In this document: positions 1-64,000 of the stretch, piece by piece | How the letters are laid out: every line of letters starts with the position of its first letter | How positions within the stretch are numbered: position 1 is the stretch's first letter | Source of the DNA: Nocardioides marinisabuli | GTDB lineage: Bacteria > Actinomycetota > Actinomycetes > Propionibacteriales > Nocardioidaceae | Reading direction: 5' to 3' | Assembly: GCF_013466785.1 (NCBI RefSeq) | Contig: NZ_CP059163.1 | Coordinates: 1,364,001-1,428,000, forward strand | DNA: 64,000 nucleotides | Position numbers and translations under genes: made by a program | Notes under the pieces: model-generated | What the model was told of the DNA's origin: nothing | The model's input: the letters and a program-made list of their open reading frames with translations, nothing else | Database searches by the model: none

Positions 1-1
1 C

Positions 2-724
2 CAGATGCTCGCCGCGCTCGAGGCCTCCCGCGACCGCCAGCGCCGGCTGGTCGCCGACGCCGGCCACGAGCTGCGCACCCCCCTCACCTCCCTGCGCACC
101 AACATCGACCTGCTCAGCCAGGCCACCGCCGCCGACGACGACCCGCACGCGCTGCACCTGCCGCCCGAGGCCCGCCAGGAGCTGATGGACGACGTGCGCG
201 CGCAGACCGAGGAGCTGACCACCCTCATCGGCGACCTCGTCGAGCTGGCGCGCGACGAGCCGCTCGCCCACGTCGTGGAGACCATCGACCTCGCCGAGCT
301 GGTCGAGCACGCGGTCTCGCGGGTGCGCCGCCGCGCCCCCGGGGTCCGCTTCGAGGTGCACACCGACGCCTGGGAGGTCGTCGGCGAGTCCGGCACCCTC
401 GAGCGCGCGGTCACCAACCTGCTCGACAACGCCGCCAAGTGGAGCCCCGCCGGCGGCACGGTGCGGGTGCACCTGGCCGACGGCGAGCTCAGCGTCGACG
501 ACGAGGGCCCCGGCATCGCCGAGCACGACCGGCCCCACGTGTTCGAGCGGTTCTACCGCGCCGAGGAGTCCCGCTCGATGCCCGGCTCCGGGCTCGGCCT
601 AGCGATCGTGGCCCAGGCCGCCGAGCGGCACTCGGGCTCGGTGCGCGCCGAGGCGTCGGCGTACGGCGGGGCGCGGCTGGTGCTGCGGCTGCCCGGACGG
701 CCGCCGGCACCGCGCGACCTCTAG
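2..724 (+). CDS. Sensor histidine kinase, C-terminal part (5' end outside window)
   Basis: The frame is open from the window edge, so the sensor and most of any HAMP region are missing. What remains is a complete kinase core. The H-box (GHELRTPL, about 20 residues in) carries the phospho-acceptor His. It is followed by the N-box (VTNLLDNAAKWSP), the G1 box (VDDEGPGI) and the G2 box (GSGLGLAIV). The resemblance is to MprB/BaeS-type two-component kinases that pass phosphate to an OmpR-class regulator, probably encoded just upstream of the window. The stop codon TAG lies inside the -10-like hexamer of the next gene. The signal sensed cannot be inferred. Confidence 0.9.
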   Translation, partial: QMLAALEASRDRQRRLVADAGHELRTPLTSLRTNIDLLSQATAADDDPHALHLPPEARQELMDDVRAQTEELTTLIGDLVELARDEPLAHVVETIDLAELVEHAVSRVRRRAPGVRFEVHTDAWEVVGESGTLERAVTNLLDNAAKWSPAGGTVRVHLADGELSVDDEGPGIAEHDRPHVFERFYRAEESRSMPGSGLGLAIVAQAAERHSGSVRAEASAYGGARLVLRLPGRPPAPRDL

Positions 725-727
725 GGT
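722..727 (+). promoter_or_regulatory. -10-like TAGGGT of a probable leaderless promoter
   Basis: TAGGGT ends 6 nt before the GTG at 734, and no Shine-Dalgarno sequence is present. The spacing fits a leaderless start. The hexamer overlaps the kinase stop codon. Confidence 0.45.
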
Positions 728-733
728 CGGCGC

Positions 734-1582
734 GTGGACCTCTCCTTCTTCACCCGCGACGGCGACGTGCTCGTGCCGACCGAGATGGCGCTGAGCAGCT
801 GGTCGGGCGACCAGCTGCACGGGGTGGCCGTCAGCGGCGCGCTGGGCCGGGCCGCCGAGCAGGCCGTCGAGGCCATCGGGCGCGCCGAGCTGGTGCCGGT
901 GCGGCTGACCGTCGACCTGTTCCGCGCCACCCGGATGCGGCCCTGCCGCCTCGAGACCACCGTCGTGCGCGAGGGACCGCGGCTGTGCCTCGTCGACGTG
1001 CACCTGCTCCAGGACGGCGACGACACCGAGGACGGGCCGGTCGCGACCGCGCGCGCCTCGGTGCTGTTCCTGCGCACCGGCGAGGCGCCGACCGGCGAGG
1101 TGTGGATGCCGCAGGACGCCCCGCAGCCGCCCCCGGTCGAGGTGGCCCCGGTCTCCGACCAGCCGCACGTGCCCTACCTGCGCAGCGACGCCGACTGGTC
1201 ACAGAACTTCCGCGAGCACCAGAACGCCGGCCGCAAGACGACCTGGAACACCCCGCCCGCGATCGTCTCGGGCGAGCCGCTGACCGGCTTCCAGGCCGCT
1301 GCCGCGATGGCCGACGGCACCAGCCTGACCAGCAACTGGGGCAGCCGGGGCGTCGAGCACATCAACGCCGACATCACCCTGACCCTGGCCCGGCGGCCGG
1401 TCGGGGTCACCGTGGGCCTGCACGCCACCGACCGCGTCGAGCACGACGGCATCGCGGTGGGCACCGCGACCCTCTTCGACCGCGAGGGCCGCCTGGGCAC
1501 GACCGTGGTCACCGCGATGAGCAACACCAAGCGCTCGGTCGACCTCGGCTCCGACGACCGGGCCCGCGGCGACGACGTCTGA
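734..1582 (+). CDS. Acyl-CoA thioesterase-like (hotdog) protein
   Basis: 282 residues with the length and layout of TesB-like double-hotdog thioesterase family proteins of actinobacteria. An N-terminal hotdog runs to about residue 110 and a C-terminal hotdog from about residue 170 (TSLTSNWGSRGVEHINADITL). The family hydrolyses acyl-CoA esters, but no substrate can be assigned. The GTG start was chosen because it lies 6 nt after TAGGGT, and the protein begins directly with the domain (DLSFFTRDGD). It stands alone between a kinase gene and the convergent zwf. Function is from family resemblance only. Confidence 0.75.
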   Translation: MDLSFFTRDGDVLVPTEMALSSWSGDQLHGVAVSGALGRAAEQAVEAIGRAELVPVRLTVDLFRATRMRPCRLETTVVREGPRLCLVDVHLLQDGDDTEDGPVATARASVLFLRTGEAPTGEVWMPQDAPQPPPVEVAPVSDQPHVPYLRSDADWSQNFREHQNAGRKTTWNTPPAIVSGEPLTGFQAAAAMADGTSLTSNWGSRGVEHINADITLTLARRPVGVTVGLHATDRVEHDGIAVGTATLFDREGRLGTTVVTAMSNTKRSVDLGSDDRARGDDV

Positions 1583-1615
1583 GGCGGTGCCTGAGGTGGG
1601 TCCGAGGGGGCCCGC

Positions 1616-3061
1616 TCAGGCCTCGTTGGTGTTCGGGTCGCGCCACTCCCGCTCGAAGGGCAGGCGCCAGGCCCGCGGGGCGATGAGCTGGTGGATGGCG
1701 TTGGGGCCCCACGAGCCGGGCGGGTAGCTGCGCACCGGCGGCGGGTCCTCGAGCAGCGGCGCCGACTTGGCCCACAGCTCCTCGATGCCGTCGGCGGTGG
1801 TGAAGAGCGTGTGGTCGCCGCGCATCGCGTCGTGGATCAGCCGCTCGTAGGCCTCGAGCACCAGGCCCGAGGACGGGGTGTCGTGGGTGGCGAACTGCAT
1901 CGAGAGCTTGTCGAGCTTCATGCCCGGGCCCGGGCGCTTGCCGTAGAACGACAGCGACATCCGCGACTGGTCGGCCAGGTCGAAGGTCAGGTGGTCGGGT
2001 CCGTGCCTGCCCACCCCCGAGCCGGCCGGGAACATCGTCAGCGGCGGCTCCTTGAAGGCGATGGAGATGATCCGCGCGCTCTCGGCGAGCTTCTTGCCGG
2101 TGCGCAGGTAGAACGGGACGCCGGCCCAGCGCCAGTTGTCGATCTCGACGCGCAGCGCCGTGAAGGTCTCGGTGTCGGAGTCGTCGGCCACCTCGTCCTT
2201 GCCGCGGTAGCCGGCGTACTGCCCGCGCACCACGTGGTGCGGCTCGATCGGCTTCATCGAGCGGAAGACCTTGAGCTTCTCGTCGCCGATCGGGTCCTGG
2301 GTCAGCGACGTCGGCGGCTCCATCGCCATGAACGTCAGCACCTGCATCAGGTGGGTGACGACCATGTCGCGGTAGGCGCCGGTGGCCTCGTAGAACGACG
2401 TTCGGCCCTCGAGGCCCAGCGTCTCGGGCACGTCGATCTGCACGTGGTCGATGAAGTTGCGGTTCCAGATCGGCTCGAAGAGGCCGTTGGCGAAGCGGAA
2501 GGCCAGGATGTTCTGAGCGGCCTCCTTGCCCAGGAAGTGGTCGATGCGGAAGACCTGCGACTCGTCGAAGACCTCGTGCACACGGGCGTTGAGCGCCTTG
2601 GCCGACTCCAGGTCGGTGCCGAACGGCTTCTCCATCACCACCCGCGAGCGCTCGACCAGGCCGCACTCGTCGAGCTGCTTGAGCACGTCGAGGGCGGCGC
2701 TCGGCGGCACCGAGAGGTAGTGCAGGCGGCGCTTGTCGTGGATGTCGCCCGGCAGCAGCGTCTCGGCCCGGTAGACCTCGTCGCGCAGCGCCTCCGTACC
2801 CGCACCCTGCGAGACGTAGCTCAGCATCGCCGCGAAATCGTGCCAGGTGTCGGCGTCGAAGTCGTCCTTGGCGAACTCCTGGCAGGCCTTGCGCGCCAGG
2901 TCGACGAAGTCGTCGTCGGTCATGTCCTCCAGCGAGGTGCCCACGATCTTGGCGTCCCTGAGCAGGTCGGCCTGGAAGAGGTGCAGCAGCCCCGGCAGGA
3001 GCTTGCGCCTGGCCAGGTCCCCGGTGGCGCCGAACAGGACGACGACGTGCGGCTTCTCCAT
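1616..3061 (-). CDS. zwf: Glucose-6-phosphate 1-dehydrogenase
   Basis: 481 residues, normal length for the family. It oxidises glucose-6-phosphate to 6-phosphogluconolactone with reduction of NAD(P)+, the entry step of the oxidative pentose phosphate pathway. The nucleotide-binding motif GATGDLARRK is at residues 11-20, EKPFGTDL at 144-151, and the substrate-binding/active-site signature RIDHFLGKE at 172-180. The usual partners (tal, tkt, opcA, pgl) are absent here, so this may be a second zwf outside the main pentose-phosphate cluster. The ATG is 7 nt after TAGCCT, suggesting a leaderless message. Confidence 0.95.
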   Translation of the reverse strand: MEKPHVVVLFGATGDLARRKLLPGLLHLFQADLLRDAKIVGTSLEDMTDDDFVDLARKACQEFAKDDFDADTWHDFAAMLSYVSQGAGTEALRDEVYRAETLLPGDIHDKRRLHYLSVPPSAALDVLKQLDECGLVERSRVVMEKPFGTDLESAKALNARVHEVFDESQVFRIDHFLGKEAAQNILAFRFANGLFEPIWNRNFIDHVQIDVPETLGLEGRTSFYEATGAYRDMVVTHLMQVLTFMAMEPPTSLTQDPIGDEKLKVFRSMKPIEPHHVVRGQYAGYRGKDEVADDSDTETFTALRVEIDNWRWAGVPFYLRTGKKLAESARIISIAFKEPPLTMFPAGSGVGRHGPDHLTFDLADQSRMSLSFYGKRPGPGMKLDKLSMQFATHDTPSSGLVLEAYERLIHDAMRGDHTLFTTADGIEELWAKSAPLLEDPPPVRSYPPGSWGPNAIHQLIAPRAWRLPFEREWRDPNTNEA

Positions 3062-3068
3062 GGCCCCG

Positions 3069-3074
3069 AGGCTA
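3069..3074 (-). promoter_or_regulatory. -10-like TAGCCT before zwf
   Basis: Read on the minus strand, TAGCCT is separated from the zwf ATG by 7 nt with no ribosome binding site between them. This is the arrangement of a leaderless actinobacterial promoter. Confidence 0.45.
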
Positions 3075-3085
3075 ACGGTCCCTTG

Positions 3086-4342
3086 TTACGCGTCGAAGAC
3101 GGCCAGCAACCGGTCGGCCTTCAACCGGGCCTCGGCCCACTCGTCCTCGACCTCGGAGAGCACCGTGACGCCCCCGCCGGTGCCCAGGCGCCAGGTGCCG
3201 TCGCCGCGGGTGCTCAGCGCCCGGATGACCACCCCGAGGTCGGCGCGCCCGTCGGCGCTGAGCCACCCGAAGGCGCCGGCGTACGCGCCGCGGGGGCTCT
3301 CCTCGACCGCGTCGATGACCTCCATCGTGCGCAGCTTGGGCGCCCCGGTCATCGACCCCGCGGGGAAGAGGGCGCGCAGCGCACCGACCGTGGTCACCTC
3401 ATCGCGCAGCCGCCCGCGCACCACGCTGACGAGCTGGTGGAGGCTGGCGTAGGTCTCGACCTCCATCAGCGTCGGCACCTGCACCGAGCCGGGCTCGCAG
3501 ACCCCCGCCACGTCGTTGCGCAGCAGGTCGACGACCATCAGGTTCTCGGCGCGCTGCTTGGGGTCGCCGGCCAGCCGCTCGCGCAGCGCGGTGTCGCTCG
3601 CGGCGTCGGCCCCGCGCGGGGCGGTGCCCTTGATCGGCTTGGTCTCCAGCACCCGGTCGGCCCCCACCAGCGCGTAGCGCTCGGGGCTGCTGCTCAGCAG
3701 CCACCCGCGCGCGCCCGCCACGTCGTGCTGCAGGAAGCCGGCGTACGGCGCCGGGTTCAGCGCCCGCAGCCGCAGGTAGGCCGCGACCGGGTCGAGGCCC
3801 GAGACGACCTCCTCGCGCAGTGTCAGGTTGACCTCGTAGGTGTCGCCGGCGTGCAACCGCTCCTGGACCTCCGCGAACGCCGCCCGGTAGGCCGCGGACG
3901 CTGGTCGAGGAGGTGGCGCAGCCACCGTCTCGAGACCCCCCGGGCCCGCCGCCATGTCCGGGTGCTCGAAGAACCGCACGTGGCTCGGGCGCATCCACAC
4001 CGCGTCGGGCACGTCGAGCGACGGGCGGGCCGGCAGGTCGGGACGGCAGGCGTAGCCCAGGTGGCCGAACCACTGGTCGGCCGGGCCGCCGGCGGCCAGC
4101 TCGGCCTCGAGCACCGCGAAGACGTCGTCACCGACCACCTCGGCGCGCCCGCCGCTGTGGCGGGTGACCTCGCGGCGCCCGGCGTCGTAGGTCAGCGACA
4201 CGTCGTCGGGCTCGCACCAGCCCAGGATGGAGCGGCGCCCCGACCACTCCCGCGCCCCGCCGCCGTCGAGCCAGAAGCAGCGCTCGTGGGTCGCCGCCAC
4301 CTGCTCGAAGACCGCCACCGGGTCGCTCGGGGGGCCGCTCAC
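3086..4342 (-). CDS. pabB: Aminodeoxychorismate synthase component I
   Basis: 418 residues. With PabA it converts chorismate plus glutamine to 4-amino-4-deoxychorismate for p-aminobenzoate and folate. The C-terminal chorismate-binding domain carries PIKGTAPRG, and the Lys in PIKGT marks PabB against TrpE (PIAGT). VVDLLRNDVAG and FPAGSMTGAPK follow. The GTG start overlaps the pabA stop (GTGA), so the pair is translationally coupled. Oddity: about residues 132-146 (GGLETVAAPPPRPAS) are encoded by a 35-bp palindromic intergenic-type repeat at 3902-3936 that sits in frame in the linker before the catalytic domain. Confidence 0.92.
   Translation of the reverse strand: MSGPPSDPVAVFEQVAATHERCFWLDGGGAREWSGRRSILGWCEPDDVSLTYDAGRREVTRHSGGRAEVVGDDVFAVLEAELAAGGPADQWFGHLGYACRPDLPARPSLDVPDAVWMRPSHVRFFEHPDMAAGPGGLETVAAPPPRPASAAYRAAFAEVQERLHAGDTYEVNLTLREEVVSGLDPVAAYLRLRALNPAPYAGFLQHDVAGARGWLLSSSPERYALVGADRVLETKPIKGTAPRGADAASDTALRERLAGDPKQRAENLMVVDLLRNDVAGVCEPGSVQVPTLMEVETYASLHQLVSVVRGRLRDEVTTVGALRALFPAGSMTGAPKLRTMEVIDAVEESPRGAYAGAFGWLSADGRADLGVVIRALSTRGDGTWRLGTGGGVTVLSEVEDEWAEARLKADRLLAVFDA
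3902..3936. repeat. Palindromic TGGTCGAG...CTCGAGACC element inside pabB
   Basis: Begins TGGTCGAGGAGG, has a central dyad GGTGGC-GCA-GCCACC, and ends CGTCTCGAGACC. It resembles the ends of the repeat units at 15353-15810. It is read through in frame by pabB as LETVAAPPPRP. Confidence 0.6.
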
Positions 4343-4929
4343 CGGGTGCCCCGCAGGAAGGAGGCGACCAGGGCGGCGCCGTGGCGCGACAGGACCGACT
4401 CGGGGTGGAACTGCACGCCCTCGAGCGGCAGGTCGCGGTGGCGCACCCCCATCACCACCGGCGGGTCCTCGGGGGTGGCGCCGGCGCAGGTGGAGCTCAC
4501 CTCGAGGCACGCGGGCACCTCGAGCGCGGCCAGGGAGTGGTAGCGCACCACCTCGAAGCCCTGGGGCAGGCCGGTCAGGACGCCGCGCCCGTCGTGGGTC
4601 AGCGCCGAGACGGTGCCGTGGGCGGGGGGCACCCGGCCCACGCGGCCGCCGTACGTCGTGACCAGCCCCTGCATGCCCAGGCACACGCCGAGCACCGGCC
4701 GGGTGGCGCGGCGCAGCACCTCGACGCCGACGGCGAAGTCGCGCGGGTCGTCGGGGCGCCCAGGACCCGGCGAGAGCACGACGTGGCTGTGGCGCAGCAC
4801 GTCGTCGGGGTCGCTCTCGTCATGTTGGACCACCCGCGGCAGCCGGCCGGTGACCTCGGCGACCAGGTGCACCAGGTTCTGGGTGTAGGAGTCGTGGTGG
4901 TCGACCACGACCACGTCGGGGGCGCTCAC
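4339..4929 (-). CDS. pabA: Aminodeoxychorismate synthase component II (glutamine amidotransferase)
   Basis: 196 residues, a class I glutaminase that supplies ammonia to PabB. The nucleophile Cys83 lies in GVCLGMQG, the oxyanion region is SPGPGRP, and the His-Glu pair is in VQFHPESVL. A longer in-frame extension to 5085 exists, but residues upstream of the chosen GTG do not look like protein sequence and cover a hairpin. The GTG start puts DVVVVDHHDSYTQNL at the N-terminus, as in PabA/TrpG proteins. It is followed immediately by pabB with a GTGA overlap. Confidence 0.9.
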   Translation of the reverse strand: MSAPDVVVVDHHDSYTQNLVHLVAEVTGRLPRVVQHDESDPDDVLRHSHVVLSPGPGRPDDPRDFAVGVEVLRRATRPVLGVCLGMQGLVTTYGGRVGRVPPAHGTVSALTHDGRGVLTGLPQGFEVVRYHSLAALEVPACLEVSSTCAGATPEDPPVVMGVRHRDLPLEGVQFHPESVLSRHGAALVASFLRGTR

Positions 4930-4957
4930 CAGCCCGCACCGACCATGAAATGCGACA

Positions 4958-4993
4958 AGCCCGGTGGATCTGGGGGGCAGTCTCCACCGGGCT
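4958..4993 (-). terminator. Hairpin between the PhzE-type gene and pabA
   Basis: A perfect 11-bp inverted repeat (AGCCCGGTGGA at 4958-4968, complement at 4983-4993) with a 14-nt loop. On the minus strand it is followed by CTTGTCGCATTTC, only mildly U-rich. It could end the upstream transcript or attenuate pabAB. No leader peptide rich in Trp codons is visible. Confidence 0.45.
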
Positions 4994-5059
4994 CCGACCC
5001 GCGTCGCGTGTCGAGGCGAAACACTACCCGGGCCAGACCGGGAAGCATCCTCCGATCGG

Positions 5060-6976
5060 TCATTCTTGACCGACGAGCAGGTCACGCACGAGCGTGTGGA
5101 GCAGGTCGAAGCCGTTCTGGGTCAGGATCGACTCGGCGTGGAACTGGATGCCGCGGTAGTGCGGCCCGCGCAGCGCGTGCACGTCGCCGGTCGCGGGGTC
5201 GGTGTCGACCTCGACGCCCTCGGGCAGCACCGTGTCGTCGCCGACCCGGCCGACGAAGGTGTTGTAGAAGCCGACCCGCTCGGTGCGCCCGGCCAGCCGC
5301 ACCGGCGACTGGGTGCCCTGGAAGACGATGTCCTTGTAGGCCAGCGGCAGCCCGAGCTGGTGGCACAGCGCCTGGTGGCCCAGGCAGACCGCGAGGAACG
5401 GCTGCTCGGCGGCCAGCAGCGAGGCGACCGCCGCGCGCAGGTTCTGCATCTTGGGGTCGGTGTCGTCGCGGGGGTCGCCGGGCCCGGGGCCCACGACGAC
5501 CAGGTCGTGCCCGTCGAGGCAGCCCGGCTCGTAGTCCTCGTGACGCACCACGGTGCTGCTCAGGCCGATCACGCCCATCACGTGGCGCAGCATGTTCACG
5601 AAGTCGTCCTCGCCGTCGAGGATGACCACGCTGCGCCCGGCCAGGCGGGGGTCGGGGTCCTCGTCGGCCTGGTCGGTCAGCCAGAACGACGAGAGCCGGC
5701 GGTTGCGGGCGTTGAGGGCGATCAGCACGTCCTCGTCGGCGGCCAGCTCGGCCACCGGCACGTCGGGCGCCGGCGCCGCGGGCACCAGCCCGAAGGCACT
5801 GAGGATGCCGCCGGCCTTGGCGTGCGTCTCGGCGACCTCGTACGCCGCGTCGGAGTCGCGCACCAGGGTGGCCCCGGCGGTCACCTTGAGGTTGCCCTCG
5901 AGGTCGACGTCGGCGCTGCGGATCACGATCGGGCTGTCGACGACCGGGCCGCCGCGCTCGTCGCGGCCCAGGATCGCCAGGGCCGCGCCGTAGTAGCCGC
6001 GCCCCTCCGACTCGTAGGCCTTGATCAGCCGGCAGGCGTTCTCGACGGGGCTGCCGGTGACGGTGGCGGCGTACATCGTGTCGCGCAGCACCTCGCGCGG
6101 GTCGCGGTCAGTGCGCCCGGCCAACAGGTACTCGGTGTGCACGAGGTGGGTCATCGGCTTGAGGAACGGCCCGAGCACCTGGCCACCCTCGTGGCAGATG
6201 TCGCACATCATCTTCAGCTCCTCGTCGACGACCATGAAGAGCTCGTAGATCTCCTTCTCGTCGCGCAGGAAGTCCATCAGCGGGCCCTTGACGTCGCCCT
6301 CGCGAGGGATGCGGAAGGTGCCCGAGATCGGGTTCATCCGCACGTCGCCGTCGTGGATCGAGACGTGCCGCTCGGGGCTGGCGCCGATGAGGAACCGGTC
6401 GCCGGTGAAGAAGACGTAGGTCCAGTAGGCGCCGCGCTCGCGCTCGAGCAGGCGCTTGAAGACGGTCAGCGCCGTCGCCACGCCCCAGTCGGCGACCTTC
6501 GCGCGGTAGTGGCGACCGACGACGAGGTTGGCGCCCTCGCCCTGGCCGATCTCGTCGCGGATGATCGTGTCGACGACCTTCGCGTACGCCGCGTCGTCGG
6601 TCTCGAAGCCGCCGCGGTCGGTGAACTCGACCCCGGTGTCGTCGATCGCCTCGACCACCTCGGCGACGGAGAACTCCAGCTCGGTCTCGACGTCGACGAC
6701 CACCAGCGGGGTGCCGTCGTCGTGGGCCTCGAAGCCGCGCTCGGCGACCTGGCGGAACGGGATGGCCAGCAGCCGGTCGGCGATGTGGCCGTCAGCCGGG
6801 GCGCCCTCCTCGAGCGGGACGTCGAGCAGCGACTCCACGACGCTGCGCCGGCCCCCGACGAGCCCGACGGTGTCCTTGTCGCCGATCCGCGTGGAGCGCC
6901 GGATGATGGCCCACGCCTCGTGCCCCTGGATCGCCTCGATCGCGGCGCGGGCATCCCGGGTGGTGGGCTCAGTCAT
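5060..6976 (-). CDS. Fused chorismate-utilising synthase/glutamine amidotransferase, PhzE/TrpEG type
   Basis: 638 residues in one chain. An N-terminal chorismate-binding domain (about 1-400) contains NPISGTFRIPREGD, DFLRDEKEIYELFMVVDEEL and AATVTGSPVENA. A C-terminal class I glutaminase (about 435-638) contains FLAVCLGHQALC and QFHAESIL. Length and motifs resemble PhzE, which makes 2-amino-2-deoxyisochorismate, and fused anthranilate synthases. PISGT replaces the PIAGT of TrpE and the PIKGT of PabB. No other trp or phz gene is nearby, so product identity (ADIC or anthranilate) is open. The ATG follows TAGGCT by 7 nt, indicating its own leaderless promoter. Confidence 0.85.
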   Translation of the reverse strand: MTEPTTRDARAAIEAIQGHEAWAIIRRSTRIGDKDTVGLVGGRRSVVESLLDVPLEEGAPADGHIADRLLAIPFRQVAERGFEAHDDGTPLVVVDVETELEFSVAEVVEAIDDTGVEFTDRGGFETDDAAYAKVVDTIIRDEIGQGEGANLVVGRHYRAKVADWGVATALTVFKRLLERERGAYWTYVFFTGDRFLIGASPERHVSIHDGDVRMNPISGTFRIPREGDVKGPLMDFLRDEKEIYELFMVVDEELKMMCDICHEGGQVLGPFLKPMTHLVHTEYLLAGRTDRDPREVLRDTMYAATVTGSPVENACRLIKAYESEGRGYYGAALAILGRDERGGPVVDSPIVIRSADVDLEGNLKVTAGATLVRDSDAAYEVAETHAKAGGILSAFGLVPAAPAPDVPVAELAADEDVLIALNARNRRLSSFWLTDQADEDPDPRLAGRSVVILDGEDDFVNMLRHVMGVIGLSSTVVRHEDYEPGCLDGHDLVVVGPGPGDPRDDTDPKMQNLRAAVASLLAAEQPFLAVCLGHQALCHQLGLPLAYKDIVFQGTQSPVRLAGRTERVGFYNTFVGRVGDDTVLPEGVEVDTDPATGDVHALRGPHYRGIQFHAESILTQNGFDLLHTLVRDLLVGQE

Positions 6977-6983
6977 GCCCCGC

Positions 6984-6989
6984 AGCCTA
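6984..6989 (-). promoter_or_regulatory. -10-like TAGGCT before the PhzE-type gene
   Basis: TAGGCT on the minus strand, then 7 nt, then the ATG at 6976. No ribosome binding site is present. Confidence 0.45.
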
Positions 6990-7688
6990 GTTGCGCGGCT
7001 CGCCCCGGTCGGCAGCGCAGTCAGCCAGCAGACGGGCGAGCTCGTCGGGGCGGGTGTACATCGGCCAGTGACCCGAGTCGATGTCGACGTAGTCGACCTG
7101 CCGCGCCCTGGCCAGCTCGGGCACGTCGCCGGCCTCGACCCACTCCCTGGCCTGCTCGGGCGTGTACTCGGGGCACACCATGGTCACCGGCACGTCGTAG
7201 CGGCGCTCGTCACGCAGCCGCACGACGCCCTGGGTGACCGCGGCCGGCACCGCGAGGGCCCCGGCCGCCACCTCCGCCTTGAGCTCCGCCGACATGTCGT
7301 CGGAGTCGGGACCCTCGAAGGGCTCCCAGCCGGGGAACGCCACCACGCCGTCGACGGGCTCGAAGAACCCGAAGTAGGTCTCGCCGTCCTCGGAGGGCAT
7401 GCCCCCGACCAGCACCACCCGCGCCACCGCCTCCGGGCGGGCGTCGGCCGCGACCCAGGCCAGGGCGCAGGCCGCGGAGTGGCCGACCACCAGCACCGGC
7501 CCGTCGGCGGCGTCCACGGCCGCGACGACGGCCGCCACCTGGTCGTCGTACGTCGCGCCGGCGTCGCCGTCGCCCTGGCCGGGCAGGGTCAGGGCGACCG
7601 GGCGGTGCCCGAGCCGCTCCAGCCCGGGCACGACCTCGCGCCAGGCCGTCGCGTCGAGCCACATGCCGGCGATGAGCAGGATGTCCAT
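6987..7688 (-). CDS. Alpha/beta-fold hydrolase
   Basis: 233 residues of a small single-domain alpha/beta hydrolase. The nucleophile elbow is GHSAA (about residue 70), an oxyanion-type AGMW follows strand 1, and the C-terminal SGHWPMYTRP provides the catalytic His. The acid is probably the Asp in YVDIDSG or nearby. It is similar to putative esterases annotated generically in actinobacteria, and no substrate is predictable. A GAGGAC ribosome binding site lies upstream of the ATG. It ends 10 nt before the PhzE-type gene on the same strand and its 3' end covers that gene's -10 hexamer, so read-through is possible. Confidence 0.8.
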   Translation of the reverse strand: MDILLIAGMWLDATAWREVVPGLERLGHRPVALTLPGQGDGDAGATYDDQVAAVVAAVDAADGPVLVVGHSAACALAWVAADARPEAVARVVLVGGMPSEDGETYFGFFEPVDGVVAFPGWEPFEGPDSDDMSAELKAEVAAGALAVPAAVTQGVVRLRDERRYDVPVTMVCPEYTPEQAREWVEAGDVPELARARQVDYVDIDSGHWPMYTRPDELARLLADCAADRGEPRN

Positions 7689-7762
7689 GTCAGTCCTCGT
7701 CCCGGGTCAGGAAGGCCGTGAGGCCTCCTCACCCAAGGTAAAGCAGGGCGCCGACGTCGCGC

Positions 7763-9991
7763 TCAGGACACCGTCGTGAGCAGCTGCGTGGCGCGGGTCA
7801 GCACCACGTAGAGCGTGGCCCGGCCGGTCTGCGACTCGTCCTCGATCTCCTGGGGGCGCACGACCACGATCCCGTCGAACTCCAGGCCCTTGGTGTCGAG
7901 ACCGGTGAGCACCACGACCCGGTCCTCCCCCGACGGCGTGACCGAGGAGTCGACCGCGGCGCGGGCACCCTTCGCGTCGTCGGCGAGCTCGGGCCACGAG
8001 GCCAGCCACCCGTTGACCTGCGAGCGGCGCGCGGCCGCGACCACGACGCCGACGGTGCCGGCCACGCGGCCGGCGAGGTCGACGACGGCCTCGCGGACGG
8101 CGGCCTCGAGGTCGGGGGCGTCCTCGACGACCCGCGGCTCGACGCCGGTCGAGCGCACCGCGGTGGGCAGGTCGGCGTCGAGGCCGACCCGCTCGGCGTA
8201 CGCCGCCGCGTGGGCGTAGATCTCGGAGGAGTTGCGGTAGTTGGTCGAGAGGTGGAACTCGTGCAGCGCCTTGCCCTCGATCGCCTCGGCGCGGGCCGCG
8301 GCCGACTCCTCGGGCACCGGCCAGGACGACTGGGCGGGGTCGCCCACGATGGTCCACGACGCGGTGCGCCCGCGGCGCCCGACCATCCGCCACTGCATCG
8401 GGGTGAGGTCCTGGGCCTCGTCGACGAGCACGTGGGCGAAGGGGTCGTCGTCGATCTTGTGGGTCGGCGGGGCCCAGGCCCGGCCGGAGGGCGCGTACTC
8501 GCGGTCGGCGGCGGTCATCAGCTCGGCCATGTCGTGCCCGCCGTCGAGCAGCGCGGTGTCGGAGAGCGACGCCTCGTCGTCGGTGCGCTCGGGCACGTCG
8601 CCGAGCGCGTAGCGCAGCTCGTCGAGCAGCGGCACGTCCTGGACCGTGAGGTCCTTGCCGACCGGGTGGTCGGGCAGGTCGGCCCACGACTTGGTGAGCA
8701 CCCGCTGCTCCTCGGCCGAGAGGACGCCCTCGGCGACCCGGGCCAGCACCTCGGGCTCGCGCAGCCAGGCCAGCACCGTGGGGGCGTCGAGCGGCGGCCA
8801 CCAGGCGGTGACGAAGTCGAGGAACCGCTGGTCGCCCAGCAGGTCCTCGTTGAAGGAGTCGCGGCCGCGCTCGCGCCCGCGCTCGCCGCGCACCTGGCGC
8901 CACAGCGCGTCGAGCAGCGCGCCCGGCACCCGGGGCAGCTGGCGGTTGCGGCGCCCCTGCGACATCAGCTGGCGCCGGATGCGGCCGAGCAGGCCGCGGT
9001 CGAGCACCAGCACGTCGTCGCGGTAGAAGGTGCGGAACTCGGTGGGGCTGCCGGGCGCCTGCTGGCGCGCGACGCGGCGCACGACCTCGGCCATCCGGGC
9101 CGCGCCCTTGACGTCGGCCACCGACGGGTCGTCGTGGCGGGTCGCGCGCACGCCGTCGACGACCTCGCCGAGCGAGCGCAGCGCGACCGCGGTCTCGCCG
9201 AGGCTGGGCAGCACCCGCTCGATGTAGCGCATGAAGACACCGCTGGGCCCGACGATGAGCACGCCGCCGGTCTCGTAGCGGCGCCGGTCGGTGTAGAGCA
9301 GGTACGCCGCGCGGTGCAGCGCGACGACGGTCTTGCCGACGCCCGGTCCGCCGGAGATCGCGACGACGCCCTTGCCGGGCGCGCGGATCGCCTGGTCCTG
9401 CTCGGCCTGGATGGTGGCCACGATCGAGTGCATGGTGCGGTCGCGGGCCCGCGAGAGCTGCGCCATCAGCGCGCCCTCGCCCACGATCGGCAGGTCCGCG
9501 CCGGTCTCCTCGAGCGCCTCGGCGTCGAGCAGCTCGTCCTCGACGCCGACCACCTTCGGCCCCTCCGAGCGCAGCACCCGGCGGCGGATCACCTGCTGGG
9601 GCGTGGCCGCGGTGGCTTGGTAGAAGACCGCGGCGGCCGGGGCGCGCCAGTCGATGAGCAGCGAGTCGCGCTCGGCGTCACGCAGCCCGATGCGCCCGAT
9701 GTAGCGCGGCTCGGGGTCGAGCCCGGGGTGCAGGTCGAGGCGCCCGAAGACCAGCCCCTCGTGGGCGGCGTCGAGCTGGGCGATGCGCCGCGCGGCCTGG
9801 TAGACCATCGCGTCGCGCTCGACCAGCCCGCCCTCGTGGCCCAGCCGGCCCCGGTCGTGGCCCTCCTTGGCCAGCGCCTGGGCCGCGGCCGACGACAGCG
9901 CGAGCTGCGCGTAGACCTTGTCGACGTACGCCTGTTCGCGCGCGGTCTCCTGCGCTGCGAGATCCTCGGTCAACGCCCGCATCCCCTTCAC
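7763..9991 (-). CDS. HelD-family (HelR-like) RNA polymerase-associated helicase/ATPase
   Basis: 742 residues. An N-terminal charged helical segment (about 8-60) is followed by a UvrD-like superfamily 1 core. Walker A is GGPGVGKT at 214-221, Walker B is VDEAQDLTPMQW near 515, FHLSTNYRNS is motif IV-like, and VVLTRATQLL lies at the C-terminus. The WRAPAA segment and overall order match HelD proteins, which enter the RNA polymerase channels and release stalled or drug-bound enzyme. The HelR subgroup gives rifamycin tolerance in streptomycetes (family knowledge). The GTG start follows GAGGAG by 7 nt. I do not see a convincing rifamycin-associated element upstream. Confidence 0.85.
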   Translation of the reverse strand: MKGMRALTEDLAAQETAREQAYVDKVYAQLALSSAAAQALAKEGHDRGRLGHEGGLVERDAMVYQAARRIAQLDAAHEGLVFGRLDLHPGLDPEPRYIGRIGLRDAERDSLLIDWRAPAAAVFYQATAATPQQVIRRRVLRSEGPKVVGVEDELLDAEALEETGADLPIVGEGALMAQLSRARDRTMHSIVATIQAEQDQAIRAPGKGVVAISGGPGVGKTVVALHRAAYLLYTDRRRYETGGVLIVGPSGVFMRYIERVLPSLGETAVALRSLGEVVDGVRATRHDDPSVADVKGAARMAEVVRRVARQQAPGSPTEFRTFYRDDVLVLDRGLLGRIRRQLMSQGRRNRQLPRVPGALLDALWRQVRGERGRERGRDSFNEDLLGDQRFLDFVTAWWPPLDAPTVLAWLREPEVLARVAEGVLSAEEQRVLTKSWADLPDHPVGKDLTVQDVPLLDELRYALGDVPERTDDEASLSDTALLDGGHDMAELMTAADREYAPSGRAWAPPTHKIDDDPFAHVLVDEAQDLTPMQWRMVGRRGRTASWTIVGDPAQSSWPVPEESAAARAEAIEGKALHEFHLSTNYRNSSEIYAHAAAYAERVGLDADLPTAVRSTGVEPRVVEDAPDLEAAVREAVVDLAGRVAGTVGVVVAAARRSQVNGWLASWPELADDAKGARAAVDSSVTPSGEDRVVVLTGLDTKGLEFDGIVVVRPQEIEDESQTGRATLYVVLTRATQLLTTVS

Positions 9992-10067
9992 CGTGCTGCT
10001 CCTCGTGCAAGGAGAGGACTTTACCGGTCCCTGTCGGACGACGGCACGCCGACGCCCCCTACCGGGC

Positions 10068-11393
10068 TCAGGCCACCGGGCGGTAGAGCAGGATCGACCC
10101 CTCGAAGGGGCGCCCCCGGTCCTCGTAGAGGCGCACGTCGTAGGTGTCGCCCGCCAGCAGCTGACCGGCGATGCTGCTGCCGCCGCGCGCCGAGGAGCTC
10201 AGGCTCGAGGCGACGTCGTCGCTGCGCCGCCTCCCCGACTGCGCCTCGAGGCCAACAGTGCCGCCGTCCCAGGTGTAGCCGACCAGCACGGGCCCCTCTT
10301 CGGTCTCGACACGACGGGCGACCGGCTCGCCGTCCTCGGTGGCCGTCATCGCGCTGGCGAGCCGCCACCGGCGGCCGTCGTGCTCCACGACCTCGTCGAC
10401 CGAGGCGCCGTCGACGGTGGTGGTCGCCGGCTCGGGATACGCCCCGACGCCCAGCACGGCCAGGGGGTCGTCGACCTCGGGGCCGTCCGAGCCACGGGTC
10501 AGGTAGACGCGCAGGGTGTGCTCACCCCGGGCGATGCCGTCGCTCATCGACACCCATCCGCTCGGCAGGTCGAGCACCCCGTCGTCGTCACAGGGGCCCC
10601 GCAGGAAGGCAGACCTGCCGTCGAGGTCGACGTTGACCCACCCGCCCGAGACCGACGAGGTGCAGTACGTGGAGATCCGCACGACCTGGCGCCGTGGCAG
10701 GTCCAGGGGCAGCGACACCTCAGCGGCCCCGTCGCGGCTGAAGGCGGCGCCGAGGAGGTCCTCCCCGGCCACCTCCCCGCGGAACGCCGTCATCATGTCC
10801 GGGCCCACGACACCACCGGGCACGGTGCCGGTCGGCTCGTAGATCGCCAGCCCGACCTGCGCCTCGGGGCCCAGGTCCTCGAGCCTCACGGTCAGCTCGG
10901 TCGTCACCGGGCCCAGCGGCGTCGGGGGCTGCACCGACCCGTCGCCCAGGACCCTCGCCACCCCGTCCTGAGCGTAGACGAGCGTCGCCACCCCGCCGTC
11001 GAGATCGGAGGCGGCCAGCGACACCACCCGCCACCCCTCGCTCGGCGGCAGCGGCACCCGGACCCGCCCGTCGGCGGAGGACACCGCGACCGTCTCGGCG
11101 AGCTCGTACTCGCGCCCCAGGACCATCACGGCGCCGGGCACCTCCTGCCCACCGACGGTGCGCGGCCCCCCGGCGGGTTCGGGGCCGTCCCCACCACCGA
11201 CCGGGCCGAGGGCGGCCAGGCCGACACCGGCGGCGAGCACCACCGCGGCCAGCGCCCCGGCCGCCGTACGCCGCCGGCGGCGCAGGCCCCGCACCCGCTC
11301 GTGCACCGCCACCACCCGCGGCGAGGCGCCCGGGTCGTCGACCCGGTGGGCGTGGGCCTCGAGGGTGCTGCGCAGGTCGTCGACGGAGCTCAT
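10068..11393 (-). CDS. Single-pass membrane protein co-transcribed with a sigma factor
   Basis: 441 residues. An N-terminal cytoplasmic segment of about 45 residues ends in RRRRR, then one hydrophobic helix (about 46-66), then a long extracytoplasmic region with no recognised domain and few cysteines. Its ATG overlaps the stop of the SigE-family sigma gene (ATGA), a common place for an anti-sigma factor or the membrane partner of one. The short N-terminal domain has no HxxxCxxC zinc motif, so it is not a classical ZAS anti-sigma. A role in controlling the sigma factor is inferred from position and topology only. Confidence 0.7.
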   Translation of the reverse strand: MSSVDDLRSTLEAHAHRVDDPGASPRVVAVHERVRGLRRRRRTAAGALAAVVLAAGVGLAALGPVGGGDGPEPAGGPRTVGGQEVPGAVMVLGREYELAETVAVSSADGRVRVPLPPSEGWRVVSLAASDLDGGVATLVYAQDGVARVLGDGSVQPPTPLGPVTTELTVRLEDLGPEAQVGLAIYEPTGTVPGGVVGPDMMTAFRGEVAGEDLLGAAFSRDGAAEVSLPLDLPRRQVVRISTYCTSSVSGGWVNVDLDGRSAFLRGPCDDDGVLDLPSGWVSMSDGIARGEHTLRVYLTRGSDGPEVDDPLAVLGVGAYPEPATTTVDGASVDEVVEHDGRRWRLASAMTATEDGEPVARRVETEEGPVLVGYTWDGGTVGLEAQSGRRRSDDVASSLSSSARGGSSIAGQLLAGDTYDVRLYEDRGRPFEGSILLYRPVA

Positions 11394-11986
11394 GAGCGGT
11401 CCTCGGTCTCGGTCTCGGGGAGGCTGGTGCGGGGCGAGGGGGCCAGGGACGGGTCGATCCGCAGCTTGGCGAACGCCTTGGACGTCTGGCTCTTGACGGT
11501 GCCGACCGAGCAGCCGAGCACCTGGGCGGTCTGGGCCTCGGTGAGGTCCTCGAAGTAGCGCAGCACCACGACGGCCCGCTGCCGGCGCGGCAGCCGCTCC
11601 ATCGCCGTCCACAGGTCGTGGCGCTGCCCCACCGCCTCGGCCTGGTCGGGGGTGCCGCCCTGCTCGGGCAGCTCGTCGGTGGCGTGCTCGCCGTTCCAGC
11701 GCCGCCGCCACCAGGTGGCGTACGTGGTGACCAGGATCCGGCGCACGTAGGCCTCGTGCTGGTCGATGCGCTCCCACGCGAACCACGCCTTGGCCAGCGC
11801 GGTCTGCAGGAGGTCCTCGGCCAGCGCGTGGTCGTGGGTCAGCAGGTACGCCGTGCGCAGCAGGCCGGCGGAGCGCGCGAGCACGAAGTCGTCGAAGGCG
11901 ACGCTCCGGCTGCTCGCCGGGGAGTGCGGCACGGCTCCTCCTGGTCGGGACGGGCCCGAGCGCGTCCCGGTGGGGGTGGTGGTCAT
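11390..11986 (-). CDS. SigE-family ECF RNA polymerase sigma factor
   Basis: 198 residues with sigma-70 regions 2 and 4. Region 2 is FDDFVLARSAGLLRTAYLL...ALAEDLLQTALAKAW and region 4 is LPRRQRAVVVLRYFEDLTEAQ followed by LGCSVGTVKSQTSKA. This matches the SigE-like ECF group abundant in Nocardioides and Streptomyces. The ATG at 11986 was preferred because the longer frame upstream reads antisense to the sulfatase. It is divergent from the sulfatase pair across about 60 nt and overlaps the downstream membrane-protein gene by ATGA. Confidence 0.88.
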   Translation of the reverse strand: MTTTPTGTRSGPSRPGGAVPHSPASSRSVAFDDFVLARSAGLLRTAYLLTHDHALAEDLLQTALAKAWFAWERIDQHEAYVRRILVTTYATWWRRRWNGEHATDELPEQGGTPDQAEAVGQRHDLWTAMERLPRRQRAVVVLRYFEDLTEAQTAQVLGCSVGTVKSQTSKAFAKLRIDPSLAPSPRTSLPETETEDRS

Positions 11987-12033
11987 GTCCGGGAGGACCA
12001 CCCGAGGATCATGGAAGGTTGCCTCCCGGCGGC

Positions 12034-12039
12034 TACAGT
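12034..12039 (+). promoter_or_regulatory. -10-like TACAGT before sulfatase 1
   Basis: TACAGT lies 8 nt before the GTG at 12048 with no ribosome binding site. It is a candidate leaderless promoter in the short divergent gap with the sigma gene. Confidence 0.35.
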
Positions 12040-12047
12040 CTCGCGCC

Positions 12048-13616
12048 GTGACCGATCCTCTCGTGCCGAGCGCTGCGAGCCGCCGCCGCAGCCCCTGGCC
12101 CGCGGTGGTGCTGGCGCTGCTGCTGGTCGGCATGGTCAGCGCCGCGACCGGCGGGGACCGCTCGGGGCCGCCGGAGGCGCTCACCCCGGTCTCCTCGTCC
12201 ACCGACCACCGGCCCAACATCGTGCTGTTCTCCAGCGACGACCAGCGCCTCGACGAGATGGTCTTCCTGCCGCAGGTCCGCGCGCTCCTCGGCGAGCACG
12301 GGCTGACGATGAGCGAGGCGATCACCCCGCACCCGCTGTGCTGCCCGGCCCGGGCCGAGATCCTCACCGGCCAGATGGCCCAGAACAACGGCGTGCGCAC
12401 CAACTTCCCGCCCCAGGGCGGCTACGCGGCCTTCGACCCGTCGTCGACGATCGGCACCGACCTGACCCGGGCCGGCTACAACACCGCCTTCCTGGGCAAG
12501 CCCCTCAACGGCTACGACGAGGGCGACGGGCGCGACCCGGGCTGGACGATCTTCAACGCCACCAGCCACGGCTACTCCGACTACTACGACTTCACCCAGT
12601 TCGACGAGGACCGCAAGGTCAAGGTCGAGGGCTACTACACCGACTACCTCGCCGAGAAGGCCGTCGAGTACGCCGGCGAGCTCAGCGACATGGACGACCC
12701 CTTCTTCCTGTGGGTCAGCCACTTCGCCCCGCACCCCAGCAAGGGCCGCTCGGGCTGCCACGACGCCAGCTGCAAGAACGCCCCGCCGGCGCTGTCGCCG
12801 TCGTACGAGGCCAGCTCGCGGCTGCTGGGCCGGCTGCCGATGCAGGACGAGGCCGACCGGCTCGCCGACACGATCCTCGACTCCCCCGCCTACCGCGAGC
12901 GCGACCGCTCCGACAAGCCGCACCTGGTGCGCCGCCAGGCGGGCACCTCCGACGCCAAGGTGCGCCGCCTCGTGCGGGCCCGCGCCGGGGCGCTGGCCTC
13001 GCTCGACGACGCCTTCGCCCGGCTGGCCGCCCAGCTGCGCGCCGACGGCGAGCTCGACAACACCTTCGTCGTCTTCGTCACCGACAACGGCTACACGCTC
13101 GGTGAGCACGGCTGGTTCGGCAAGACGCTGCCCTACGAGCAGAACCTGCGGATGCCGATGCTGGTCGCCGGCCCGGACGTCGAGGCCGGCGCCACCAGCG
13201 ACGTGGCCGTCAGCATCGTCGACCTGGCCGCGACCTTCCTCGACATCGCCGGCGCCGACAGCGACCGCCGCCTCGACGGGGTCTCGCTGCTGCCGACCTG
13301 GACCGGACGCTCCACCCGGGCGCTGCACCCGGGCGGGATGCTCATCCAGGGCGGTCCGTTCAAGCCCGAGACCGGCCCCCGGGGCTGGCTCTACCGGGGC
13401 GTGCGCACCGAGCGCTACACCTACGCCCGCCACGTCGACGGGACCGTCGAGCTCTACGACCGCGAGCGCGACCCGCACGAGGTCGCCTCGGTGGCCGGGC
13501 GGGCGTCGTACGCCGCCGTGGAGCGCGAGCTGGCCCGCCGCACGGCCGTGCTGGGCCGCTGCTCGGGGCCGCGCTCGTGCACCCGTGACTTCGGACCGCT
13601 GCCGCAGCCGAGCTGA
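12048..13616 (+). CDS. Type I sulfatase, membrane-anchored or secreted (paralogue 1)
   Basis: 522 residues. A hydrophobic N-terminal segment (about 18-33) can serve as signal or anchor. The mature part begins with RPNIVLFSSDDQ, whose Asp residues bind the metal. The formylglycine motif C98-C-P-A-R102 fits CxPxR, so the first Cys should be oxidised by a formylglycine-generating enzyme, which is not encoded in this window. VTDNGYTLGEHGW and the C-terminal metal/substrate residues are intact. Substrate unknown: glycan, steroid or aryl sulfates are all possible. The GTG start gives the compact signal sequence. The next gene is a close paralogue in the same direction. Confidence 0.88.
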   Translation: MTDPLVPSAASRRRSPWPAVVLALLLVGMVSAATGGDRSGPPEALTPVSSSTDHRPNIVLFSSDDQRLDEMVFLPQVRALLGEHGLTMSEAITPHPLCCPARAEILTGQMAQNNGVRTNFPPQGGYAAFDPSSTIGTDLTRAGYNTAFLGKPLNGYDEGDGRDPGWTIFNATSHGYSDYYDFTQFDEDRKVKVEGYYTDYLAEKAVEYAGELSDMDDPFFLWVSHFAPHPSKGRSGCHDASCKNAPPALSPSYEASSRLLGRLPMQDEADRLADTILDSPAYRERDRSDKPHLVRRQAGTSDAKVRRLVRARAGALASLDDAFARLAAQLRADGELDNTFVVFVTDNGYTLGEHGWFGKTLPYEQNLRMPMLVAGPDVEAGATSDVAVSIVDLAATFLDIAGADSDRRLDGVSLLPTWTGRSTRALHPGGMLIQGGPFKPETGPRGWLYRGVRTERYTYARHVDGTVELYDRERDPHEVASVAGRASYAAVERELARRTAVLGRCSGPRSCTRDFGPLPQPS

Positions 13617-13628
13617 GCCGAGGTCCCC

Positions 13629-15167
13629 GTGAACGGCACGCCCACCCTCTCCGCGCCGCGGCTCCCACGGCCGCTGGTGGCGGCCCTCGTCGCCCTGGTG
13701 GTGCTGATCGGCCTCGCCGCCGTCGTCGAGCTGCGCTCCCAGCAGCGCGCCGAGCGGCCCAACATCGTGCTGATCACCACCGACGACCAGCGCCTCGACG
13801 AGATGCAGTTCCTGCCCGAGACCCAGCGGCTGCTCGGCGGGGCCGGGCTGACCTTCGACAACGCGCTGACCCCGCACCCGCTGTGCTGCCCGGCACGTGC
13901 GGAGCTGATGACCGGCCAGCTGGCGCAGAACAACGGGGTGCGCGGCAACTTCCCGCCCCAGGGCGGCTTCGCGGCGTTCGACTCCAGCCAGCACGTCGGC
14001 ACCTGGCTCAGCGACGCCGGCTACCGCACGGCGTTCGTCGGCAAGATGCTCAACGGCTACGGCAAGAACGACGGGCGCCTGCCCGGCTGGTCGATCTTCA
14101 ACGCCACCAGCCACGGCTTCGCCGACTACTACGACTTCGTGCAGTACGACGAGGACGAGGCGGTGCAGGTCGACGGCTACTACACCGACTACATCGGCGA
14201 GAAGGCCGTCGAGTACGCCGCCGACCTCGCCGACGGTGACGACCCGTTCTTCATGTGGGTCAGCCACTTCGCCCCGCACCCCGCGCGCCAGCGCTCGACC
14301 TGCAAGTCCGAGACCTGCGGCACCGAGCCGCCGCTGCCCTCGCCGCAGCAGCGCAAGCAGCAGGAGCGCACCGGCAAGCTGCCGCACCAGGACCGCGCCG
14401 ACGCGCTGGCCCGCTCGATCATCGAGTCGCCCGCCTTCAACGAGGCCGACGTCTCCGACAAGCAGCGCCTGGTGCGCCGCCAGGAGCGGCTGGCCGAGGG
14501 CAAGGTGGTGCGCAGCGCCCGCGGCCGCGCCGCGGCCCTCGACGCGCTCGACCAGACCATCGCGCCCCTCATCGACCAGCTGCGCGAGTCGGGCGAGCTC
14601 GACAACACCTACATCGTGCTGGTGACCGACAACGGCTTCCAGCTGGGCGAGCACCGCTGGTTCGGCAAGATCCTGCCCTACGAGGAGAACGTCCGGACCC
14701 CGATGCTGGTGCGCGGCCCGGGCATCGAGGCCGGCACCACCACCGACGCGACGGCCACGATCGTCGACCTGGTGCCCACCTTCCTCGACATTGCCGACGC
14801 CACGTCGACCCTCGAGCAGGACGGCCGCTCGATGCTCGACCTGTGGCGCGGCGAGGAGGACGACGACCTGCACCCCGGCGGCGTCCTGCTGCAGGGCGGT
14901 CCCTACAAGCCCGAGACCGGCGAGACGGGCTGGCTCTACCGGGGTGTGCGCACCGATCGCTACACCTGGGTGCGCTACCACGACGGCTTCGTCGAGATGT
15001 ACGACCGCCAGCGCGACCCCGAGCAGCTCACCTCGGTCAGCGGCCGCCCCCGCTACGCCGCCGTCGAGACCGAGCTCGAGCGCCGCGCCGAGCTGCTCTC
15101 CGACTGCGCCGGCCCCGAGGAGTGCAACCAGGACTTCGGCCCGCTCCCCGAGCCGGGCGTGGGCTGA
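13629..15167 (+). CDS. Type I sulfatase, membrane-anchored or secreted (paralogue 2)
   Basis: 512 residues, a tandem paralogue of the preceding sulfatase with 12 nt between them. A clear hydrophobic helix (about 15-34) is followed by RPNIVLITTDDQ. The formylglycine motif is C86-C-P-A-R90, and VTDNGFQLGEHRW is conserved. The two proteins stay alignable to the end (GPLPQPS versus GPLPEPG). Likely a cell-surface or periplasmic-side hydrolase. The last 16 bases of the gene, including the stop region, are repeated three more times just downstream. Confidence 0.88.
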   Translation: MNGTPTLSAPRLPRPLVAALVALVVLIGLAAVVELRSQQRAERPNIVLITTDDQRLDEMQFLPETQRLLGGAGLTFDNALTPHPLCCPARAELMTGQLAQNNGVRGNFPPQGGFAAFDSSQHVGTWLSDAGYRTAFVGKMLNGYGKNDGRLPGWSIFNATSHGFADYYDFVQYDEDEAVQVDGYYTDYIGEKAVEYAADLADGDDPFFMWVSHFAPHPARQRSTCKSETCGTEPPLPSPQQRKQQERTGKLPHQDRADALARSIIESPAFNEADVSDKQRLVRRQERLAEGKVVRSARGRAAALDALDQTIAPLIDQLRESGELDNTYIVLVTDNGFQLGEHRWFGKILPYEENVRTPMLVRGPGIEAGTTTDATATIVDLVPTFLDIADATSTLEQDGRSMLDLWRGEEDDDLHPGGVLLQGGPYKPETGETGWLYRGVRTDRYTWVRYHDGFVEMYDRQRDPEQLTSVSGRPRYAAVETELERRAELLSDCAGPEECNQDFGPLPEPGVG

Positions 15168-15209
15168 GCCGGCCGTGGGTTGAGCCGGCCGTGGGTTGAG
15201 CCGGCCGAG
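15150..15209 (+). repeat. 16-bp tandem repeat overlapping the sulfatase stop codon
   Basis: GAGCCGGCCGTGGGTT-type units start at 15150, 15166, 15182 and 15198. The first is the slightly diverged coding end of sulfatase 2 and the last is partial. The pattern looks like slipped-strand or repeat-addition growth outward from the stop codon. Confidence 0.75.
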
Positions 15210-15271
15210 CGGTCACTTCTGAACCACCGAGCAGTCAGGTTTGCACCCTCGACCGGTCACTTTCGCACCGT
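15206..15271 (+). repeat. 22-bp-period tandem array, family B (3 units)
   Basis: Units begin at 15206, 15228 and 15250. Each reads CGAGCGGTCAC, then CTTCTGMACCC-like sequence. The same unit appears twice at 61552-61595. It lies between the convergent sulfatase and enoyl-CoA hydratase genes. Confidence 0.75.
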
Positions 15272-15310
15272 CCATCGGGGGATAGGGCACGGCGGCGTAC
15301 GCCGCGCAGC

Positions 15311-15339
15311 GAGCCGGCCGGTTCGAACGAGCCGGCCGG
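15311..15339. repeat. Palindromic module centred on TTCGAA
   Basis: GAGCCGGCCGG, TTCGAA, then CGAGCCGGCC. Near-identical modules occur four times in the array at 27902-28640. Confidence 0.55.
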
Positions 15340-15352
15340 CGCGCTGTGGGGT

Positions 15353-15810
15353 GAGCAGCGAGGGCCGGCGGCCCGACGGCGTACGACGAGGTCTGCGCGG
15401 TCCTCACCGGGTCTCGGCGACGCGCGTCGCTGGCGCTCCTTGCTGCTCGACCAACGGAGCGGCGTACGGCCCCCGTGTTGAGCAGCGAGGGCCGGCGGCC
15501 CGACGGCGTACGACAAGGTCCGTGCGGTCCTCACGAGGTCTCGGCGACGCGCGTCGCTGGCGCTCCTTGCTGCTCGACCAACGGGGCGGCGCACGGCACC
15601 CGTGGTCGAGCAGCGAGGGCCGGCGGCCCCACGGCGTACGGCGAGGTCCGCGCGGTCCTCACCGGGTCTCGGCGACGCGCGTCGCTGGCGCTCCTTGCTG
15701 CTCGACCAACGGATCGTCGTACGGCGAGGTCCGCGCGGTCCTTGCGGGGTCTCGACGACGCGCGTCGCTGGCGCTCCTTGCTGCTCGACCAACGGGCGGC
15801 GTACGGCGTG
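15353..15810. repeat. Four tandem copies of a ~127-bp Nocardioides-type intergenic repeat
   Basis: Units start at 15353, 15480 and 15608, with a truncated copy from about 15718. Each full unit opens with (GTC)GAGCAGCGAGGGCCGG, contains GGTCTCGGCGACGCGCGTCG, and closes with CTCCTTGCTGCTCGACCAAC. Its ends are therefore imperfect inverted repeats. No coding potential is credible here. Together with the arrays at 15150-15339 it accounts for the whole gap 15168-15826, which holds no gene. Confidence 0.8.
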
Positions 15811-15826
15811 AGCTGGCGACCGCGGG

Positions 15827-16597
15827 TCAGCCCTTGGGGCGGGAGAGGAAGGCGGTCATCGCGGACTTGGCCTCCTCGGAGCCGAAGAGGCGGGCGGAGA
15901 GGCGGGCCAGGTCTGGGCCACGCTCGTCGATGCTGGCCAGGAGGTCGCGGTTGAGGAGGGCCTTGGTCTCTCGCAGGCCCTGGGGGGAGCCGGTGGCGAG
16001 GCTGGCGCACGCCTCGGCGACGGCGTCGTCGAGGCCGTCGGCGGGGACCACGCGGGTGACCAGGCCCCAATCGAGCGCCTCGGCGGCGCCGAAGACCTCG
16101 CCGCCGAGCGCGGCGAGCGAGGCGGCGCGGCTGGTCATCCGGGGCAGCACGGTCAGCGAGATGGCGGCGGGGGCGAGGCCGAGCTTGACCTCGGTCAGCG
16201 CGAAGGTGGCGCCCTCGGCGCACACGACGACGTCGGAGGCGGCCACCAGGCCGGTGCCGCCGGCGCGGACCGGCCCCTGGAGCCGGGTCACGACGGGCTT
16301 GGGGTGGGCCACGACGGCGCGCTGGAGCGCCACGATGGTGCGCGCCCCCTCCTCCATCGACCCGGCGGCCGCCTCGGAGAGGTCGGCGCCGGAGCAGAAG
16401 ACCTTCCCGGTGGCGGCCAGCACCACGACCCGGGCCTCGTCGTCGGCGCCCGCGCGGTCGAGGGCCTCCTGCAGCCCGGTGACCAGGCGCCGCGACAGCG
16501 CGTTGCGGTTGTGGGGGGAGTCGAGGGTGATCGTGGCGACGCCGTCGGCCACCTCGTAGCGGACCAGGGGCTCGGCGGACTCGTTCTCGTGCGACAT
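15827..16597 (-). CDS. Enoyl-CoA hydratase/isomerase family protein
   Basis: 256 residues, a crotonase fold. The oxyanion-hole segments are VFCSGADLSEAA and QGPVRAGGTGLVAAS. The usual first catalytic Glu position in GPVRAGG is not an obvious Glu, while TEVKLGL provides the second-site Glu region. It could hydrate 2-enoyl-CoA or act as another crotonase. The ATG giving MSHENESAEPL was chosen because earlier codons read through the neighbouring divergent promoter. It is divergent from the molybdopterin oxidoreductase with 62 nt between the starts. Confidence 0.82.
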   Translation of the reverse strand: MSHENESAEPLVRYEVADGVATITLDSPHNRNALSRRLVTGLQEALDRAGADDEARVVVLAATGKVFCSGADLSEAAAGSMEEGARTIVALQRAVVAHPKPVVTRLQGPVRAGGTGLVAASDVVVCAEGATFALTEVKLGLAPAAISLTVLPRMTSRAASLAALGGEVFGAAEALDWGLVTRVVPADGLDDAVAEACASLATGSPQGLRETKALLNRDLLASIDERGPDLARLSARLFGSEEAKSAMTAFLSRPKG

Positions 16598-16624
16598 GCG
16601 CCACATACTGCCGCGCCGCCCCAG

Positions 16625-16652
16625 GCATCCGTCGAGGGGCTCCGCTACGAAC
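16625..16652 (+). promoter_or_regulatory. Probable SigK-type promoter of the molybdopterin oxidoreductase
   Basis: GCATCC at 16625-16630, then 16 nt, then ACGAAC at 16647-16652, with the ATG 7 nt later. Mycobacterial SigK promoters read CCATCC and CCGAAT about 15-17 nt apart. The CGAACAACC block is shared with the promoter at 18313-18339. Confidence 0.5.
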
Positions 16653-16659
16653 AACCGCC

Positions 16660-18249
16660 ATGTCCACACCCACGCCCGACCCATCGTCCGACAGCACCGC
16701 CGACCGCGGCTCCCGGTCCCACCGACTCGGTGTCACCGCGCTGTGGGCAGGCCTGGGCGTGGTCTCCACGCTCCTCGGCATGGCCGCGGCCCACCTGGTC
16801 GCCTCCCTGCTGACCCCGTCGTCGTCGCCCGTGCTGGCGGTCGGCTCGCAGGTCATCGACCTGACCCCCACCCCGATGAAGGAGTGGGCGATCCGCCAGT
16901 TCGGCACCGCCGACAAGGTGATCCTGGTCGGCTCGGTCATCGTCGTCGTGCTGATCCTGGCCGGCGTCGCGGGCGTGCTCGCCCGCCGCCGCCTGGCGTA
17001 CGGCGCCGGCCTGCTGGTCCTGCTCGTCGCGATCGCCGCGGCCGCTGCGCTGAACCAGGGCAGCGTCTCGGAGCTGCTGCCCAGCCTGGTCGCCGCCGTC
17101 GTCGGCGTCGCGTCGCTGTGGTGGCTGCACCGCAAGGCCTCGGCCACCAAGGCCGCCGACCCCGGGCAGCCCCGCGAGGCGGGCACCGGCGCGAGCCGCC
17201 GCGGCGTGCTCATCGCCGCCGGCGCCCTCGCCGCCGCGGCCGCCGTCCTGGGTGGCGCCGGTCGCTACATCACCAGCCTGCGCAGCGGCAACGTCGACAT
17301 CGCGCTGCCCGAGCCGGCCTCGCCGGCCGGCGCCTTCCCCGAGGGCCTCGACGGCCAGGTCAAGGGCATCACCCCGCTGCGCGTGGCCAACGAGGACTTC
17401 TACCGCGTCGACACCCGCCTCGACACCCCCGTGATCGACCAGGACACCTGGACGCTGACCATCGACGGCGACGTCGAGCGCGAGATCACCCTAACCTTCG
17501 ACGACCTGCTCGAGATGGACCTGATCGAGCGCGACATCACCCTGACCTGCGTCTCCAACAGCGTCGGCGGCGAGTTCGTCGGCGGCGCCCGCTGGCTCGG
17601 GGTGCGCCTGACCGACCTGCTCGACATGGCCGGCGTCGGCGACACGGCCGACCAGATCTACACCACCGACTTCGACGGGATGACGATCAGCACCCCGCTC
17701 GACCTGGCCACCGACGGCCGCGACTCCATGATCGCGATCGGCATGAACGGCGAGGCGCTGCCCCGCGCCCACGGCTTCCCGGCCCGGATGATCGTGCCCG
17801 GCCTCTACGGCTTCATCAGCGCGACCAAGTGGATCACCCGCATCACGCTGACGACGTACGCCGAGAAGTCGGCGTACTGGACCGACCGCGACTGGGCCAC
17901 CGACGCCCCGATCAAGGTCTCGACGCGCATCGACACGCCCAACGCCCTCGAGCAGCTGCCCGTCGGCGAGAACATCATCGGCGGTGTCGCCTGGGCCCAG
18001 CAGAAGGGCGGCGTCGACAAGGTGCAGGTGCGCATCGACGGTGGCCCGTGGCAGGACGCCGAGATGGGCCCGAGCGTCAACAACGACTACTGGCGCCAGT
18101 GGTTCTACCGCTGGGACGCCACCGAGGGCGGCCACGCGGTCGCCGCCCGAGCCATCAGCGGCGACGGCACCACCCAGACGCCCGCGCGCGCCCTGCCCTT
18201 CCCGGAGGGCGCCAGCGGCATCCAGGAGCTGCGTGTCACTGCGGGATGA
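16660..18249 (+). CDS. Membrane-anchored molybdopterin-dependent oxidoreductase (sulfite oxidase family)
   Basis: 529 residues. Four hydrophobic helices (about 26-52, 87-108, 113-131, 137-157) and a fifth near 183-202 precede a sulfite-oxidase-fold domain from about 215. Cys297 in TLTCVSNSVGG is the expected molybdenum ligand, and the C-terminal part has the Ig-like dimerisation domain. The family includes sulfite oxidase and the MsrP/YedY methionine sulfoxide reductases. The active site would face outside. It carries a SigK-like promoter and lies beside a SigK-linked fasciclin gene, suggesting extracytoplasmic redox or repair work. Substrate unproven. Confidence 0.85.
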   Translation: MSTPTPDPSSDSTADRGSRSHRLGVTALWAGLGVVSTLLGMAAAHLVASLLTPSSSPVLAVGSQVIDLTPTPMKEWAIRQFGTADKVILVGSVIVVVLILAGVAGVLARRRLAYGAGLLVLLVAIAAAAALNQGSVSELLPSLVAAVVGVASLWWLHRKASATKAADPGQPREAGTGASRRGVLIAAGALAAAAAVLGGAGRYITSLRSGNVDIALPEPASPAGAFPEGLDGQVKGITPLRVANEDFYRVDTRLDTPVIDQDTWTLTIDGDVEREITLTFDDLLEMDLIERDITLTCVSNSVGGEFVGGARWLGVRLTDLLDMAGVGDTADQIYTTDFDGMTISTPLDLATDGRDSMIAIGMNGEALPRAHGFPARMIVPGLYGFISATKWITRITLTTYAEKSAYWTDRDWATDAPIKVSTRIDTPNALEQLPVGENIIGGVAWAQQKGGVDKVQVRIDGGPWQDAEMGPSVNNDYWRQWFYRWDATEGGHAVAARAISGDGTTQTPARALPFPEGASGIQELRVTAG

Positions 18250-18270
18250 CCCCGCCGTGAGCCCGCAGTG
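18237..18270 (+). terminator. Hairpin spanning the molybdoenzyme stop codon
   Basis: A 9-bp perfect inverted repeat, CACTGCGGG at 18237-18245 and CCCGCAGTG at 18262-18270, with a 16-nt loop and no U-tract. It may weakly terminate or stabilise the 3' end. Confidence 0.3.
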
Positions 18271-18312
18271 ACCCAGGCCACACGAAAAACCCGCAGTTCG
18301 TTCCATCCGGCC

Positions 18313-18339
18313 CAATCCGGGCCCCCCGCAGTACCGAAC
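18313..18339 (+). promoter_or_regulatory. Probable SigK promoter of the fasciclin lipoprotein gene
   Basis: CAATCC at 18313-18318, exactly 15 nt, then CCGAAC at 18334-18339. Each hexamer differs by one base from the mycobacterial SigK consensus (CCATCC, CCGAAT). The gene controlled is the counterpart of SigK-driven mpt70/mpt83, which strengthens the call. Confidence 0.65.
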
Positions 18340-18387
18340 AACCAGTGTTCAGCCACCAAGTTCAGCCAACGAAAGGCACGATTCCCC

Positions 18388-19038
18388 ATGAAGAACACCA
18401 CCTTCAAGCGCACCGGCGCCCTGGCCGCCACGGCCCTCACCCTCTCGCTCGGCCTCGCGGCCTGCGGCGACGACGCGGACGAGACCAGCACCGCTTCCGA
18501 GGACACCAGCTCGGAGACCACGGACGCCCCCGAGGAGGAGACCGCCGAGGCCTCCGCCAGCGACCAGGTCTTCGGCCCGGCGTGCTCGGCCGTGCCGCAG
18601 GACGGCAAGGGCTCCTTCGACGGCATGGTCCAGGACCCGGTCGCCACCGCCGCCAGCAACAACCCGCTGCTCGGCACCCTGGTCACCGCCGTGGGCGAGG
18701 CCGGCCTCGTCGACACCCTGAACGACGCCGAGGCCCTGACGGTCTTCGCGCCCACCGACGACGCGTTCGGCGCCATCCCGGAGGAGGACCTCAACGCGGT
18801 CCTCGCCGACAAGGAGACCCTCACCGCGATCCTGACCCACCACGTCATCGGCGAGCAGCTCGACCCCGACGCCGTCGTGGGCGAGCAGGACACCCTCAAC
18901 GGTGACACCCTCACCATCAACGGTGACACCGACGGCATGACCGTCGAGAACGGTGACACCCCGGCCAACGTGCTGTGCGGCAACATCCCCACGGCCAACG
19001 CCACGGTGTACGTCGTCGACGCCGTGCTGATGCCCTGA
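18388..19038 (+). CDS. Fasciclin (FAS1) domain lipoprotein, MPT70/MPT83-like
   Basis: 216 residues. Lys/Arg-rich n-region, hydrophobic core and lipobox LAAC (Cys about residue 25), then an acidic Thr/Ser linker, then one FAS1 domain. FAS1 landmarks are TLVTAVGEAGLVDTLN, LTVFAPTDDAF and the late HHVIGEQL region. Family members are surface adhesion or envelope proteins, and in Mycobacterium MPT70/MPT83 are SigK-controlled. The ATG at 18388 gives the intact signal peptide, with an AAAGG element upstream. A SigK-type promoter precedes it and sigK follows 26 nt after its stop. Confidence 0.92.
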   Translation: MKNTTFKRTGALAATALTLSLGLAACGDDADETSTASEDTSSETTDAPEEETAEASASDQVFGPACSAVPQDGKGSFDGMVQDPVATAASNNPLLGTLVTAVGEAGLVDTLNDAEALTVFAPTDDAFGAIPEEDLNAVLADKETLTAILTHHVIGEQLDPDAVVGEQDTLNGDTLTINGDTDGMTVENGDTPANVLCGNIPTANATVYVVDAVLMP

Positions 19039-19064
19039 TCCTCTCCACCTGAGAAGATCAGCAC

Positions 19065-19673
19065 GTGACTGAGCCAAGGCTGACCGTCGCCGGGGACCCC
19101 GAGGGGTCCCCGGCCGGCGGGGCCGCGCCCCCGGACCTGGCAGAACTCCTTCGCTCCTCCGCCAAGGGGGACCAGCAGGCGTTCGCCCAGCTCTACGACG
19201 CGGTCGCCTCCCGGGCCTACGGCCTGGTGCTCCGGGTCGTCCGCGACCCGGCCCAGAGCGAGGAGGTCCTCCAGGAGGCCATGCTCGACGTCTGGCGCCA
19301 GTCGGCGCGGTTCGACGCCGACCGGGGCAGCCCGCTGTCCTGGATGCTCACGATCGTGCACCGCAAGGCCGTCGACCGGGTCCGCTCGGCCGAGGCGTCC
19401 ACGCGGCGCGACACCACGTACCACCAGCACAACCAGCCGGTCGAGCACGACTCGACCGCCGAGGCGGCCCACGCCTCGATGGAGGCCCGCAGGGTCCGCG
19501 ACGCGCTCACCACGCTCACGCCGGTGCAGCGCGAGGCCCTCGAGCTGGCCTACTTCGGCGGCTACACGCACACCGAGGTGGCCACCATGCTCGACCTACC
19601 GGTCGGCACAGCCAAGACACGAATACGCGACGGACTCATCCGCTTGCGAGACACGATGGGAGTAGGCCAATGA
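19065..19673 (+). CDS. sigK: ECF RNA polymerase sigma factor SigK
   Basis: 202 residues. Region 2 (DQQAFAQLYDAV...EEVLQEAMLDVWRQS) and region 4 (LTPVQREALELAYFGGYTHTEV, then LDLPVGTAKTRIRDG) match SigK/ECF19-type factors. The assignment rests on sequence plus context: rskA follows with an ATGA overlap, then the same gene set as downstream of M. tuberculosis sigK (amine oxidase, DUF1365, ufaA1-like methyltransferase, DUF1295). It should direct transcription of the fasciclin and molybdoenzyme genes from the promoters seen at 16625 and 18313. No SigK promoter is visible directly before sigK itself. Confidence 0.92.
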   Translation: MTEPRLTVAGDPEGSPAGGAAPPDLAELLRSSAKGDQQAFAQLYDAVASRAYGLVLRVVRDPAQSEEVLQEAMLDVWRQSARFDADRGSPLSWMLTIVHRKAVDRVRSAEASTRRDTTYHQHNQPVEHDSTAEAAHASMEARRVRDALTTLTPVQREALELAYFGGYTHTEVATMLDLPVGTAKTRIRDGLIRLRDTMGVGQ

Positions 19674-20407
19674 ACGACGTGCACGCGCTGTCAGGCGTCT
19701 ACGCCGTCGACGCCCTCGACGAGTTCGAGCGGGTCCAGTTCGAGCGGCACCTCGCCGAGTGCGCCGAGTGCCGCTTCGAGGTCGACTCGCTGCGCGAGGC
19801 CTCCGGTGTGCTCACCGAGGTCGCCCCGATCGCTCCCCCGCCGGCCCTGCGCGAGCGGCTGCTCGCCGAGGTCGCCACGGTGCGTCCCCTGCCCCCTTTG
19901 GTGCAGGAGGTCTCCCGCCCCCGTGCCCGCCGATTTCCGGTTCTGGTCGCCGCCGCGGCTGCAGTGGTAGCCATGGTCGGCGTCGGTGGCGGCATCGCCG
20001 TCATCCAGCCCTGGGAGGACGACTCCTCGGTGCAGGAGGCCAGCCCCGTGGTGGTGACCCCCAAGGCGGTCACCGAGGTGCTGCAGGCCGAGGACGCCGA
20101 GACCGTCACCCGCACCTTCGAGGACGGCGCCAAGGCGACCGTCACCCGCTCGAAGTCGCTGGGCCAGGCCGTCATCATCACCGAGGGCATGGCCGACCCG
20201 GGCGAGGGCCTGGTCTACGAGCTCTGGCTGCAGCGCGACGGTCGGATGAAGGCCGCGGGCTTCATGCCCAAGGGCCCCGACAACGTCGTGCTGCTCTCCG
20301 GCGACGCCGCCACCGCCGAGGCGGTCGGCATCACCGTGGAGCCCGAGGGCGGGTCCAACACCCCGAACTTCGAGTCGGCCATCGTCATCGGCTTCGAGCA
20401 GGCCTGA
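19670..20407 (+). CDS. rskA: Anti-sigma-K factor RskA
   Basis: 245 residues. The N-terminal cytoplasmic anti-sigma domain starts LSGVYAVDALDEFE and contains HLAECAEC, a zinc-binding-type HxxxCxxC. One transmembrane helix lies near residues 85-105 (FPVLVAAAAAVVAMVGVGGG). The C-terminal extracytoplasmic RskA domain includes GLVYELWLQRDGRMKAAGFMP. It holds SigK inactive until regulated proteolysis, as in mycobacteria. The start overlaps the sigK stop by ATGA, ensuring coupled translation. Confidence 0.93.
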   Translation: MNDVHALSGVYAVDALDEFERVQFERHLAECAECRFEVDSLREASGVLTEVAPIAPPPALRERLLAEVATVRPLPPLVQEVSRPRARRFPVLVAAAAAVVAMVGVGGGIAVIQPWEDDSSVQEASPVVVTPKAVTEVLQAEDAETVTRTFEDGAKATVTRSKSLGQAVIITEGMADPGEGLVYELWLQRDGRMKAAGFMPKGPDNVVLLSGDAATAEAVGITVEPEGGSNTPNFESAIVIGFEQA

Positions 20408-20408
20408 C

Positions 20409-22454
20409 GTGGTCGCACGCACCTCCGCTGCGCCCCGTCGGGTCGCGGTGGTCGGCTCCGGCGTCGCCGGACTGACCGCCGCGTACGTCGCCTCGCGCAC
20501 CGCCCACGTCACCCTCTACGAGGCCGACGACCGGCTCGGCGGGCACGCCGACACCCACACGGTGGGCGAGAAGCGGCCCGACGGCAGCGAGCACGAGCTG
20601 CGCATCGACACCGGCTTCATCGTCCACAACCGCCGCACCTACCCGACCCTGCTGCGCCTGTTCGCCGAGCTCGGCGTGCCCACGCAGCAGTCGGAGATGT
20701 CGATGTCGATCCGCGACGACGACTCCGACCTCGAGTGGGCCGGCGCGCTCGGTCGCCGCGGCGTGGTCCCCTCGCGGGGCCACCTGGCTCGGCCGGCGTA
20801 CCTGCGGATGCTCACCGAGATCCCGCGCTTCCACCGCCAGGCCCGCGCCCTGCTGGCCACCGACAGCCCCCGCGGCACCGACGAGCGCACGTTGCGCGAG
20901 TTCCTCGCCGACGGCGGCTTCAGCGACTACTTCGTGCGCCACTTCATGGAGCCGATGGTGGCCGCGGTCTGGTCGTGCGACCCGGAGGTCTCGCTCGAGT
21001 ACCCCGCGCGCTACCTCTTCAGCTTCCTGCAGCACCACGGCATGCTCAGCATCTTCGGCTCGCCGACCTGGCGCACCGTGAGCGGCGGCTCGCACACCTA
21101 CGTGCAGCGCGTCGGTGCGGCCCTGCCCGACGTGCGCCTGGGCACCAAGGTCACCTCGGTCCTCGAGACGCCCGGTGGCGTCGAGGTCACCGACGGCAAC
21201 GGCGAGACCGCGTCGTACGACGCCGTCGTGCTGGCCACGCACCCCTCGCAGACGCTGGCGATGCTGGCCGAGCCGACGCCGCTGCACCACGAGCTGCTCG
21301 GCGCGATGCCCTACTCGCACAACACCGCGCTGCTGCACACCGACACCTCGCTGCTGCCGCGGCTGCGCAACACCTGGGCGTCGTGGAACTTCCTGCGCCC
21401 CTCCGCGGCCCAGGAGCGCCCCGACGGCGCCGAGGGCGTCGTGGTCACCTACGACCTGACCCGCCTGCAGCGCCTCGACACCGACACCCACTACCTGGTC
21501 ACCCTCGGCGGCGAGCACCTCGTCGACCCGGCGAGCGTGATCGACCGGATGGAGTACGAGCACCCGCTCTACACCCCCGAGTCCGTCGCCGCCCAGGCCC
21601 GCCTCGGCGAGCTCGACACCGACCGGGTGGCGCTGGCCGGCGCCTACCACGGGTGGGGCTTCCACGAGGACGGCGCGCGCTCCGGCCTGCGCGCGGTCGA
21701 GCGGCTGGGGCTGACCTGGCCCGAGCGCCCGACCGCGGCCGACGTCGAGGCCGGCGTCGTCTACGACACCACCATCCGCCACCAGCGCCGTACGCCGTGG
21801 AAGCGCGCCTTCACGCACCGCTCGCACACCTGGCTCGTCGACCTCGACGACCTGCCCGACCACAAGTCGACGTCGTGGCTGCGCGGCTCCTTCGAGGCCC
21901 GCGACCACCTGGGCTCCCCCGAGCGCACCATCCGCGAGAACGTCGAGCACTTCCTCGGCCTCCAGGGCGTGCGGCTCGACCCCGACACCCGGGTGCTGAT
22001 GGCCGCGCAGCCGCGCGCCTTCGGCTACTGCTTCAACCCGATCACCGTCTTCTGGGCGCTGGCGCCCGACGGCGGCGTCGAGGCGTGCGTCGTCGAGGTG
22101 CACAACACCTACGGCGACCGGCACGCCTACCTCGTCCGGCCCGACGAGCAGGGCCGCGCCCGCACCGACAAGGCCATGTACGTCTCCCCGTTCCACGGCA
22201 CCGACGGGCACTACGAGCTGGCCGTCCCGGTGCCCGGGGAGCGGCTCGACATCGCCGTCACCCTGCACTCCGACGGCGACGCACGGTTCAGTGCGTCGCT
22301 GACGGGGAACAGGAGCGGGACCAGTTCCCTGCGCGCCGCCCCGGCCGCCCTGCGAGGATCCGTGCTGATCCGTCTGCACGGCGTGTGGCTGTGGCTGCGC
22401 AGGCTCCCGATCCGACAGCGACCCGCGCACCACCAGGAAGGCGTCTCGCGATGA
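20409..22454 (+). CDS. FAD-dependent amine-oxidase-like protein fused to DUF1365
   Basis: 681 residues in two parts. Residues 1 to about 430 form a FAD oxidoreductase with Rossmann motif VVGSGVAGLTAAY and LYEADDRLGGHADTH. Residues from about 445 to the end form DUF1365 (VYDTTIRHQRRTPWKRAF, FGYCFNPITVFWA, VHNTYGDRHAY). In M. tuberculosis these are the separate genes Rv0449c and Rv0448c, so this is a gene fusion. Its neighbours are fatty-acid methyltransferases, so a role in oxidising or desaturating modified acyl chains is inferred. The GTG starts one base after the rskA stop and the gene ends in an ATGA overlap with the next. Confidence 0.9.
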   Translation: MVARTSAAPRRVAVVGSGVAGLTAAYVASRTAHVTLYEADDRLGGHADTHTVGEKRPDGSEHELRIDTGFIVHNRRTYPTLLRLFAELGVPTQQSEMSMSIRDDDSDLEWAGALGRRGVVPSRGHLARPAYLRMLTEIPRFHRQARALLATDSPRGTDERTLREFLADGGFSDYFVRHFMEPMVAAVWSCDPEVSLEYPARYLFSFLQHHGMLSIFGSPTWRTVSGGSHTYVQRVGAALPDVRLGTKVTSVLETPGGVEVTDGNGETASYDAVVLATHPSQTLAMLAEPTPLHHELLGAMPYSHNTALLHTDTSLLPRLRNTWASWNFLRPSAAQERPDGAEGVVVTYDLTRLQRLDTDTHYLVTLGGEHLVDPASVIDRMEYEHPLYTPESVAAQARLGELDTDRVALAGAYHGWGFHEDGARSGLRAVERLGLTWPERPTAADVEAGVVYDTTIRHQRRTPWKRAFTHRSHTWLVDLDDLPDHKSTSWLRGSFEARDHLGSPERTIRENVEHFLGLQGVRLDPDTRVLMAAQPRAFGYCFNPITVFWALAPDGGVEACVVEVHNTYGDRHAYLVRPDEQGRARTDKAMYVSPFHGTDGHYELAVPVPGERLDIAVTLHSDGDARFSASLTGNRSGTSSLRAAPAALRGSVLIRLHGVWLWLRRLPIRQRPAHHQEGVSR

Positions 22455-23725
22455 CCATGACCCCGTCCCGACCCACCAGCCCGCCGCAGGCGGACCGCTG
22501 GCCCGGCCTCGACGTCGTCCCCGGCGGACCCCGCGCCCGGGTCTCCGCGGCCGTGGCCCGCAGGCTCTTCGTCGCCGCGGTCAGCCGCCTCGACGTGACG
22601 GTGCACCTCGACCTGCCCGAGGGCCGGCGCACCATCGGTCGCGGGGGCCCCGAGATGACTGTGCACCGCCCCGACGAGCTCTGGGCCCGGGTGGGCCGCC
22701 ACCAGCTCATCGGCTTCGGCGAGGCCTACCTGACCGGCGCCTGGGACGCCCCCGACCTGGGCGGCTTCCTGACGGTGCTGGCGGCTGAGATCCAGGACCT
22801 GGTGCCGCAGAACCTCCAGAAGGCCCGGGCCCTGATCGTCAAGCGCCCGCCGAGCTGGATGCATTCGAGCAAGAAGAACAGCCAGGCCAACATCGCGCAC
22901 CACTACGACCTGTCCAACGACCTGTTCGAGCTGTTCCTGGACCCGACCATGAGCTACTCCTCGGCGCTCTTCGAGGGCAGCCCGGCCGCCGCGCGGGCCG
23001 AGGACCTCGAGGCGGCCCAGGCCAACAAGATCGAGCGCCTGCTCGACCGGGCCAAGGTCGGCGAGGGCTCACGGGTCCTCGAGATCGGCTCCGGCTGGGG
23101 CGAGCTGGCCATCCGCGCCGCGCGCCGCGGCGCCACGGTGCGCACCATCACGCTCTCGGTCGAGCAGCAGCACCTGGCGCAGGCCCGGGTCGAGGCGGCC
23201 GGCTTCAGCGACCGCGTCGACGTGGAGATCTGCGACTACCGCGACGTCACCGGCGAGTTCGACGCCGTGGTCTCGGTCGAGATGATCGAGGCGGTCGGCC
23301 ACGACTACTGGGGCGAGTACTTCCGCACCATCGACTCGGTGCTGGCCCCCGGCGGCGTGGTGGCGATCCAGGCGATCACGATGCCCCACGACCGGATGCT
23401 GGCCACCCGCAACACCTACACGTGGATCCACAAGTACATCTTCCCCGGCGGGCTGCTGCCCTCGGTGTCGGTCATCGAGCAGATCACCCACGAGCAGACC
23501 TCGCTGCGCCTGGTCGAGCGCCAGGCCTTCGGGCAGCACTACGCCGCGACCCTGCGGCTGTGGGACGACGCCTTCCTCGGCGCGCCCGAGCAGGTCGCCG
23601 ACCTGGGCTTCGACGAGACGTTCGTGCGGATGTGGCACTTCTACCTCGAGTACTCCCGCGCCGGCTTCGCCTCGGGCTACATCGACGTCAACCAGCTGGT
23701 GCTCACGCGCCCGGAGGACTCATGA
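22451..23725 (+). CDS. Cyclopropane-fatty-acid-synthase-like SAM methyltransferase 1 (UfaA1-like)
   Basis: 424 residues. HHYDLSNDLFELFL and the SAM motif VLEIGSGWGELAIRAA are typical of the CFAS/mycolic methyltransferase family, as is the later YTWIHKYIFPGGLLPS. Two deviations from E. coli Cfa are visible. The Cys of YSCAY is Ser171 (MSYSSALF), and EHVG is EAVG. Both suggest a different methylation outcome, for example a methylene or methyl branch instead of a ring, as proposed for the UfaA1 group. Overlaps both neighbours by ATGA. Confidence 0.88.
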   Translation: MTMTPSRPTSPPQADRWPGLDVVPGGPRARVSAAVARRLFVAAVSRLDVTVHLDLPEGRRTIGRGGPEMTVHRPDELWARVGRHQLIGFGEAYLTGAWDAPDLGGFLTVLAAEIQDLVPQNLQKARALIVKRPPSWMHSSKKNSQANIAHHYDLSNDLFELFLDPTMSYSSALFEGSPAAARAEDLEAAQANKIERLLDRAKVGEGSRVLEIGSGWGELAIRAARRGATVRTITLSVEQQHLAQARVEAAGFSDRVDVEICDYRDVTGEFDAVVSVEMIEAVGHDYWGEYFRTIDSVLAPGGVVAIQAITMPHDRMLATRNTYTWIHKYIFPGGLLPSVSVIEQITHEQTSLRLVERQAFGQHYAATLRLWDDAFLGAPEQVADLGFDETFVRMWHFYLEYSRAGFASGYIDVNQLVLTRPEDS

Positions 23726-25044
23726 CCAGCGCCACCGTCCACTCCATCGGCCCCGCGGTCGACCAGCAGGGGGTCGCGCAGCGGCTGGCCCTCGCGCTGG
23801 AGCCGTTCCTGCGCGGGCCCCTGCCGGTGCGGCTGGTCGCGTGGGACGGCTCGGCCACCGGCCCGGCCGACGGGTCGGTCCCGACCGTCGAGCTGCGCAC
23901 CCCCGACGCCGTACGACGCCTGCTGTGGCACCCGGGCGAGCTCGGGGCCGCGCAGGCCTACGTCACCGGTGAGCTCGACGTGCCCGAGGTCGACGGCTGG
24001 GACCTCGACTCGGCGCTGACCCACGCCTTCGCGGTGGCCCGCGAGCGGGGGCTCTCGGGCGTGCGCCCGACGCCGCGCGCGCTGGTCGAGGCGGTGCGCA
24101 CCGCCGCCGGGCTGGGCCTGCTGGGCCGGCCGCCGGCCAACCCGGCCTCCCAGGCCAAGGTGCGCGGTCGCCTGCACTCCAAGGGCCGCGACCGCTCCGC
24201 GATCTCGTTCCACTACGACCTGTCCAACGAGTTCTACTCGATGGTCCTCGAGCCGCAGATGGCCTACTCGTGCGGCTACCACTCCTCCCCGGAGCAGTCC
24301 CTCGAGGACGCCCAGCGCGCCAAGCTCGACCTCGTGTGCACCAAGCTCGGCCTCGAGCCGGGCATGCGGATGCTCGACGTCGGCTGCGGCTGGGGCTCGC
24401 TGTCGCTGCACGCCGCCGAGCACTTCGGCGCCCAGGTGACCGGCGTGACGATCGCTGCGGAGCAGAAGAGGTTCATCGACGCCCGCATCGCCGAGCGCGG
24501 GCTGGGCGACCGGGTCGAGATCCGGTTGCAGGACTACCGCGACGCGGTGCCGGCCCCCGGCCGGGAGTACGACGCGGTCGGCTCGCTCGAGATGGGCGAG
24601 CACGTCGGCCAGGGCAACTACCCGACGTACGCCAGGGTGCTGCACGACTCGGTCCGCCCCGGTGGGCGGGTCCTGGTGCAGCAGATGTCGCGCGCGGGCA
24701 AGTGGCCCGGCGGCGGGCCCTTCATCGAGAGCTTCATCGCGCCCGACATGCACATGCGCCCGGTCGGCGAGACCGTCGGGCTGCTCGAGGCCGGTGGCCT
24801 CGAGGTGCGTGACGTGCACGCGCTGCGCGAGCACTACGTGCTGACCGTCGCGGGCTGGCTGGAGCGCTTCGAGGCGAACGTCGAGCGGCTCACCGAGCTC
24901 GTCGGCGAGGAGGTCGTGCGCGTGTGGCGGCTCTACCTCGTCGGGGGCGCGATGGCCTTCCGCGACGGCCGGATGGGCGTCGACCAGATCCTGATGATCC
25001 GGCCGAACGGCCCCCACACCCTGCCGGCTGTACGAGACTGGTGA
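23722..25044 (+). CDS. cfa: Cyclopropane-fatty-acid-synthase-like SAM methyltransferase 2
   Basis: 440 residues. FHYDLSNEFYSMVLE, then MAYSCGYH with Cys184 at the E. coli Cfa Cys139 position, SAM motif MLDVGCGWGSLSLHAAE, and a preserved EHVG. The C-terminus is FRDGRMGVDQILM. It therefore keeps more classical cyclopropane synthase residues than the preceding gene, and the two are not simple duplicates. Likely uses S-adenosylmethionine to modify unsaturated acyl chains of membrane phospholipids. Overlaps the preceding gene by ATGA and is one base from the next. Confidence 0.88.
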   Translation: MTSATVHSIGPAVDQQGVAQRLALALEPFLRGPLPVRLVAWDGSATGPADGSVPTVELRTPDAVRRLLWHPGELGAAQAYVTGELDVPEVDGWDLDSALTHAFAVARERGLSGVRPTPRALVEAVRTAAGLGLLGRPPANPASQAKVRGRLHSKGRDRSAISFHYDLSNEFYSMVLEPQMAYSCGYHSSPEQSLEDAQRAKLDLVCTKLGLEPGMRMLDVGCGWGSLSLHAAEHFGAQVTGVTIAAEQKRFIDARIAERGLGDRVEIRLQDYRDAVPAPGREYDAVGSLEMGEHVGQGNYPTYARVLHDSVRPGGRVLVQQMSRAGKWPGGGPFIESFIAPDMHMRPVGETVGLLEAGGLEVRDVHALREHYVLTVAGWLERFEANVERLTELVGEEVVRVWRLYLVGGAMAFRDGRMGVDQILMIRPNGPHTLPAVRDW

Positions 25045-25045
25045 C

Positions 25046-25864
25046 ATGGATGCCGCGCCTGCCCTGACCACCTCCCTGCTCGCGGCGCTGGCCTGCGTCG
25101 TCGTCGTGATGACCGCGACCGCGCTGCGGGCCCGCCAGCTCGGCGTCGTCGCGGTCGTCGACGTCGCCTGGGGCCTCGGCTTCGTCATCGTCGCCGCGGT
25201 GACGGCGCTGGTGGGCCTGGCCGCCGACGGGGCCGACTGGCACCGCTGGCTGGTGCTGGCGATGGTCGCCGCGTGGGGCGGGCGCCTGGCCTGGCACGTG
25301 CGCAGCCGCGCGGTGGGCCAGCACGGCGGCAAGGAGGACCCGCGCTACGAGGAGATGCTCGGCGGGTCCCTGCAGGAGGTCGGCCTGGGCACCGCGGTGC
25401 GCCGGGTCTTCGCGGTGCAGGGGACCGCGCAGTGGTTCGTCTCGGTGCCGGTCGCGGTGGGTGCGGTGCTGGCCCTCGAGCACACCTGGGTGCTGGTGCT
25501 GGGTGTGGTGGTGTGGGCGACCGGGCTCGTCTTCGAGGCCGTCGGCGACCGCCAGCTGGCCGCGTACATGTCACGCCCCCGCGACGAGCGCCCCCCGGTC
25601 ATGGACCAGGGCCTGTGGGGCTGGACCCGTCACCCCAACTACTTCGGCGACGCCTGCGTGTGGTGGGGCCTGTGGCTGGCCGCAGCCGCCTCGACCGGCT
25701 GGGTCGCCGGCCTCGCCACGGTGCTGTGCCCGGTCGCGATGACGCTCTTCCTGCGCAACGTCACCGGCGCCAAGCTGCTGGAGAAGAGGATGAGCCAGCG
25801 CGACGGGTGGGACGAGTACGCCGCTCGCGTGCCCATGTTCTTCCCCCGCCCGCCGCGCTCCTGA
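25046..25864 (+). CDS. DUF1295 integral membrane protein (steroid 5-alpha-reductase-like)
   Basis: 272 residues with about six hydrophobic helices (first at about 5-28). The C-terminal part has QGLWGWTRHPNYFGDACVWWGLW, the hallmark of the DUF1295/ICMT-like family, whose members include membrane NAD(P)H reductases and methyltransferases. It is the last gene of the SigK-linked operon and corresponds to M. tuberculosis Rv0446c. In context it may reduce or finish the lipid made by the methyltransferases (inference). Confidence 0.85.
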   Translation: MDAAPALTTSLLAALACVVVVMTATALRARQLGVVAVVDVAWGLGFVIVAAVTALVGLAADGADWHRWLVLAMVAAWGGRLAWHVRSRAVGQHGGKEDPRYEEMLGGSLQEVGLGTAVRRVFAVQGTAQWFVSVPVAVGAVLALEHTWVLVLGVVVWATGLVFEAVGDRQLAAYMSRPRDERPPVMDQGLWGWTRHPNYFGDACVWWGLWLAAAASTGWVAGLATVLCPVAMTLFLRNVTGAKLLEKRMSQRDGWDEYAARVPMFFPRPPRS

Positions 25865-25882
25865 GGCTGCGGCCCTTTCCGC

Positions 25883-26278
25883 TCAGCGCATCGTGATGGT
25901 GCGCGACCTCTCCCCGCCGCCGATCTTCTTGACCCGCAGCTTGAAGGCGTCGGCACCCTTCGTGTCGGGTCGGTCCTTGTCGATGTCGGCGACGTCGCCG
26001 TCGCCGTCGGCCCGGTGGACGCGGGAGTGGACCTTGCGGCCGTCGTGCTTGAGCACGACGCGCCACCTGCTGCCGGGCTCGGCGTCCTCGACCTCGACCT
26101 CGACCTCGAAGCGGCCGTCCTCCTTCTCGACGGAGAAGTCGACCTCGGCGCCCCCGACGCGGAAGTCACGGTCCTGCTCGGGCCCGTCGGCGTGGGCCGG
26201 CCCGCCCAGCAGGGCCAACGGGGTGGCCAGGAGTGCGGCGGCGCCGAGGGTGGCGGTGGCGGTGCGGATCTTCGACAT
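25883..26278 (-). CDS. Small secreted acidic protein of unknown function
   Basis: 131 residues. A clear Sec signal peptide (KIRTATATLGAAALLATPLALLGGPAHA, cleaved after about AHA) precedes about 100 residues that look like a small beta-sandwich (FEVEVEVEDAEPGSRWRVVL, SRVHRADGDGDVADIDKD). The DGDGD region could bind calcium, but this is a guess. The ATG is supported by a strong GGAAGGA ribosome binding site; the longer frame is antisense noise. No family recognised. Convergent with the DUF1295 gene. Confidence 0.75.
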   Translation of the reverse strand: MSKIRTATATLGAAALLATPLALLGGPAHADGPEQDRDFRVGGAEVDFSVEKEDGRFEVEVEVEDAEPGSRWRVVLKHDGRKVHSRVHRADGDGDVADIDKDRPDTKGADAFKLRVKKIGGGERSRTITMR

Positions 26279-26357
26279 GGTGTCGTTCCTTCCATCGGTG
26301 GTCTCCGGGTGCGAGCACCACGATGGCCGCGCAGGATGAGCCAGCCGTGAGGTCACG

Positions 26358-26990
26358 ATGAGACCCCTCTCATCTCGCCGGGTCGACGCGGCGCGGGGCC
26401 GGGTGGACACTCGAGTGGTGGCACACGACGGGGCCGCGAGGGTGCGGTCGGCGATGCGGGCGGTGGCCCGCGCCGACTACCTGCCGCCCGAGGTCCGGGA
26501 CCGCGCCGGGGACGACGCCCCGGTGCAGATCGGGCACGGCCAGACCAACAGCCAGCCCCGCACCGTCGCCGACATGCTGCGGCTGCTCGACCCCCGTCCC
26601 GGGCAGCGGGTGCTCGACGTGGGCTGCGGCTCCGGGTGGACCACCGCCCTGCTGTCGTGGCTGGTGGGCCCGGACGGCACGGTCCTCGGCGTCGAGCTCG
26701 AGCCGGCGCTGGTGCGGATGGCGCGCGCGCACCTCGCGGCGCAGCAGGTGGCGCGGGTGCGTGTCGAGCAGGCCGACCCCGAGCGGCTCGGCTGGCCCGC
26801 GGAGGCGCCGTACGACGCCGTCCTGGTCTCCGCGGAGGCGCGCGAGCTGCCGCAGGCGCTGCTCGACCAGCTGGGCGACCCCGGCCGGATGGTGGCGCCG
26901 GTCAACGGGGTGATGCTGCTGGTCGAGCGCCGCGACGGCGTGGACGAGGTGACCCGGCACGGGCACTACCGGTTCGTGCCGCTGCGGTGA
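26358..26990 (+). CDS. pcm: Protein-L-isoaspartate O-methyltransferase-like protein
   Basis: 210 residues. The SAM-binding core reads RVLDVGCGSGWTTALLSWL (about 85-103), preceded by the family segment QIGHGQTNSQPRTVADML. It methylates isoaspartyl residues in damaged proteins, or a related substrate. The true start may be a GTG at 26415 or 26418, which would begin near AHDGAARVRSAM as in shorter family members. I kept the longest start because no ribosome binding site decides. Divergent from the small secreted protein. Confidence 0.8.
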   Translation: MRPLSSRRVDAARGRVDTRVVAHDGAARVRSAMRAVARADYLPPEVRDRAGDDAPVQIGHGQTNSQPRTVADMLRLLDPRPGQRVLDVGCGSGWTTALLSWLVGPDGTVLGVELEPALVRMARAHLAAQQVARVRVEQADPERLGWPAEAPYDAVLVSAEARELPQALLDQLGDPGRMVAPVNGVMLLVERRDGVDEVTRHGHYRFVPLR

Positions 26991-27008
26991 GCCGCGCCGG
27001 GGAGGGCC

Positions 27009-27851
27009 TCAGGCGAGCCCGACCAGCTCCGCCGAGCGCTCCCACAGCCCGTCGATGAGCGCCTGGTCGTGGGCCTGGCGGTGCTCGCGGCCGTCGATCT
27101 TGAACCGGCTGAAGTAGCGCCCGTCGATCTCGGGGTCGGCTCCGCGGTGGGCCAGGGCGACCAGCGGCGCGGCGCCGTCGGGGACGCTGATGGTGCCGAA
27201 GCGCTTCAGCGGCGTGCGGTAGAGGAGCCCGATGAAGAACGAGTCGCGGCCGAAGGAGCTGCCGACCGGGCCGGGGTGCACGGCGACCGACCGGATGCCA
27301 TCGGCCGCCCAGCGCTGGGTGATGCCGCGCGTGAAGAGGATGTTCATCAGCTTGCCGGTGCCGTACGCCGGGAACTCCCGCGCTCGGCGGTGCTCGTAGT
27401 CGAGGTCGTCGACCACCACGCGGCCCAGCAGGTTGGCGATGCTGGAGGTGTTCATGACCAGCGACCCGTCGGCCGCGGCCAGCTGCGGGTGCAGCAGCCG
27501 GGTCAGCAGGTAGGGCGCCAGGTGGTTGACCTGGAGGTTCGGCTCGTGCCCGTCGTGGGTGCGCTGCGATGGCGAGAAGGTGCCGCCGGCGTTATTCACC
27601 AGCAGGTCGAGGTGCTCGACCCGCTCGGCCACCTGCTTGGCCAGGTGCCGCACGTCGTCGAAGCGGGAGAAGTCGGCCACCAGCGGCTCGGTCCCGACCG
27701 CCTCGGCGATCGGGCGCAGCTTGTCGGCGCTGCGCCCGGTGACGTGCACCGTCGCCCCCTCGGCGGCCAGCACCTTCGCGGTCTCCGCCCCGATCCCGTC
27801 GCTCGCACCGGTCACCAGGACGGTGCGGCCCGCCATCGTCTGCTCAGTCAT
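27009..27851 (-). CDS. Short-chain dehydrogenase/reductase, retinol-dehydrogenase-like
   Basis: 280 residues. Cofactor motif TGASDGIGAET (about 14-24), NNAGG, catalytic Ser in NTSSIAN, and YGTGK (Tyr/Lys pair). The VHPGPVGSSF segment and the length match the WW-oxidoreductase/retinol-dehydrogenase-like SDRs common in actinobacteria. NAD(P)-dependent, substrate unknown. The ATG sits 6 nt after TAGGCT. Upstream lies the large tandem-repeat gap. Confidence 0.85.
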   Translation of the reverse strand: MTEQTMAGRTVLVTGASDGIGAETAKVLAAEGATVHVTGRSADKLRPIAEAVGTEPLVADFSRFDDVRHLAKQVAERVEHLDLLVNNAGGTFSPSQRTHDGHEPNLQVNHLAPYLLTRLLHPQLAAADGSLVMNTSSIANLLGRVVVDDLDYEHRRAREFPAYGTGKLMNILFTRGITQRWAADGIRSVAVHPGPVGSSFGRDSFFIGLLYRTPLKRFGTISVPDGAAPLVALAHRGADPEIDGRYFSRFKIDGREHRQAHDQALIDGLWERSAELVGLA

Positions 27852-27857
27852 GCCGCG

Positions 27858-27863
27858 AGCCTA
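27858..27863 (-). promoter_or_regulatory. -10-like TAGGCT before the SDR gene
   Basis: TAGGCT on the minus strand, 6 nt before the ATG at 27851, with no ribosome binding site. Confidence 0.4.
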
Positions 27864-27901
27864 GGCGGCCGCTCCCCACCCGCATGCCTCCAGCGGCATC
27901 C

Positions 27902-28640
27902 GCGACCCGGCGCCAGTTCCCCGCCCACCCGGCGCCAGTTCCTCGCCGAGCCGGCGCCACTTCCCGCGGGCCGGCCCGTTCGAACCAGCCGGCTCGGCGC
28001 CCACCACGCCGTACGGCGACGGCGTGAGGAAGAAGCGCCGACTCGCGCAGGAACTCACGCCGACTCGCGCACCGACCCACCCCGACCCGGCGCCAGTTCC
28101 CCGTCCACCCGGCGCCACTTCGCGCGAGCCGGCGCGTTCGAACCAGCCGGCTCGACGCCCACCACGCCGTACGGCGACCGCGCGAGGAACAAGCGCCGAC
28201 TCGCACAGGAACTCACGCCGACTCGCGCACCGACCCACCCCGACCCGGCGCCAGTTCCCCGCCCACCCGGCGCCAGTTCCCGCGAGCCGGCCCGTTCGAA
28301 CCAGCCGCCTCGACGCCCACCCCGCCGTACGGCGACCGCGCGAGGAACAAGCGCCGACTCGCACAGGAACTCACGCCGACTCGCGCACCGAGCCACCCCG
28401 ACCCGGCGCCAGTTCCCCGCCCACCCGGCGCCACTTCCTCGCCGACCCGGCGCCAGTTCCCCGCCCACCCGGCGCCACTTCCTCGCCGACCCGGCGCCAC
28501 TTCCTCGCCGACCCGGCGCCACTTCCCGCGAGCCGGCCCGTTCGAACCAGCCGGCTCGACGCCCACCACGCCGTACGGCGACGGCGTGAGGAAGAAGCGC
28601 CGACTCGCACAGGAACTCACGCCGACTCGCGCCGCCCAAC
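27902..28640. repeat. Composite tandem-repeat array (22-bp units inside 158-bp units)
   Basis: This fills the gap 27852-28691 between divergent genes, and no gene is credible in it. GGCGCCA cores occur 13 times, at 27909, 27931, 27953, 28089, 28111, 28247, 28269, 28405, 28427, 28449, 28471, 28493 and 28515, exactly 22 bp apart within clusters. Each cluster is followed by a conserved ~136-bp module. That module holds a TTCGAA-centred palindrome, a GCCGTACGGCGAC segment and two CGCCGACTCGC copies also 22 bp apart. Homologous points of the first units are 158 bp apart. The last cluster has expanded to six short units. Confidence 0.9.
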
Positions 28641-28691
28641 TTCCTGCGCCATCGGCATCGGGGTGAGCAGGCACCTGGCAGGATTCCGGTC

Positions 28692-29471
28692 GTGAGCGAG
28701 ATGTCCCCCGGCGAGACCGGCGACCTGGGCCACGAGCTGGTGCGGCTGGCCTCCGCCGACAACTTCCGCGACCTGGCCGGCCCGGGCCACACGACGGCCG
28801 ACGGCCACCCGCTGCGGCCGGGGGTGCTCTACCGCTCCAACGAGCTGCAGCTCAGCGACGCCGATGCGCACCGGTTGGCCGGGCTGGGCCTCGGCGAGAT
28901 CTTCGACCTGCGCGAGCAGCACGAGGTCGACGCCCACCCCGACATCGAGGTCGCGGGCGCGACCTGGCACCACCTGCCGGTGCCGGGCATCCCGATGGAC
29001 CAGGTCGTCGCGCTGGCCACCCGCGAGGAGGCCGACGAGGCGATGCGCGCGGTCTACCGCGGTTTCGTCGACGACGAGCTGGCGCGCGCGAGCCTGGCCG
29101 ACCTGCTCACCCGGCTGGCCGCCGGCACCGGGCCCCAGATCTTCCACTGCACCGCGGGCAAGGACCGCACGGGCTGGGTCTCGGCGCTGCTGCTGCGCCT
29201 GGCCGGGGTCGACGAGGAGACGGTGCTGGCCGACTACCTGCGCACCAACGAGGTCAACGGCACCCGCGAGAAGTACCTCGCCATGGTCGCCGAGCACCTG
29301 GGCCCCGAGAAGGTCGCGGTCTACGAGAGCATCATGGTCGCCGAGGCCGGCTACCTCGCGGCCGCCGACGAGCGGGTGCGCGCCGAGCACGGCGACCACG
29401 CGACGTACGCCGTCGAGGGGCTGGGGGTCAGTCGCGAGACGGTGGCGGCGCTGGTGGCACGGCTGCGCTAG
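28692..29471 (+). CDS. Tyrosine phosphatase family protein (PtpB-like)
   Basis: 259 residues. The P-loop is HCTAGKDRTG with Cys153 and Arg159, the CX5R signature of protein/lipid tyrosine phosphatases. ADNFRDLAGPG and FDLREQHEVD are typical of the MPtpB-type family with broad phospho-Tyr/phosphoinositide activity. The N-terminus lies right beside the repeat array. GTG start; a weak CAGGAT hexamer lies 7 nt upstream. Its last 44 nt overlap the convergent YihY-family gene. Confidence 0.88.
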   Translation: MSEMSPGETGDLGHELVRLASADNFRDLAGPGHTTADGHPLRPGVLYRSNELQLSDADAHRLAGLGLGEIFDLREQHEVDAHPDIEVAGATWHHLPVPGIPMDQVVALATREEADEAMRAVYRGFVDDELARASLADLLTRLAAGTGPQIFHCTAGKDRTGWVSALLLRLAGVDEETVLADYLRTNEVNGTREKYLAMVAEHLGPEKVAVYESIMVAEAGYLAAADERVRAEHGDHATYAVEGLGVSRETVAALVARLR

Positions 29472-30531
29472 CGCCCCGGCCGTCGAGCGCCTCCAGCGTG
29501 GTGGTCGGCGGCAGCCGCCGCAGCTCGTCGGGGTCGGGCGGCGGCTCGACGATGTCGTCGTCCTCGTCGAAGCGCACGTCGATGATCTCGTTGACCTTGT
29601 GGCGCTGCGAGCGCACGTAGTAGGTGTAGGCGCGCTTGTCGGCCGGGGTCAGGTCGACCTTGTCGATGAAGAGCGTCAGCAGCGAGCGCGGGTAGAGGTG
29701 GCGGGCCAGCACGACGTTGACCTCCATGCCGATCACCCCCATCACCGCGGCGATGTAGATGACGCCGATCAGGCCGAGGACCAGGGCGAAGGTGCCGTTC
29801 ATCCCGTCGGTCTCGTTGATCACCGCGGTGACGTAGAGGGTGCCGAGCCACTGCAGGAGCTGCCACAGCGCCGCCACCACGAAGGCCCCCGGGGCGGCCT
29901 GCGACCAGCGCAGCCGCCGCGCGGCCGCGAACCGGAACAGCCCGGTCAGGACCATTCCCACCAGCAGCACCGTGACCAGGCGGATCAGCCAGCGCCACGA
30001 GCCGTCGGCGGTGGGCGCGAACATGTCGGTCTCCGAGCCGAGCGCCGAGACGACCGAGACGCCCAGCACCGCCACGCCCGAGGTCACCAGCAGCACCAGG
30101 CTCTTGAGCCGCAGCACCACCGGGTTGGGCCGGCTGTTGCGCGGCACCGACCAGGCGATGTTCTGCGCGTTCTGCAGCGCCTGCCCCAGCCCCAGCGCGC
30201 CGTACAGCGCGGTCAGCGAGCCGACCACCACCGCGGTCGTCGACCCGGTCATCCCCTCGGGGCGCCCGAGCTCCTCGCCGATGATCGGGAACTGGCGCAG
30301 CGCCGAGCTGAGCACGGCCTCCTGCAGCCCGGGGTTGCCCTGCAGGAGGAAGCCGAGGATCGAGGTGGCCAGCAGCAGCAGCGGGAAGATCGCGATAAAG
30401 CCGTAGTAGGTGATGATCGCGGCCAGGTAGGGGCCCTGGTCGTCGACGTACTTGTAGAAGACGGCGATCGGCACCGAGAGGGGTGGGAAGCGCCGCTGCG
30501 CGCGGTCGGCACCGTCCAGGACTCTTCCCAC
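29428..30531 (-). CDS. YihY/BrkB-family integral membrane protein
   Basis: 367 residues from the chosen start. About six hydrophobic helices lie between residues 25 and 270 (for example YLAAIITYYGFIAIFPLLLL), followed by a charged cytoplasmic tail of about 90 residues ending in a Pro-rich stretch. The family was once linked to RNase BN, but its members are membrane proteins of unproven transport or envelope function. The GTG at 30531 was chosen over 30540 because it lies exactly 7 nt after TAGCGT, the spacing of the other leaderless starts here. Confidence 0.85.
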   Translation of the reverse strand: MGRVLDGADRAQRRFPPLSVPIAVFYKYVDDQGPYLAAIITYYGFIAIFPLLLLATSILGFLLQGNPGLQEAVLSSALRQFPIIGEELGRPEGMTGSTTAVVVGSLTALYGALGLGQALQNAQNIAWSVPRNSRPNPVVLRLKSLVLLVTSGVAVLGVSVVSALGSETDMFAPTADGSWRWLIRLVTVLLVGMVLTGLFRFAAARRLRWSQAAPGAFVVAALWQLLQWLGTLYVTAVINETDGMNGTFALVLGLIGVIYIAAVMGVIGMEVNVVLARHLYPRSLLTLFIDKVDLTPADKRAYTYYVRSQRHKVNEIIDVRFDEDDDIVEPPPDPDELRRLPPTTTLEALDGRGASAAVPPAPPPSRD

Positions 30532-30538
30532 CCACCCC

Positions 30539-30544
30539 ACGCTA
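30539..30544 (-). promoter_or_regulatory. -10-like TAGCGT before the YihY-family gene
   Basis: TAGCGT on the minus strand, then 7 nt, then GTG at 30531. It decides the start of the downstream gene and separates it from the catabolic operon. Confidence 0.45.
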
Positions 30545-30553
30545 GTAGGTCGG

Positions 30554-31720
30554 TCAGTAGGACTTGGGCAGCCCCAGCGAATGCATCGACACGAAGTTGA
30601 GGATCATCTCCCGGCTGACCGGCGCGATCCGGCCCACCCGGGTGGCCACCAGCAGCCCCGCCATGCCGTACTCCTGGCTCGCGCCGTTGCCACCGTGGGT
30701 CTGCACGGCGCGGTCCACGACGTCGCAGGCGGCCTCCGCGGCGGCGTACTTGGCCATGTTGGCGGCCTCGCCCGCAGCCATCTCCTCGCCGGCGTCGAGC
30801 AGGGCGGCGGCCTTCTGGTTCATCAGCCGCGCCATCTCGATCTCGATGTGGCTCTGGGCCAGCGGGTGCGCGATCGCCTGGTGCGCGCCGATCGGCTGGC
30901 CGAAGACCTCGCGCTCCTTCGCGTACGCCGTCGCCTGGCGCAGCGCGTAGCGCGCCAGGCCCAGCGAGAAGGCGGCCGCCATGATCCGCTCGGGGTTGAG
31001 CCCGGCGAAGAGCTGCACCAGCCCGCCGTCCTCGTCACCCACCAGCGCGTCGGCCGGCAGCCGCACGTCGTCCATGAACACCTGGAACTGGTTCTCGGGA
31101 CTGACGATCTCCATCGGGATCGCGTTGGCCTCGAAGCCCTCGGCGTCCGTGGGCACCACGAACAGGCACGGCTTGAGCTTGCCGGTGCGCGCGTCCTCGG
31201 TGCGGGCCACGACCAGCACGTTGTCGGCCTCGTCGATGCCCGAGATCCAGATCTTGCGGCCGTTGAGCACCCAGCCGTCGCCGTCGCGGCGGGCGGTGGT
31301 GGTGATGTTGTGGGTGTTGGTGCCGGCGTCGGGCTCAGTGATGGCGAAGGCCATCGTGCCGGTGCCGTCGCACAGCCCGGGCAGCCACTTCTGCTTCTGC
31401 TCCTCGGTGCCGTAGCGGGTGATGATGGTGCCGCAGATCGCCGGGCTGACGACCATCAGCAGCAGCGGGCAGCCCTGCGCCGAGAGCTCCTCGCAGACCG
31501 CGGCGATGTCGCCGATGCCGCCGCCCCCGCCGCCGTACTCCTCGGGAATGTTGATGCCGAGGTAGCCGTTCTTGGCGATCGCCATCCACAGGTCCGTCGT
31601 CTTGCCGCCGGAGCGGGCCTTCTCGACGAAGTAGTCGCGCCCGTAGGTCGCGGCCAGCTTGGCGACCTGCTTGCGCAGCTCCTGGCGCTCCTCGGACTCG
31701 GTGAACGCGTGCGTGCTCAT
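30554..31720 (-). CDS. Acyl-CoA dehydrogenase (distal gene of the catabolic operon)
   Basis: 388 residues. FAD-dependent alpha,beta-dehydrogenation of an acyl-CoA. The FAD/substrate motifs are AFAITEPDAGTNTHN and LNGRKIWISGIDEADN, and the C-terminal helix ends RIAPVSREMILNFV. QTHGGNGASQEYG is conserved. The ATG overlaps the stop of the carboxylase alpha gene (ATGA), and its ribosome binding site GGAG lies inside that gene. It is the last gene of an eight-gene run; a leaderless promoter separates the next gene. Confidence 0.9.
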   Translation of the reverse strand: MSTHAFTESEERQELRKQVAKLAATYGRDYFVEKARSGGKTTDLWMAIAKNGYLGINIPEEYGGGGGGIGDIAAVCEELSAQGCPLLLMVVSPAICGTIITRYGTEEQKQKWLPGLCDGTGTMAFAITEPDAGTNTHNITTTARRDGDGWVLNGRKIWISGIDEADNVLVVARTEDARTGKLKPCLFVVPTDAEGFEANAIPMEIVSPENQFQVFMDDVRLPADALVGDEDGGLVQLFAGLNPERIMAAAFSLGLARYALRQATAYAKEREVFGQPIGAHQAIAHPLAQSHIEIEMARLMNQKAAALLDAGEEMAAGEAANMAKYAAAEAACDVVDRAVQTHGGNGASQEYGMAGLLVATRVGRIAPVSREMILNFVSMHSLGLPKSY

Positions 31721-33654
31721 TGCTTCTCCTCCACTACTGCCAGGACCTCTCCGGCCGCGACCTGCGAGCCGGGTCGTACGTCGAGCGTGGCCACCACACC
31801 GTCGGTGGGGGCGCTGACCGTGTGCTGCATCTTCATCGCCTCGAGCACCAGCACCGGGTCACCGGCGGCGACCTCGTCGCCCTGGGCGACCAGGACCTTC
31901 ACGACGCTGCCGGGCATCGGCGCCAGCAGGCTGCCGCTGGCCACCGCGTCGGCGGGGTCGGTGAAGCGCGGCACCCGCGCCAGGCGCACGTGGCGCCCGG
32001 GCGAGTCGACGTCGACGACCGGGCGGTGGGTCGACCCGCTCACCGCCACGTCGTACGTCGTGCGCACGCCGTCGCGCTCGAGGCTCACGGCCGTGGCGCT
32101 CACCGAGACCACGCGGAAGCCCTCGACCGTGTAGCCGTCGCGCCCGCCCCGCCACTCGACCACGAGCGGCTCGTCGGCGCCGGACACCTCGAGCTCGGTG
32201 CGCTGCGGCGCGGAGACGACGTTGCGCCAGGCGACCGGTGCGCCGTGCTGGACGGTGCGCTCGGCCCGGGTGCGCTCGGCCAGCGCCAGGGCGGCCGCGA
32301 CCGGCGCCCCGGGGTCGTCGTCGGCGCCCGCGAACAGGTCGGGGTGCTCGGCGAGGAAACCGGTGCTGACCCGACCCGCGACGAAGTCGGGCTCGCGCAG
32401 CGCCGCGACGAGCAGGTCGCGGTTGGTGACCAGCCCGTGGATCCGGGCCCGCGAGAGCACCCCGGCGAGGCGCCGGGCGGCGGCCTCGCGGGTGGGGGCG
32501 TGCACGACCACCTTGGCCAGCATCGCGTCGTAGTGCGTGGAGACGACCGACCCGCTGGCGAAGCCCGCGTCGACGCGCACCCCCGGCTCCTCGCCGTCGG
32601 CGCCCGGGATCTCGAAGCGGGTCAGCGGCCCGCTCTGCGGCTGGTAGTCGGCCGCCGGGTCCTCGGCGTAGAGCCGCACCTCGATGGCGTGGCCCCGCGC
32701 CGGGGGCACCTCGGGCAGGCCGTGACCCTCGGCGACCGCGAGCTGCTGCTCGACGAGGTCGAGGCCGTGCACCAGCTCGGTGACCGGGTGCTCGACCTGC
32801 AGGCGGGTGTTCATCTCGAGGAAGAAGAACCGCTCGGTGGCGGGGTCGTAGAGGAACTCCACGGTGCCCGCGCCCCGGTAGTCGATCGCGGTCGCGGCGG
32901 CCACCGCGGCCTCGTGCATGGCGGCGGCGACCTCGGGGCGCAGCCCCGGGGCCGGCGACTCCTCGACGACCTTCTGGTGGCGCCGCTGCAGCGAGCAGTC
33001 GCGCTCGCCGACGGCCACCGCGCCGCCGCGGCCGTCGCCGAGCACCTGCACCTCGACGTGGCGGCCGCGCTCGACGTACGTCTCGACGAAGACGGTGCCG
33101 TCGCCGAACGCGGAGGCGGCCTCGGCCTGCGCGGCCGCGACCTCGCCGGGCAGGTCGGCCAGGGTGCGCACGATCCGCATGCCCCGCCCGCCGCCGCCGG
33201 CCGACGCCTTGACGATCAGCGGCAGGTCGGCCTCGGTGGCGGTCTCGACGGTGTGGTCGGTCAGCACCGGGACGCCGGCGGCCTCCATCAGCTTCTTCGA
33301 CTCGATCTTCGAGCCCATCTGCTCGATCGAGGCGGCCGCCGGGCCCACCCAGGTCAGCCCGGCGGCCTCGACGGCGCGGGCGAAGTCGGCGTTCTCCGAC
33401 AGGAAGCCGTAGCCGGGGTGGATCGCGTCGGCGCCCGCGGCCCGGGCGGCCTCGAGCACCAGGTCGGCGCGCAGGTAGGTCTCGCCCGGGGCGTTGCCGG
33501 GCAGGCGCACGGCGGCGTCGGCCTCGGCGACGTACGGGAGGTCGGCGTCGGCGTCGGAGTGCACGGCGACGGTCTCGATGCCCAACGCCCGGCAGGTCCG
33601 GAAGACCCGCGAGGCGATCTCGGCGCGGTTGGCGACCAGCAGTCGGGTGATCAT
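31717..33654 (-). CDS. Biotin-dependent acyl-CoA carboxylase alpha subunit (biotin carboxylase + BCCP)
   Basis: 645 residues. Biotin carboxylase domain (LLVANRAEIASRV at the N-terminus; ATP-grasp glycine loop ASAGGGGRGMRIV; FFLEMNTRLQVEHPVTE) to about residue 450, then a linker region, then a C-terminal biotinyl domain with EAMKM around residue 610. It carboxylates biotin with bicarbonate and ATP for transfer by the beta subunit encoded just upstream. Size and layout match methylcrotonyl-CoA or geranyl-CoA carboxylase alpha chains. ATG start chosen 8 nt after the beta stop; a GTG overlapping that stop is the alternative. Confidence 0.9.
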   Translation of the reverse strand: MITRLLVANRAEIASRVFRTCRALGIETVAVHSDADADLPYVAEADAAVRLPGNAPGETYLRADLVLEAARAAGADAIHPGYGFLSENADFARAVEAAGLTWVGPAAASIEQMGSKIESKKLMEAAGVPVLTDHTVETATEADLPLIVKASAGGGGRGMRIVRTLADLPGEVAAAQAEAASAFGDGTVFVETYVERGRHVEVQVLGDGRGGAVAVGERDCSLQRRHQKVVEESPAPGLRPEVAAAMHEAAVAAATAIDYRGAGTVEFLYDPATERFFFLEMNTRLQVEHPVTELVHGLDLVEQQLAVAEGHGLPEVPPARGHAIEVRLYAEDPAADYQPQSGPLTRFEIPGADGEEPGVRVDAGFASGSVVSTHYDAMLAKVVVHAPTREAAARRLAGVLSRARIHGLVTNRDLLVAALREPDFVAGRVSTGFLAEHPDLFAGADDDPGAPVAAALALAERTRAERTVQHGAPVAWRNVVSAPQRTELEVSGADEPLVVEWRGGRDGYTVEGFRVVSVSATAVSLERDGVRTTYDVAVSGSTHRPVVDVDSPGRHVRLARVPRFTDPADAVASGSLLAPMPGSVVKVLVAQGDEVAAGDPVLVLEAMKMQHTVSAPTDGVVATLDVRPGSQVAAGEVLAVVEEKQ

Positions 33655-33662
33655 GGGGGCGC

Positions 33663-35228
33663 TCACATCCTGAAGACGCCGTAGCCGGCGGCGCCGGTCC
33701 AGGGCTGGTTCTCGATGACGGACAGGCAGATGCCCAGGACGGTGCGGGTGTCGCGGGGGTCGATGACCCCGTCGTCGTAGAGCATCCCGGAGAGGAAGTG
33801 CGGCAGCGACTGCTCCTCGACCGAGGCCTCCACCATCTGCTTCACGGCCGCGAAGCCCTCGGCGTCGAACACCTCGCCCTTCGACTCCGCCGACTGCTGG
33901 GCCACGATCTCGAGCACCCCGGCGAGCTGGGCCGGGCCCATCACCGCCGACTTCGACGAGGGCCAGGTGAAGAGGAAGCGCGGGTCGTAGGCGCGCCCGT
34001 TCATGCCGTAGTTGCCGGCGCCGTACGACGCGCCGAGCACCACGGTCAGGTGCGGCACCGAGGAGTTGCTGATCGCGTTGATCATCATCGCGCCGTGCTT
34101 GATGATGCCGCCCTGCTCGTACTCCTTGCCGACCATGTAGCCGGTGGTGTTGTGCAGGAACAGCAGCGGCGTGTCGGACTGGTTGGCCAGCTGCACGAAC
34201 TGCGCGGCCTTCTGGGCCTCCTGGCTGAACAGCACGCCCTGGGCGTTGGCCAGGATGCCGATCGGGCGCCCGTGCAGGCGCGCCCAGCCGGTGACCAGCG
34301 AGGTGCCGTAGAGCGGCTTGAACTCGTCGAAGACCACCGCGTTGCCCGGGCCGACGCCGTCGCAGAGCCGCGCGATCACCTCGCGCGGGTCGAAGGGCTC
34401 CTTCAGGTCGGCCGGCACCAGGTCGAGCAGCTCCTCGGGGTCGGCGTCCGGCTCGGCGTACGCCGCCGGCGCGGGCCGGGGCCGGCGCCCCAGCCGGGCC
34501 ACGATCCGCCGCCCGATCCGGATGGCGTCGCGCTCGTCCTCGGCGAGGTAGTCGGCCAGCCCGGAGGTGCGCGCGTGCATCTCGGCGCCGCCCAGCGACT
34601 CGTCGTCGGACTCCTCGCCGGTGGCCATCTTCACCAGCGGCGGGCCGCCGAGGAAGACCTTGGCCTGCTCCTTGACCATCACGGTGTAGTCGCTCATGCC
34701 GGGCACGTAGGCGCCGCCGGCCGTGGAGTTGCCGAAGACCAGCGCGACGGTGGGCTGCTTGCGCGCACTGGCGCGGGTGAGGTCGCGGAAGAGCTTGCCG
34801 CCGGGGATGAAGATCTCCTTCTGGGTGGGCAGGTCCGCACCCCCCGACTCGACCAGCGAGACCGTCGGCAGGCCGTTCTCCTCGGCGATCTGCGCGGCCC
34901 GGAAGATCTTCTTGACCGTCCACGGGTTGCTCGCGCCGCCCTTGACGGTGGGGTCGTTGGCGGTGATCACGCACTCGACGCCCTCGACGACGCCGATGCC
35001 GGTGACCACGGAGGCGCCGACGGTGAAGTCGGAGCCCCAGCCGGCCAGCGGCGAGAGCTCGAGGAAGGCCGAGCCCTCGTCGACGAGCAGCTCGATGCGC
35101 TCGCGCGGCAGCAGCTTGCCGCGGCCGTGGTGGCGGGCCACCGAGCGCTCGCCGCCGCCGGCGACGGCCTTGGCCTGGTCCTCGTGCAGCGCCGACAGCT
35201 TCTCGAGCATCGCCTCGCGGTTGCTCAC
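33663..35228 (-). CDS. Acyl-CoA carboxylase beta subunit (carboxyltransferase, MCC/GCC-like)
   Basis: 521 residues. Carboxyltransferase domain with ITANDPTVKGGASNPWTVKK, LVESGGADLP, FGNSTAGGAYVPGMSDYTVMV and the oxyanion-forming GASYGAGNYGMNGRAYDP. It accepts a branched 2-enoyl-CoA in the methylcrotonyl/geranyl-CoA carboxylase group; sequence alone does not choose between them. The GTG start overlaps the stop of the SRPBCC gene by GTGA. The operon contains AtuA but no HMG-CoA lyase, which leans toward an acyclic-terpene-like pathway. Confidence 0.9.
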   Translation of the reverse strand: MSNREAMLEKLSALHEDQAKAVAGGGERSVARHHGRGKLLPRERIELLVDEGSAFLELSPLAGWGSDFTVGASVVTGIGVVEGVECVITANDPTVKGGASNPWTVKKIFRAAQIAEENGLPTVSLVESGGADLPTQKEIFIPGGKLFRDLTRASARKQPTVALVFGNSTAGGAYVPGMSDYTVMVKEQAKVFLGGPPLVKMATGEESDDESLGGAEMHARTSGLADYLAEDERDAIRIGRRIVARLGRRPRPAPAAYAEPDADPEELLDLVPADLKEPFDPREVIARLCDGVGPGNAVVFDEFKPLYGTSLVTGWARLHGRPIGILANAQGVLFSQEAQKAAQFVQLANQSDTPLLFLHNTTGYMVGKEYEQGGIIKHGAMMINAISNSSVPHLTVVLGASYGAGNYGMNGRAYDPRFLFTWPSSKSAVMGPAQLAGVLEIVAQQSAESKGEVFDAEGFAAVKQMVEASVEEQSLPHFLSGMLYDDGVIDPRDTRTVLGICLSVIENQPWTGAAGYGVFRM

Positions 35229-35707
35229 GACTCCACCACCTGCTTCATCCGCTCCAACGTGGTCCGCATCCCCTTCTCGTTCGTCCTCCCGCGCAGCCGG
35301 CCCAGCAGCAGCCAGTACAGGCGGAACGGCAGTGCCGCCTCGAGCCGGAAGTACTCGGTGACCCGGGAGCCCCCGGCCCCGTCGGGCTCGATCCGGTAGC
35401 CCCAGTTGTTGACCGTCACGTCGTCGGTGCCGACGCTGAACTCGAAGAGCCGCGGCTCCTCGCAGGCCGTCACCTGGCAGGGCGACCAGTACGTCGGCCC
35501 GACGCCGTTGCGCTTGACGTGGCCCTTGAAGCTGGCGCCGACCTCGGGGCCGGTGGAGCCGCGCGTCCAGCGCGCCTCGAAGGTCTCGGGCGAGAACTCC
35601 CCGATCCGCGTCACGTCGCTGACCAGCGCCCACACCTCCTCGGGTGGGGCGTCCATGGCCACCGTGACCTCACCGGTCATCGGGGGCACGAGTCGGTCCA
35701 GGATCAT
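35225..35707 (-). CDS. SRPBCC-family protein
   Basis: 160 residues with START/Bet v1-like features. The N-terminal beta strand VTVAMDAPPEEVWALVSDVTRIGEFSPE is followed by a C-terminal helix near GMRTTLERMKQVVE. Members bind hydrophobic ligands or act as small cyclases or aromatases. It sits between an acyl-CoA dehydrogenase and the carboxylase beta gene, overlapping both by four bases, so it is part of the pathway, perhaps holding or delivering a hydrophobic intermediate (inference). Confidence 0.8.
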   Translation of the reverse strand: MILDRLVPPMTGEVTVAMDAPPEEVWALVSDVTRIGEFSPETFEARWTRGSTGPEVGASFKGHVKRNGVGPTYWSPCQVTACEEPRLFEFSVGTDDVTVNNWGYRIEPDGAGGSRVTEYFRLEAALPFRLYWLLLGRLRGRTNEKGMRTTLERMKQVVES

Positions 35708-36849
35708 CGGCTCTCGCCTCTCGTGGGTGCGTAGCCCAGCAGCTTGGCCGCGAGGTCGGTGAGGACCTCGGTGGCGCCGCCGCCGATGGGCAGGATGCGG
35801 GCGTCGCGGTAGTGCCGCTCCACCTCGGTGCCGTGCATGTAGCCGGTGCCGCCGTGCAGCTGCACCGCCTGGTCGCAGACGTACGTCGCCGCGTCGCAGG
35901 CGGTCTGCTTGGCCAGGCAGGCCTCGGCGACGGTCGCGCCGCGCTCGACGACCGCGCGGGTGTAGGTGCGCGCCACCTCGACCTGGCGGTGCATCTCGAC
36001 CAGCTTGTGGCGCACCACCTGGTTGGCCACCAGCGGCCTGCCGAAGGTGTCGCGCTCGTGGCAGTACGCGGCGGTCAGCTCGAGGCTGCGCGCGGCGATG
36101 CCGTAGGCGTGCACCGCGAGGGCGATCCGCTCGGAGACGAACTGCTCGGCGATCTGGTAGAAGCCCGACCCCTCGGCGCCGACGAGGTTGCCCACCGGCA
36201 CCCGCACGTCGACGTACGACAGCTCGGCGGTGTCGGAGCAGTGCCAGCCCATCTTGCGCAGCGAGCGGTCGACGGTGAAGCCGGGCGTGCCGCGCTCGAC
36301 GACGAGCAGGCTGACGCCGGCGTGGCCGGCCTCGCCGGTGCGCACCGCGGTGGTCACGAAGTCGGCGCGCACACCGGAGGTGATGAAGGTCTTGGCGCCG
36401 TTGACGACGTAGTGGTCGCCGTCGCGGACGGCGGTGGTGCGCAGGCCGGCGACGTCGGAGCCGCCGCCGGGCTCGGTGATCGCCAACGAGCCGATCGTCT
36501 CGCCGGCCAGGGTGGGCCGCACGAACCGGTCGACCAGCGCGTCGGCGCCGGCCTCGCCGCGACCGGCGGCCGCGACCATGTGCGGCAGCGCGATGCCGCT
36601 GGTGAGGAGACCGGCGAGCAGCCCGCTGGAGGCACCGGCCGAGAGCATGCCCTCCTGCAGGTCGACGGAGTCGAGCATCGAGCCGCCCTCGCCGCCGACG
36701 TCGGTGGGGAACGCGAGACCGAGCAGGCCCTGCTTCGCGGCCGCCGCGTGCAGCTCGCGCGGGATGCTGCCGGCGTCCTCCCACTCCTGCAGGTGGTCGA
36801 CGACCTCGCGGCGGGCGAACTCGGCGCCGAGCTCGCGGATCTCGCTCAT
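35704..36849 (-). CDS. Acyl-CoA dehydrogenase (isovaleryl/citronellyl-CoA-type)
   Basis: 381 residues. SLAITEPGGGSDVAGLRTTA and VNGAKTFITSGVRADF bind FAD and substrate. The segment corresponding to YEGT of medium-chain enzymes reads IGGGATEV, so the catalytic Glu is not in that place, as in isovaleryl-CoA dehydrogenase where it comes from helix G. QLHGGTGYMHGTEVERHYRDARI is conserved. It overlaps AtuA upstream and the SRPBCC gene downstream by ATGA. Likely the first oxidation of a branched acyl-CoA before carboxylation. Confidence 0.9.
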   Translation of the reverse strand: MSEIRELGAEFARREVVDHLQEWEDAGSIPRELHAAAAKQGLLGLAFPTDVGGEGGSMLDSVDLQEGMLSAGASSGLLAGLLTSGIALPHMVAAAGRGEAGADALVDRFVRPTLAGETIGSLAITEPGGGSDVAGLRTTAVRDGDHYVVNGAKTFITSGVRADFVTTAVRTGEAGHAGVSLLVVERGTPGFTVDRSLRKMGWHCSDTAELSYVDVRVPVGNLVGAEGSGFYQIAEQFVSERIALAVHAYGIAARSLELTAAYCHERDTFGRPLVANQVVRHKLVEMHRQVEVARTYTRAVVERGATVAEACLAKQTACDAATYVCDQAVQLHGGTGYMHGTEVERHYRDARILPIGGGATEVLTDLAAKLLGYAPTRGESR

Positions 36850-38615
36850 GTCAGCAGTCCTTCCTGGATGTGCACCGACCGCGAGCGTGCCCACTCGCCC
36901 AGGCCCTTGGCCTGCGGGTCGAAGCGGGTCGAGGCGGCCACGCCCTGGCCGAGCAGCCCCTTGATGACGACGTTGACGGCGCCGAGGTTGGGCAGCACGT
37001 GCACCTCGATCGCCTCGTCGGGCAGCGCGGCGGCCTCGGGCAGCAGCTCGCGCACCTTGCGCGGGCTGATGATCTTGGCCAGCCAGGTCACCCGGGCGGC
37101 GTACTTGTCGGGCGGGCCGTCGTGGGAGACCCACAGCCCGAGGTTGGCGTCGCCGCCCTTGTCGCCGGAGCGGGCGTGCACGAAGGTGCCCAGCGGCAGC
37201 CGGCGGTTCAGCGTGTCGGCCGGGGCGGGGTACGGCGAGGGGCGCAGGCCCAGGGTGTGGTCGGCCTCGGCGTACGTCGTCGGGTCGGGCGCGGTCTCGC
37301 GGGTGCCGTCGGGCAGCACCACGACGTGCTCGACGGCCGAGCGGTCGACGTACGCCGCGCGGTAGACGCCGTACGGCGTGGGGGCGCCGGGCGGGCCGGT
37401 CATCGTGAAGCCGGGGTAGGACCCGAGGGCGAGCTCGACCGCGGGGCCGGTGAACGCCTTGGCGACCGGGCCCTGCTCGGGGTCGGTGACGGTGCAGCGC
37501 AGCAGCACCGACGCGCCCTCCTCGGTGTCGGCGTCGGCGGCGGGCGGGGTCGGCCGGGTCCAGGTCACCTCCTGGGCGGTCAGGCGCGGCGCGAGCTGCT
37601 CGCGCACCCAGTCGGCCTTGGCCTCGATGTCGAGGCCGGTGAGCACCAGCTCGATGCTGTTGCGCCAGCCGCCGAGCTCGTTGACGCAGACCTTGAGCCG
37701 CTCGGGCGGCGCCTCGCCGACCACGTCGCTGACGCGCACGCGGTCGGGGCCGACCTGCTCGAGGCGGACGGTGTCGAGGTGGGTGGTGACGTCGGGGCCG
37801 AGGTACCGGGTGGACTGGATCTCGTAGACCAGCTGGGCGGTGACGGTGTCGACGGTGACCGCGCCGCCGGTGCCGGCCTGCTTGGTGATGGTGGAGGAGC
37901 CGTCGGCCTCGATCTCGGCGACCGGGAAGCCCAGCGGCACCGAGAGGTCGACGCCGGCGGCGGCCAGCGAGCGGAAGCCGCTGAAGTTGCCACCGGTGGC
38001 CTGGGTGCCGCACTCGAGCACGTGCCCGGCGACCACGGCGCCGGCGAGCTCGTCGTGCTGGTCGGCTTCCCAGCCGAAGTGGGCGACGGCGGGGCCGACG
38101 ACCAGGGAGGCGTCGGTCACGCGGCCGGTGACGACGACGTCGGCGCCGGCGGTGAGGGCGCGGGCGATGCCGAAGCCGCCGAGGTAGGCGTTGGCGGTCA
38201 GGGCACCGTCGAGGCCGACGTCGGCGGCGCGGGCGCGCAGGTCGTCGCCCTCGACGTGGGCCACGGCGACGTCGAGGCCGAGGCCCTGCGCGACCTCGCG
38301 GACGCGCTCGGCGAGCCCGGCGGGGTTGAGCCCGCCGGCGTTGGAGACGATCCGGGTGCCGCGCTCGAGCGCGAGGCCCAGGCAGTCCTCGAGCTGGCGC
38401 AGGTGGGTGCGCGCGTAGCCCAGCGAGGCGTCGCGCATCGTGTCCTTGCCGAGGATCAGCATGGTGAGCTCGGCGAGGTAGTCGCCGGTGAGCACGTCGA
38501 GGGTGCGGCCGTCGTCGAGGGCCCCCTCGAGCATCTCGCGCATCGCCGACATGCGGTCGCCGTAGAAGCCCGAGCAGTTGCCGACCAGCAGCGTCGGCGC
38601 GTGGGTGCCGGTCAT
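36846..38615 (-). CDS. AtuA-family (DUF1446) acyclic terpene utilisation protein
   Basis: 589 residues, the full AtuA length, covering the DUF1446 domain (GNCSGFYGDRMSAMREML, GDYLAELTMLILGK, IVSNAGGLNP, GADVVVTGRVTDASL) and the C-terminal AtuA-like region (FVHARSGDKGGDANLGLW). AtuA is required for citronellol/geraniol breakdown in Pseudomonas, though its exact reaction is not settled. Here it sits between a TIGR03084 gene and an acyl-CoA dehydrogenase, each joined by ATGA. Homologous operons in actinobacteria may also serve branched-chain acid or steroid side-chain substrates. Confidence 0.9.
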   Translation of the reverse strand: MTGTHAPTLLVGNCSGFYGDRMSAMREMLEGALDDGRTLDVLTGDYLAELTMLILGKDTMRDASLGYARTHLRQLEDCLGLALERGTRIVSNAGGLNPAGLAERVREVAQGLGLDVAVAHVEGDDLRARAADVGLDGALTANAYLGGFGIARALTAGADVVVTGRVTDASLVVGPAVAHFGWEADQHDELAGAVVAGHVLECGTQATGGNFSGFRSLAAAGVDLSVPLGFPVAEIEADGSSTITKQAGTGGAVTVDTVTAQLVYEIQSTRYLGPDVTTHLDTVRLEQVGPDRVRVSDVVGEAPPERLKVCVNELGGWRNSIELVLTGLDIEAKADWVREQLAPRLTAQEVTWTRPTPPAADADTEEGASVLLRCTVTDPEQGPVAKAFTGPAVELALGSYPGFTMTGPPGAPTPYGVYRAAYVDRSAVEHVVVLPDGTRETAPDPTTYAEADHTLGLRPSPYPAPADTLNRRLPLGTFVHARSGDKGGDANLGLWVSHDGPPDKYAARVTWLAKIISPRKVRELLPEAAALPDEAIEVHVLPNLGAVNVVIKGLLGQGVAASTRFDPQAKGLGEWARSRSVHIQEGLLT

Positions 38616-39412
38616 CGCTGCTCCCGACCGGGGCCGGCGGGCCCGGCGAAGGCCTGGGCGATGGTGAGCCAGGTCGCGGCGTCCTCGCCGGTCGCGACCA
38701 GGTCGGTGTCGTCGCGGTGCACGCGCTGGGTGACCAGCAGGCAGAAGTCGTACGCCGACCCGGTCACCGTCTGGGCGGCGTCCTCCGGCCCCCAGGCCCA
38801 GGTCTCGCCCGAGGGGGAGACCAGCTGCACGCGGAACTGCTCGGCGGGCGGCTGCTGCTCGTGCACCGAGTAGGCGAAGTCGCGGGTGCGCACGCCCAGG
38901 TGGGCGACGTGGCGGACGCGGTCGGTGGGCTCGTGCCGCACGCCGAGGGCGTCGTACACGTCGAGCGCGTGCGCCCAGGTCTCCATGAAGCGGGCGGTGC
39001 CCATCGAGGTCGGCGACATCGGCGGGCCGAACCAGGGCATCTTCTGCCCGGCCGGCACCTCGCGCAGCGCGGTGGTCAGCTCGTCGCGGGCCTTGCCCCA
39101 GCGCGCGAGCAGCGCCTCGGGGGCCAGCCGGGCCACCTCGAGGGCCGCGGAGTCGACGAAGCCGGTGGGGTCGGCCATCGCGGCGAGGACGATCTCGTCC
39201 CAGGCCGCCTTGCCCTCGGGGGTGTGGCTGCGGGCGGCGAGCGCCGCGACCTCGTCGGTCCAGGCGAGGTGGGCGACCTGGGTGGCCACGCTCCAGCCGG
39301 GGGCGGGCGTGGGCGTGGCCCAGCCGTCGGCGTCGAGCCCGGTGACGGTCGACCAGAGCTGGTCGCCCTCCGCGCGCAGGTCGCCCAGCAGGGCCTCGAG
39401 CAGGTCACTCAT
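38612..39412 (-). CDS. TIGR03084-family DinB/maleylpyruvate-isomerase-like metal-binding protein
   Basis: 266 residues. The N-terminal four-helix DinB-like domain includes GWSVATQVAHLAWTDEVAA with the metal His, and a later FMETWAHALDVYDALG supplies further His ligands. Members use mycothiol or act as small metal-dependent isomerases, but most, like TIGR03084 proteins, are uncharacterised. The strict coupling here (ATGA with the TetR gene upstream and with atuA downstream) suggests a dedicated step or detoxification in the pathway. Confidence 0.82.
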   Translation of the reverse strand: MSDLLEALLGDLRAEGDQLWSTVTGLDADGWATPTPAPGWSVATQVAHLAWTDEVAALAARSHTPEGKAAWDEIVLAAMADPTGFVDSAALEVARLAPEALLARWGKARDELTTALREVPAGQKMPWFGPPMSPTSMGTARFMETWAHALDVYDALGVRHEPTDRVRHVAHLGVRTRDFAYSVHEQQPPAEQFRVQLVSPSGETWAWGPEDAAQTVTGSAYDFCLLVTQRVHRDDTDLVATGEDAATWLTIAQAFAGPAGPGREQR

Positions 39413-40044
39413 CGCGTTCTCCTCGTGAGGGTGGTGTCGAGCGTGTCGGCCCAGCGGTCGAGAATCCGGTCGCGGCGGGCGGCGTCGTCGGTGACGGTGT
39501 TGGCCAGGCCGAGGCCGCGGGCCAGGTCGAGGGTGGCCTGCACCAGCTCGCGCACGCCCTCGACGGACTCGTCGGCGTCGAGCAGCTCGACGGTCAGGCG
39601 GTGGGTCTCGCGGCCGACCTTCTGTTCGAGCGGACCGACCGAGGCGTGGAGCCCGGGGTCGGTGCGGGCGGCCACCCACAGCTCGAGGGCGGCGACGAAG
39701 ACCGGGGAGGTGAAGTGGTCGGCGAGCACCTGCAGCACCCCGCGGGTGCGCGGCACGTCGGGCGGCAGCGCCGCGGCGGCGGCGTCCAGCTCGGCGACGC
39801 GCGTCGCGGTGAGGTGCTCCACGGCGGCGACGACCAGGTCGTTCTTGGTCGGGAAGTGGTGCAGCTGGGCCCCGCGGCTGACCCCGGCCCGCTCGCTGAC
39901 CAACGTCGTGGTGGTGCCCGCGAAGCCGCGCTCGACCAGCAGCTCGACGGTGGCGTCGAGGAGCCGCGCCCGCATCAGCCGGGTGCGCTCGCCCTGGGGC
40001 ACACGGGTGGGGGCGCTGGTCACGGGCACAGCCTGTCCGCTCAT
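39409..40044 (-). CDS. TetR-family transcriptional repressor of the catabolic operon
   Basis: 211 residues. The N-terminal helix-turn-helix reads LLDATVELLVERGFAGTTTTLVSERAGVSRGAQLHHFPTKNDL, split around the recognition helix; the rest is a ligand-binding domain. First gene of the operon, ending in an ATGA overlap with the TIGR03084 gene. The ATG at 40044 was preferred to an upstream codon because the near-palindrome at 40045-40073 abuts it. This implies that the repressor sits on its own promoter and releases DNA when a pathway acyl-CoA binds (inference). Confidence 0.85.
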   Translation of the reverse strand: MSGQAVPVTSAPTRVPQGERTRLMRARLLDATVELLVERGFAGTTTTLVSERAGVSRGAQLHHFPTKNDLVVAAVEHLTATRVAELDAAAAALPPDVPRTRGVLQVLADHFTSPVFVAALELWVAARTDPGLHASVGPLEQKVGRETHRLTVELLDADESVEGVRELVQATLDLARGLGLANTVTDDAARRDRILDRWADTLDTTLTRRTR

Positions 40045-40073
40045 CAACAAACAGTCAAGCCTGACTTTTGTTG
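40045..40073. promoter_or_regulatory. Near-palindromic candidate operator of the TetR regulator
   Basis: Left arm CAACAAACAGTCA, spacer AGCC, right arm TGACTTTTGTTG. The arms are complementary except for one extra base. It lies immediately upstream of the tetR ATG and would cover the promoter of the whole operon. Confidence 0.6.
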
Positions 40074-40153
40074 GCGCGTCGTCATCCTGGCGCACCGCAC
40101 GCGGGCGTCGGCGTGTCGCGTGCGGTTCGTCAGGACCATCGGATGGTCGATCC

Positions 40154-40169
40154 GTCGCCGTGCGGCGAC
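40154..40169 (-). terminator. Short hairpin downstream of the DUF1905 gene
   Basis: GTCGCC, loop GTGC, GGCGAC, located 12 nt past the stop on the minus strand. No U-tract, so only a weak terminator candidate. Confidence 0.3.
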
Positions 40170-40181
40170 GCCGCCGACTCC

Positions 40182-40685
40182 CTATCGACGCTTCCCGTCC
40201 AGGAAGAGGGACACGGCCTTGTCGATCCGCCTCTGGCGCGTGTCCGGGGATTTGGCAGCATTGATGTTGTCCACGTGGTAGCGCTGGAGGCTGTTGGACA
40301 GGTCGTCGAAGAACCCTCGTGCCGCGCCGTCCGCGTCCAGCGCGGCAGCGAAGTCGACAGGCACGTCGACGGTGCGCGGCGAGTCCGCCACCGTCAGAGC
40401 CACGCGGATCTGATCACCGCCAGCCAGTCCAGTGGCTGCGCGCACCGCGGCACTGAGGCTGATGAGGTACTGACCGCGCATCACGGCCACCGTGCTCCGG
40501 TACTCGTACCCGTTGACGTCCACCTCGACCGGCGGACGCCTCCCCGCGCCCAGCTGCGCGATGACTTCCTCAGGGACCACGATCCCCGTGTTGTTCCCGA
40601 ACGCCGTCAGCGTGGTCTCGAAGCACACACGGCTGGGCTCGTCAGATCTCAACTCTCGTACCTCCGCCTCGGGGACATGGACCAC
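40182..40685 (-). CDS. DUF1905/YdeI-type protein
   Basis: 167 residues. A DUF1905-like beta-barrel region (FETTLTAFGNNTGIVVPEEVI to VPVDFAAAL) is followed by a helical bacteriocin-protection/YdeI-like tail (SPDTRQRRIDKAVSLFLDGKR). Function unknown; some relatives are linked to resistance to peptides or oxidative stress. Base use is slightly less GC-biased than the neighbours, hinting at more recent arrival. The start is uncertain: the GTG at 40685 directly follows TAGCGT, while a TTG with a better-placed GGAGG lies 33 nt inside the frame. Confidence 0.7.
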   Translation of the reverse strand: MVHVPEAEVRELRSDEPSRVCFETTLTAFGNNTGIVVPEEVIAQLGAGRRPPVEVDVNGYEYRSTVAVMRGQYLISLSAAVRAATGLAGGDQIRVALTVADSPRTVDVPVDFAAALDADGAARGFFDDLSNSLQRYHVDNINAAKSPDTRQRRIDKAVSLFLDGKRR

Positions 40686-40773
40686 ACGCTAGGGCCTGGC
40701 ACCACGTCGAGCGCCTCATCCGCGACACCCGTGGGGGCCGCGATTCGGCGCGGCTGCCCCGCGCGGCCGCGCC

Positions 40774-41262
40774 TCACTCGGCGACCAGCTCGTCGATCTG
40801 GTTGATGGCCGCGGAGGCTCCCTCGACGACACCCATGTCGAGGACGGCCTGCAGCGCCTCGGCGCTGGCGTAGGTGCTGACGTACGTCGCCCGGGTGCCG
40901 CCGTCGTGCTCGGCGAAGGAGAAGACGTTGGTGCTGACCGGCAGGTCGGGGTTCTTGGTGAACTGCTCGTCGAGCGCGAACCCGTCGTCGAAGCTGAAGC
41001 CGCTGGGCTCGTCGACGCTGCGGACCTCCCAGAAGCCGTAGTAGCGCTCCCCCTCGGGGCTGGTCATGTAGTAGTTCATCCGCCCGCCGGGGGCGAGGTC
41101 GTGGTCGACGAAGGTGGCCGGGTGGGTCGGCGGCCCCCAGACCCGCTCCAGCTGGCGCGGGTCGGCGTACACCTCCCAGATCCGCTTCGGCGGCGCCGGG
41201 AAGTCGGCGACGATGGTCAGGGTGCGGGCGTCGAGGTCGTGGGTGACGTCGGTGACGGGCAT
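40774..41262 (-). CDS. SRPBCC/AHSA1-family protein paired with an ArsR regulator
   Basis: 162 residues. LTIVADFPAPPKRIWEVYADPRQLERVWGPP is the classic N-terminus of AHSA1-like START proteins, and FSFAEHDGGTRATYVSTY lies in the C-terminal half. Such proteins are commonly encoded directly after an ArsR-type repressor and bind unknown hydrophobic ligands. The gene starts 5 nt after the ArsR stop, so both are one transcript, presumably induced together when the repressor leaves the operator at 41653-41676. Confidence 0.85.
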   Translation of the reverse strand: MPVTDVTHDLDARTLTIVADFPAPPKRIWEVYADPRQLERVWGPPTHPATFVDHDLAPGGRMNYYMTSPEGERYYGFWEVRSVDEPSGFSFDDGFALDEQFTKNPDLPVSTNVFSFAEHDGGTRATYVSTYASAEALQAVLDMGVVEGASAAINQIDELVAE

Positions 41263-41267
41263 GGTGC

Positions 41268-41645
41268 TCAGTCCTTCTGCTCGGGTGGTGGGGGCGCCTG
41301 GTCGGCGCTGAGGTCGGGCTCGGGGTCGGGCTCGGCGATGAGCTCGTCGATCCGGGAGATGCGGCCACGCCAGAGGGACTCCAGCTCGGTGAGCATCGCG
41401 CCCACCGACCGCACCGCTGCGACGTCACCGCTGGCGAGGGCTTCGCGGCCCTGCCGACGCTTGGTCAGCAGGCCGGCCCTCTCCAGCACGGCGACGTGCT
41501 TCTGCACCGCGGCGAAGCTCATGTCGTACGACGCCGCGAGCGTCGAGACGGAGTGCTCACCGGCCAGCACCCGGCGCAGGATGTCGCGCCGCGTGCGGTC
41601 GGACAGCGCGTGGAACCAGGCGTCCACCCTGTCCTCTCCGTCCAT
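41268..41645 (-). CDS. ArsR-family winged-helix repressor
   Basis: 125 residues. Helix-turn-helix: ALSDRTRRDILRRVLAGEHSVSTLAA followed by MSFAAVQKHVAVLERAGLL. No metal-binding ELCVCDL motif is present, so it is of the non-metal ArsR type that controls AHSA1/SRPBCC genes. The ATG was chosen 7 nt from the palindromic operator; an in-frame TTG inside the palindrome is less likely. Autoregulation is inferred from that operator. Confidence 0.88.
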   Translation of the reverse strand: MDGEDRVDAWFHALSDRTRRDILRRVLAGEHSVSTLAASYDMSFAAVQKHVAVLERAGLLTKRRQGREALASGDVAAVRSVGAMLTELESLWRGRISRIDELIAEPDPEPDLSADQAPPPPEQKD

Positions 41646-41652
41646 GGGCCCA

Positions 41653-41676
41653 ACATACAACCAACTGGTTGTACGT
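41653..41676. promoter_or_regulatory. Palindromic operator of the ArsR/SRPBCC pair
   Basis: ACATACAACCA, centre AC, TGGTTGTACGT: 11-bp arms with one mismatch, the inner 8 bp perfect. It lies just upstream of the arsR ATG. Confidence 0.7.
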
Positions 41677-41757
41677 TGTCAAGGGTCCCGGCCGCCTTTC
41701 CTCCGCACGCCGCCCACACCGGCCACGGCCGGAGCCCGTGTGCGGCAGACTGCTGAC

Positions 41758-42186
41758 GTGCCCGTCCTCCGCGACCGATCCGACCTCCGAGGTCGGCCTG
41801 CGCTGGCCGCCCTGCTGGCGGCGGCGTCGCTGCTCACCGCGGCCTGCGGTGGCGAGGCCGAGACCGTCACCGCCGCGGGGGTGCGGGTGCTGGTGGGAGA
41901 GCGCACCAGCGAGGGCATGGCCGCCCTCCTGACGGGACGGCTGGCCGACGTGGGCGGCTGCCTCGGGATCGAGCCGGACGAGGTGGGCGACGCGATGGCC
42001 GTCGTCTGGCCGCACGGGACCGAGGTCGTGGACGACGCCCCCCTCACGATCGAGGTGCCCGACGAGGGCCGCTACGCCATCGGCGACACGGTCAGCCTCG
42101 CTGGGGGCACCGTCGCCGGCGACGAGGTGGGTGGCCTCCCGCTGCCCCCGGAGTGCTCCGGCGAGCAGACCTGGCTGAGCCACTAG
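41758..42186 (+). CDS. Small lipoprotein of unknown function
   Basis: 142 residues. The signal sequence LAALLAAASLLTAACGG has a lipobox (LTAAC), so the mature Cys is lipidated. The remaining ~110 residues have one further Cys pair (GGCLGIE, PPECSGE) and no recognised domain. GTG start; CAGACT lies 6 nt upstream. Divergent from the ArsR pair. The gene ends directly before a 22-bp-period repeat array. Confidence 0.75.
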   Translation: MPVLRDRSDLRGRPALAALLAAASLLTAACGGEAETVTAAGVRVLVGERTSEGMAALLTGRLADVGGCLGIEPDEVGDAMAVVWPHGTEVVDDAPLTIEVPDEGRYAIGDTVSLAGGTVAGDEVGGLPLPPECSGEQTWLSH

Positions 42187-42192
42187 CCGGTT

Positions 42193-42275
42193 CGCGCCGG
42201 GTCAGCGCGAGATTCGCGCCGGGTCAGCGCGAGATCTGCGCCGGGTCAGCGCGAGATCTGCGCCGGGTCAGTCGA
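42193..42275 (+). repeat. 22-bp-period tandem array, family A (about 4 units)
   Basis: CGCCGGGTCA recurs at 42195, 42217, 42239 and 42261, exactly 22 bp apart. Each unit is GCGCCGGGTCA followed by GCGCGAGATCT. It fills the convergent gap between the lipoprotein and the ABC permease and runs up to the permease stop codon. Confidence 0.85.
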
Positions 42276-44876
42276 GGCGGGCGACCAGGGGCAGCCGCGA
42301 GCGGGCGGTGAGGCCGACGACGGCCGAGGTCAGCAGCGGCAGCCCGACCACGACGCCGACGACCATCAGCCACGGCACGTCGAGGTAGTGGCTGGGCACG
42401 TCCACGGCGTCCCCGAACCCGTACGGCGCGGTGAGCGGGTAGGTGATGGCCACACCGGGCACCGCCCCCACGAGGGCGCCGAGGACCGCGCCGACCAGCC
42501 CCACGACCAGCGCGTACGCCGCCGCCACGCCGCGGCGGGTGCGGGGCGCGGCCCCGACGGCCGAGAGGGTGGCCAGGTCAGGCCGGGCGTCGGAGAGCGC
42601 CAGGAACGTCGCGGTCAGGGTGCCGCCCAGCATCAGCACCGCGCCGAGGCCGGCCAGCACCAGCTGGACGATCACCGTCTCGTCGGGCGCCTGGTAGCCG
42701 CGCTCGGCGTAGACCGTGGCCTCGACGGCCGCGCCCTGCACGGTCTCGGAGATGTCGCGCTCCTGGGCTGCCCCGACCGGTCCGGGCAGGTAGAGCCCGA
42801 CGTCGGTCACCGGCGCCCCCAGCCGCTCGGCGGCGGCCGGCGACAGCACCCCCTGCACCGGCGCGTACCCCTGGTCGACCGTGACGTAGGTGGCGGGCAG
42901 GACGGCCTGCTCGCGGCGGCCGTCGCGGCCGTGCACCTTGAGCACCACCGTGGCCCGCTCGTCGGTGAGCGGCGCGTCGGAGTAGACCAGCGCCCCGCCC
43001 GCGTCGAGCGCCTCCTGGCCGGCCGCGCGGTCGTCGTCCGACAGCCCGGTCAGCGCGCCGGGCACCTCCTCGGCGACCAGCACGCTGCCCGCGAAGGCGC
43101 CGCCGTAGCTCGACAGCACCGTCTCGCCGCCCTCCCGCCGGAAGCGCACCTCGGTGTAGCGCCCGGTGGCCTGGTCGACGCCACGCAGCCGCTGCACCTC
43201 CAGGCCGGGAGCGACACCGCGCACCGCGGTGGCGTGCTCGTCGTAGTCGGCGTCACGTCGGTAGTCGACGACGCTCATGGCGTCCATCGGCAGCGAGGCG
43301 CGGTACCCCTCGCGGTTCTGCGCCTCGTCGCTGGTGATCGCGATCCCCAGGGCGACGACGCCGGCGACGGTGGCCGCGACGGCGGCCACGGCCGGCACGG
43401 TGCGGCTGCGGTGCCGGGCGGCGTCGCGGGCGGCGAAGCGCAGCGGCAGGGGCAGCCGCGCGGAGACCCGCGCGACGGCGACGACGACGACCGGCACCAG
43501 CAGCACCATGCCCAGCACGCTGAGCAGCGCGGAGGCGGCGATCAGGACCTCGCCGTCCCCCGACCCGGCCGTCGCGCCGTACACCGCCGCGGCGACGCCG
43601 GCACCGAGGAGGACCAGCCCGACCAGCGGGGAGCGGCGCGAGGCCCGGGCATCGCCGCGGCGCCCGCCGAGCACCGCCACGACGTCCTGGCGCGAGGCCA
43701 GCCAGGCCGGCACCATCGCGGCCAGCAGCGCGCTGACCAGGCCGAAGGCGGCGACGGCGAGCAGGTGGCTCCACACCACGTCGAAGGGCCCGAAGCGGGT
43801 GTCGGAGAAGCGCTGCACCAACGGCAGCAGGGCCCGGGCTCCCAGGACCCCCAGCACCAGGCCGAGGACGGCGGCGACCCCGCCCAGCACCACCCCGGAG
43901 GCGAGGACCACGCGCCGCGACTGCGCCGGCGTGCCGCCGGCGGCCGCCATCAGCGCGAGGGTGCGGGCCGAGCGCCGCGCCCCGACCGCGAAGGCCGGGC
44001 CGGCCAGCAGCACGACCTCGAGCAGCACCATCACCACGACCAGGACGATCGTGGTGATCACCGAGGCCTCCGTCAGCGCCGAGCCCCACTGCACCTCCAT
44101 CGGCAGCTCGTCGTCGGCGGGCGGGTCGGTCATGACGGCGCGCGACAGCACGACCGCGCCCTGCTCGTTGAGCTCGAGGACCTGCTCCCAGCCCACCGGG
44201 GCGCCGCCGACCAGGTAGGAGGTCGAGCCGCGCTCGTCGAGCCCGAAGGCGCCCGGCAGCCCGAAGGCGCGCGGGTGGCCGGTGTAGCGGGTGCTCTCGG
44301 CGGTGCCGACGATGCTCAGCGCGGTGCCGTCGGCCAGCGTCAGCGCCGTGCCGGGGCCGCGCTCGAGCAGCTCGGGGCTGACCACCACCTCCGTCGCCGC
44401 GGTGGGCCAGCGACCGTCGAGGAGGTCGACCAGGCCCTCGGTGAGGGGGTCGTCGAGCCGGGTCTCCACGACGTCGGCGTCGCCGAGCCCGAGCTCGGTC
44501 TCGAACTGGACCCAACCCTGCCGGAGCGTGCTGGTGGTCCGCTCGCCGCCCAGCACCTCCAGCACACCGGCACGGGTCAGCGGCTCGCCGTCGCCCCCGC
44601 CGTCGTAGGCCTGGCCCTGGTCGGGGTCGGGCTTCTGGAAGACGCGGCCGGCGCCGTCCTGGACCTCGACCAGCGCCGCTGCGGTGCCGAGCCGACGCTC
44701 GAGCACCTCCCCGCCCGACACCTCGGCGGTGCTGTAGACGGTGTCGGCGATCGCGACGGCCGCGACCGGCAGCGCGATCATCACCAGCACCAGCAGGCTG
44801 CGCGCACGGGCCCGGCGCGCGTCGCGCCAGGCGACCCGCAGCGGCAGCCGCCAGCCGCGCAGCCAGGTCAACGGGT

Positions 44877-44880
<4 letters not shown>
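42268..44880 (-). CDS. FtsX/MacB-type ABC transporter permease
   Basis: 870 residues with two FtsX-like permease blocks. An N-terminal anchor (SLLVLVMIALPVAAVAIADTV) is followed by a large extracytoplasmic domain. Helical clusters come near residues 265-400 and 430-520, then a second external domain, and helices at the C-terminus (VLAGLGAVLMLGGTLTATFLAL). This architecture moves lipoproteins, peptides or signals by mechanotransmission, not classical substrate translocation. The GTG overlaps the ATPase stop by GTGA. The gene ends at a 22-bp repeat array. Confidence 0.9.
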
Positions 44881-45595
<715 letters not shown>

Positions 45596-45599
<4 letters not shown>

Positions 45600-45739
45600 C
45601 GGTTCGTCCCGGTGGACGTCTCGCGGCGGGCGCGAGAGCGGGCCACGGCCTCGCGCAGCCGGTCGGCCGACTGGGCCAGCCAGCGCTGCTCCTCGGCCCG
45701 CAGGCGCGCGGCCTGGGCGGCCTGCAGCTCGCCGCTCAT
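45596..45739 (-). CDS. 47-residue basic/helical small protein between padR and the ABC ATPase
   Basis: An ATG at 45739 opens 47 codons ending TGA at 45596. The product begins MSGELQAAQAARL and continues with alternating charged and Ala/Leu residues (EEQRWLAQSADRLREA), predicting one amphipathic helix, then an Arg-rich tail. It overlaps padR by ATGA and the ATPase gene by GTGA, which a non-coding stretch would not do at both ends. No family recognised. It may help PadR or the transporter assemble (inference). Confidence 0.65.
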
Positions 45740-46323
45740 CGCCCGGCCGCCTGCTCCGCCCGGGCGGGCGCAGGGGCCGGCGCTGACGGCGCGGTCTGCG
45801 TGGCCGCGCGGCGTACGCGGGCCTCGCAGTGGTCGAGCCAGCGGATCTCGGCCTCGGCGGCGAAGACCAGCGAGTCGAGCACCAGGCTCCAGGCCAGGTC
45901 GGCGCGGCCGCCGGCACCGTCGGCCTGCCGCTTGAGGCGGGTGTAGTCCTGCAGGGCGCCCATCGTCGCGCCACGCTGGCGCTGGATCAGGGTGCCGACG
46001 TCGACGCCGGGCACCGTGACCGCCAGGGCGAGCTTGATGGCCAGCTCGTCGCGCGGCGGCTGGGTGCGCGCGACCGGGGTGGTGAACCAGGCGGCGACCT
46101 CGTCGTGACCGGCGGCGGTGAGCCGCCAGATCTCGTGGCCCTCGTCGTCGCTGCCGGCCGGCTCGACCAGGCCGTCACGCTCGAGGCGGGTCAGGGTCGT
46201 GTAGACCTGCCCGACGTTGAGGGGCCACGCCGACCCGGTGCGGGCCTCGAACTCCGTGCGGAGCTGGTAGCCGTACATCGGCTCCTGCTCCAGCAGCGCC
46301 AGCAGCGCCTGCTTGACCGACAT
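45736..46323 (-). CDS. PadR-family transcriptional regulator
   Basis: 195 residues. N-terminal winged helix (QALLALLEQEPMYGYQLRTEF, then PLNVGQVYTTLTRLERDGLV) and a C-terminal dimerisation domain typical of PadR subfamily members linked to ABC exporters, followed by an Ala/Pro tail. The ATG at 46323 matches the family N-terminus; longer frames run into the operator. First gene of a four-gene overlapping operon. It probably binds the palindrome at 46357-46391 and responds to a cationic or hydrophobic compound (family knowledge). Confidence 0.88.
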   Translation of the reverse strand: MSVKQALLALLEQEPMYGYQLRTEFEARTGSAWPLNVGQVYTTLTRLERDGLVEPAGSDDEGHEIWRLTAAGHDEVAAWFTTPVARTQPPRDELAIKLALAVTVPGVDVGTLIQRQRGATMGALQDYTRLKRQADGAGGRADLAWSLVLDSLVFAAEAEIRWLDHCEARVRRAATQTAPSAPAPAPARAEQAAGR

Positions 46324-46356
46324 CTGGTGCCCCGTCTCTCCCGAACGACCGTTGCG

Positions 46357-46391
46357 TACCGGGTATGTATACCACGTATGCATACCCGGTA
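46357..46391. promoter_or_regulatory. PadR operator/promoter region
   Basis: Perfect 11-bp inverted repeat: TACCGGGTATG at 46357-46367 and its complement at 46381-46391, 13 nt apart. Inside lie GTATGTATAC and GTATGCATAC half-sites, similar to known PadR ATGT/ACAT operators. It is 34 nt upstream of the padR ATG. Confidence 0.7.
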
Positions 46392-46420
46392 TCCATGCTT
46401 GAGGTCCGTAGAAGACAGGA

Positions 46421-46448
46421 CGGCCGCCCCGGTCTCCCGGGGCGGCCG
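46421..46448 (-). terminator. Strong hairpin terminator after the subtilase gene
   Basis: CGGCCGCCCCGG, loop TCTC, CCGGGGCGGCCG: 12-bp perfect stem. On the minus strand it is followed by TCCTGTCTTCT. It lies about 40 nt past the protease stop and may also serve the opposing side. Confidence 0.65.
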
Positions 46449-46489
46449 CCTGGTGGGTGTGGTGCTGGATGCTGCTGGCTAGCTGCGTG

Positions 46490-49400
46490 TCACTCGGTCG
46501 AGACCGAGAGCACCGTCGGGGCGAGCGCCCCGTCGTAGGTCAGCAGGCCGAGGTACTCCGCGCCCTCCTCCAGGCCGCTCCAGCTCACGTCGAACGTCGT
46601 GGGCTGCTGCGACTGGGTCGGGACCGGGTTGGGGTCCGCGGTGAGGTCACCGAGGTCCGCACCGGCGCCGACGAGGAAGGTGTCGAAGTCGTAGGCGATC
46701 GGGCTGCCCTCGGAGCCGGCGGCGTAGCCGGCGACCTCGAAGTAGTACGCCCCGGCCTCGGGAGCGGTGATGTCGACCCGCTCGTCGGCCGAGCCGGTCG
46801 CGGACTGGCCGGCGTAGGCGTAGATCGTCGACGGGTCGCACGAGGCAGCGGCGTACACGAAGAGGTCGAGGTCGCTGCTGTCGTCGGTCGCGTCGAGGTC
46901 GAAGCGGGCGAAGTCGACGCCCTCGGGGATCTCGATGCACTCGGACAGCACGGCACCGCCCTCGTCGACGGAGCCGTCGGCCGAGATGCCCTTCGCGAGG
47001 CCGGCGGTGCCGATGGCCAGCTCACCGGTGGTCGACGGGGTGATCTCGACCGTGGTCGAGCCGTCGGTGCCGGTGCCCTCGACCGCGAGCGGTGCCTTGA
47101 CCGAGACCGGTCGCAGCGCGACGGGCAGGCGCATCTTCGTGGGGCCCTTGAGGGTGACGACACCCTGCGCGAACTCGCCCAGGGGCGCGTCGGTGCGGGT
47201 GAACTCGATGGTCAGGTCCTCGATGTCGCCCTTGCGCTTGGCGGTGACCGTCGCGGGGACGGAGGCCTCGAAGCCGGGGACGCGGACCTTCACCTTCCAG
47301 GTGCCGGCCATGGTCGAGACCATGGTGCGGGTGAAGGAGGTGGTGCCGGCGACCTGGCCCTGCGCCATGGAGGGCAGGTTGACCTCGGTGGCCGGGATCG
47401 CCGGGACACCGGTGGGCAGGCCCTGGCCGGTCAGGAAGCCGCGCCACTCGCGGGCGTTCGAGCCGATGTGCCACCCGGGGTTGAAGAACTTCTTCGGGTT
47501 CACGATGCCGGCGCCCTGGGCGTGGGCGTCGTCGGAGCCCTTGCCCTCGGCGGTGCGGGTGCGGTTGGCGGTGGTCATCATCGCCGACTGCACGTCCTGG
47601 GGCGACCAGGTCGGGTAGGTGCCCATCAGGAAGGCGCCCAGGCCCGCGACGTGCGGGGCGGCCATGGAGGTGCCGGAGTACAGGTCGTAGTCACGACCGG
47701 CGTTGGTCGGCGGCGAGACCGCGGCGAGCACGCTCGAGCCCGGCGCGGCGATGTCGGGCTTGAGGATGTCGGACTCGTTGGCGACGGCGGGGCCGCGCGA
47801 GGAGAAGCCCGAGACCTGCGGCAGCGGGGTGACCTTGTCGGTCTTGTTGCCGAGCAGGAACGCCGCGGTGGCGTCCTCGCCGGCCTCGTCGAGGTAGTCG
47901 TAGACCTTGGGGCCGTCGACCTCGTCGAGGTGGATGGTCGGCACCGAGTGGAAGTCGGCGTCGAGGCTGTTCTCGGACGGGTTGACCATGATCATGCCGA
48001 CGCCGCCGGCACGGGCGACCTCGGCGGACTTGTCGACGCGGGCGTAGGCGCCGCGGTCGCAGACCACGATCTTGCCCTCGACCAGCGCCGGGTCGAGGGT
48101 CTCGGGGCCGCACAGGGCGGCGTCGGCCAGGTCGTCGGTGCCGGCGGCGGAGACCGAGTCGATCATCGGGGTCTGCGGCAGGCGGGTGCCCGAGATCGAG
48201 GCGCCCACGAGCTTGGTGCCGTCACCGAGCTTGACGGTGTTCTCGAAGTTGACGTGGGTGGTCGAGGCCACGGTCGTCAGCCACGGGCTGTTGTGGGCCA
48301 CGGTCGAGGCGTCGGGGCCGCTGTTGCCGGCGGAGGCCGCGACGAAGACGCCGGCCTCGGCCGCGCCCTCGAAGGCCACCTCGACGGAGTCGACCACGGT
48401 GTCGGTGGCGCCCGAGATCGAGAAGTTCAGCACGTCGACGCCGTCGGCGACGGCGTCGTCGATCGCGCCCAGGATGGCGTCGGTGTAGCAGCCGCCCGTG
48501 TTGGGGTCGGTGTCCTCCCAGCAGACCTTGTAGACCGCGATCTTGGCGGCCGGGGCCATGCCGGAGAGCTTGCCGAACTCGCGGCCCTCCACCTCGACGC
48601 CGCGCACGATGTTGCCGGCGGTCGTGGAGGCGGTGTGCGAGCCGTGGCCGCCACCGTCACGCGCGGAGAGGAACTCGTCCTCGGCCATCTCGACGGCGCC
48701 CGAGGCGATCTGGGCCTCGAAGGAGTCGGAGTAGTAGCGCGCGCCGATCACCTTGTCGTTGCACAGGGTGACCTCGAACTCCTCGCCGGCCTCGCAGGCG
48801 CCGGTGAAGACGCCGCCGTCGAGCTTCTCCATGCGGGTGTTGCCCTCGGCGTCCATCGAGATGTCCCACTTGGTGCGGGGCTCCTCGCCGATGGCGTTGC
48901 CCGAGAACGACGCCGACTCGGGCCAGTAGCCCGAGTCGATGACGCCGGCCACGACGCCGTCGCCGGCCTTGCCGCGGGGGCCCTCCTGCTTCCAGGCGCC
49001 CTTCTTGCCCGTCATGCCCAGGGCGTCACCGGTGTTCCAGGTGTCGAGCTCGCGCGCGACGTTCTTCTCCACCAGCAGCACGCGGCGGTCGCCGGCCAGC
49101 TCGAGCGCCTGCTCGGCGCTGAGGTCGGCCACGAAGGAGTTGCTCGCGATCGTGTTGCTCAGGACCGGCTCGACGCCGGCCTCCTCGGCGAGCGCCTCCT
49201 GCTCCCTCTCGAGGTGCGCGGTGTAGGCGCGGACCTTGGCGGAGTCGGCGCGGAACTGGCCGCCCTCCGCGGCGCGGGTCGCGGCGAAGCGGCGGTCGCC
49301 GCCGGCGTACGCCGCGGCCGCGGGCTCGCGCAGCACGACGACGTAGCGCCCGGCGTCGTACGACGTCAGGGCGTCGGCGCCGCTGGGCGCCTGGGGGGTG

Positions 49401-49522
49401 GCGGTCTCGTCGGCGGCGGAGGCCGCCGGCACCGAGGCCGCGACTCCGGCCGCGAGGAGTCCCGCGGAGATGAGGCCGATGCTGCGCTGGCGCGCGGAAC
49501 GGCTCGCTGCAGTGGTGTGCAC
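46490..49522 (-). CDS. Secreted S8 subtilisin-like serine protease
   Basis: 1010 residues. Signal peptide (SIGLISAGLLAAGVAASVPAASA), an I9-type prodomain (YVVVLREPAAAAY to VLLVEKNV), then the S8 domain with Asp196 (GVIDSGYW), His293 (GHGSHTA), oxyanion Asn400 (SAGNSGP) and Ser619 (YSGTSMAAPHVAG). A PA-type insertion lies between His and Ser (about 455-560), as in plant-type subtilases. The C-terminal ~350 residues are beta-rich. Extracellular, self-processing protease. The GTG 11 nt after GGGAG gives a normal signal peptide. TTGACC at 49632-49637 may be its -35, but I cannot assign a -10. Confidence 0.93.
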   Translation of the reverse strand: MHTTAASRSARQRSIGLISAGLLAAGVAASVPAASAADETATPQAPSGADALTSYDAGRYVVVLREPAAAAYAGGDRRFAATRAAEGGQFRADSAKVRAYTAHLEREQEALAEEAGVEPVLSNTIASNSFVADLSAEQALELAGDRRVLLVEKNVARELDTWNTGDALGMTGKKGAWKQEGPRGKAGDGVVAGVIDSGYWPESASFSGNAIGEEPRTKWDISMDAEGNTRMEKLDGGVFTGACEAGEEFEVTLCNDKVIGARYYSDSFEAQIASGAVEMAEDEFLSARDGGGHGSHTASTTAGNIVRGVEVEGREFGKLSGMAPAAKIAVYKVCWEDTDPNTGGCYTDAILGAIDDAVADGVDVLNFSISGATDTVVDSVEVAFEGAAEAGVFVAASAGNSGPDASTVAHNSPWLTTVASTTHVNFENTVKLGDGTKLVGASISGTRLPQTPMIDSVSAAGTDDLADAALCGPETLDPALVEGKIVVCDRGAYARVDKSAEVARAGGVGMIMVNPSENSLDADFHSVPTIHLDEVDGPKVYDYLDEAGEDATAAFLLGNKTDKVTPLPQVSGFSSRGPAVANESDILKPDIAAPGSSVLAAVSPPTNAGRDYDLYSGTSMAAPHVAGLGAFLMGTYPTWSPQDVQSAMMTTANRTRTAEGKGSDDAHAQGAGIVNPKKFFNPGWHIGSNAREWRGFLTGQGLPTGVPAIPATEVNLPSMAQGQVAGTTSFTRTMVSTMAGTWKVKVRVPGFEASVPATVTAKRKGDIEDLTIEFTRTDAPLGEFAQGVVTLKGPTKMRLPVALRPVSVKAPLAVEGTGTDGSTTVEITPSTTGELAIGTAGLAKGISADGSVDEGGAVLSECIEIPEGVDFARFDLDATDDSSDLDLFVYAAASCDPSTIYAYAGQSATGSADERVDITAPEAGAYYFEVAGYAAGSEGSPIAYDFDTFLVGAGADLGDLTADPNPVPTQSQQPTTFDVSWSGLEEGAEYLGLLTYDGALAPTVLSVSTE

Positions 49523-49732
49523 GAGTGTGATGTCTCCCTGTAGCTGCCCGAGAACCCCACGTGCGCCGACACCGAGACGGTCGGTCGCGAACACGAGGGT
49601 GGTACAGACCACAATTCATCACCCCCCTCTAGGTCAAGGGTTTGCCCCCCGGGGCATGGCAACGGTTTCGTAACGGTGGCCGTTCCGTGACCTCAGGGGT
49701 GACCCGCGCGGGCCGGTCGGGAGACTGTCCCC

Positions 49733-50491
49733 ATGACCACCACCCTGATCACCGGCGCCTCCTCCGGGCTCGGCGCCGAGATGGCCCGCCAGCTCGCCGC
49801 CCGCGGCGAGGACCTCGCCCTGTGCGCGCGGCGCACCGACCGGCTCGAGGAGCTGCGCTCCGAGATCCTCGCGGCCCACCCCGGGCGCCGGGTCGCGCTG
49901 CGCACCCTCGACGTGACCGACCCCGAGCAGGTGCCGGTGGTCTTCGAGGAGCTGCGCGCCGAGCTCGGCGGCCTCGACCGCGTCGTCGTCAACGCCGGCC
50001 TGGGCAAGGGCGCCCCGCTCGGCACCGGCCAGGCCGCGGCCAACCGCGAGACCGCCACCACCAACTTCCTCGGCGCGCTGGCCCAGACCGAGGCCGCGAT
50101 GGAGGTCTTCCGGGCGCAGCGCTCGGGCCACCTGGTGATGGTCTCGTCGATGTCGGCGATGCGCGGCATGCCGAAGTCGATGACGACGTACGCCGCCACC
50201 AAGATCGGCGCGGCGTTCCTCGCCGAGGGGCTGCGCACCGAGCTGCACGGCACCGAGCTGGGCCGCAGCGTCGACGTGACGGTGCTCTACCCCGGCTACA
50301 TCGCCTCGGAGATGAACGAGCAGGTCGCGCAGCAGACCCCGCTGATGGTCTCGACCGAGAAGGGCGTGCGGGCGATGGTCGCGGCCATCGAGAAGCGGGC
50401 CGACTCCGCCTGCGTGCCGGCGCTGCCGTGGGCGCCGCTGTCGGTGGTGATGAAGCACGCCCCGCTGGGCGTGCTCAAGCGTCTGCTCTGA
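49733..50491 (+). CDS. Short-chain dehydrogenase/reductase
   Basis: 252 residues. TGASSGLGAEMA (about 8-19), VNAGLGKG, catalytic Ser in MVSSMSAM and YAATKIGAAF (Tyr and Lys). The VLYPGYIASEMN loop and length match classical SDRs acting on fatty or cyclic alcohols. Substrate unknown. Divergent from the subtilase with about 210 nt between starts. Its last 17 nt overlap the convergent VanZ/RDD gene. Confidence 0.88.
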   Translation: MTTTLITGASSGLGAEMARQLAARGEDLALCARRTDRLEELRSEILAAHPGRRVALRTLDVTDPEQVPVVFEELRAELGGLDRVVVNAGLGKGAPLGTGQAAANRETATTNFLGALAQTEAAMEVFRAQRSGHLVMVSSMSAMRGMPKSMTTYAATKIGAAFLAEGLRTELHGTELGRSVDVTVLYPGYIASEMNEQVAQQTPLMVSTEKGVRAMVAAIEKRADSACVPALPWAPLSVVMKHAPLGVLKRLL

Positions 50492-51533
50492 CGCCGACCC
50501 TGAGCCCGACTTTAAGCTCCAGGCCCGCGAGCACGTGGCTCAGCCCGCGGTGCTCGCGGGTCGACCAGGTCGCGGCCAGCGTCAGCGCCAGGTACGCCGC
50601 CAGCGCCGCCCCGCCCCAGGGCAGGTCGGCCAGCCCCAGCACGAAGACCGGGCCGAGCCCGGTCGCGAGCTTGACCACCCGCTGCGGCCCCACCAGCCAG
50701 CGGTGCCGCGAGGAGGTGCGCAGCGAGACCGCCCACTCGCCCACCGTGCGCCCGGCACCGAGCACCAGCACCGCCTCCAGCGCGAACGGCACGCTCCACT
50801 GCAGCAGCACCTGCAGGTCGCGCCACGGACCCACGTCGAGCACGTAGACGTTGACGAACCGCACGCCGATGGCGACCGCGGCGCCCACCGCCACCACGAA
50901 GACCGCGTCGCAGACCATCCCGACGACGCGCCGGCCCCAGGTGACGTGCTCGGGCAGCGCCCGCGCCTGCGGGCCGCTGCGCCGCACCACCGCCCACGAG
51001 GCCAGCGAACCCAGCACCGCGCCGGTGGCGTTGAGCAGCAGGTCGTCGACGTCGAGGAGCCGGTAGGCGCAGTCGTAGAGCCCCCAGATGCCGGTGCCCT
51101 GGGTGGTCTCGATGAGCGCGGAGGCCGCCAGCCCGAGCAGGCCGGCGACCACGACGCCGCGCCGCAGCACGCGGCGTACGAAGAACCCGAACGGCACGAA
51201 GAGCAGCACGTTGAGGGCGACCTGCAGGAACGCCGGCTGGCGCAGCAGCGCGCGCACTCCCCCGTCGCCGGGCAGCGAGACCCGCCCGACCGACGTCAGC
51301 GGGTCGAGCTGGGTGGGCCGGCAGGTGAAGGCGCCCGGGTCGGGCAGCGGCAGCAGCGTGTAGGTCCACAGCGCGATCCCGTAGACGGCCGCGGCGAGCA
51401 GCACCAGCAGCTCGCCGGGCGGCAGCCGGCCCGCGCGGCGGTAGCGGACCGCCGCGGTGGGCACCAGCAGCAGCACCGCGACCAGGGAGCCGAGCCCGAC
51501 GGCGATGAGCGCGTTCGTCGCCTGGGTCGACAT
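50475..51533 (-). CDS. VanZ-like/RDD-like integral membrane protein
   Basis: 352 residues with about ten hydrophobic helices. The first half resembles VanZ (LNVLLFVPFGFFVRRVL, LIETTQGTGIWGLYDCAYRLLDVDDLLLNATGAVLG). The second half begins VTWGRRVVGMVCDAVFVVAVGAAVA and resembles an RDD domain. VanZ-like proteins are associated with low-level teicoplanin resistance or cell-wall function, and RDD proteins with transport. The combination may be a fusion. No neighbouring gene clarifies the role. Confidence 0.75.
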   Translation of the reverse strand: MSTQATNALIAVGLGSLVAVLLLVPTAAVRYRRAGRLPPGELLVLLAAAVYGIALWTYTLLPLPDPGAFTCRPTQLDPLTSVGRVSLPGDGGVRALLRQPAFLQVALNVLLFVPFGFFVRRVLRRGVVVAGLLGLAASALIETTQGTGIWGLYDCAYRLLDVDDLLLNATGAVLGSLASWAVVRRSGPQARALPEHVTWGRRVVGMVCDAVFVVAVGAAVAIGVRFVNVYVLDVGPWRDLQVLLQWSVPFALEAVLVLGAGRTVGEWAVSLRTSSRHRWLVGPQRVVKLATGLGPVFVLGLADLPWGGAALAAYLALTLAATWSTREHRGLSHVLAGLELKVGLRVGVRADA

Positions 51534-51545
51534 CGCCGGCCCCGG

Positions 51546-52223
51546 CTAGCGGTAGGTCAGCTGGTCGGGCGCGAGGTGCTCGTGCTCGTTGAAGGTCAGC
51601 AGCCGCGGCCCGCCGCGCCCGACCACCACCCGGGTGACCGAGGTGTTGGCGCACACGGTGTTGAGGCGCTGCCAGGTGGCGGCGTACGTCGCCGGGTCGA
51701 CGTCGTCGCCGAGCAGCAGCGCCGCGCCCAGCGCGGCCACGACCCCGCCGGAGGTGACCACCACGACGCTGCGGCCGCTGCCGGCCTGCTCGACCACGGC
51801 ACCCAGGGCGGCGCGGGTGCGCCCGCGGAACCCGGTGTAGGTCTCGGCGTAGTCGCCGTCGTGCTCGCCGGTGCTCCAGCGGTGCGTGGCCAGCTCGAAG
51901 ACCCGCTGGAAGGCCGGCCGGTCGAGCTCGCCCTCGGGCAGGTCGGGGTAGGCGCCGACCACCGCGAGGTGGTCGAACTCGTCCCAGCGGCCGTCCTCGT
52001 CGTGCGCTGCGGGCTCGCTCCAGCCGGCGCCCTCGACGAGCGCCTCCAGGGTCTCGCGGTGGCGGCGCATCGAGCCGCGCACCACCCCGGTCGGGGCGAC
52101 GCCGCGCTCGCGCAGCCAGCGGCCCAGCGTGCGGCCCTGCTCCCACCCGGTGGGCGAGAGCACGTCGTAGTCGTCCGCGCCGAAGGAGGCCTGGCCGTGC
52201 CGGACCAGCAGCACCACACCCAT
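51546..52223 (-). CDS. Histidine phosphatase superfamily protein
   Basis: 225 residues. The phosphohistidine motif LLVRHGQASFG is at the N-terminus. A second conserved Arg follows (MRRHRET), and the C-terminal VVTSGGVVAAL replaces the usual His-containing loop, so the second catalytic His is not where expected. It may be a phosphatase of small metabolites. It begins 10 nt after the phosphotransferase stop on the same strand, suggesting a shared transcript. Confidence 0.85.
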   Translation of the reverse strand: MGVVLLVRHGQASFGADDYDVLSPTGWEQGRTLGRWLRERGVAPTGVVRGSMRRHRETLEALVEGAGWSEPAAHDEDGRWDEFDHLAVVGAYPDLPEGELDRPAFQRVFELATHRWSTGEHDGDYAETYTGFRGRTRAALGAVVEQAGSGRSVVVVTSGGVVAALGAALLLGDDVDPATYAATWQRLNTVCANTSVTRVVVGRGGPRLLTFNEHEHLAPDQLTYR

Positions 52224-52233
52224 CGCCTGCTCC

Positions 52234-53328
52234 TCAGCGCCCGGCCAGCAGGCGCCGGCAGCGCTGCTCGAGGTAGGCCACGACCTGGCCCAGCGGGGCG
52301 TAGGCCTCGTTGGTGGTCTGGCCGTGCACGTAGCGGTACCAGATCTGCTGGGCGATCACCGCGAGCCGGAACAGCCCGAAGACCTCGTAGAAGGCGAGGT
52401 CGTCGGCCGAGGGGGTGCGCCCGGTGCGCTCGCAGTAGCGCTGCACGAGCTCCTCGCGGGTCCACATCCCCTGCGCGTTGGTGGGCTGGCGGCGGAAGAG
52501 CTGGAACATCTCGTCGTCGTCGGCCTGCACCCAGTAGGCCAGCGTCGAGCCGAGGTCCATCAACGGGTCGCCGACGGTGGCCAGCTCCCAGTCGAGGACC
52601 GCGACGACCCGCGGGTCGTCGGGCCCGCCGTCGAGGACCAGGTTGTCGAAGCGGTAGTCGTTGTGGATCAGCACCTGCGCCACGTCGGCCGGCTGGTGCT
52701 CGGCGACCCAGCCCAGCACGTCGGACCAGTCGCCGGTGTCGTCGGTGCGTGAGCCCTCCAGGCGCGAGGTCCAGCCGCGCACCTGCCGCTCGACGTACCC
52801 CTCGCCGCGCCCCAAGGCGGCCAGCGCGGGCACCTGCGCCACGTCGACGGAGTGCAGCTCGACCAGCACGTCGAGGGCGCGCTCGCAGAGCAGCCCGACC
52901 GAGGCGGGGTCGACCTTGCCCCACGACGCGGGCAGGTCCTGGCGCAGGATCGTGCCTGGCACCTGCTCCATCACGTAGAACTCCGAGCCCAGGACCGACT
53001 CGTCGCCCTCGTGGCCCACCATCCGCGCGACGTGGTCGAAGACCGGCGCCAGCGCCGCTTGGATGTCGTGCTCACGACCCATGTCGTGGGCACCGGCGGC
53101 CTTGCGACCGCTCGGCGGGCGCCGCAGCACCAGGTCGTACGTCGACCCGTCGGGGCGCGGCTGGCGCACCAGGTAGGTCAGGTTGGAGGCGCCGCCGCGG
53201 AACTGGCGGACCTCGGAGACCTCGGCGATCCCGGTGCGCGGCGCGAGCCACGCCGCGAGCGCGTCGACGTCGAAGGCGTCCTCGTCGCGGACCCGGCCGG
53301 CGGGGTTCTCCTGCTGGTCCTGGCTCAT
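52234..53328 (-). CDS. Phosphotransferase family protein (APH/choline-kinase fold)
   Basis: 364 residues. Kinase-like signatures: GASNLTYLVR (nucleotide loop), catalytic HNDYRFDNLVL, and metal-binding AVLDWELATVGDPLMDLG. Bacterial relatives of the ACAD10/11 N-terminal domain phosphorylate hydroxyacyl-CoA intermediates or small alcohols; no antibiotic specificity is implied. It lies 13 nt after the thioesterase gene and just before the histidine phosphatase, so the three form a likely operon around acyl-CoA metabolism. Confidence 0.87.
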   Translation of the reverse strand: MSQDQQENPAGRVRDEDAFDVDALAAWLAPRTGIAEVSEVRQFRGGASNLTYLVRQPRPDGSTYDLVLRRPPSGRKAAGAHDMGREHDIQAALAPVFDHVARMVGHEGDESVLGSEFYVMEQVPGTILRQDLPASWGKVDPASVGLLCERALDVLVELHSVDVAQVPALAALGRGEGYVERQVRGWTSRLEGSRTDDTGDWSDVLGWVAEHQPADVAQVLIHNDYRFDNLVLDGGPDDPRVVAVLDWELATVGDPLMDLGSTLAYWVQADDDEMFQLFRRQPTNAQGMWTREELVQRYCERTGRTPSADDLAFYEVFGLFRLAVIAQQIWYRYVHGQTTNEAYAPLGQVVAYLEQRCRRLLAGR

Positions 53329-53341
53329 CGCTGGCTCAGGC

Positions 53342-53854
53342 TCAGCGCAGGGCCATGGAGCCGGAGACGTCGGCGGCGAAGGGCAGCTCGGCGTGCTCGG
53401 CGATGCGGCGGTCGAGGTTGGCGGCGACGTCCTCGGGCCACGGCGCGGTCCTGCGGGTCTCCATGTCGATGTGGAGGAAGATCTCCTCCATCACGTAGCT
53501 GACCCGCTCGTGGGTGTCGTCGAGCAGGTAGACCAGCGCGTGGGCGGCGCGCTCGGAGCGACCGAGCAGGCGCACGCGCGCCGACATCTGGTCGCCGGTG
53601 CGCAGCTCGGCCAGGTAGGTCAGGTGGTGCTCGGCGGAGAAGATGGCGTGCCCCTCGGCGGGCCACATCTGCGGGATGCCGAGCTCGACCAGCGAGTAGT
53701 CGAGGCCCTCGCTGGCGATGCCGGTGTAGTGGCGCACGTTGAGGTGGCCGTTGGCGTCCTCGAAGGCGACCGGGACCGGCTGCTCGGCCCAGGCGGGCAG
53801 GGCGACGAGCTCGGCGTAGGTCGGGTGCGCGTTCTTGGTGTCTGGAGTGCTCAC
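53342..53854 (-). CDS. 4HBT-family acyl-CoA thioesterase
   Basis: 170 residues, one hotdog domain. VPVAFEDANGHLNVRHYTGIASEGLD carries the conserved Asp/Asn-Gly-His-x-N catalytic region of 4-hydroxybenzoyl-CoA thioesterase-like enzymes. Hydrolyses an unknown acyl-CoA. The GTG at 53854 was chosen because it follows TAAGGT by 8 nt and because upstream codons translate repeat sequence. Confidence 0.85.
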   Translation of the reverse strand: MSTPDTKNAHPTYAELVALPAWAEQPVPVAFEDANGHLNVRHYTGIASEGLDYSLVELGIPQMWPAEGHAIFSAEHHLTYLAELRTGDQMSARVRLLGRSERAAHALVYLLDDTHERVSYVMEEIFLHIDMETRRTAPWPEDVAANLDRRIAEHAELPFAADVSGSMALR

Positions 53855-53862
53855 AGGCCCAG

Positions 53863-53868
53863 ACCTTA
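53863..53868 (-). promoter_or_regulatory. -10-like TAAGGT before the thioesterase gene
   Basis: TAAGGT on the minus strand, 8 nt before the GTG at 53854, with no ribosome binding site. Confidence 0.4.
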
Positions 53869-53889
53869 CTGATCCCCTCCCCCGTCCCC

Positions 53890-53952
53890 GCCGACCCGGC
53901 CCATATCTCACGCCCACCCGGCGCAGATCTCTCGCCCACCCGGCGCAGAACG
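53890..53952 (-). repeat. 22-bp-period tandem array, family A (3 units)
   Basis: ACCCGGC occurs at 53894, 53916 and 53938, exactly 22 bp apart, with CAGATCT-like second halves. It is the reverse orientation of the array at 42193. It touches the stop codon of the frameshifted permease gene. Confidence 0.8.
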
Positions 53953-55466
53953 TCACGCGCTGACGGCCACCGTGACCCGCGCCCGCCCGACCGGGTCAAC
54001 CCAGCGCCGCGAGGCCCGCACCAGCCGCAGGCCCGACCAGCAGGCCGGCGGCACGGCCAGCAGCAGGACCAGCGCGGGGTCGTCGAGGCGCACCAGCGCC
54101 GAGAAGACCAGGCCGGTCAGGGTGGTGGTGAGGGCCAGCCGGGCCGAGTAGCCCACCATCCGCACCGGCGGGGCCGGCGTCGCGCGCGCCGAGCGCAGGT
54201 CGACGGCGTACGGGTGCTGCAGCGACCAGCGCATCGCCGCCCCCACCACCTGCAGGGTCACCACCACCAGCGCGCCCAGGAGCGCGGCCGCCTCGGCGGG
54301 CGAGGGCACCCCGGAGCGCAGCCCGCCCAGCACCACGGTCGCGACCGAGGCGGCGAGCAGGAACTCGGCCAGCACCAGCACCCGGGCCCAGAACACCCGG
54401 GCCGGGTCGACCGGCAGGCTCTCGCGCCACAGCGAGCCGCGGCCGTCGAGGCACCAGGCGTTGACCCCGAAGAGCAGCGCGCCGCCCGAGGCCACCAGCC
54501 CGGGCAGCACCAGCAGCTGGGCCCAGTCGAGCGCGCCGAGCAGCGCGACCAGTCCCGGCCCGACCGCCAGCACCCCCAGCCCGCGGCGCATCGGCACCGC
54601 GCGCCACACCGAGGCCCGGTCGGTGCGCACCAGCACCCCCAGGACGCTGCGCGGCCGGCGCCGGGCGGGGTGCACCTGCGACTCCAGGCGCAGCTCGTCG
54701 CGGGGCGGGCGGCGCGCGGCGAGGTGGGCCGGGACCGCGCCCAGGGCGACCGTGGCCACCACCAGCAGCGCGAGCACGGCCACGGCCAGCGCCCAGCCCG
54801 GGTCGGCGCCGCCGACCAGCACCACGACCAGGCGCACCGTGGGCACCCGGTCGAGCACGTCGACGAGCCGCCCGGTCACCTGCAGGCCCAGCGCGACGGC
54901 CACCACGAGCGCGTCGCCGCGCGGACCGCGGCCACCCCGCGGGGCAGCCGGCGCACCCCCTCGACGCACCACGCCACCACCTGGGCCGCCGCGGTGGCCA
55001 GGGCCACCCACAGCACCATGCCGACCTGGGCGGGCAGCAGCCGCTCCGGCCCGACGGCGTACGCCGTCACGGCGAGCAGGCCCCAGGCCTGCAGGAGCCA
55101 CGCGATGTTGAGCGGTGCCAGCACCAGCGCGCCGAGGTGGTCGGTGGTGGGGCTGATCGGGTGGACCGCCGCGGCCTCGCGGGCCACCAGCTCGCGCCCG
55201 CCGCCCGAGGCGACCGCCGAGACGACGGCGACCAGCAGCAGCGCGACCAGGGTCGTGGGCAGCAGCAGGAGCACGTCGAAGGCACGCTCGGAGTCGCCGG
55301 CGCCCGGCGCCGTCGCCGGCAGCACCGCCGCCGCGAGGCTCACCAGCACGAAGCCGCCCAGCGCCCAGCGCAGCCGCCGCGTCGAGGAGGCGGCCCGGAA
55401 GGCCAGCAGCGCGCGGGTGTCGGCGACCGCGCGGCGTGCCTCAGTCCAGCAGCGCGCGGTAGGCAC
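53953..55466 (-). pseudogene. ABC-2 transporter permease with an internal frameshift
   Basis: Two frames make one membrane protein. The upstream frame (55466 to about 54920) has hydrophobic segments such as WALGGFVLVSLAAAVLPA and ends out of frame shortly afterwards. The downstream frame continues GDALVVAVALGLQVTGRL to the stop at 53953. The switch lies at about 54913-54925 in a CCGCGCGGCG run, and adding one base restores the frame. The full product would be about 500 residues with many helices. It partners the ATPase gene upstream, with which its GTG overlaps. Either a real disruption or a sequence error. Confidence 0.7.
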
Positions 55467-56150
55467 GCGCCCCCTCCTCGCCGCTCATCTGCGCCGCGCT
55501 GAGCTCGGCGACCCGGGCGCCGCCGCGCAGCACCAGCACCGTCGAGCAGGCCTCGATCGCCAGCTCGCGCAGGTGGGTGGAGACCAGCACCGCCGCGCCG
55601 CGGGCGCGGGCGTCGGCGACCACCTCGAGGGTGGCCTCGACGCCGACCGGGTCGACCCCGTCGAAGGGCTCGTCGAGCAGCAGCACCGGCGGCTCGTGCA
55701 GCGCCGCCAGCACCACCGAGAGCCGCCGGCCCATGCCGTGGGAGAAGCCGGCGGTGACCCGGTGGGCGACGTCGCCGAGCTCGAAGCGCTCGAGCAGGTC
55801 GCGGGCCCGGGGCTCCCAGCCGCGCGGCAGGTCCCGCAGCGCGCCGCCAGCTGCAGGTGCTCCCAGGGGGTCGCCCGCGGCACCAGCCCGCCCACGTCGG
55901 GGCAGTAGCCCACCGCCCGCTTGGCGGCCAGGGGCTGGCGTCGTACGTCGTGGCCGGCGACCAGCACGCGGCCGGCGCTGGGTGGCACCACCCCGGCCAG
56001 CACCCGCATCGTGGTCGACTTGCCGGCGCCGTTGCGGCCCAGCAGCCCGGTCGCCCGGCCGGCCGCGGCGACCAGGTCGACGCCCGCGACCGCCTCGTCC
56101 TCGCCGAAGCGCACGTGCAGGTCGCGCACCTCGACCAGGGGCTGCTCCAC
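55441..56150 (-). pseudogene. ABC transporter ATP-binding protein with an internal frameshift
   Basis: The first frame encodes Walker A (GRNGAGKST) and RAVGYCPDVGGLVP. After about 55847 it degenerates. Another frame then carries FSHGMGRRLSVVL (signature-like), LLLDEPFDGVD (Walker B) and VSTHLRELAIEACSTV to the stop at 55441. The break is in a GCGGCGCGC run, and one added G restores an uninterrupted ~235-residue ATPase. Start GTG at 56150. Together with the permease it would be an ABC-2 exporter. Two nearby one-base breaks in the same run type point to sequencing error or shared decay. Confidence 0.75.
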
Positions 56151-56171
56151 GCGTGACTCCTCCCGACGACA

Positions 56172-56220
56172 CCGACCCGGCCCATCCTGCCGCGTGCGCG
56201 GTCAGGACGGGCCGGGTCGG
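56172..56220. terminator. Long hairpin formed by inverted family-A repeat sequence
   Basis: CCGACCCGGCCCATCCTG at 56172-56189 and its complement at 56203-56220 (one mismatch), with an inner CCGCG-TG-CGCGG stem. It lies between the fadB stop and the ABC ATPase start, so it can terminate fadAB transcription. Confidence 0.65.
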
Positions 56221-56248
56221 CGCGACATCTGGGCCGGGTCGGCGGGTC
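56209..56248 (+). repeat. 22-bp-period repeat, family A (2 units)
   Basis: GCCGGGTCGGCG recurs at 56211 and 56233 with CGACATCTGG between. The first copy is the right arm of the hairpin, and the second runs into the fadB stop codon. Confidence 0.7.
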
Positions 56249-58454
56249 AGGCGGGGAAGGACTCGCCCTTCTCGGCCATCTCGCGCAGGCGGTCCGTGGG
56301 CCGGAACCGGTCGCCGTACACCTCGGCGAGCTCGTCGGCGCGGCGCACGAAGGCCGCGAGGCCCACCTCGCCGTCGACGTGGGTGTAGCCCTGCATGAAC
56401 TGCGCGGCGCCACCGGTCATCGGCGGGAAGCCGATGCCCATGATCGAGCCGATGTTGGCGGCCGCGGCGGAGGTGATGACGCCCTCCTCGAAGCACTTGG
56501 CGGTCTCGAGCGCCTCGGCGAAGAGCATCCGGTCGCGGCAGTCGGCGATCGGGGGCTGCTCCTCGGCCACCGGGAACAGGTCGGAGAGACCGGCCCAGAT
56601 GGACTGGCGCTTGCCCTGCTCGTCGTAGTCGTAGAAGCCCGCGCCGCGCAGGCGGCCCGCGCGGCCGGCCTCGAGCATCCGGTCGACCACGGCGGTGCCG
56701 GGGTGCTCCGCGACCTGCTTGCCGTCGCGCTCGTTCGCCTCGCGGGTGGCCTTGGCGATCTTGCCCATCAGCTCGAGGTTGAGCTCGTCGGAGAGCTGCA
56801 GCACCGGGGCGGGGTAGCCGGCCTGGGTGGTGGCCCGCTCGATGGTCCAGGGCGCCACGCCCTCGGCCAGCATCGCCATGCCCTCGTTGACCATGAAGCC
56901 GATGACGCGCGAGGTGTAGAAGCCGCGCGAGTCGTTGACCACGATCGGGGTCTTGCGGATCTGCTGCACGACGTCGTACGCCTTGGCCAGCGCCTCGTCG
57001 GAGGTCTGCTCGCCCTTGATGATCTCGACCAGCGGCATCTTGTCGACAGGGCTGAAGAAATGCAGGCCGATGAAGTCGGCGGGGCGGTCGACGCCCTCGG
57101 CGAGCTCGGAGATCGGCAGCGTCGAGGTGTTGGAGCACAGCAGCGCGTCGGGGTTGACGTGCGGGGCCACCTCGGCGAAGACCTTGGCCTTCAGCGCGGG
57201 GTCCTCGAAGACGGCCTCGATCACCAGGTCGCAGCCGGCCAGGTCGGCCGGGTCGGCGGTGGCGTGGATGCGCCCGAGGAGCTCGTCGGACTTCTCCTGG
57301 GTGAGCTTGCCGCGCTCGACGGCCTTGGCGTTGAGCTTCTCGGAGTAGGCCTTGCCCTTGGCGGCGTTCTCGGCCGAGACGTCCTTGAGCACGACCTGCA
57401 TGCCGGCGCGGGCGCAGGAGTAGGCGATGCCGGCGCCCATCATGCCGGCGCCCAGGACGCCGACCTTGGTGGCCTGGAAGCGCTCGACGCCCTGCGGGCG
57501 CAGCTTGCCGGCGCCGATCGCCTGCAGGTCGAAGAAGAACGCCTGGATCATGTTCTTCGAGCCCTGGTTGACGATCAAGTTGGTCAGGTAGCGCGACTCG
57601 ATGCGCGAGGCGGTGTCGAAGTCGCGGCTGGCGCCCTCGACCGCGGCCGAGAGGATCGCGCGGGTGGCCGGGTAGACGGCACCCTTGGTCTGCTTGCGCA
57701 GCAGCGCCGGGAAGGCGGGCAGGAACGCCGCGAGGCCGGGCGAGCGGGGCGTGCCGCCGGGCATCTTGTAGCCCGGGGCGTCCCAGGGGTTGGCGTGCGC
57801 GTCAGGGTTGGCCTTGATCCAGGCCTTCGCCGCCGGCACCAGCTCCTCGCGGGTGGCGACCAGCTCGTCGACCAGGCCGGCCTCCTTGGCCTGGGCCGGC
57901 TTGAACTGCTTGCCCTCGAGCAGCACGCCCATCAGCGCGTCCTGCAGGCCCAGCATCCGCACGGTGCGGGTCACGCCGCCGCCGCCGGGCAGCAGGCCGA
58001 GGGTGACCTCGGGCAGGCCCAGCGCGACCTTGGGGTCGTCGACGACGATGCGGTGGTTGCAGGCCAGGGTGATCTCGAGGCCGCCGCCGAGCGCGGCGCC
58101 GTTGATGGCCGCCACGACCGGGCGGGGCAGCTTCTCGAGGCGGCGCAGGGCGGCCTTCATGCCCTCGGCCATCTCGAAGACGGCTGCGGCGTCCTCGGGG
58201 CCGGTCTTGACCATGCCCTTGAGGTCGCCGCCGGCGAAGAAGGTCTTCTTGGCGCTGGCCACCACGACGCCGGTGACCGACGACCCGTCGGCGGCCAGCT
58301 CGTCGTACAGGCGGTCGATCGCTGCGTCCATGGACGAGCGGTAGAGGTCGTTCATGGTGTTCGCGGACTGGTTCGGGTCGTCGAGGGTCAGGGTGACGAT
58401 GCCGTCGGCGTCCTTGTCGTAGCGGACTGCCGTCTGGGTCTCGGTGCTGCTCAT
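56247..58454 (-). CDS. fadB: Multifunctional enoyl-CoA hydratase/3-hydroxyacyl-CoA dehydrogenase
   Basis: 735 residues, standard for the trifunctional alpha subunit. The N-terminal crotonase domain has [10 protein letters not shown] and [18 protein letters not shown]. The NAD-binding 3-hydroxyacyl-CoA dehydrogenase domain has [28 protein letters not shown] and [13 protein letters not shown], followed by the C-terminal dehydrogenase domain. It performs hydration and dehydrogenation in beta-oxidation, passing 3-ketoacyl-CoA to the thiolase encoded 63 nt upstream. Regulated with that gene by the MerR-type promoter. The gene ends at a repeat/hairpin. Confidence 0.95.
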
Positions 58455-58517
58455 GTCTGTGTTCGTGTCCTGTTCGGTCTCAGGGAAGTCTTCTGGGTAC
58501 GGCGCTGCGGGTCGCCG

Positions 58518-59729
58518 TCAGACCAGCTCGACGATCGTCGCGATGCCCATCCCGCCGCCGACGCAGAGCGTGGCCAGGCCGCGCTTCTGGTCGCGGCGGG
58601 CCAGCTCGTCGATGAGGGTGCCGAGGATCATCGCGCCGGTGGCGCCGAGGGGGTGGCCCATCGCGATCGCGCCGCCGTTGACGTTGGTGATCTCGTGGCT
58701 GATGCCCATGTCGCGCATGAAGCGCATCGCCACCGCGGCGAAGGCCTCGTTGATCTCGAACAGGTCGATGTCGTCGACCTCGAGGCCGGCCTTGGCCAGG
58801 GCCTTGCGGGCGGCCGGGGCGGGGCCGGTCAGCATGATCGTGGGGTCGGCGCCCGAGACGGCCATCGACACGATGCGCGCCCGCGGGGTCAGGCCGAGGT
58901 CGGTGCCGACCTGCTCGCTGCCGATCGCCACCAGGGCGGCGCCGTCGACGATGCCCGAGGAGTTGCCGGCGTGGTGGACGTGGTCGATCTTCTCGATCCA
59001 GTGGTACTTCTCCAGCGCCACGTCGTCGAAGCCGGCGTCGCGCCCGGTCTGGGCGAAGGAGGGCTTGAGGCCGGCCAGGCCCTCGGGGCTGGTGTCGGGG
59101 CGGATCGTCTCGTCGTGGTCGAGGATCGTCAGCCCGTTGATGTCGCGCACGGGGATCACGGCGTCGGCGAAGTAGCCGTTGGCCCAGGCCTTCGCGGCGC
59201 GGTGGTGGGACTCGGCGGCGTAGGCGTCGACGTCGTCGCGGTTCCAGCCCTCGATGGTGGCGATCAGGTCGGCGCCGATGCCCTGGGGCACGAAGCCGGT
59301 GGTGAGCGCGGTGGCCGGGTCCATCGCCCAGGCGCCGCCGTCGGAGCCCATCGGCACGTTGGACATCGACTCGACGCCGCCGGCGACGATGAGGTCCTCC
59401 ATGCCGCCGCGGATGCGGGCGGCGGCCTGGTTGACGGCCTCGAGGCCGGAGGCGCAGAAGCGGTTGAGCTGCACGCCGGCGACGGTCTCGGGGTAGCCGG
59501 CGGCCAGCGCCGCGGTCTTGGCGATGTCGCCGCCCTGCTCGCCCATCGGGGTCACGACACCCAGCACGACGTCGTCGACGCGGTGCGGGTCGAGCCCGGG
59601 GTTGCGGGTCCGCAGCTCGTCGAGCAGCCCGACGGCGAGGTCGATCGCCTTCACCTCGTGCAGCGAGCCCGCCGCCTTGCCCTTGCCGCGCGGCGTGCGG
59701 ATGTGGTCGTACACGAATGCTTCTGCCAT
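58518..59729 (-). CDS. fadA: Acetyl-CoA C-acyltransferase (3-ketoacyl-CoA thiolase)
   Basis: 403 residues. Active-site Cys92 in [11 protein letters not shown], His in [15 protein letters not shown], and the second Cys in LCVGGGMG. It cleaves 3-ketoacyl-CoA to acetyl-CoA plus a shortened acyl-CoA, the last beta-oxidation step, and partners fadB downstream. The ATG at 59729 gives the family N-terminus ([16 protein letters not shown]); upstream codons cover the promoter. Divergent from the merR gene with the shared regulatory region at 59795-59825. Confidence 0.95.
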
Positions 59730-59794
59730 GACCGTCCTCGGTTCTCGAAGGTGCGCCGCACCCGCCGGGAGGCGTGGGCGCGTGTGCTGACTCG

Positions 59795-59825
59795 ATTGTG
59801 ACACTATTACTGTCAGTGTCGTCAA
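59795..59825 (-). promoter_or_regulatory. MerR-type promoter of fadA-fadB with centred dyad
   Basis: On the minus strand: -35 TTGACG (59825-59820), a 19-bp spacer, -10 CACAAT (59800-59795). The dyad GACACT...AGTGTC (59800-59805 and 59815-59820) is centred on 59810, which is also the centre of the spacer. This is the geometry by which MerR regulators activate. Confidence 0.65.
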
Positions 59826-59860
59826 GGAACGTTGTCGACCATTCGGTCGGAGGGAGTGTG

Positions 59861-60616
59861 ATGGGCACCACGTCGGAGTCCGGGACCGGTGACCTGCTCA
59901 CGCTCGAGAACCTCACCGCCCGGGTCGGGATGAGCGTGCGCAACGTGCGCTTCTACACCACCAAGGGGCTGCTGCCGCCCCCGATCCGCCACGGCCGCTC
60001 GGGCTACTACAGCGACGACCACGTGGCGCGGCTCGAGCTCGTGCGCGAGCTGCAGGGCCACGGGTTCACGCTCTCGGCGATCGAGCGCTACCTCGCCGCG
60101 GTGCCCGCCGACGCGACGCCCGAGCAGATCGCCCTGCACCGCACCATGCTCGCGCCCTGGCAGGCCGAGGCCGCCGAGGTGATGAGCCACGACGACCTCG
60201 AGACCCGCGCCGGGCGCAGCCTGGCCGACGACGACGTGGCGCTGCTGGCCGCGCTGGGCATCGTGCGCCGCCGCGACGACGAACGGCTCGAGGTGACGCC
60301 CACCCAGCTGACCGTGGGCCTCGGGCTCCTCGACCTCGGCTTCCCCACCGCCGCCGCGACCGCCGCGGCCGAGGTGTACGCCCGGCACGGGCGCCAGGTC
60401 GCCGAGGAGCTCAACGAGCTGTTCCGCACCGTGGTGTGGCCGGCCTACAAGGAGGCGGGCGCCTCGGCCGAGACCGTGCGCGAGGTGGTCGAGCGGATCA
60501 AGCCGCTGTCCATCTCGAGCCTGGTGGCGGCGTACGAGGCCGCGATGGACCAGACCCGCCGCGAGCAGATCCGGGCCCGGGCCGAGCGGGCGGGGCCCGG
60601 ACCCACCGCTGGGTGA
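59861..60616 (+). CDS. MerR-family regulator of the adjacent fadAB operon
   Basis: 251 residues. N-terminal winged helix [27 protein letters not shown], then [30 protein letters not shown]. The remaining ~170 residues form a helical ligand-binding region not of the metal type (no Cys cluster). The ATG has a strong GGAGGGAG ribosome binding site, while an upstream in-frame start would cover the operator. Divergent from fadA with a well-formed 19-bp-spacer promoter between, so it likely senses a fatty acyl ligand (inference). Confidence 0.88.
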
Positions 60617-60639
60617 CCCCGGGGGCGGGGCGCAATCCC

Positions 60640-60645
60640 TAGGGT
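60640..60645 (+). promoter_or_regulatory. -10-like TAGGGT before the NmrA-like gene
   Basis: TAGGGT, then 7 nt (GGGGGCC), then the ATG at 60653. No separate ribosome binding site. Confidence 0.45.
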
Positions 60646-60652
60646 GGGGGCC

Positions 60653-61543
60653 ATGAGCCTCACCGTCCTGGTCACCGGCGCCACCGGCTTCGTCGGTCGT
60701 CGCCTCGTCCCCGCCCTCCTCGAGGCCGGCCACGAGGTCAAGGCGATGACGCGGCACCCCGACACCTACCAGGGCGAGGGCGAGGCCGTCTTCGGCGACG
60801 TCGACGACCCGGGCTCGCTGGCAGAGCCCCTCGCCGGCGTCGACGTGGCGATCTACCTGGTGCACTCCCTCGACGACAACGACTTCGAGCGCAAGGACGC
60901 CGAGGCCGCGAAGGCCTTCGCCCTGGCCGCCGCCGCGAACGGGGTGCGCCAGATCGTCTACCTCGGCGGGCTGGGCAAGGAGGGCACGCAGCTCTCCCCG
61001 CACCTGCGCTCGCGCCGCGAGGTCGAGTCCCTGCTGGCCGGCTCCGACGTGCCGGTCACGGTGCTGCGCGCCGCCATCGTGGTGGGCGCCGGCGGCATCT
61101 CGTGGGAGATGACCCGCAAGCTCGTCAAGAACCTGCCGGCCATGGTGGTGCCCAAGTGGGCGGCCACCCGCACCCAGCCGATCGCGCTGCACGACGTGAT
61201 CCGCTACATCGTCGGCGTCACCGGCCTCGAGGAGGCCTACGGCCGGGTGCTCGAGATCGGCGGGGCCGACCAGCTCTCCTACGTCGGGATGATGCAGGAG
61301 GCGGGCGAGGTGATGCTCGGGCGCCGGGTGCCGGTGCTCCAGCTGCCCGTCGGCACCCCGCTGCTCTCCTCGTGGTGGATCAAGCTGATCACCGGCGTCA
61401 ACGCCACCACCGCCGGCAACCTCATCGACTCGATGGGCACCGAGGTGCTGCAGACCGACTACGCGATCCGCGACCTGGTGCCCGGCGAGCCGCTCACCTA
61501 CGCCGAGGCCGTGCGCCGCGCCCTGGAGGAGGGCGAGCGCTGA
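60653..61543 (+). CDS. NmrA-like NAD(P)-binding atypical SDR
   Basis: 296 residues. The Rossmann motif VTGATGFVGRRLVPALL (about 6-22) is complete, but the canonical YxxxK pair is missing. IVYLGGLGKEGTQLSPHLRSRREVE is typical of the atypical SDR group that includes NmrA, ubiquinone-assembly-like and stress proteins. It may be a redox-sensing or reductase protein. The ATG lies 7 nt after TAGGGT, preferred to a GTG nine bases earlier. Convergent with cydB across family-B repeats. Confidence 0.85.
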   Translation: MSLTVLVTGATGFVGRRLVPALLEAGHEVKAMTRHPDTYQGEGEAVFGDVDDPGSLAEPLAGVDVAIYLVHSLDDNDFERKDAEAAKAFALAAAANGVRQIVYLGGLGKEGTQLSPHLRSRREVESLLAGSDVPVTVLRAAIVVGAGGISWEMTRKLVKNLPAMVVPKWAATRTQPIALHDVIRYIVGVTGLEEAYGRVLEIGGADQLSYVGMMQEAGEVMLGRRVPVLQLPVGTPLLSSWWIKLITGVNATTAGNLIDSMGTEVLQTDYAIRDLVPGEPLTYAEAVRRALEEGER

Positions 61544-61551
61544 CGGCACGC

Positions 61552-61595
61552 CGAGCGGTCACTTGTGAACCCTCGAGAGGTCACTTCTGCACCTC
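61552..61595 (+). repeat. 22-bp-period tandem repeat, family B (2 units)
   Basis: Units at 61552 and 61574: CGAGCGGTCAC then TTGTGAACCCT, and CGAGAGGTCAC then TTCTGCACCTC. The second unit contains the cydB stop codon and encodes its last residues (VQK). Confidence 0.75.
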
Positions 61596-62606
61596 GCGCG
61601 CTCCCGGCGCTCCGCTCCAGGCCTCGGTCTGGGTCAGCCACAGCAGGTAGCCCAGCGCGGGCAGCACCAGCACCGCCGCGAGACCGACCACGACCAGCAG
61701 CCCCTGCAGGGTCGCGGGTGCTCCTGCGGCCTGCACGAGGGTGACCTCGTCGACCAGCAACCAGGGGTACTGCGCCACACCCCAGCCGCTGACCACCGAC
61801 GCCACGGCCAGCACGGCGCTCCACCGGGCGGGGCCGAAGCGGCGTACGGCGACGAGGACCACGGTGGTGAGGCCGGCGACGAACGAGAGCAGCACCAGGG
61901 GCAGCGCACGCCCCGTGAGCCCGGCCCACAGCATGGGGGCGTCGTCGTGGAGCGGCACCAGGGCCGCCAGCACCACCGCTCCGGTGAGCAGGCCCACGAC
62001 AAGCACCCGCCGGCGCAGCGCAGCCGTGAGCCCGGCCTTCCCGGCCCGGGCCGCGTCGGTGACCAGGAAGACCCCGGCGAGGAAGGCGCAGGTGCCGACC
62101 GCCACGACCCCGCCGACCAGTGACGTCGTGCCCGTCCAGGACGCCCACGGGTCGCCCTCGCCGGCCGTCGGCACCCGACCCGAGGCGATCGCCCCGGCGA
62201 CGGTGCCGAGGAAGAACGGCGTGACCACGGACGAGACGGCGAAGACCACGCCGAAGAACCGGGCCTGGGCCACCGTGGCGGCGTACTTGCGGAAGGCGAA
62301 CGCCGAGCCGCGCAGCACGATGCCGACCAGGGCCAGGACCAACGGGACCGCCAACGTGGTCGCCACCGCGGCGAAGGTCGAGGGGAAGCCGGTCCACCAC
62401 ACGACGAGCACGAAGATCAGCCAGACGTGGTTGGCCTCCCAGACCGGGCCGATGCTGTGGTCGACCTGGCGGCGCAGCTCGGCGCCTCGCCGGGTCCCGC
62501 CCGCCGTGAGGTCGTAGAAGCCGGAGCCGAAGTCGGCCCCGCCCAGCACGGAGTAGGCGACCACCCCGGTGAACAGGGCCGCGGCGACCGCGATCTCGAG
62601 GCTCAT
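61581..62606 (-). CDS. cydB: Cytochrome bd ubiquinol oxidase subunit II
   Basis: 341 residues with eight or more hydrophobic helices. VLGGADFGSGFYDLTAG and DHSIGPVWEANHVWLIFVLVVWWTGFP are hallmark CydB segments. With CydA it forms the bd-type terminal oxidase, which reduces oxygen without proton pumping and supports growth at low oxygen or under respiratory inhibition. The ATG overlaps the cydA stop by ATGA. The 3' end, including the stop codon, is made of repeat sequence. Confidence 0.93.
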   Translation of the reverse strand: MSLEIAVAAALFTGVVAYSVLGGADFGSGFYDLTAGGTRRGAELRRQVDHSIGPVWEANHVWLIFVLVVWWTGFPSTFAAVATTLAVPLVLALVGIVLRGSAFAFRKYAATVAQARFFGVVFAVSSVVTPFFLGTVAGAIASGRVPTAGEGDPWASWTGTTSLVGGVVAVGTCAFLAGVFLVTDAARAGKAGLTAALRRRVLVVGLLTGAVVLAALVPLHDDAPMLWAGLTGRALPLVLLSFVAGLTTVVLVAVRRFGPARWSAVLAVASVVSGWGVAQYPWLLVDEVTLVQAAGAPATLQGLLVVVGLAAVLVLPALGYLLWLTQTEAWSGAPGAREVQK

Positions 62607-64000
62607 CGGCGCAGCTCCTCCGCAGGCTCCAGCTCGGGACCGTAGGGGCTCGGCAGGCTCTCGTCGCCCTCGCGCCAGCGGCGGGCCATCGAGCGCAGCA
62701 CCAGCACCGCGCCGATCGTCATCGCGGCGTACAGGACCGCGGAGGCGCCCAGCACCCACCACAGCGCGGTGGAGGCGTTGCCCGCGGCCTCGGTCGTGCG
62801 CATCACCCCGTAGACCACCCACGGCTGGCGGCCCACCTCGGTGGCGATCCACCCGGCCTCGAGCGCCACCACGGCCAACGGCCCGGCCGCCACCGCGGCC
62901 CGCAGGAGCCAGGTGCCGCCACGCGTCTCCGAGCGCAGGAGGTCGTGCCCGCGCCAACGCGCGACCCAGTACACCAGCGCGAGCAGCGCCAGCGCGGTGC
63001 CGATGCCGACCATCGACTGGAAGGCCAGGTGCGTGATGTTGACCGGGGGCTGCTCGTCGAGCGGGATGGTGTCGAGACCCTGGACCGGGGCCGTCAGCGA
63101 GTTCCGCGCGATCAGGGAGCCCAGGTAGGGGATGTCGATCGACCAGCGTGCCTCCCCGTCGACCAGCAACCCGCCGAGCCGCAACGGCGAGGGGCTCTCG
63201 GTCTCCGTGGCGAGCTCGAAGGCGGCCAGCTTGGCGGGCTGCGTGTCGGCCAGGCGCGAGCCGAGCAGGTGCCCGATGGCCGGCTGCAGGAGCGCCGCCA
63301 CCGAGGCGAAGGCGAAGGGCACCGTGAAACCGAGCCGGTGGTGCCGGTCGCGCCGGCCCCGCAGCATGCCAGCGGCGTACACCGCGGCGACCGAGAAGCC
63401 GGCGACCATGAACGCAGCCACCCACATGTGCAGGAACTGCCACAGCACGCCGCTGTTGAACATCGCGGCCCACGGGTCGACGTCGGTGACCTCGCCGTCG
63501 ACGATGCGGAAGCCGGTCGGGTTGTTCATCCACCCGTTCACCGCCAGCACGCTGAAGGTGCCGGCGATGCCGGTCAGGGCCATCGGCACCAGCATCAGCA
63601 GGTGCCGGCGCGGGGGGATCCGTCCCCAGCCGTAAAGGTAGATGCCCAGGAAGATCGCCTCGAGGAAGAAGGCGACCCCCTCGAAGGCGAACGGCAGCCC
63701 CAGCACGTCTCCGAAGCGGCCCATCAGCCCGGGCCACAGCAGGCCCATCTCGAAGCTCAGGACGGTGCCGGAGACCGCACCGATCGCGAAGAGCACCGCT
63801 GAGACCTTGGCCCAGCGCCGGGCGAGCACGAGCGCGAGCGGGTCGTCGCGGTAGACCCCGCGCCAGTGCATCACCAGGATCATGGTGGGGAACGCGACGC
63901 CGAAGCAGGCCAGCACGATGTGCCAGCCCAACGAGAGGGCCATCTGCTGGCGCGCGGGCAGGAGACCAGCCGGGTCGGGGACGTCGGCCGCGAGGGTGGT
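62603..64000 (-). CDS. cydA: Cytochrome bd ubiquinol oxidase subunit I (start outside window)
   Basis: The frame stays open to the window edge. It encodes 446 residues from an internal ATG at 63943, preceded in frame by DPAGLLPARQQ, which matches the usual CydA N-terminus before QMALSLGWHI. The true start is therefore probably beyond 64000, and the ATG at 63943 should not be taken as the start. The heme-ligand His is in SLGWHIV, a second is in LHMWVAAFM, and the quinol-loop region is short (LLVDGEARWSIDIPYLGS), as in CioA-type or Q-loop-short enzymes. First gene of cydAB; cydDC is not in the window. Confidence 0.93.
   Translation of the reverse strand, partial: TTLAADVPDPAGLLPARQQMALSLGWHIVLACFGVAFPTMILVMHWRGVYRDDPLALVLARRWAKVSAVLFAIGAVSGTVLSFEMGLLWPGLMGRFGDVLGLPFAFEGVAFFLEAIFLGIYLYGWGRIPPRRHLLMLVPMALTGIAGTFSVLAVNGWMNNPTGFRIVDGEVTDVDPWAAMFNSGVLWQFLHMWVAAFMVAGFSVAAVYAAGMLRGRRDRHHRLGFTVPFAFASVAALLQPAIGHLLGSRLADTQPAKLAAFELATETESPSPLRLGGLLVDGEARWSIDIPYLGSLIARNSLTAPVQGLDTIPLDEQPPVNITHLAFQSMVGIGTALALLALVYWVARWRGHDLLRSETRGGTWLLRAAVAAGPLAVVALEAGWIATEVGRQPWVVYGVMRTTEAAGNASTALWWVLGASAVLYAAMTIGAVLVLRSMARRWREGDESLPSPYGPELEPAEELRR

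Follow-up and report, generated by a model that had tools for sequence, protein, structure and literature searches.

The window analyzed here comprises 64,000 nucleotides of Nocardioides marinisabuli DNA. It contains a gene for a membrane molybdoenzyme followed by a cassette of fasciclin, sigK and rskA genes, with a promoter-like site before the molybdoenzyme gene and another before the fasciclin gene. The features of this locus are as follows.

16625-16652, plus strand: candidate SigK-type promoter of the molybdoenzyme gene (GCATCC at 16625-16630, 16 nt, ACGAAC at 16647-16652); the motif is kept in orthologs
16660-18249, plus strand: membrane molybdoenzyme, 529 aa (PF00174, 6e-42; hydropathy; alignment)
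18313-18339, plus strand: candidate SigK-type promoter of the fasciclin-sigK-rskA operon (CAATCC at 18313-18318, 15 nt, CCGAAC at 18334-18339); conserved in orthologs
18388-19038, plus strand: fasciclin (FAS1) lipoprotein, 216 aa (PF02469, 3e-28)
19065-19673, plus strand: sigK, ECF sigma factor, 202 aa, no cysteine (NF007228, 1.6e-77, over cut-off)
19670-20407, plus strand: rskA, anti-sigma factor (HxxxCxxC motif of zinc type; full-length RskA_C domain, 1e-21)
20409-22454, plus strand: fusion of a flavin amine-oxidase-like domain and DUF1365 (Rv0449c/Rv0448c-like), beginning 1 nt past rskA
22442-23725, plus strand: CMAS-family fatty-acid methyltransferase 1 (UfaA1-like), start approximate
23716-25044, plus strand: CMAS-family fatty-acid methyltransferase 2, start approximate

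Upstream of this locus, two adjacent and similar sulfatase-like genes were seen at 11766-15167, the second of which matches Pfam Sulfatase (6e-43). Four near-repeats of about 126 nt were also seen at 15352-15815, flanked by the genes for a sulfatase-family protein and an enoyl-CoA hydratase. Identity to the first copy is 94% for the second, 90% for the third and 66% for the fourth.

The original prediction placed sigK and rskA directly after the fasciclin gene, and both identities hold. The sigK product scored 259.5 with NF007228 (cut-off 226), and the product of the adjoining rskA scored 77.9 with RskA_C (cut-off 29.4). Only one protein of the N. marinisabuli genome was over the SigK family cut-off. 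From the fasciclin gene through sigK and rskA to the fusion gene, the junctions measure 26 nt, a 4-nt overlap and 1 nt. This tight spacing suggests a single transcript from the fasciclin promoter, in which case SigK would be autoregulated. The fusion gene probably shares a transcript with rskA. The downstream layout of fusion and CMAS genes matches the mycobacterial Rv0449c-Rv0444c locus, in which Rv0449c-Rv0447c are presumably the equivalents of the genes found here.

The molybdoenzyme consists of four hydrophobic segments, a twin-arginine (R180 R181), a fifth segment and a sulfite-oxidase-fold Mo domain with Cys297. R180, R181 and Cys297 are invariant in an alignment of 62 sequences, and the topology of about five membrane segments is drawn from hydropathy. 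This architecture resembles that of the dual Sec-Tat Mo proteins typified by Sco3746, with five membrane segments, a twin-arginine before the fifth and a C-terminal MoCo domain. Assembly of Sco3746 by Sec and Tat together was shown with reporter fusions (PMC5449189, eLife 2017). In contrast to the Sco3746 homologs, the histidines of TMD2-4 proposed to coordinate two b hemes are not conserved in the molybdoenzyme group, where the only partly conserved membrane histidine in the 62-sequence alignment is H45 of the first segment (61%).

Both promoter-like sites were present exactly as first described when read from the letters (GCATCC-N16-ACGAAC and CAATCC-N15-CCGAAC). They conform to the SigK promoter type, with [C/A]ATCC and CGAA elements spaced by 15-17 nt; the mycobacterial SigK consensus, as quoted in the original prediction, is CCATCC with CCGAAT. 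AACC directly follows the -10 element at both sites. In a pattern search of the window, these were the only motif sites located before genes, and a third match, on the minus strand at 23633, lies within a coding region. A second CCATCC at 18304, upstream of the fasciclin gene, was dropped because its distance of 24 nt to the -10 element is too long. The distance from site to start codon differs between the two genes. The sequence AACCGCC fills the 7 nt between ACGAAC and the molybdoenzyme ATG at 16660, whereas 48 nt separate the fasciclin -10 element from its ATG at 18388, with GAAAGG as the ribosome site.

Conservation of the motif was assessed in 65 loci carrying a relative of the molybdoenzyme, using the pattern ATCC-N14-17-CGAA near the aligned start. 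The motif was found in 43 of the 65 loci, against rates of 3.6% in random windows and 0.8% in shuffled upstream regions; the loci share descent, so binomial probabilities, which treat them as independent, are overstated and give a direction rather than exact odds. Four further loci (L028, L033, L039 and L056) carry the motif just outside the tested stretch. For a few of the 22 orthologs lacking it in that stretch, the aligned start was too far downstream. Among the adjacent fasciclin orthologs, 34 of 46 have the motif as well. Molybdoenzyme loci from the order of Nocardia, sampled separately, contained it in half of the cases (15/30). In both sets of molybdoenzyme loci the spacers have diverged.

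The position of the motif relative to the start codon was mostly fixed. The gap from the -10 pentamer CGAAN to an in-frame start codon is exactly 7 nt in 33 of 46 motif-bearing loci, against a background of 0.8%, and other spacings included 8 nt in two loci and 5 nt in one. Each of the 15 motif-bearing loci from the order of Nocardia displayed the exact 7-nt spacing (background 0.8%). Transcription from ECF-type promoters usually begins about 7 nt past the -10 element, and a message with a 7-nt gap between -10 element and start codon should therefore begin at the start codon, as a leaderless mRNA. For N. marinisabuli, this spacing predicts a leaderless molybdoenzyme mRNA whose transcription start coincides with the A of the ATG or adjoins it. 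The fasciclin genes instead mostly have leaders, some 30-60 nt long and carrying a ribosome site of the GAAAGG type. Judging from these distances, not every molybdoenzyme gene would be leaderless: in most Microbacteriaceae about 40 nt lie between the motif and the start of the gene, and a leaderless message there appears to be the exception. Leaderless transcripts are common in actinobacteria, making up about a quarter in mycobacteria (PMC6448022). With the fixed 7-nt spacing, several actinobacterial families would provide a sharp example of leaderless transcription maintained at one promoter, in contrast to a neighboring promoter that would be read by the same sigma factor and retains its leader.

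The motif is retained where the molybdoenzyme gene is unlinked from sigK. Fifteen genomes were picked for a molybdoenzyme gene that lies away from sigK or is in some other way atypical; a SigK over the cut-off was found in 13, and in the two without one, Ruania (L060) and Saccharothrix (L067), the motif is also absent. Several Microbacteriaceae, in which sigK lies far from the molybdoenzyme gene, have sites in front of the fasciclin gene at the sigK locus. Among the Microbacteriaceae-type sigK loci (L119-L125), several have a fasciclin gene divergent from sigK, with motif sites close to these genes on both strands. In the order of Nocardia the link is weak, with SigK in 13/15 motif-bearing and 8/15 motif-free genomes (Fisher p = 0.054); two motif-bearing genomes in this order contain no SigK within the E-value limit. 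A membrane molybdoenzyme paralog of the same architecture in the N. marinisabuli genome (C1:2279056, L203) has no motif site. Taken over all loci, these comparisons make it quite probable that SigK controls both the molybdoenzyme and the fasciclin genes. Shared control, as originally predicted, thus received strong comparative support. The accompanying proposal of functional coupling between the two proteins is best kept as a conjecture, as the genes can sit apart (Microbacteriaceae) and the sequence gives no substrate or partner.

Two other explanations of the molybdoenzyme site were considered. In GC-rich DNA, an ordinary promoter might match ATCC and CGAA by coincidence, and the genome-wide counts would allow this. 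ATCC-N14-18-CGAACAA has 3 matches in the 4.17-Mb genome, where a zero-order model expects about 1.5, and the stricter ATCCG-N15/16-CGAAY has 10 matches versus 17 expected. Raw counts were rejected as evidence because they are not above zero-order expectation, despite 0 matches to the reversed form of the first pattern. However, coincidence is very improbable, since the motif recurs in several actinobacterial families at a fixed 7 nt from the start codon although its spacers have diverged. It is position and conservation in the aligned loci, not count, that put the molybdoenzyme motif beyond chance. The other explanation, that a different ECF factor of similar specificity reads the molybdoenzyme promoter while SigK reads the fasciclin site only, is less easily dismissed and yet unlikely. 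Such factors are numerous in each genome (42 candidates on first look), and the motif-bearing genomes in the order of Nocardia that have no SigK within the E-value limit would suit a second factor. A second factor would not be expected from the sites themselves, whose -35 and -10 elements are alike in a given locus and have changed in step between some loci; L022 and L024-L026, for instance, have AAATCC in both places. The genes are also adjacent in most loci, and unlinked copies co-occur with sigK. These observations favor SigK as the factor acting at both promoters.

The function of the molybdoenzyme can be narrowed less closely. The closest family models and solved relatives are the SoxC/SorA and SorAB sulfite dehydrogenases, and the enzyme may possibly be no repair reductase but a sulfite dehydrogenase serving in sulfite detoxification, which would leave the regulation unchanged. 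However, its scores are far under the curated cut-offs for SoxC/SorA (100.7 vs 420; 96.8 vs 600), the score for SorT is likewise far below the family cut-off, and no cytochrome partner gene is adjacent. The NCBIfam MsrP cut-off was not reached either (51.7 vs 207). The enzyme shares with MsrP (YedY)/MsrQ the sulfite-oxidase fold, predicted Tat export and a predicted location on the envelope side, but MsrP and MsrQ are separate subunits. The preferred, though tentative, guess is that it works on oxidized sulfur at the outer face of the membrane, for example by repairing oxidized methionine residues or the sulfoxides of lipids and lipoproteins.

The nearest known system is the SigK-RskA regulon of M. 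tuberculosis (mpt70, mpt83 and Rv0449c-Rv0444c), which likewise has a SigK/RskA pair, a fasciclin target, similar sites and FAD/DUF1365/CMAS genes downstream. In contrast to that regulon, the cassette here is headed by a molybdoenzyme gene with its own SigK-type site, predicted to be mostly leaderless, and further sites lie elsewhere in the genome at the genes of two lipoproteins of predicted HtaA fold and at a SigB-like gene. S. coelicolor SigK (SCO6520) was rejected as a source of regulon data because it is an unrelated SigB-type factor. Unlike the redox-sensitive SigK of M. tuberculosis, SigK in N. marinisabuli is cysteine-free, though its RskA is full length. Of 43 aligned SigK sequences, counting that of the window, 32 are without cysteine in the core. 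Cys-less SigK is common to nearly all Nocardioides and Janibacter orthologs examined, and a cysteine pair is present in SigK of Streptomyces and Phytoactinopolyspora (window SigK positions 147 and 197). The Cys133/Cys183 pair of SigK is shared by 94% of ECF18 and 56% of ECF19, and a natural Cys-less SigK has been reported (PMC7509140). The pair is therefore typical rather than defining, and SigK (ECF18/19) membership is not excluded for a protein that lacks it but matches the SigK family and has an adjacent RskA.

The original prediction raised the question of whether further motif sites cluster before envelope redox genes. The genome-wide search, made by sequence pattern, did yield two secreted lipoproteins and a sigma-factor gene, but no general envelope redox set. 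Five of the ten strict sites have supporting context. Two of the strict sites precede tandem paralogous lipoproteins (C1:2715834 and 2716619, L078) with no match to a Pfam family. Within the genus, this lipoprotein family was sampled at 16 loci, both tandem copies counted, and all but L154 have the motif upstream (15 of 16). An AlphaFold2 model of the lipoprotein (pLDDT 75) gave the HtaA C-terminal domain as its best Foldseek match (E 9e-6), and HtaB domains were also found. The model predicts an HtaA-like (heme-binding) fold for these lipoproteins, and the conserved motif makes them probable SigK targets. The predicted fold is like that of corynebacterial HtaA/HtaB, yet identity is 12%, and heme binding here is putative.

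Another site, CCATCC-N15-CCGAAC at C1:4017306 (L004), lies about 180 nt upstream of the gene of a group-2 sigma factor similar to SigB. Of 30 relatives, 12 retain a site no more than 600 nt away, versus about 3.5% per window, which suggests, with lower confidence, a cascade from SigK to the SigB-like factor. At C1:1170014-1170038 on the minus strand (L074), AAATCC...ACGAAC lies about 99 nt before a gene for a xanthine-oxidase-family Mo subunit with a Tat-like start; this site could be a further target or a chance match. Four more sites are likely to be chance matches: L073, which falls within a gene; L077; L080, which precedes a CbiM-like gene; and L081, which is intergenic. Shared SigK control is very probably genuine and looks wider than originally predicted, and more specific through the leaderless spacing.

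A working model can be proposed from these data. RskA would release SigK, and SigK-RNA polymerase would then transcribe two separate units. One would be the fasciclin-sigK-rskA-flavoprotein/DUF1365-CMAS-CMAS operon, amplifying SigK, and the other the upstream molybdoenzyme gene, as a separate leaderless mRNA beginning at its start codon. The molybdoenzyme would be a five-helix protein with its Mo domain exported in folded form by Tat, acting on the outer face of the membrane according to the predicted topology. Under the stress that releases SigK, the enzyme may reduce or oxidize sulfur compounds, with both substrate and stress being guesses. The same SigK probably also drives the two HtaA-fold lipoproteins and the SigB-like sigma factor.

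The original prediction regarded the control of a molybdoenzyme by SigK as apparently new, and this may hold. The fasciclin-sigK-rskA portion is already known: PMC7509140, citing Veyrier 2008, describes an mpt83-sigK-rskA cassette with a SigK site that is said to reach Yersinia. A molybdoenzyme is not mentioned there, and no report joining SigK with one was found in the literature searched, a set that lacked the original regulon study (Veyrier 2008). One speculative reading gives SigK a broader role: in most actinobacteria it would command an envelope redox response as its master switch, and the mycobacterial antigen regulon would be what is left of that response after reduction. Under this reading SigK would control lipid-modifying enzymes, fasciclin, lipoproteins of the HtaA-like heme type and a SigB-like factor as second tier, besides a molybdoenzyme that is translated from a leaderless mRNA and exported by Tat. 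For mycobacterial SigK, whose signal PMC7509140 describes as unknown, a conserved target enzyme with chemistry that can be read would offer a handle, since its substrate may point to that signal and to the role of the regulon.

Follow-up and report, generated by a model that had tools for sequence, protein, structure and literature searches.

The classical MerR-family activators, among them MerR, CueR, SoxR, and BmrR, act on promoters with 19–20 bp spacers, and in these subfamilies the operator center lies a fixed 7–8 bp beyond the −35 element, counted from its 3′ end (PMC5045206). Shortening of the spacer abolishes the response to MerR activation (PMC9909328). Repressors have also been described in this family: LiuR controls branched-chain amino acid catabolism, a pathway with acyl-CoA intermediates, in Proteobacteria (PMC3223726, PMC5343134), and the binding sites of HnoC and McdR cover the start site and the −10 element (PMC9938897). 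FadR, PsrA, and FadP share with the regulator considered here a role in the control of beta-oxidation, but they are GntR or TetR proteins unrelated to MerR (PMC5343134).

The locus analyzed here is contained in a 64,000-nt window of the Nocardioides marinisabuli genome (GCF_013466785.1, NZ_CP059163.1, positions 1,364,001–1,428,000 of the forward strand), which is a single-contig chromosome of 4.17 Mb. The regulator gene (59861–60616, plus strand) encodes a 251-aa protein, assigned to the MerR family by fold and profile comparisons, whose nearest named relatives are from Nocardioides. Its N-terminal winged helix-turn-helix (HTH) domain occupies residues 15–80 (PF13411, E = 4.5e-19), with structural matches to CadR, CueR, and GlnR over residues 13–84, and a C-terminal helical domain spans residues 86–243 approximately. 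A preliminary description of this region, made from its sequence, had proposed that the regulator controls the divergent and adjacent fadA-fadB genes, and both the gene arrangement and the families of the target genes were borne out. Specifically, fadA (58518–59729, minus strand) encodes an acetyl-CoA C-acyltransferase (thiolase; NF006090, 687 bits versus a cut-off of 514), and a fadB/fadJ-like gene (56247–58454, minus strand) encodes an enoyl-CoA hydratase/3-hydroxyacyl-CoA dehydrogenase with matches to PF02737 and PF00378; its score against NF008363 (510 bits) is below the equivalog cut-off of 869. An NAD(P)-binding epimerase-like gene (60644–61543, plus strand) lies 3′ of the regulator gene in the same direction and is possibly cotranscribed with it; a similar gene is also found 3′ of the regulator gene in another genome (G047, L095). 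Further downstream (61581–63943, minus strand), two long open reading frames resemble, by eye, the cytochrome bd oxidase genes cydA and cydB.

The preliminary description also proposed a dyad, GACACT-N9-AGTGTC (59800–59820, minus strand), as the operator, centered on 59810 in the middle of the fadA promoter spacer. Its position is accurate, but it was not borne out as the functional unit: 29% of shuffled versions of the 131-bp region contain a 6-bp inverted repeat, and the left arm GACAC is present in orthologs only among near relatives. The right arm belongs to a conserved element, as the regulator-fadA intergenic regions of orthologs share a near-invariant block, TGACA-N7-TGTCACAATC. The corresponding operator core in the window, TGACAGTAATAGTGTCA (TGACA-N7-TGTCA; 59799–59815, minus strand), is centered on 59807. 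The operator had thus been misplaced by 3 bp, and the dyad first proposed was rejected as the operator; it is regarded as a match that arose in part by accident on top of the genuine site.

The conserved dyad TGACA-N7-TGTCA is far above chance. The fadA promoters have additional outer bases, A(−4) in 68/68 promoters, mirrored by the T of the −10 hexamer CACAAT, and G(−5) in 58/68; since both mirror the TC at the opposite end, the full site extends over ~27 bp, as GAnnnTGACA-N7-TGTCACAATC (59794–59820, minus strand). Among 126 distinct fadA promoters from Nocardioides, Aeromicrobium, Kribbella, and relatives, 115 match all 14 fixed operator positions in a constant register to CACAAT. Of the 59 genomes of the genus, 50 contain the long form of the operator together with CACAAT, and the reversed control pattern gave 0 matches. 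The inverted repeat expected of a dimeric MerR-type regulator is thus present at the sequence level in these 126 promoters, and its binding by the regulator is predicted. Only two exact copies of TGACA-N-T-N5-TGTCA occur in the 4.17-Mb genome, each located between a MerR gene and a gene of fatty-acid oxidation; the second copy separates a paralogous MerR gene (41% identity) from a divergent acyl-CoA dehydrogenase gene. In a class-wide scan, matches were confined to two genera of the same family because the restricted pattern also fixed one loop base. Tandem operator pairs were observed upstream of fadA in some Nocardioides (L118, 1423–1464, and the intergenic region of L036).

On the minus strand, the hexamers TTGACG (59820–59825) and CACAAT (59795–59800) are separated by 19 bp, exactly as initially described. 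CACAAT, which lies within the right operator arm, is credible as a genuine −10 element because in 15/68 fadA promoters (Nocardioides and Kribbella-like) the ATG start codon follows only 6–7 nt downstream, which fits a leaderless mRNA. In the window, the fadA transcription start is predicted at about 59788. The spacer, however, is not a conserved feature. Across the 126 promoters, TTGAC is located 19 bp from CACAAT in 48 cases, 16 bp in 52, and 18 bp in 2, and is absent from 24, while the register between the operator and the −10 element is unchanged throughout; no spacer of 17 bp was found. On the FadA tree, the 16/19 state switched repeatedly, with the 16-bp class accounting for at least three switches on strongly supported branches. 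In the Kribbella-like genus (g117), TTGAC is present in 8/9 promoters, all with 19 bp, suggesting that the 19-bp spacer is probably ancestral. The two main classes may be explained by the loss of one GAC repeat from TTGACGAC. With G(−5) and A(−4) fixed by the operator, TTGAC would fit only if it overlaps the operator at 16 bp or clears it at 19 bp, which would also account for the absence of 17-bp spacers.

With one mismatch allowed, the N. marinisabuli genome has further operator sites in front of etfBA (107355), an AMACR-like gene for a CoA-transferase III (1434336), and a gene for an SDR dehydrogenase (2323171). The site is conserved in front of CoA-transferase III in 25/30 genomes of the genus, of etfB in 11/30, and of SDR in 10/30, as compared to 0.2–0.5% of shuffled upstream regions. 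Four other one-mismatch sites (525118, 558711, 1960084, and 3392189) were taken as chance occurrences, having no clear target or lying within coding sequence. Elsewhere in the genus, the site also precedes acyl-CoA dehydrogenase genes, and at other loci (L086–L091, L094, and L099) it is located between an F420:NADP oxidoreductase gene and a divergent gene for an F420-type luciferase-like oxidoreductase, followed by an acyl-CoA dehydrogenase gene, suggesting a possible link of F420 to fatty-acid oxidation. Apart from these F420 genes, all predicted targets belong to acyl-CoA oxidation. That the same operator marks a beta-oxidation regulon, comprising in addition to fadA-fadB the acyl-CoA dehydrogenase gene beside the paralogous MerR gene, etfBA, CoA-transferase III, and SDR, is therefore well supported by comparative genomics. 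Most CoA-transferase III promoters have the same arrangement as fadA, with CAnnAT-like hexamers (CATGAT, CAGGAT) in the same register. SDR genes have a separate TATGCT-like −10 element (by eye) downstream of the site at a varying distance, which an activator with strict positional requirements would not tolerate, and at other targets the spacing between site and promoter differs or a −35 element is missing altogether.

The operator is linked to this regulator family. fadA adjoins the regulator gene in 28 of the first 30 loci of the genus; in a species-level collection of genomes, the segments retrieved for the 80 closest relatives all contain fadA, in divergent orientation in 79. In two genomes (G047 and G042), an insertion separates the two genes and each retains its own site; the site of the regulator gene directly precedes its start, suggesting autoregulation. 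In the genus set, the motif is likewise missing from the two genomes that have no close homolog of the regulator. In large Streptomyces-like genomes, the gene for a homolog with ~41% identity follows an acd-fadA-fadB or fadA-fadB cluster in convergent orientation, and its own upstream region contains a related sequence, GACAGcAATACTGT. These observations argue against an operator for another factor, such as a TetR-family protein encoded at a different locus and repressing fatty-acid oxidation, with the MerR neighbor being incidental. TGACA-N7-TGTCA would also be plausible as a TetR-type palindrome, and in one genome (G058) fadA keeps its site with no neighboring regulator, although more distant regulator homologs are encoded elsewhere in that genome. 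Given that the site tracks MerR genes at the separated loci, at the paralog, in autoregulatory positions, and in the related dyad of the Streptomyces-like homologs, this explanation is considered highly improbable. The motif is common to the two MerR paralogs in the N. marinisabuli genome, so that either of them may bind a given site.

The operator, its register to the −10 element, its conservation, its linkage to the regulator family, and its targets are all features that can be read from the genomes themselves; the direction of control, the ligand, and the binding of the regulator to the operator are what we infer. The regulator is probably an autoregulated MerR-type repressor of the beta-oxidation regulon that is relieved by a fatty-acid or acyl-CoA ligand. 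According to this model, the regulator gene and the divergent fadA-fadB operon are both controlled from this one region. A regulator dimer would most likely bind the extended dyad, which spans the spacer and includes the −10 element of the fadA promoter, and would thereby exclude RNA polymerase or block promoter opening, repressing fadAB and probably the regulator gene as well. The regulator would then leave the DNA once its C-terminal helical domain has bound a fatty acid or acyl-CoA.

The preliminary description had instead regarded the promoter as textbook MerR geometry, in which the regulator represses a 19-bp promoter and, with ligand, untwists the DNA to align the −35 and −10 elements. 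The locus does share with classical activators the MerR HTH fold, an inverted-repeat operator between and over the hexamers, a divergent regulator gene, and a 19-bp spacer with TTGAC, the latter found also in nearly all Kribbella-like promoters; the lack of 17-bp spacers points in the same direction, but is accounted for by the operator bases G(−5) and A(−4). It differs from them in that the operator center, counted in the same way, is located 12 bp beyond the −35 element in the window and 9 bp beyond it in orthologs with 16-bp spacers, as opposed to 7–8 bp in the classical subfamilies, in that the −10 element lies inside an operator arm, and in having a larger C-terminal domain of another type. 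Moreover, about half of the TTGAC-bearing orthologs have a 16-bp spacer, reached by several switches on the tree with no change in the operator/−10 register. DNA torsion was rejected as the best reading of a conserved mechanism on these spacer data, and the activation mechanism first proposed is probably wrong; we regard it as unlikely, if still the foremost of the alternatives. Repression is favored over torsion because the spacer is either 16 or 19 bp, the −10 element is inside the operator, the site varies in position at other targets, and the operator center is 12 bp from the −35 element. Two observations run against a pure repressor, namely, the retention of the 19-bp spacer in the Kribbella-like promoters with TTGAC, which such a repressor would not need, and the constant operator/−10 register shared by the promoters of fadA and CoA-transferase III, as would also be needed for activation. 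A dual-mode regulator, acting as a repressor at some targets and as a lineage-specific activator at 19-bp fadA promoters, would be compatible with the persistence of both spacer classes within the genus, and CvkR has been proposed to use different modes at 21-bp and 17-bp promoters (PMC9938897). However, the repeated switching between 16 and 19 bp among close relatives would demand equally repeated switching of mechanism, making this the least probable of the readings considered.

Ligand-lifted repression of fadAB is the most economical reading, since the geometry is non-classical and both LiuR and MerR-type repressors overlapping the −10 element are known. McdR, HnoC, and CvkR act on palindromes overlapping the −10 element or start site (PMC9938897), as would the regulator studied here; they have other functions, the CvkR motif AnnACATnATGTnnT is different, and no link to lipids is described for them in PMC9938897. 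LiuR, by its description, shares the MerR family, acyl-CoA catabolism targets, and a repressor role, but occurs in another phylum with other core targets. Thus, MerR control of fatty-acid oxidation is indeed unusual, as had been noted, although LiuR provides a precedent (PMC3223726). Literature searches of open-licence papers yielded no paper on this regulator or on such a fatty-acid oxidation regulon in these Actinobacteria, and the well-supported MerR beta-oxidation regulon of Nocardioides, Aeromicrobium, and Kribbella-like genomes is apparently undescribed. It provides a concrete and testable candidate regulator, operator, and regulon through which a large group of Actinobacteria may control core fatty-acid oxidation. 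It also illustrates that a 19-bp spacer with a dyad can mimic textbook MerR control and yet fail a comparative test.

The C-terminal domain offers an indication of the ligand. A Pfam scan gave no family name for this domain. AlphaFold2 models place a second winged-helix-like unit and two long helices after the MerR HTH. When the C-terminal domain was compared by itself with solved structures, the top match was Rv1264N, which is the regulatory domain of Rv1264, an adenylyl cyclase of mycobacteria (Foldseek rank 1, with a weak E of 0.1 and a probability of 0.75–0.87; Z of 5.5 over 141 residues, weak in absolute terms). Alignment of the regulator profile with 14 Ad_Cy_reg homologs by hhalign gave a probability of 84% and a score of 43.1 over ~148 columns, whereas the highest score among 100 column-shuffled controls was 24.5 and reversed profiles scored 16.7–18.6; the C-terminal domain alone scored 30.1 versus 20.9 for the control. 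The same comparison with a pairwise tool was lower, with probabilities of 52% for the whole protein and 5% for the C-terminal domain. When solved structures were searched by sequence using the regulator profile, MerR HTH matches were recovered and Rv1264 was not, and the Pfam family PF16701 (Ad_Cy_reg) was absent from the families listed for the window protein and from the 25 most frequent for 49 homologs. The putative resemblance to Rv1264N consists of the best fold match and the profile-profile match, with the difference that in Rv1264 the domain is fused to a cyclase rather than to a MerR HTH and that the Pfam model gives no direct match here.

The solved structure of Rv1264 contains oleic acid, which activates the related protein Rv2212 (PMC12505454). 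Of the three fadAB promoters of Streptomyces coelicolor, two require oleic acid for activity in liquid culture (PMC5539140). By analogy with the oleic acid-bound regulatory domain of Rv1264, a fatty-acid or acyl-CoA ligand for the regulator is plausible, in line with the acyl ligand suggested in the preliminary description. The more specific proposal that an actinobacterial family of MerR repressors uses the fatty-acid-sensing domain of Rv1264 to control its beta-oxidation regulon is put forward tentatively, with somewhat less than even confidence. If correct, one lipid sensor would serve both a transcription factor and a second-messenger enzyme, linking lipid sensing in transcription to cAMP signaling. 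Among the proteins encoded by the N. marinisabuli genome is one bearing an Ad_Cy_reg (Rv1264N-type) domain (G000:C1:1677506–1677865, L254).

A second conserved element, roughly TGTGGnnnnGGTCAC, is located ~20 nt from the operator toward the regulator gene in several loci (L016, L018, L021, L022, and others), and TATGAT is found at its position in Kribbella-like genomes; this element may represent the promoter of the regulator gene itself.
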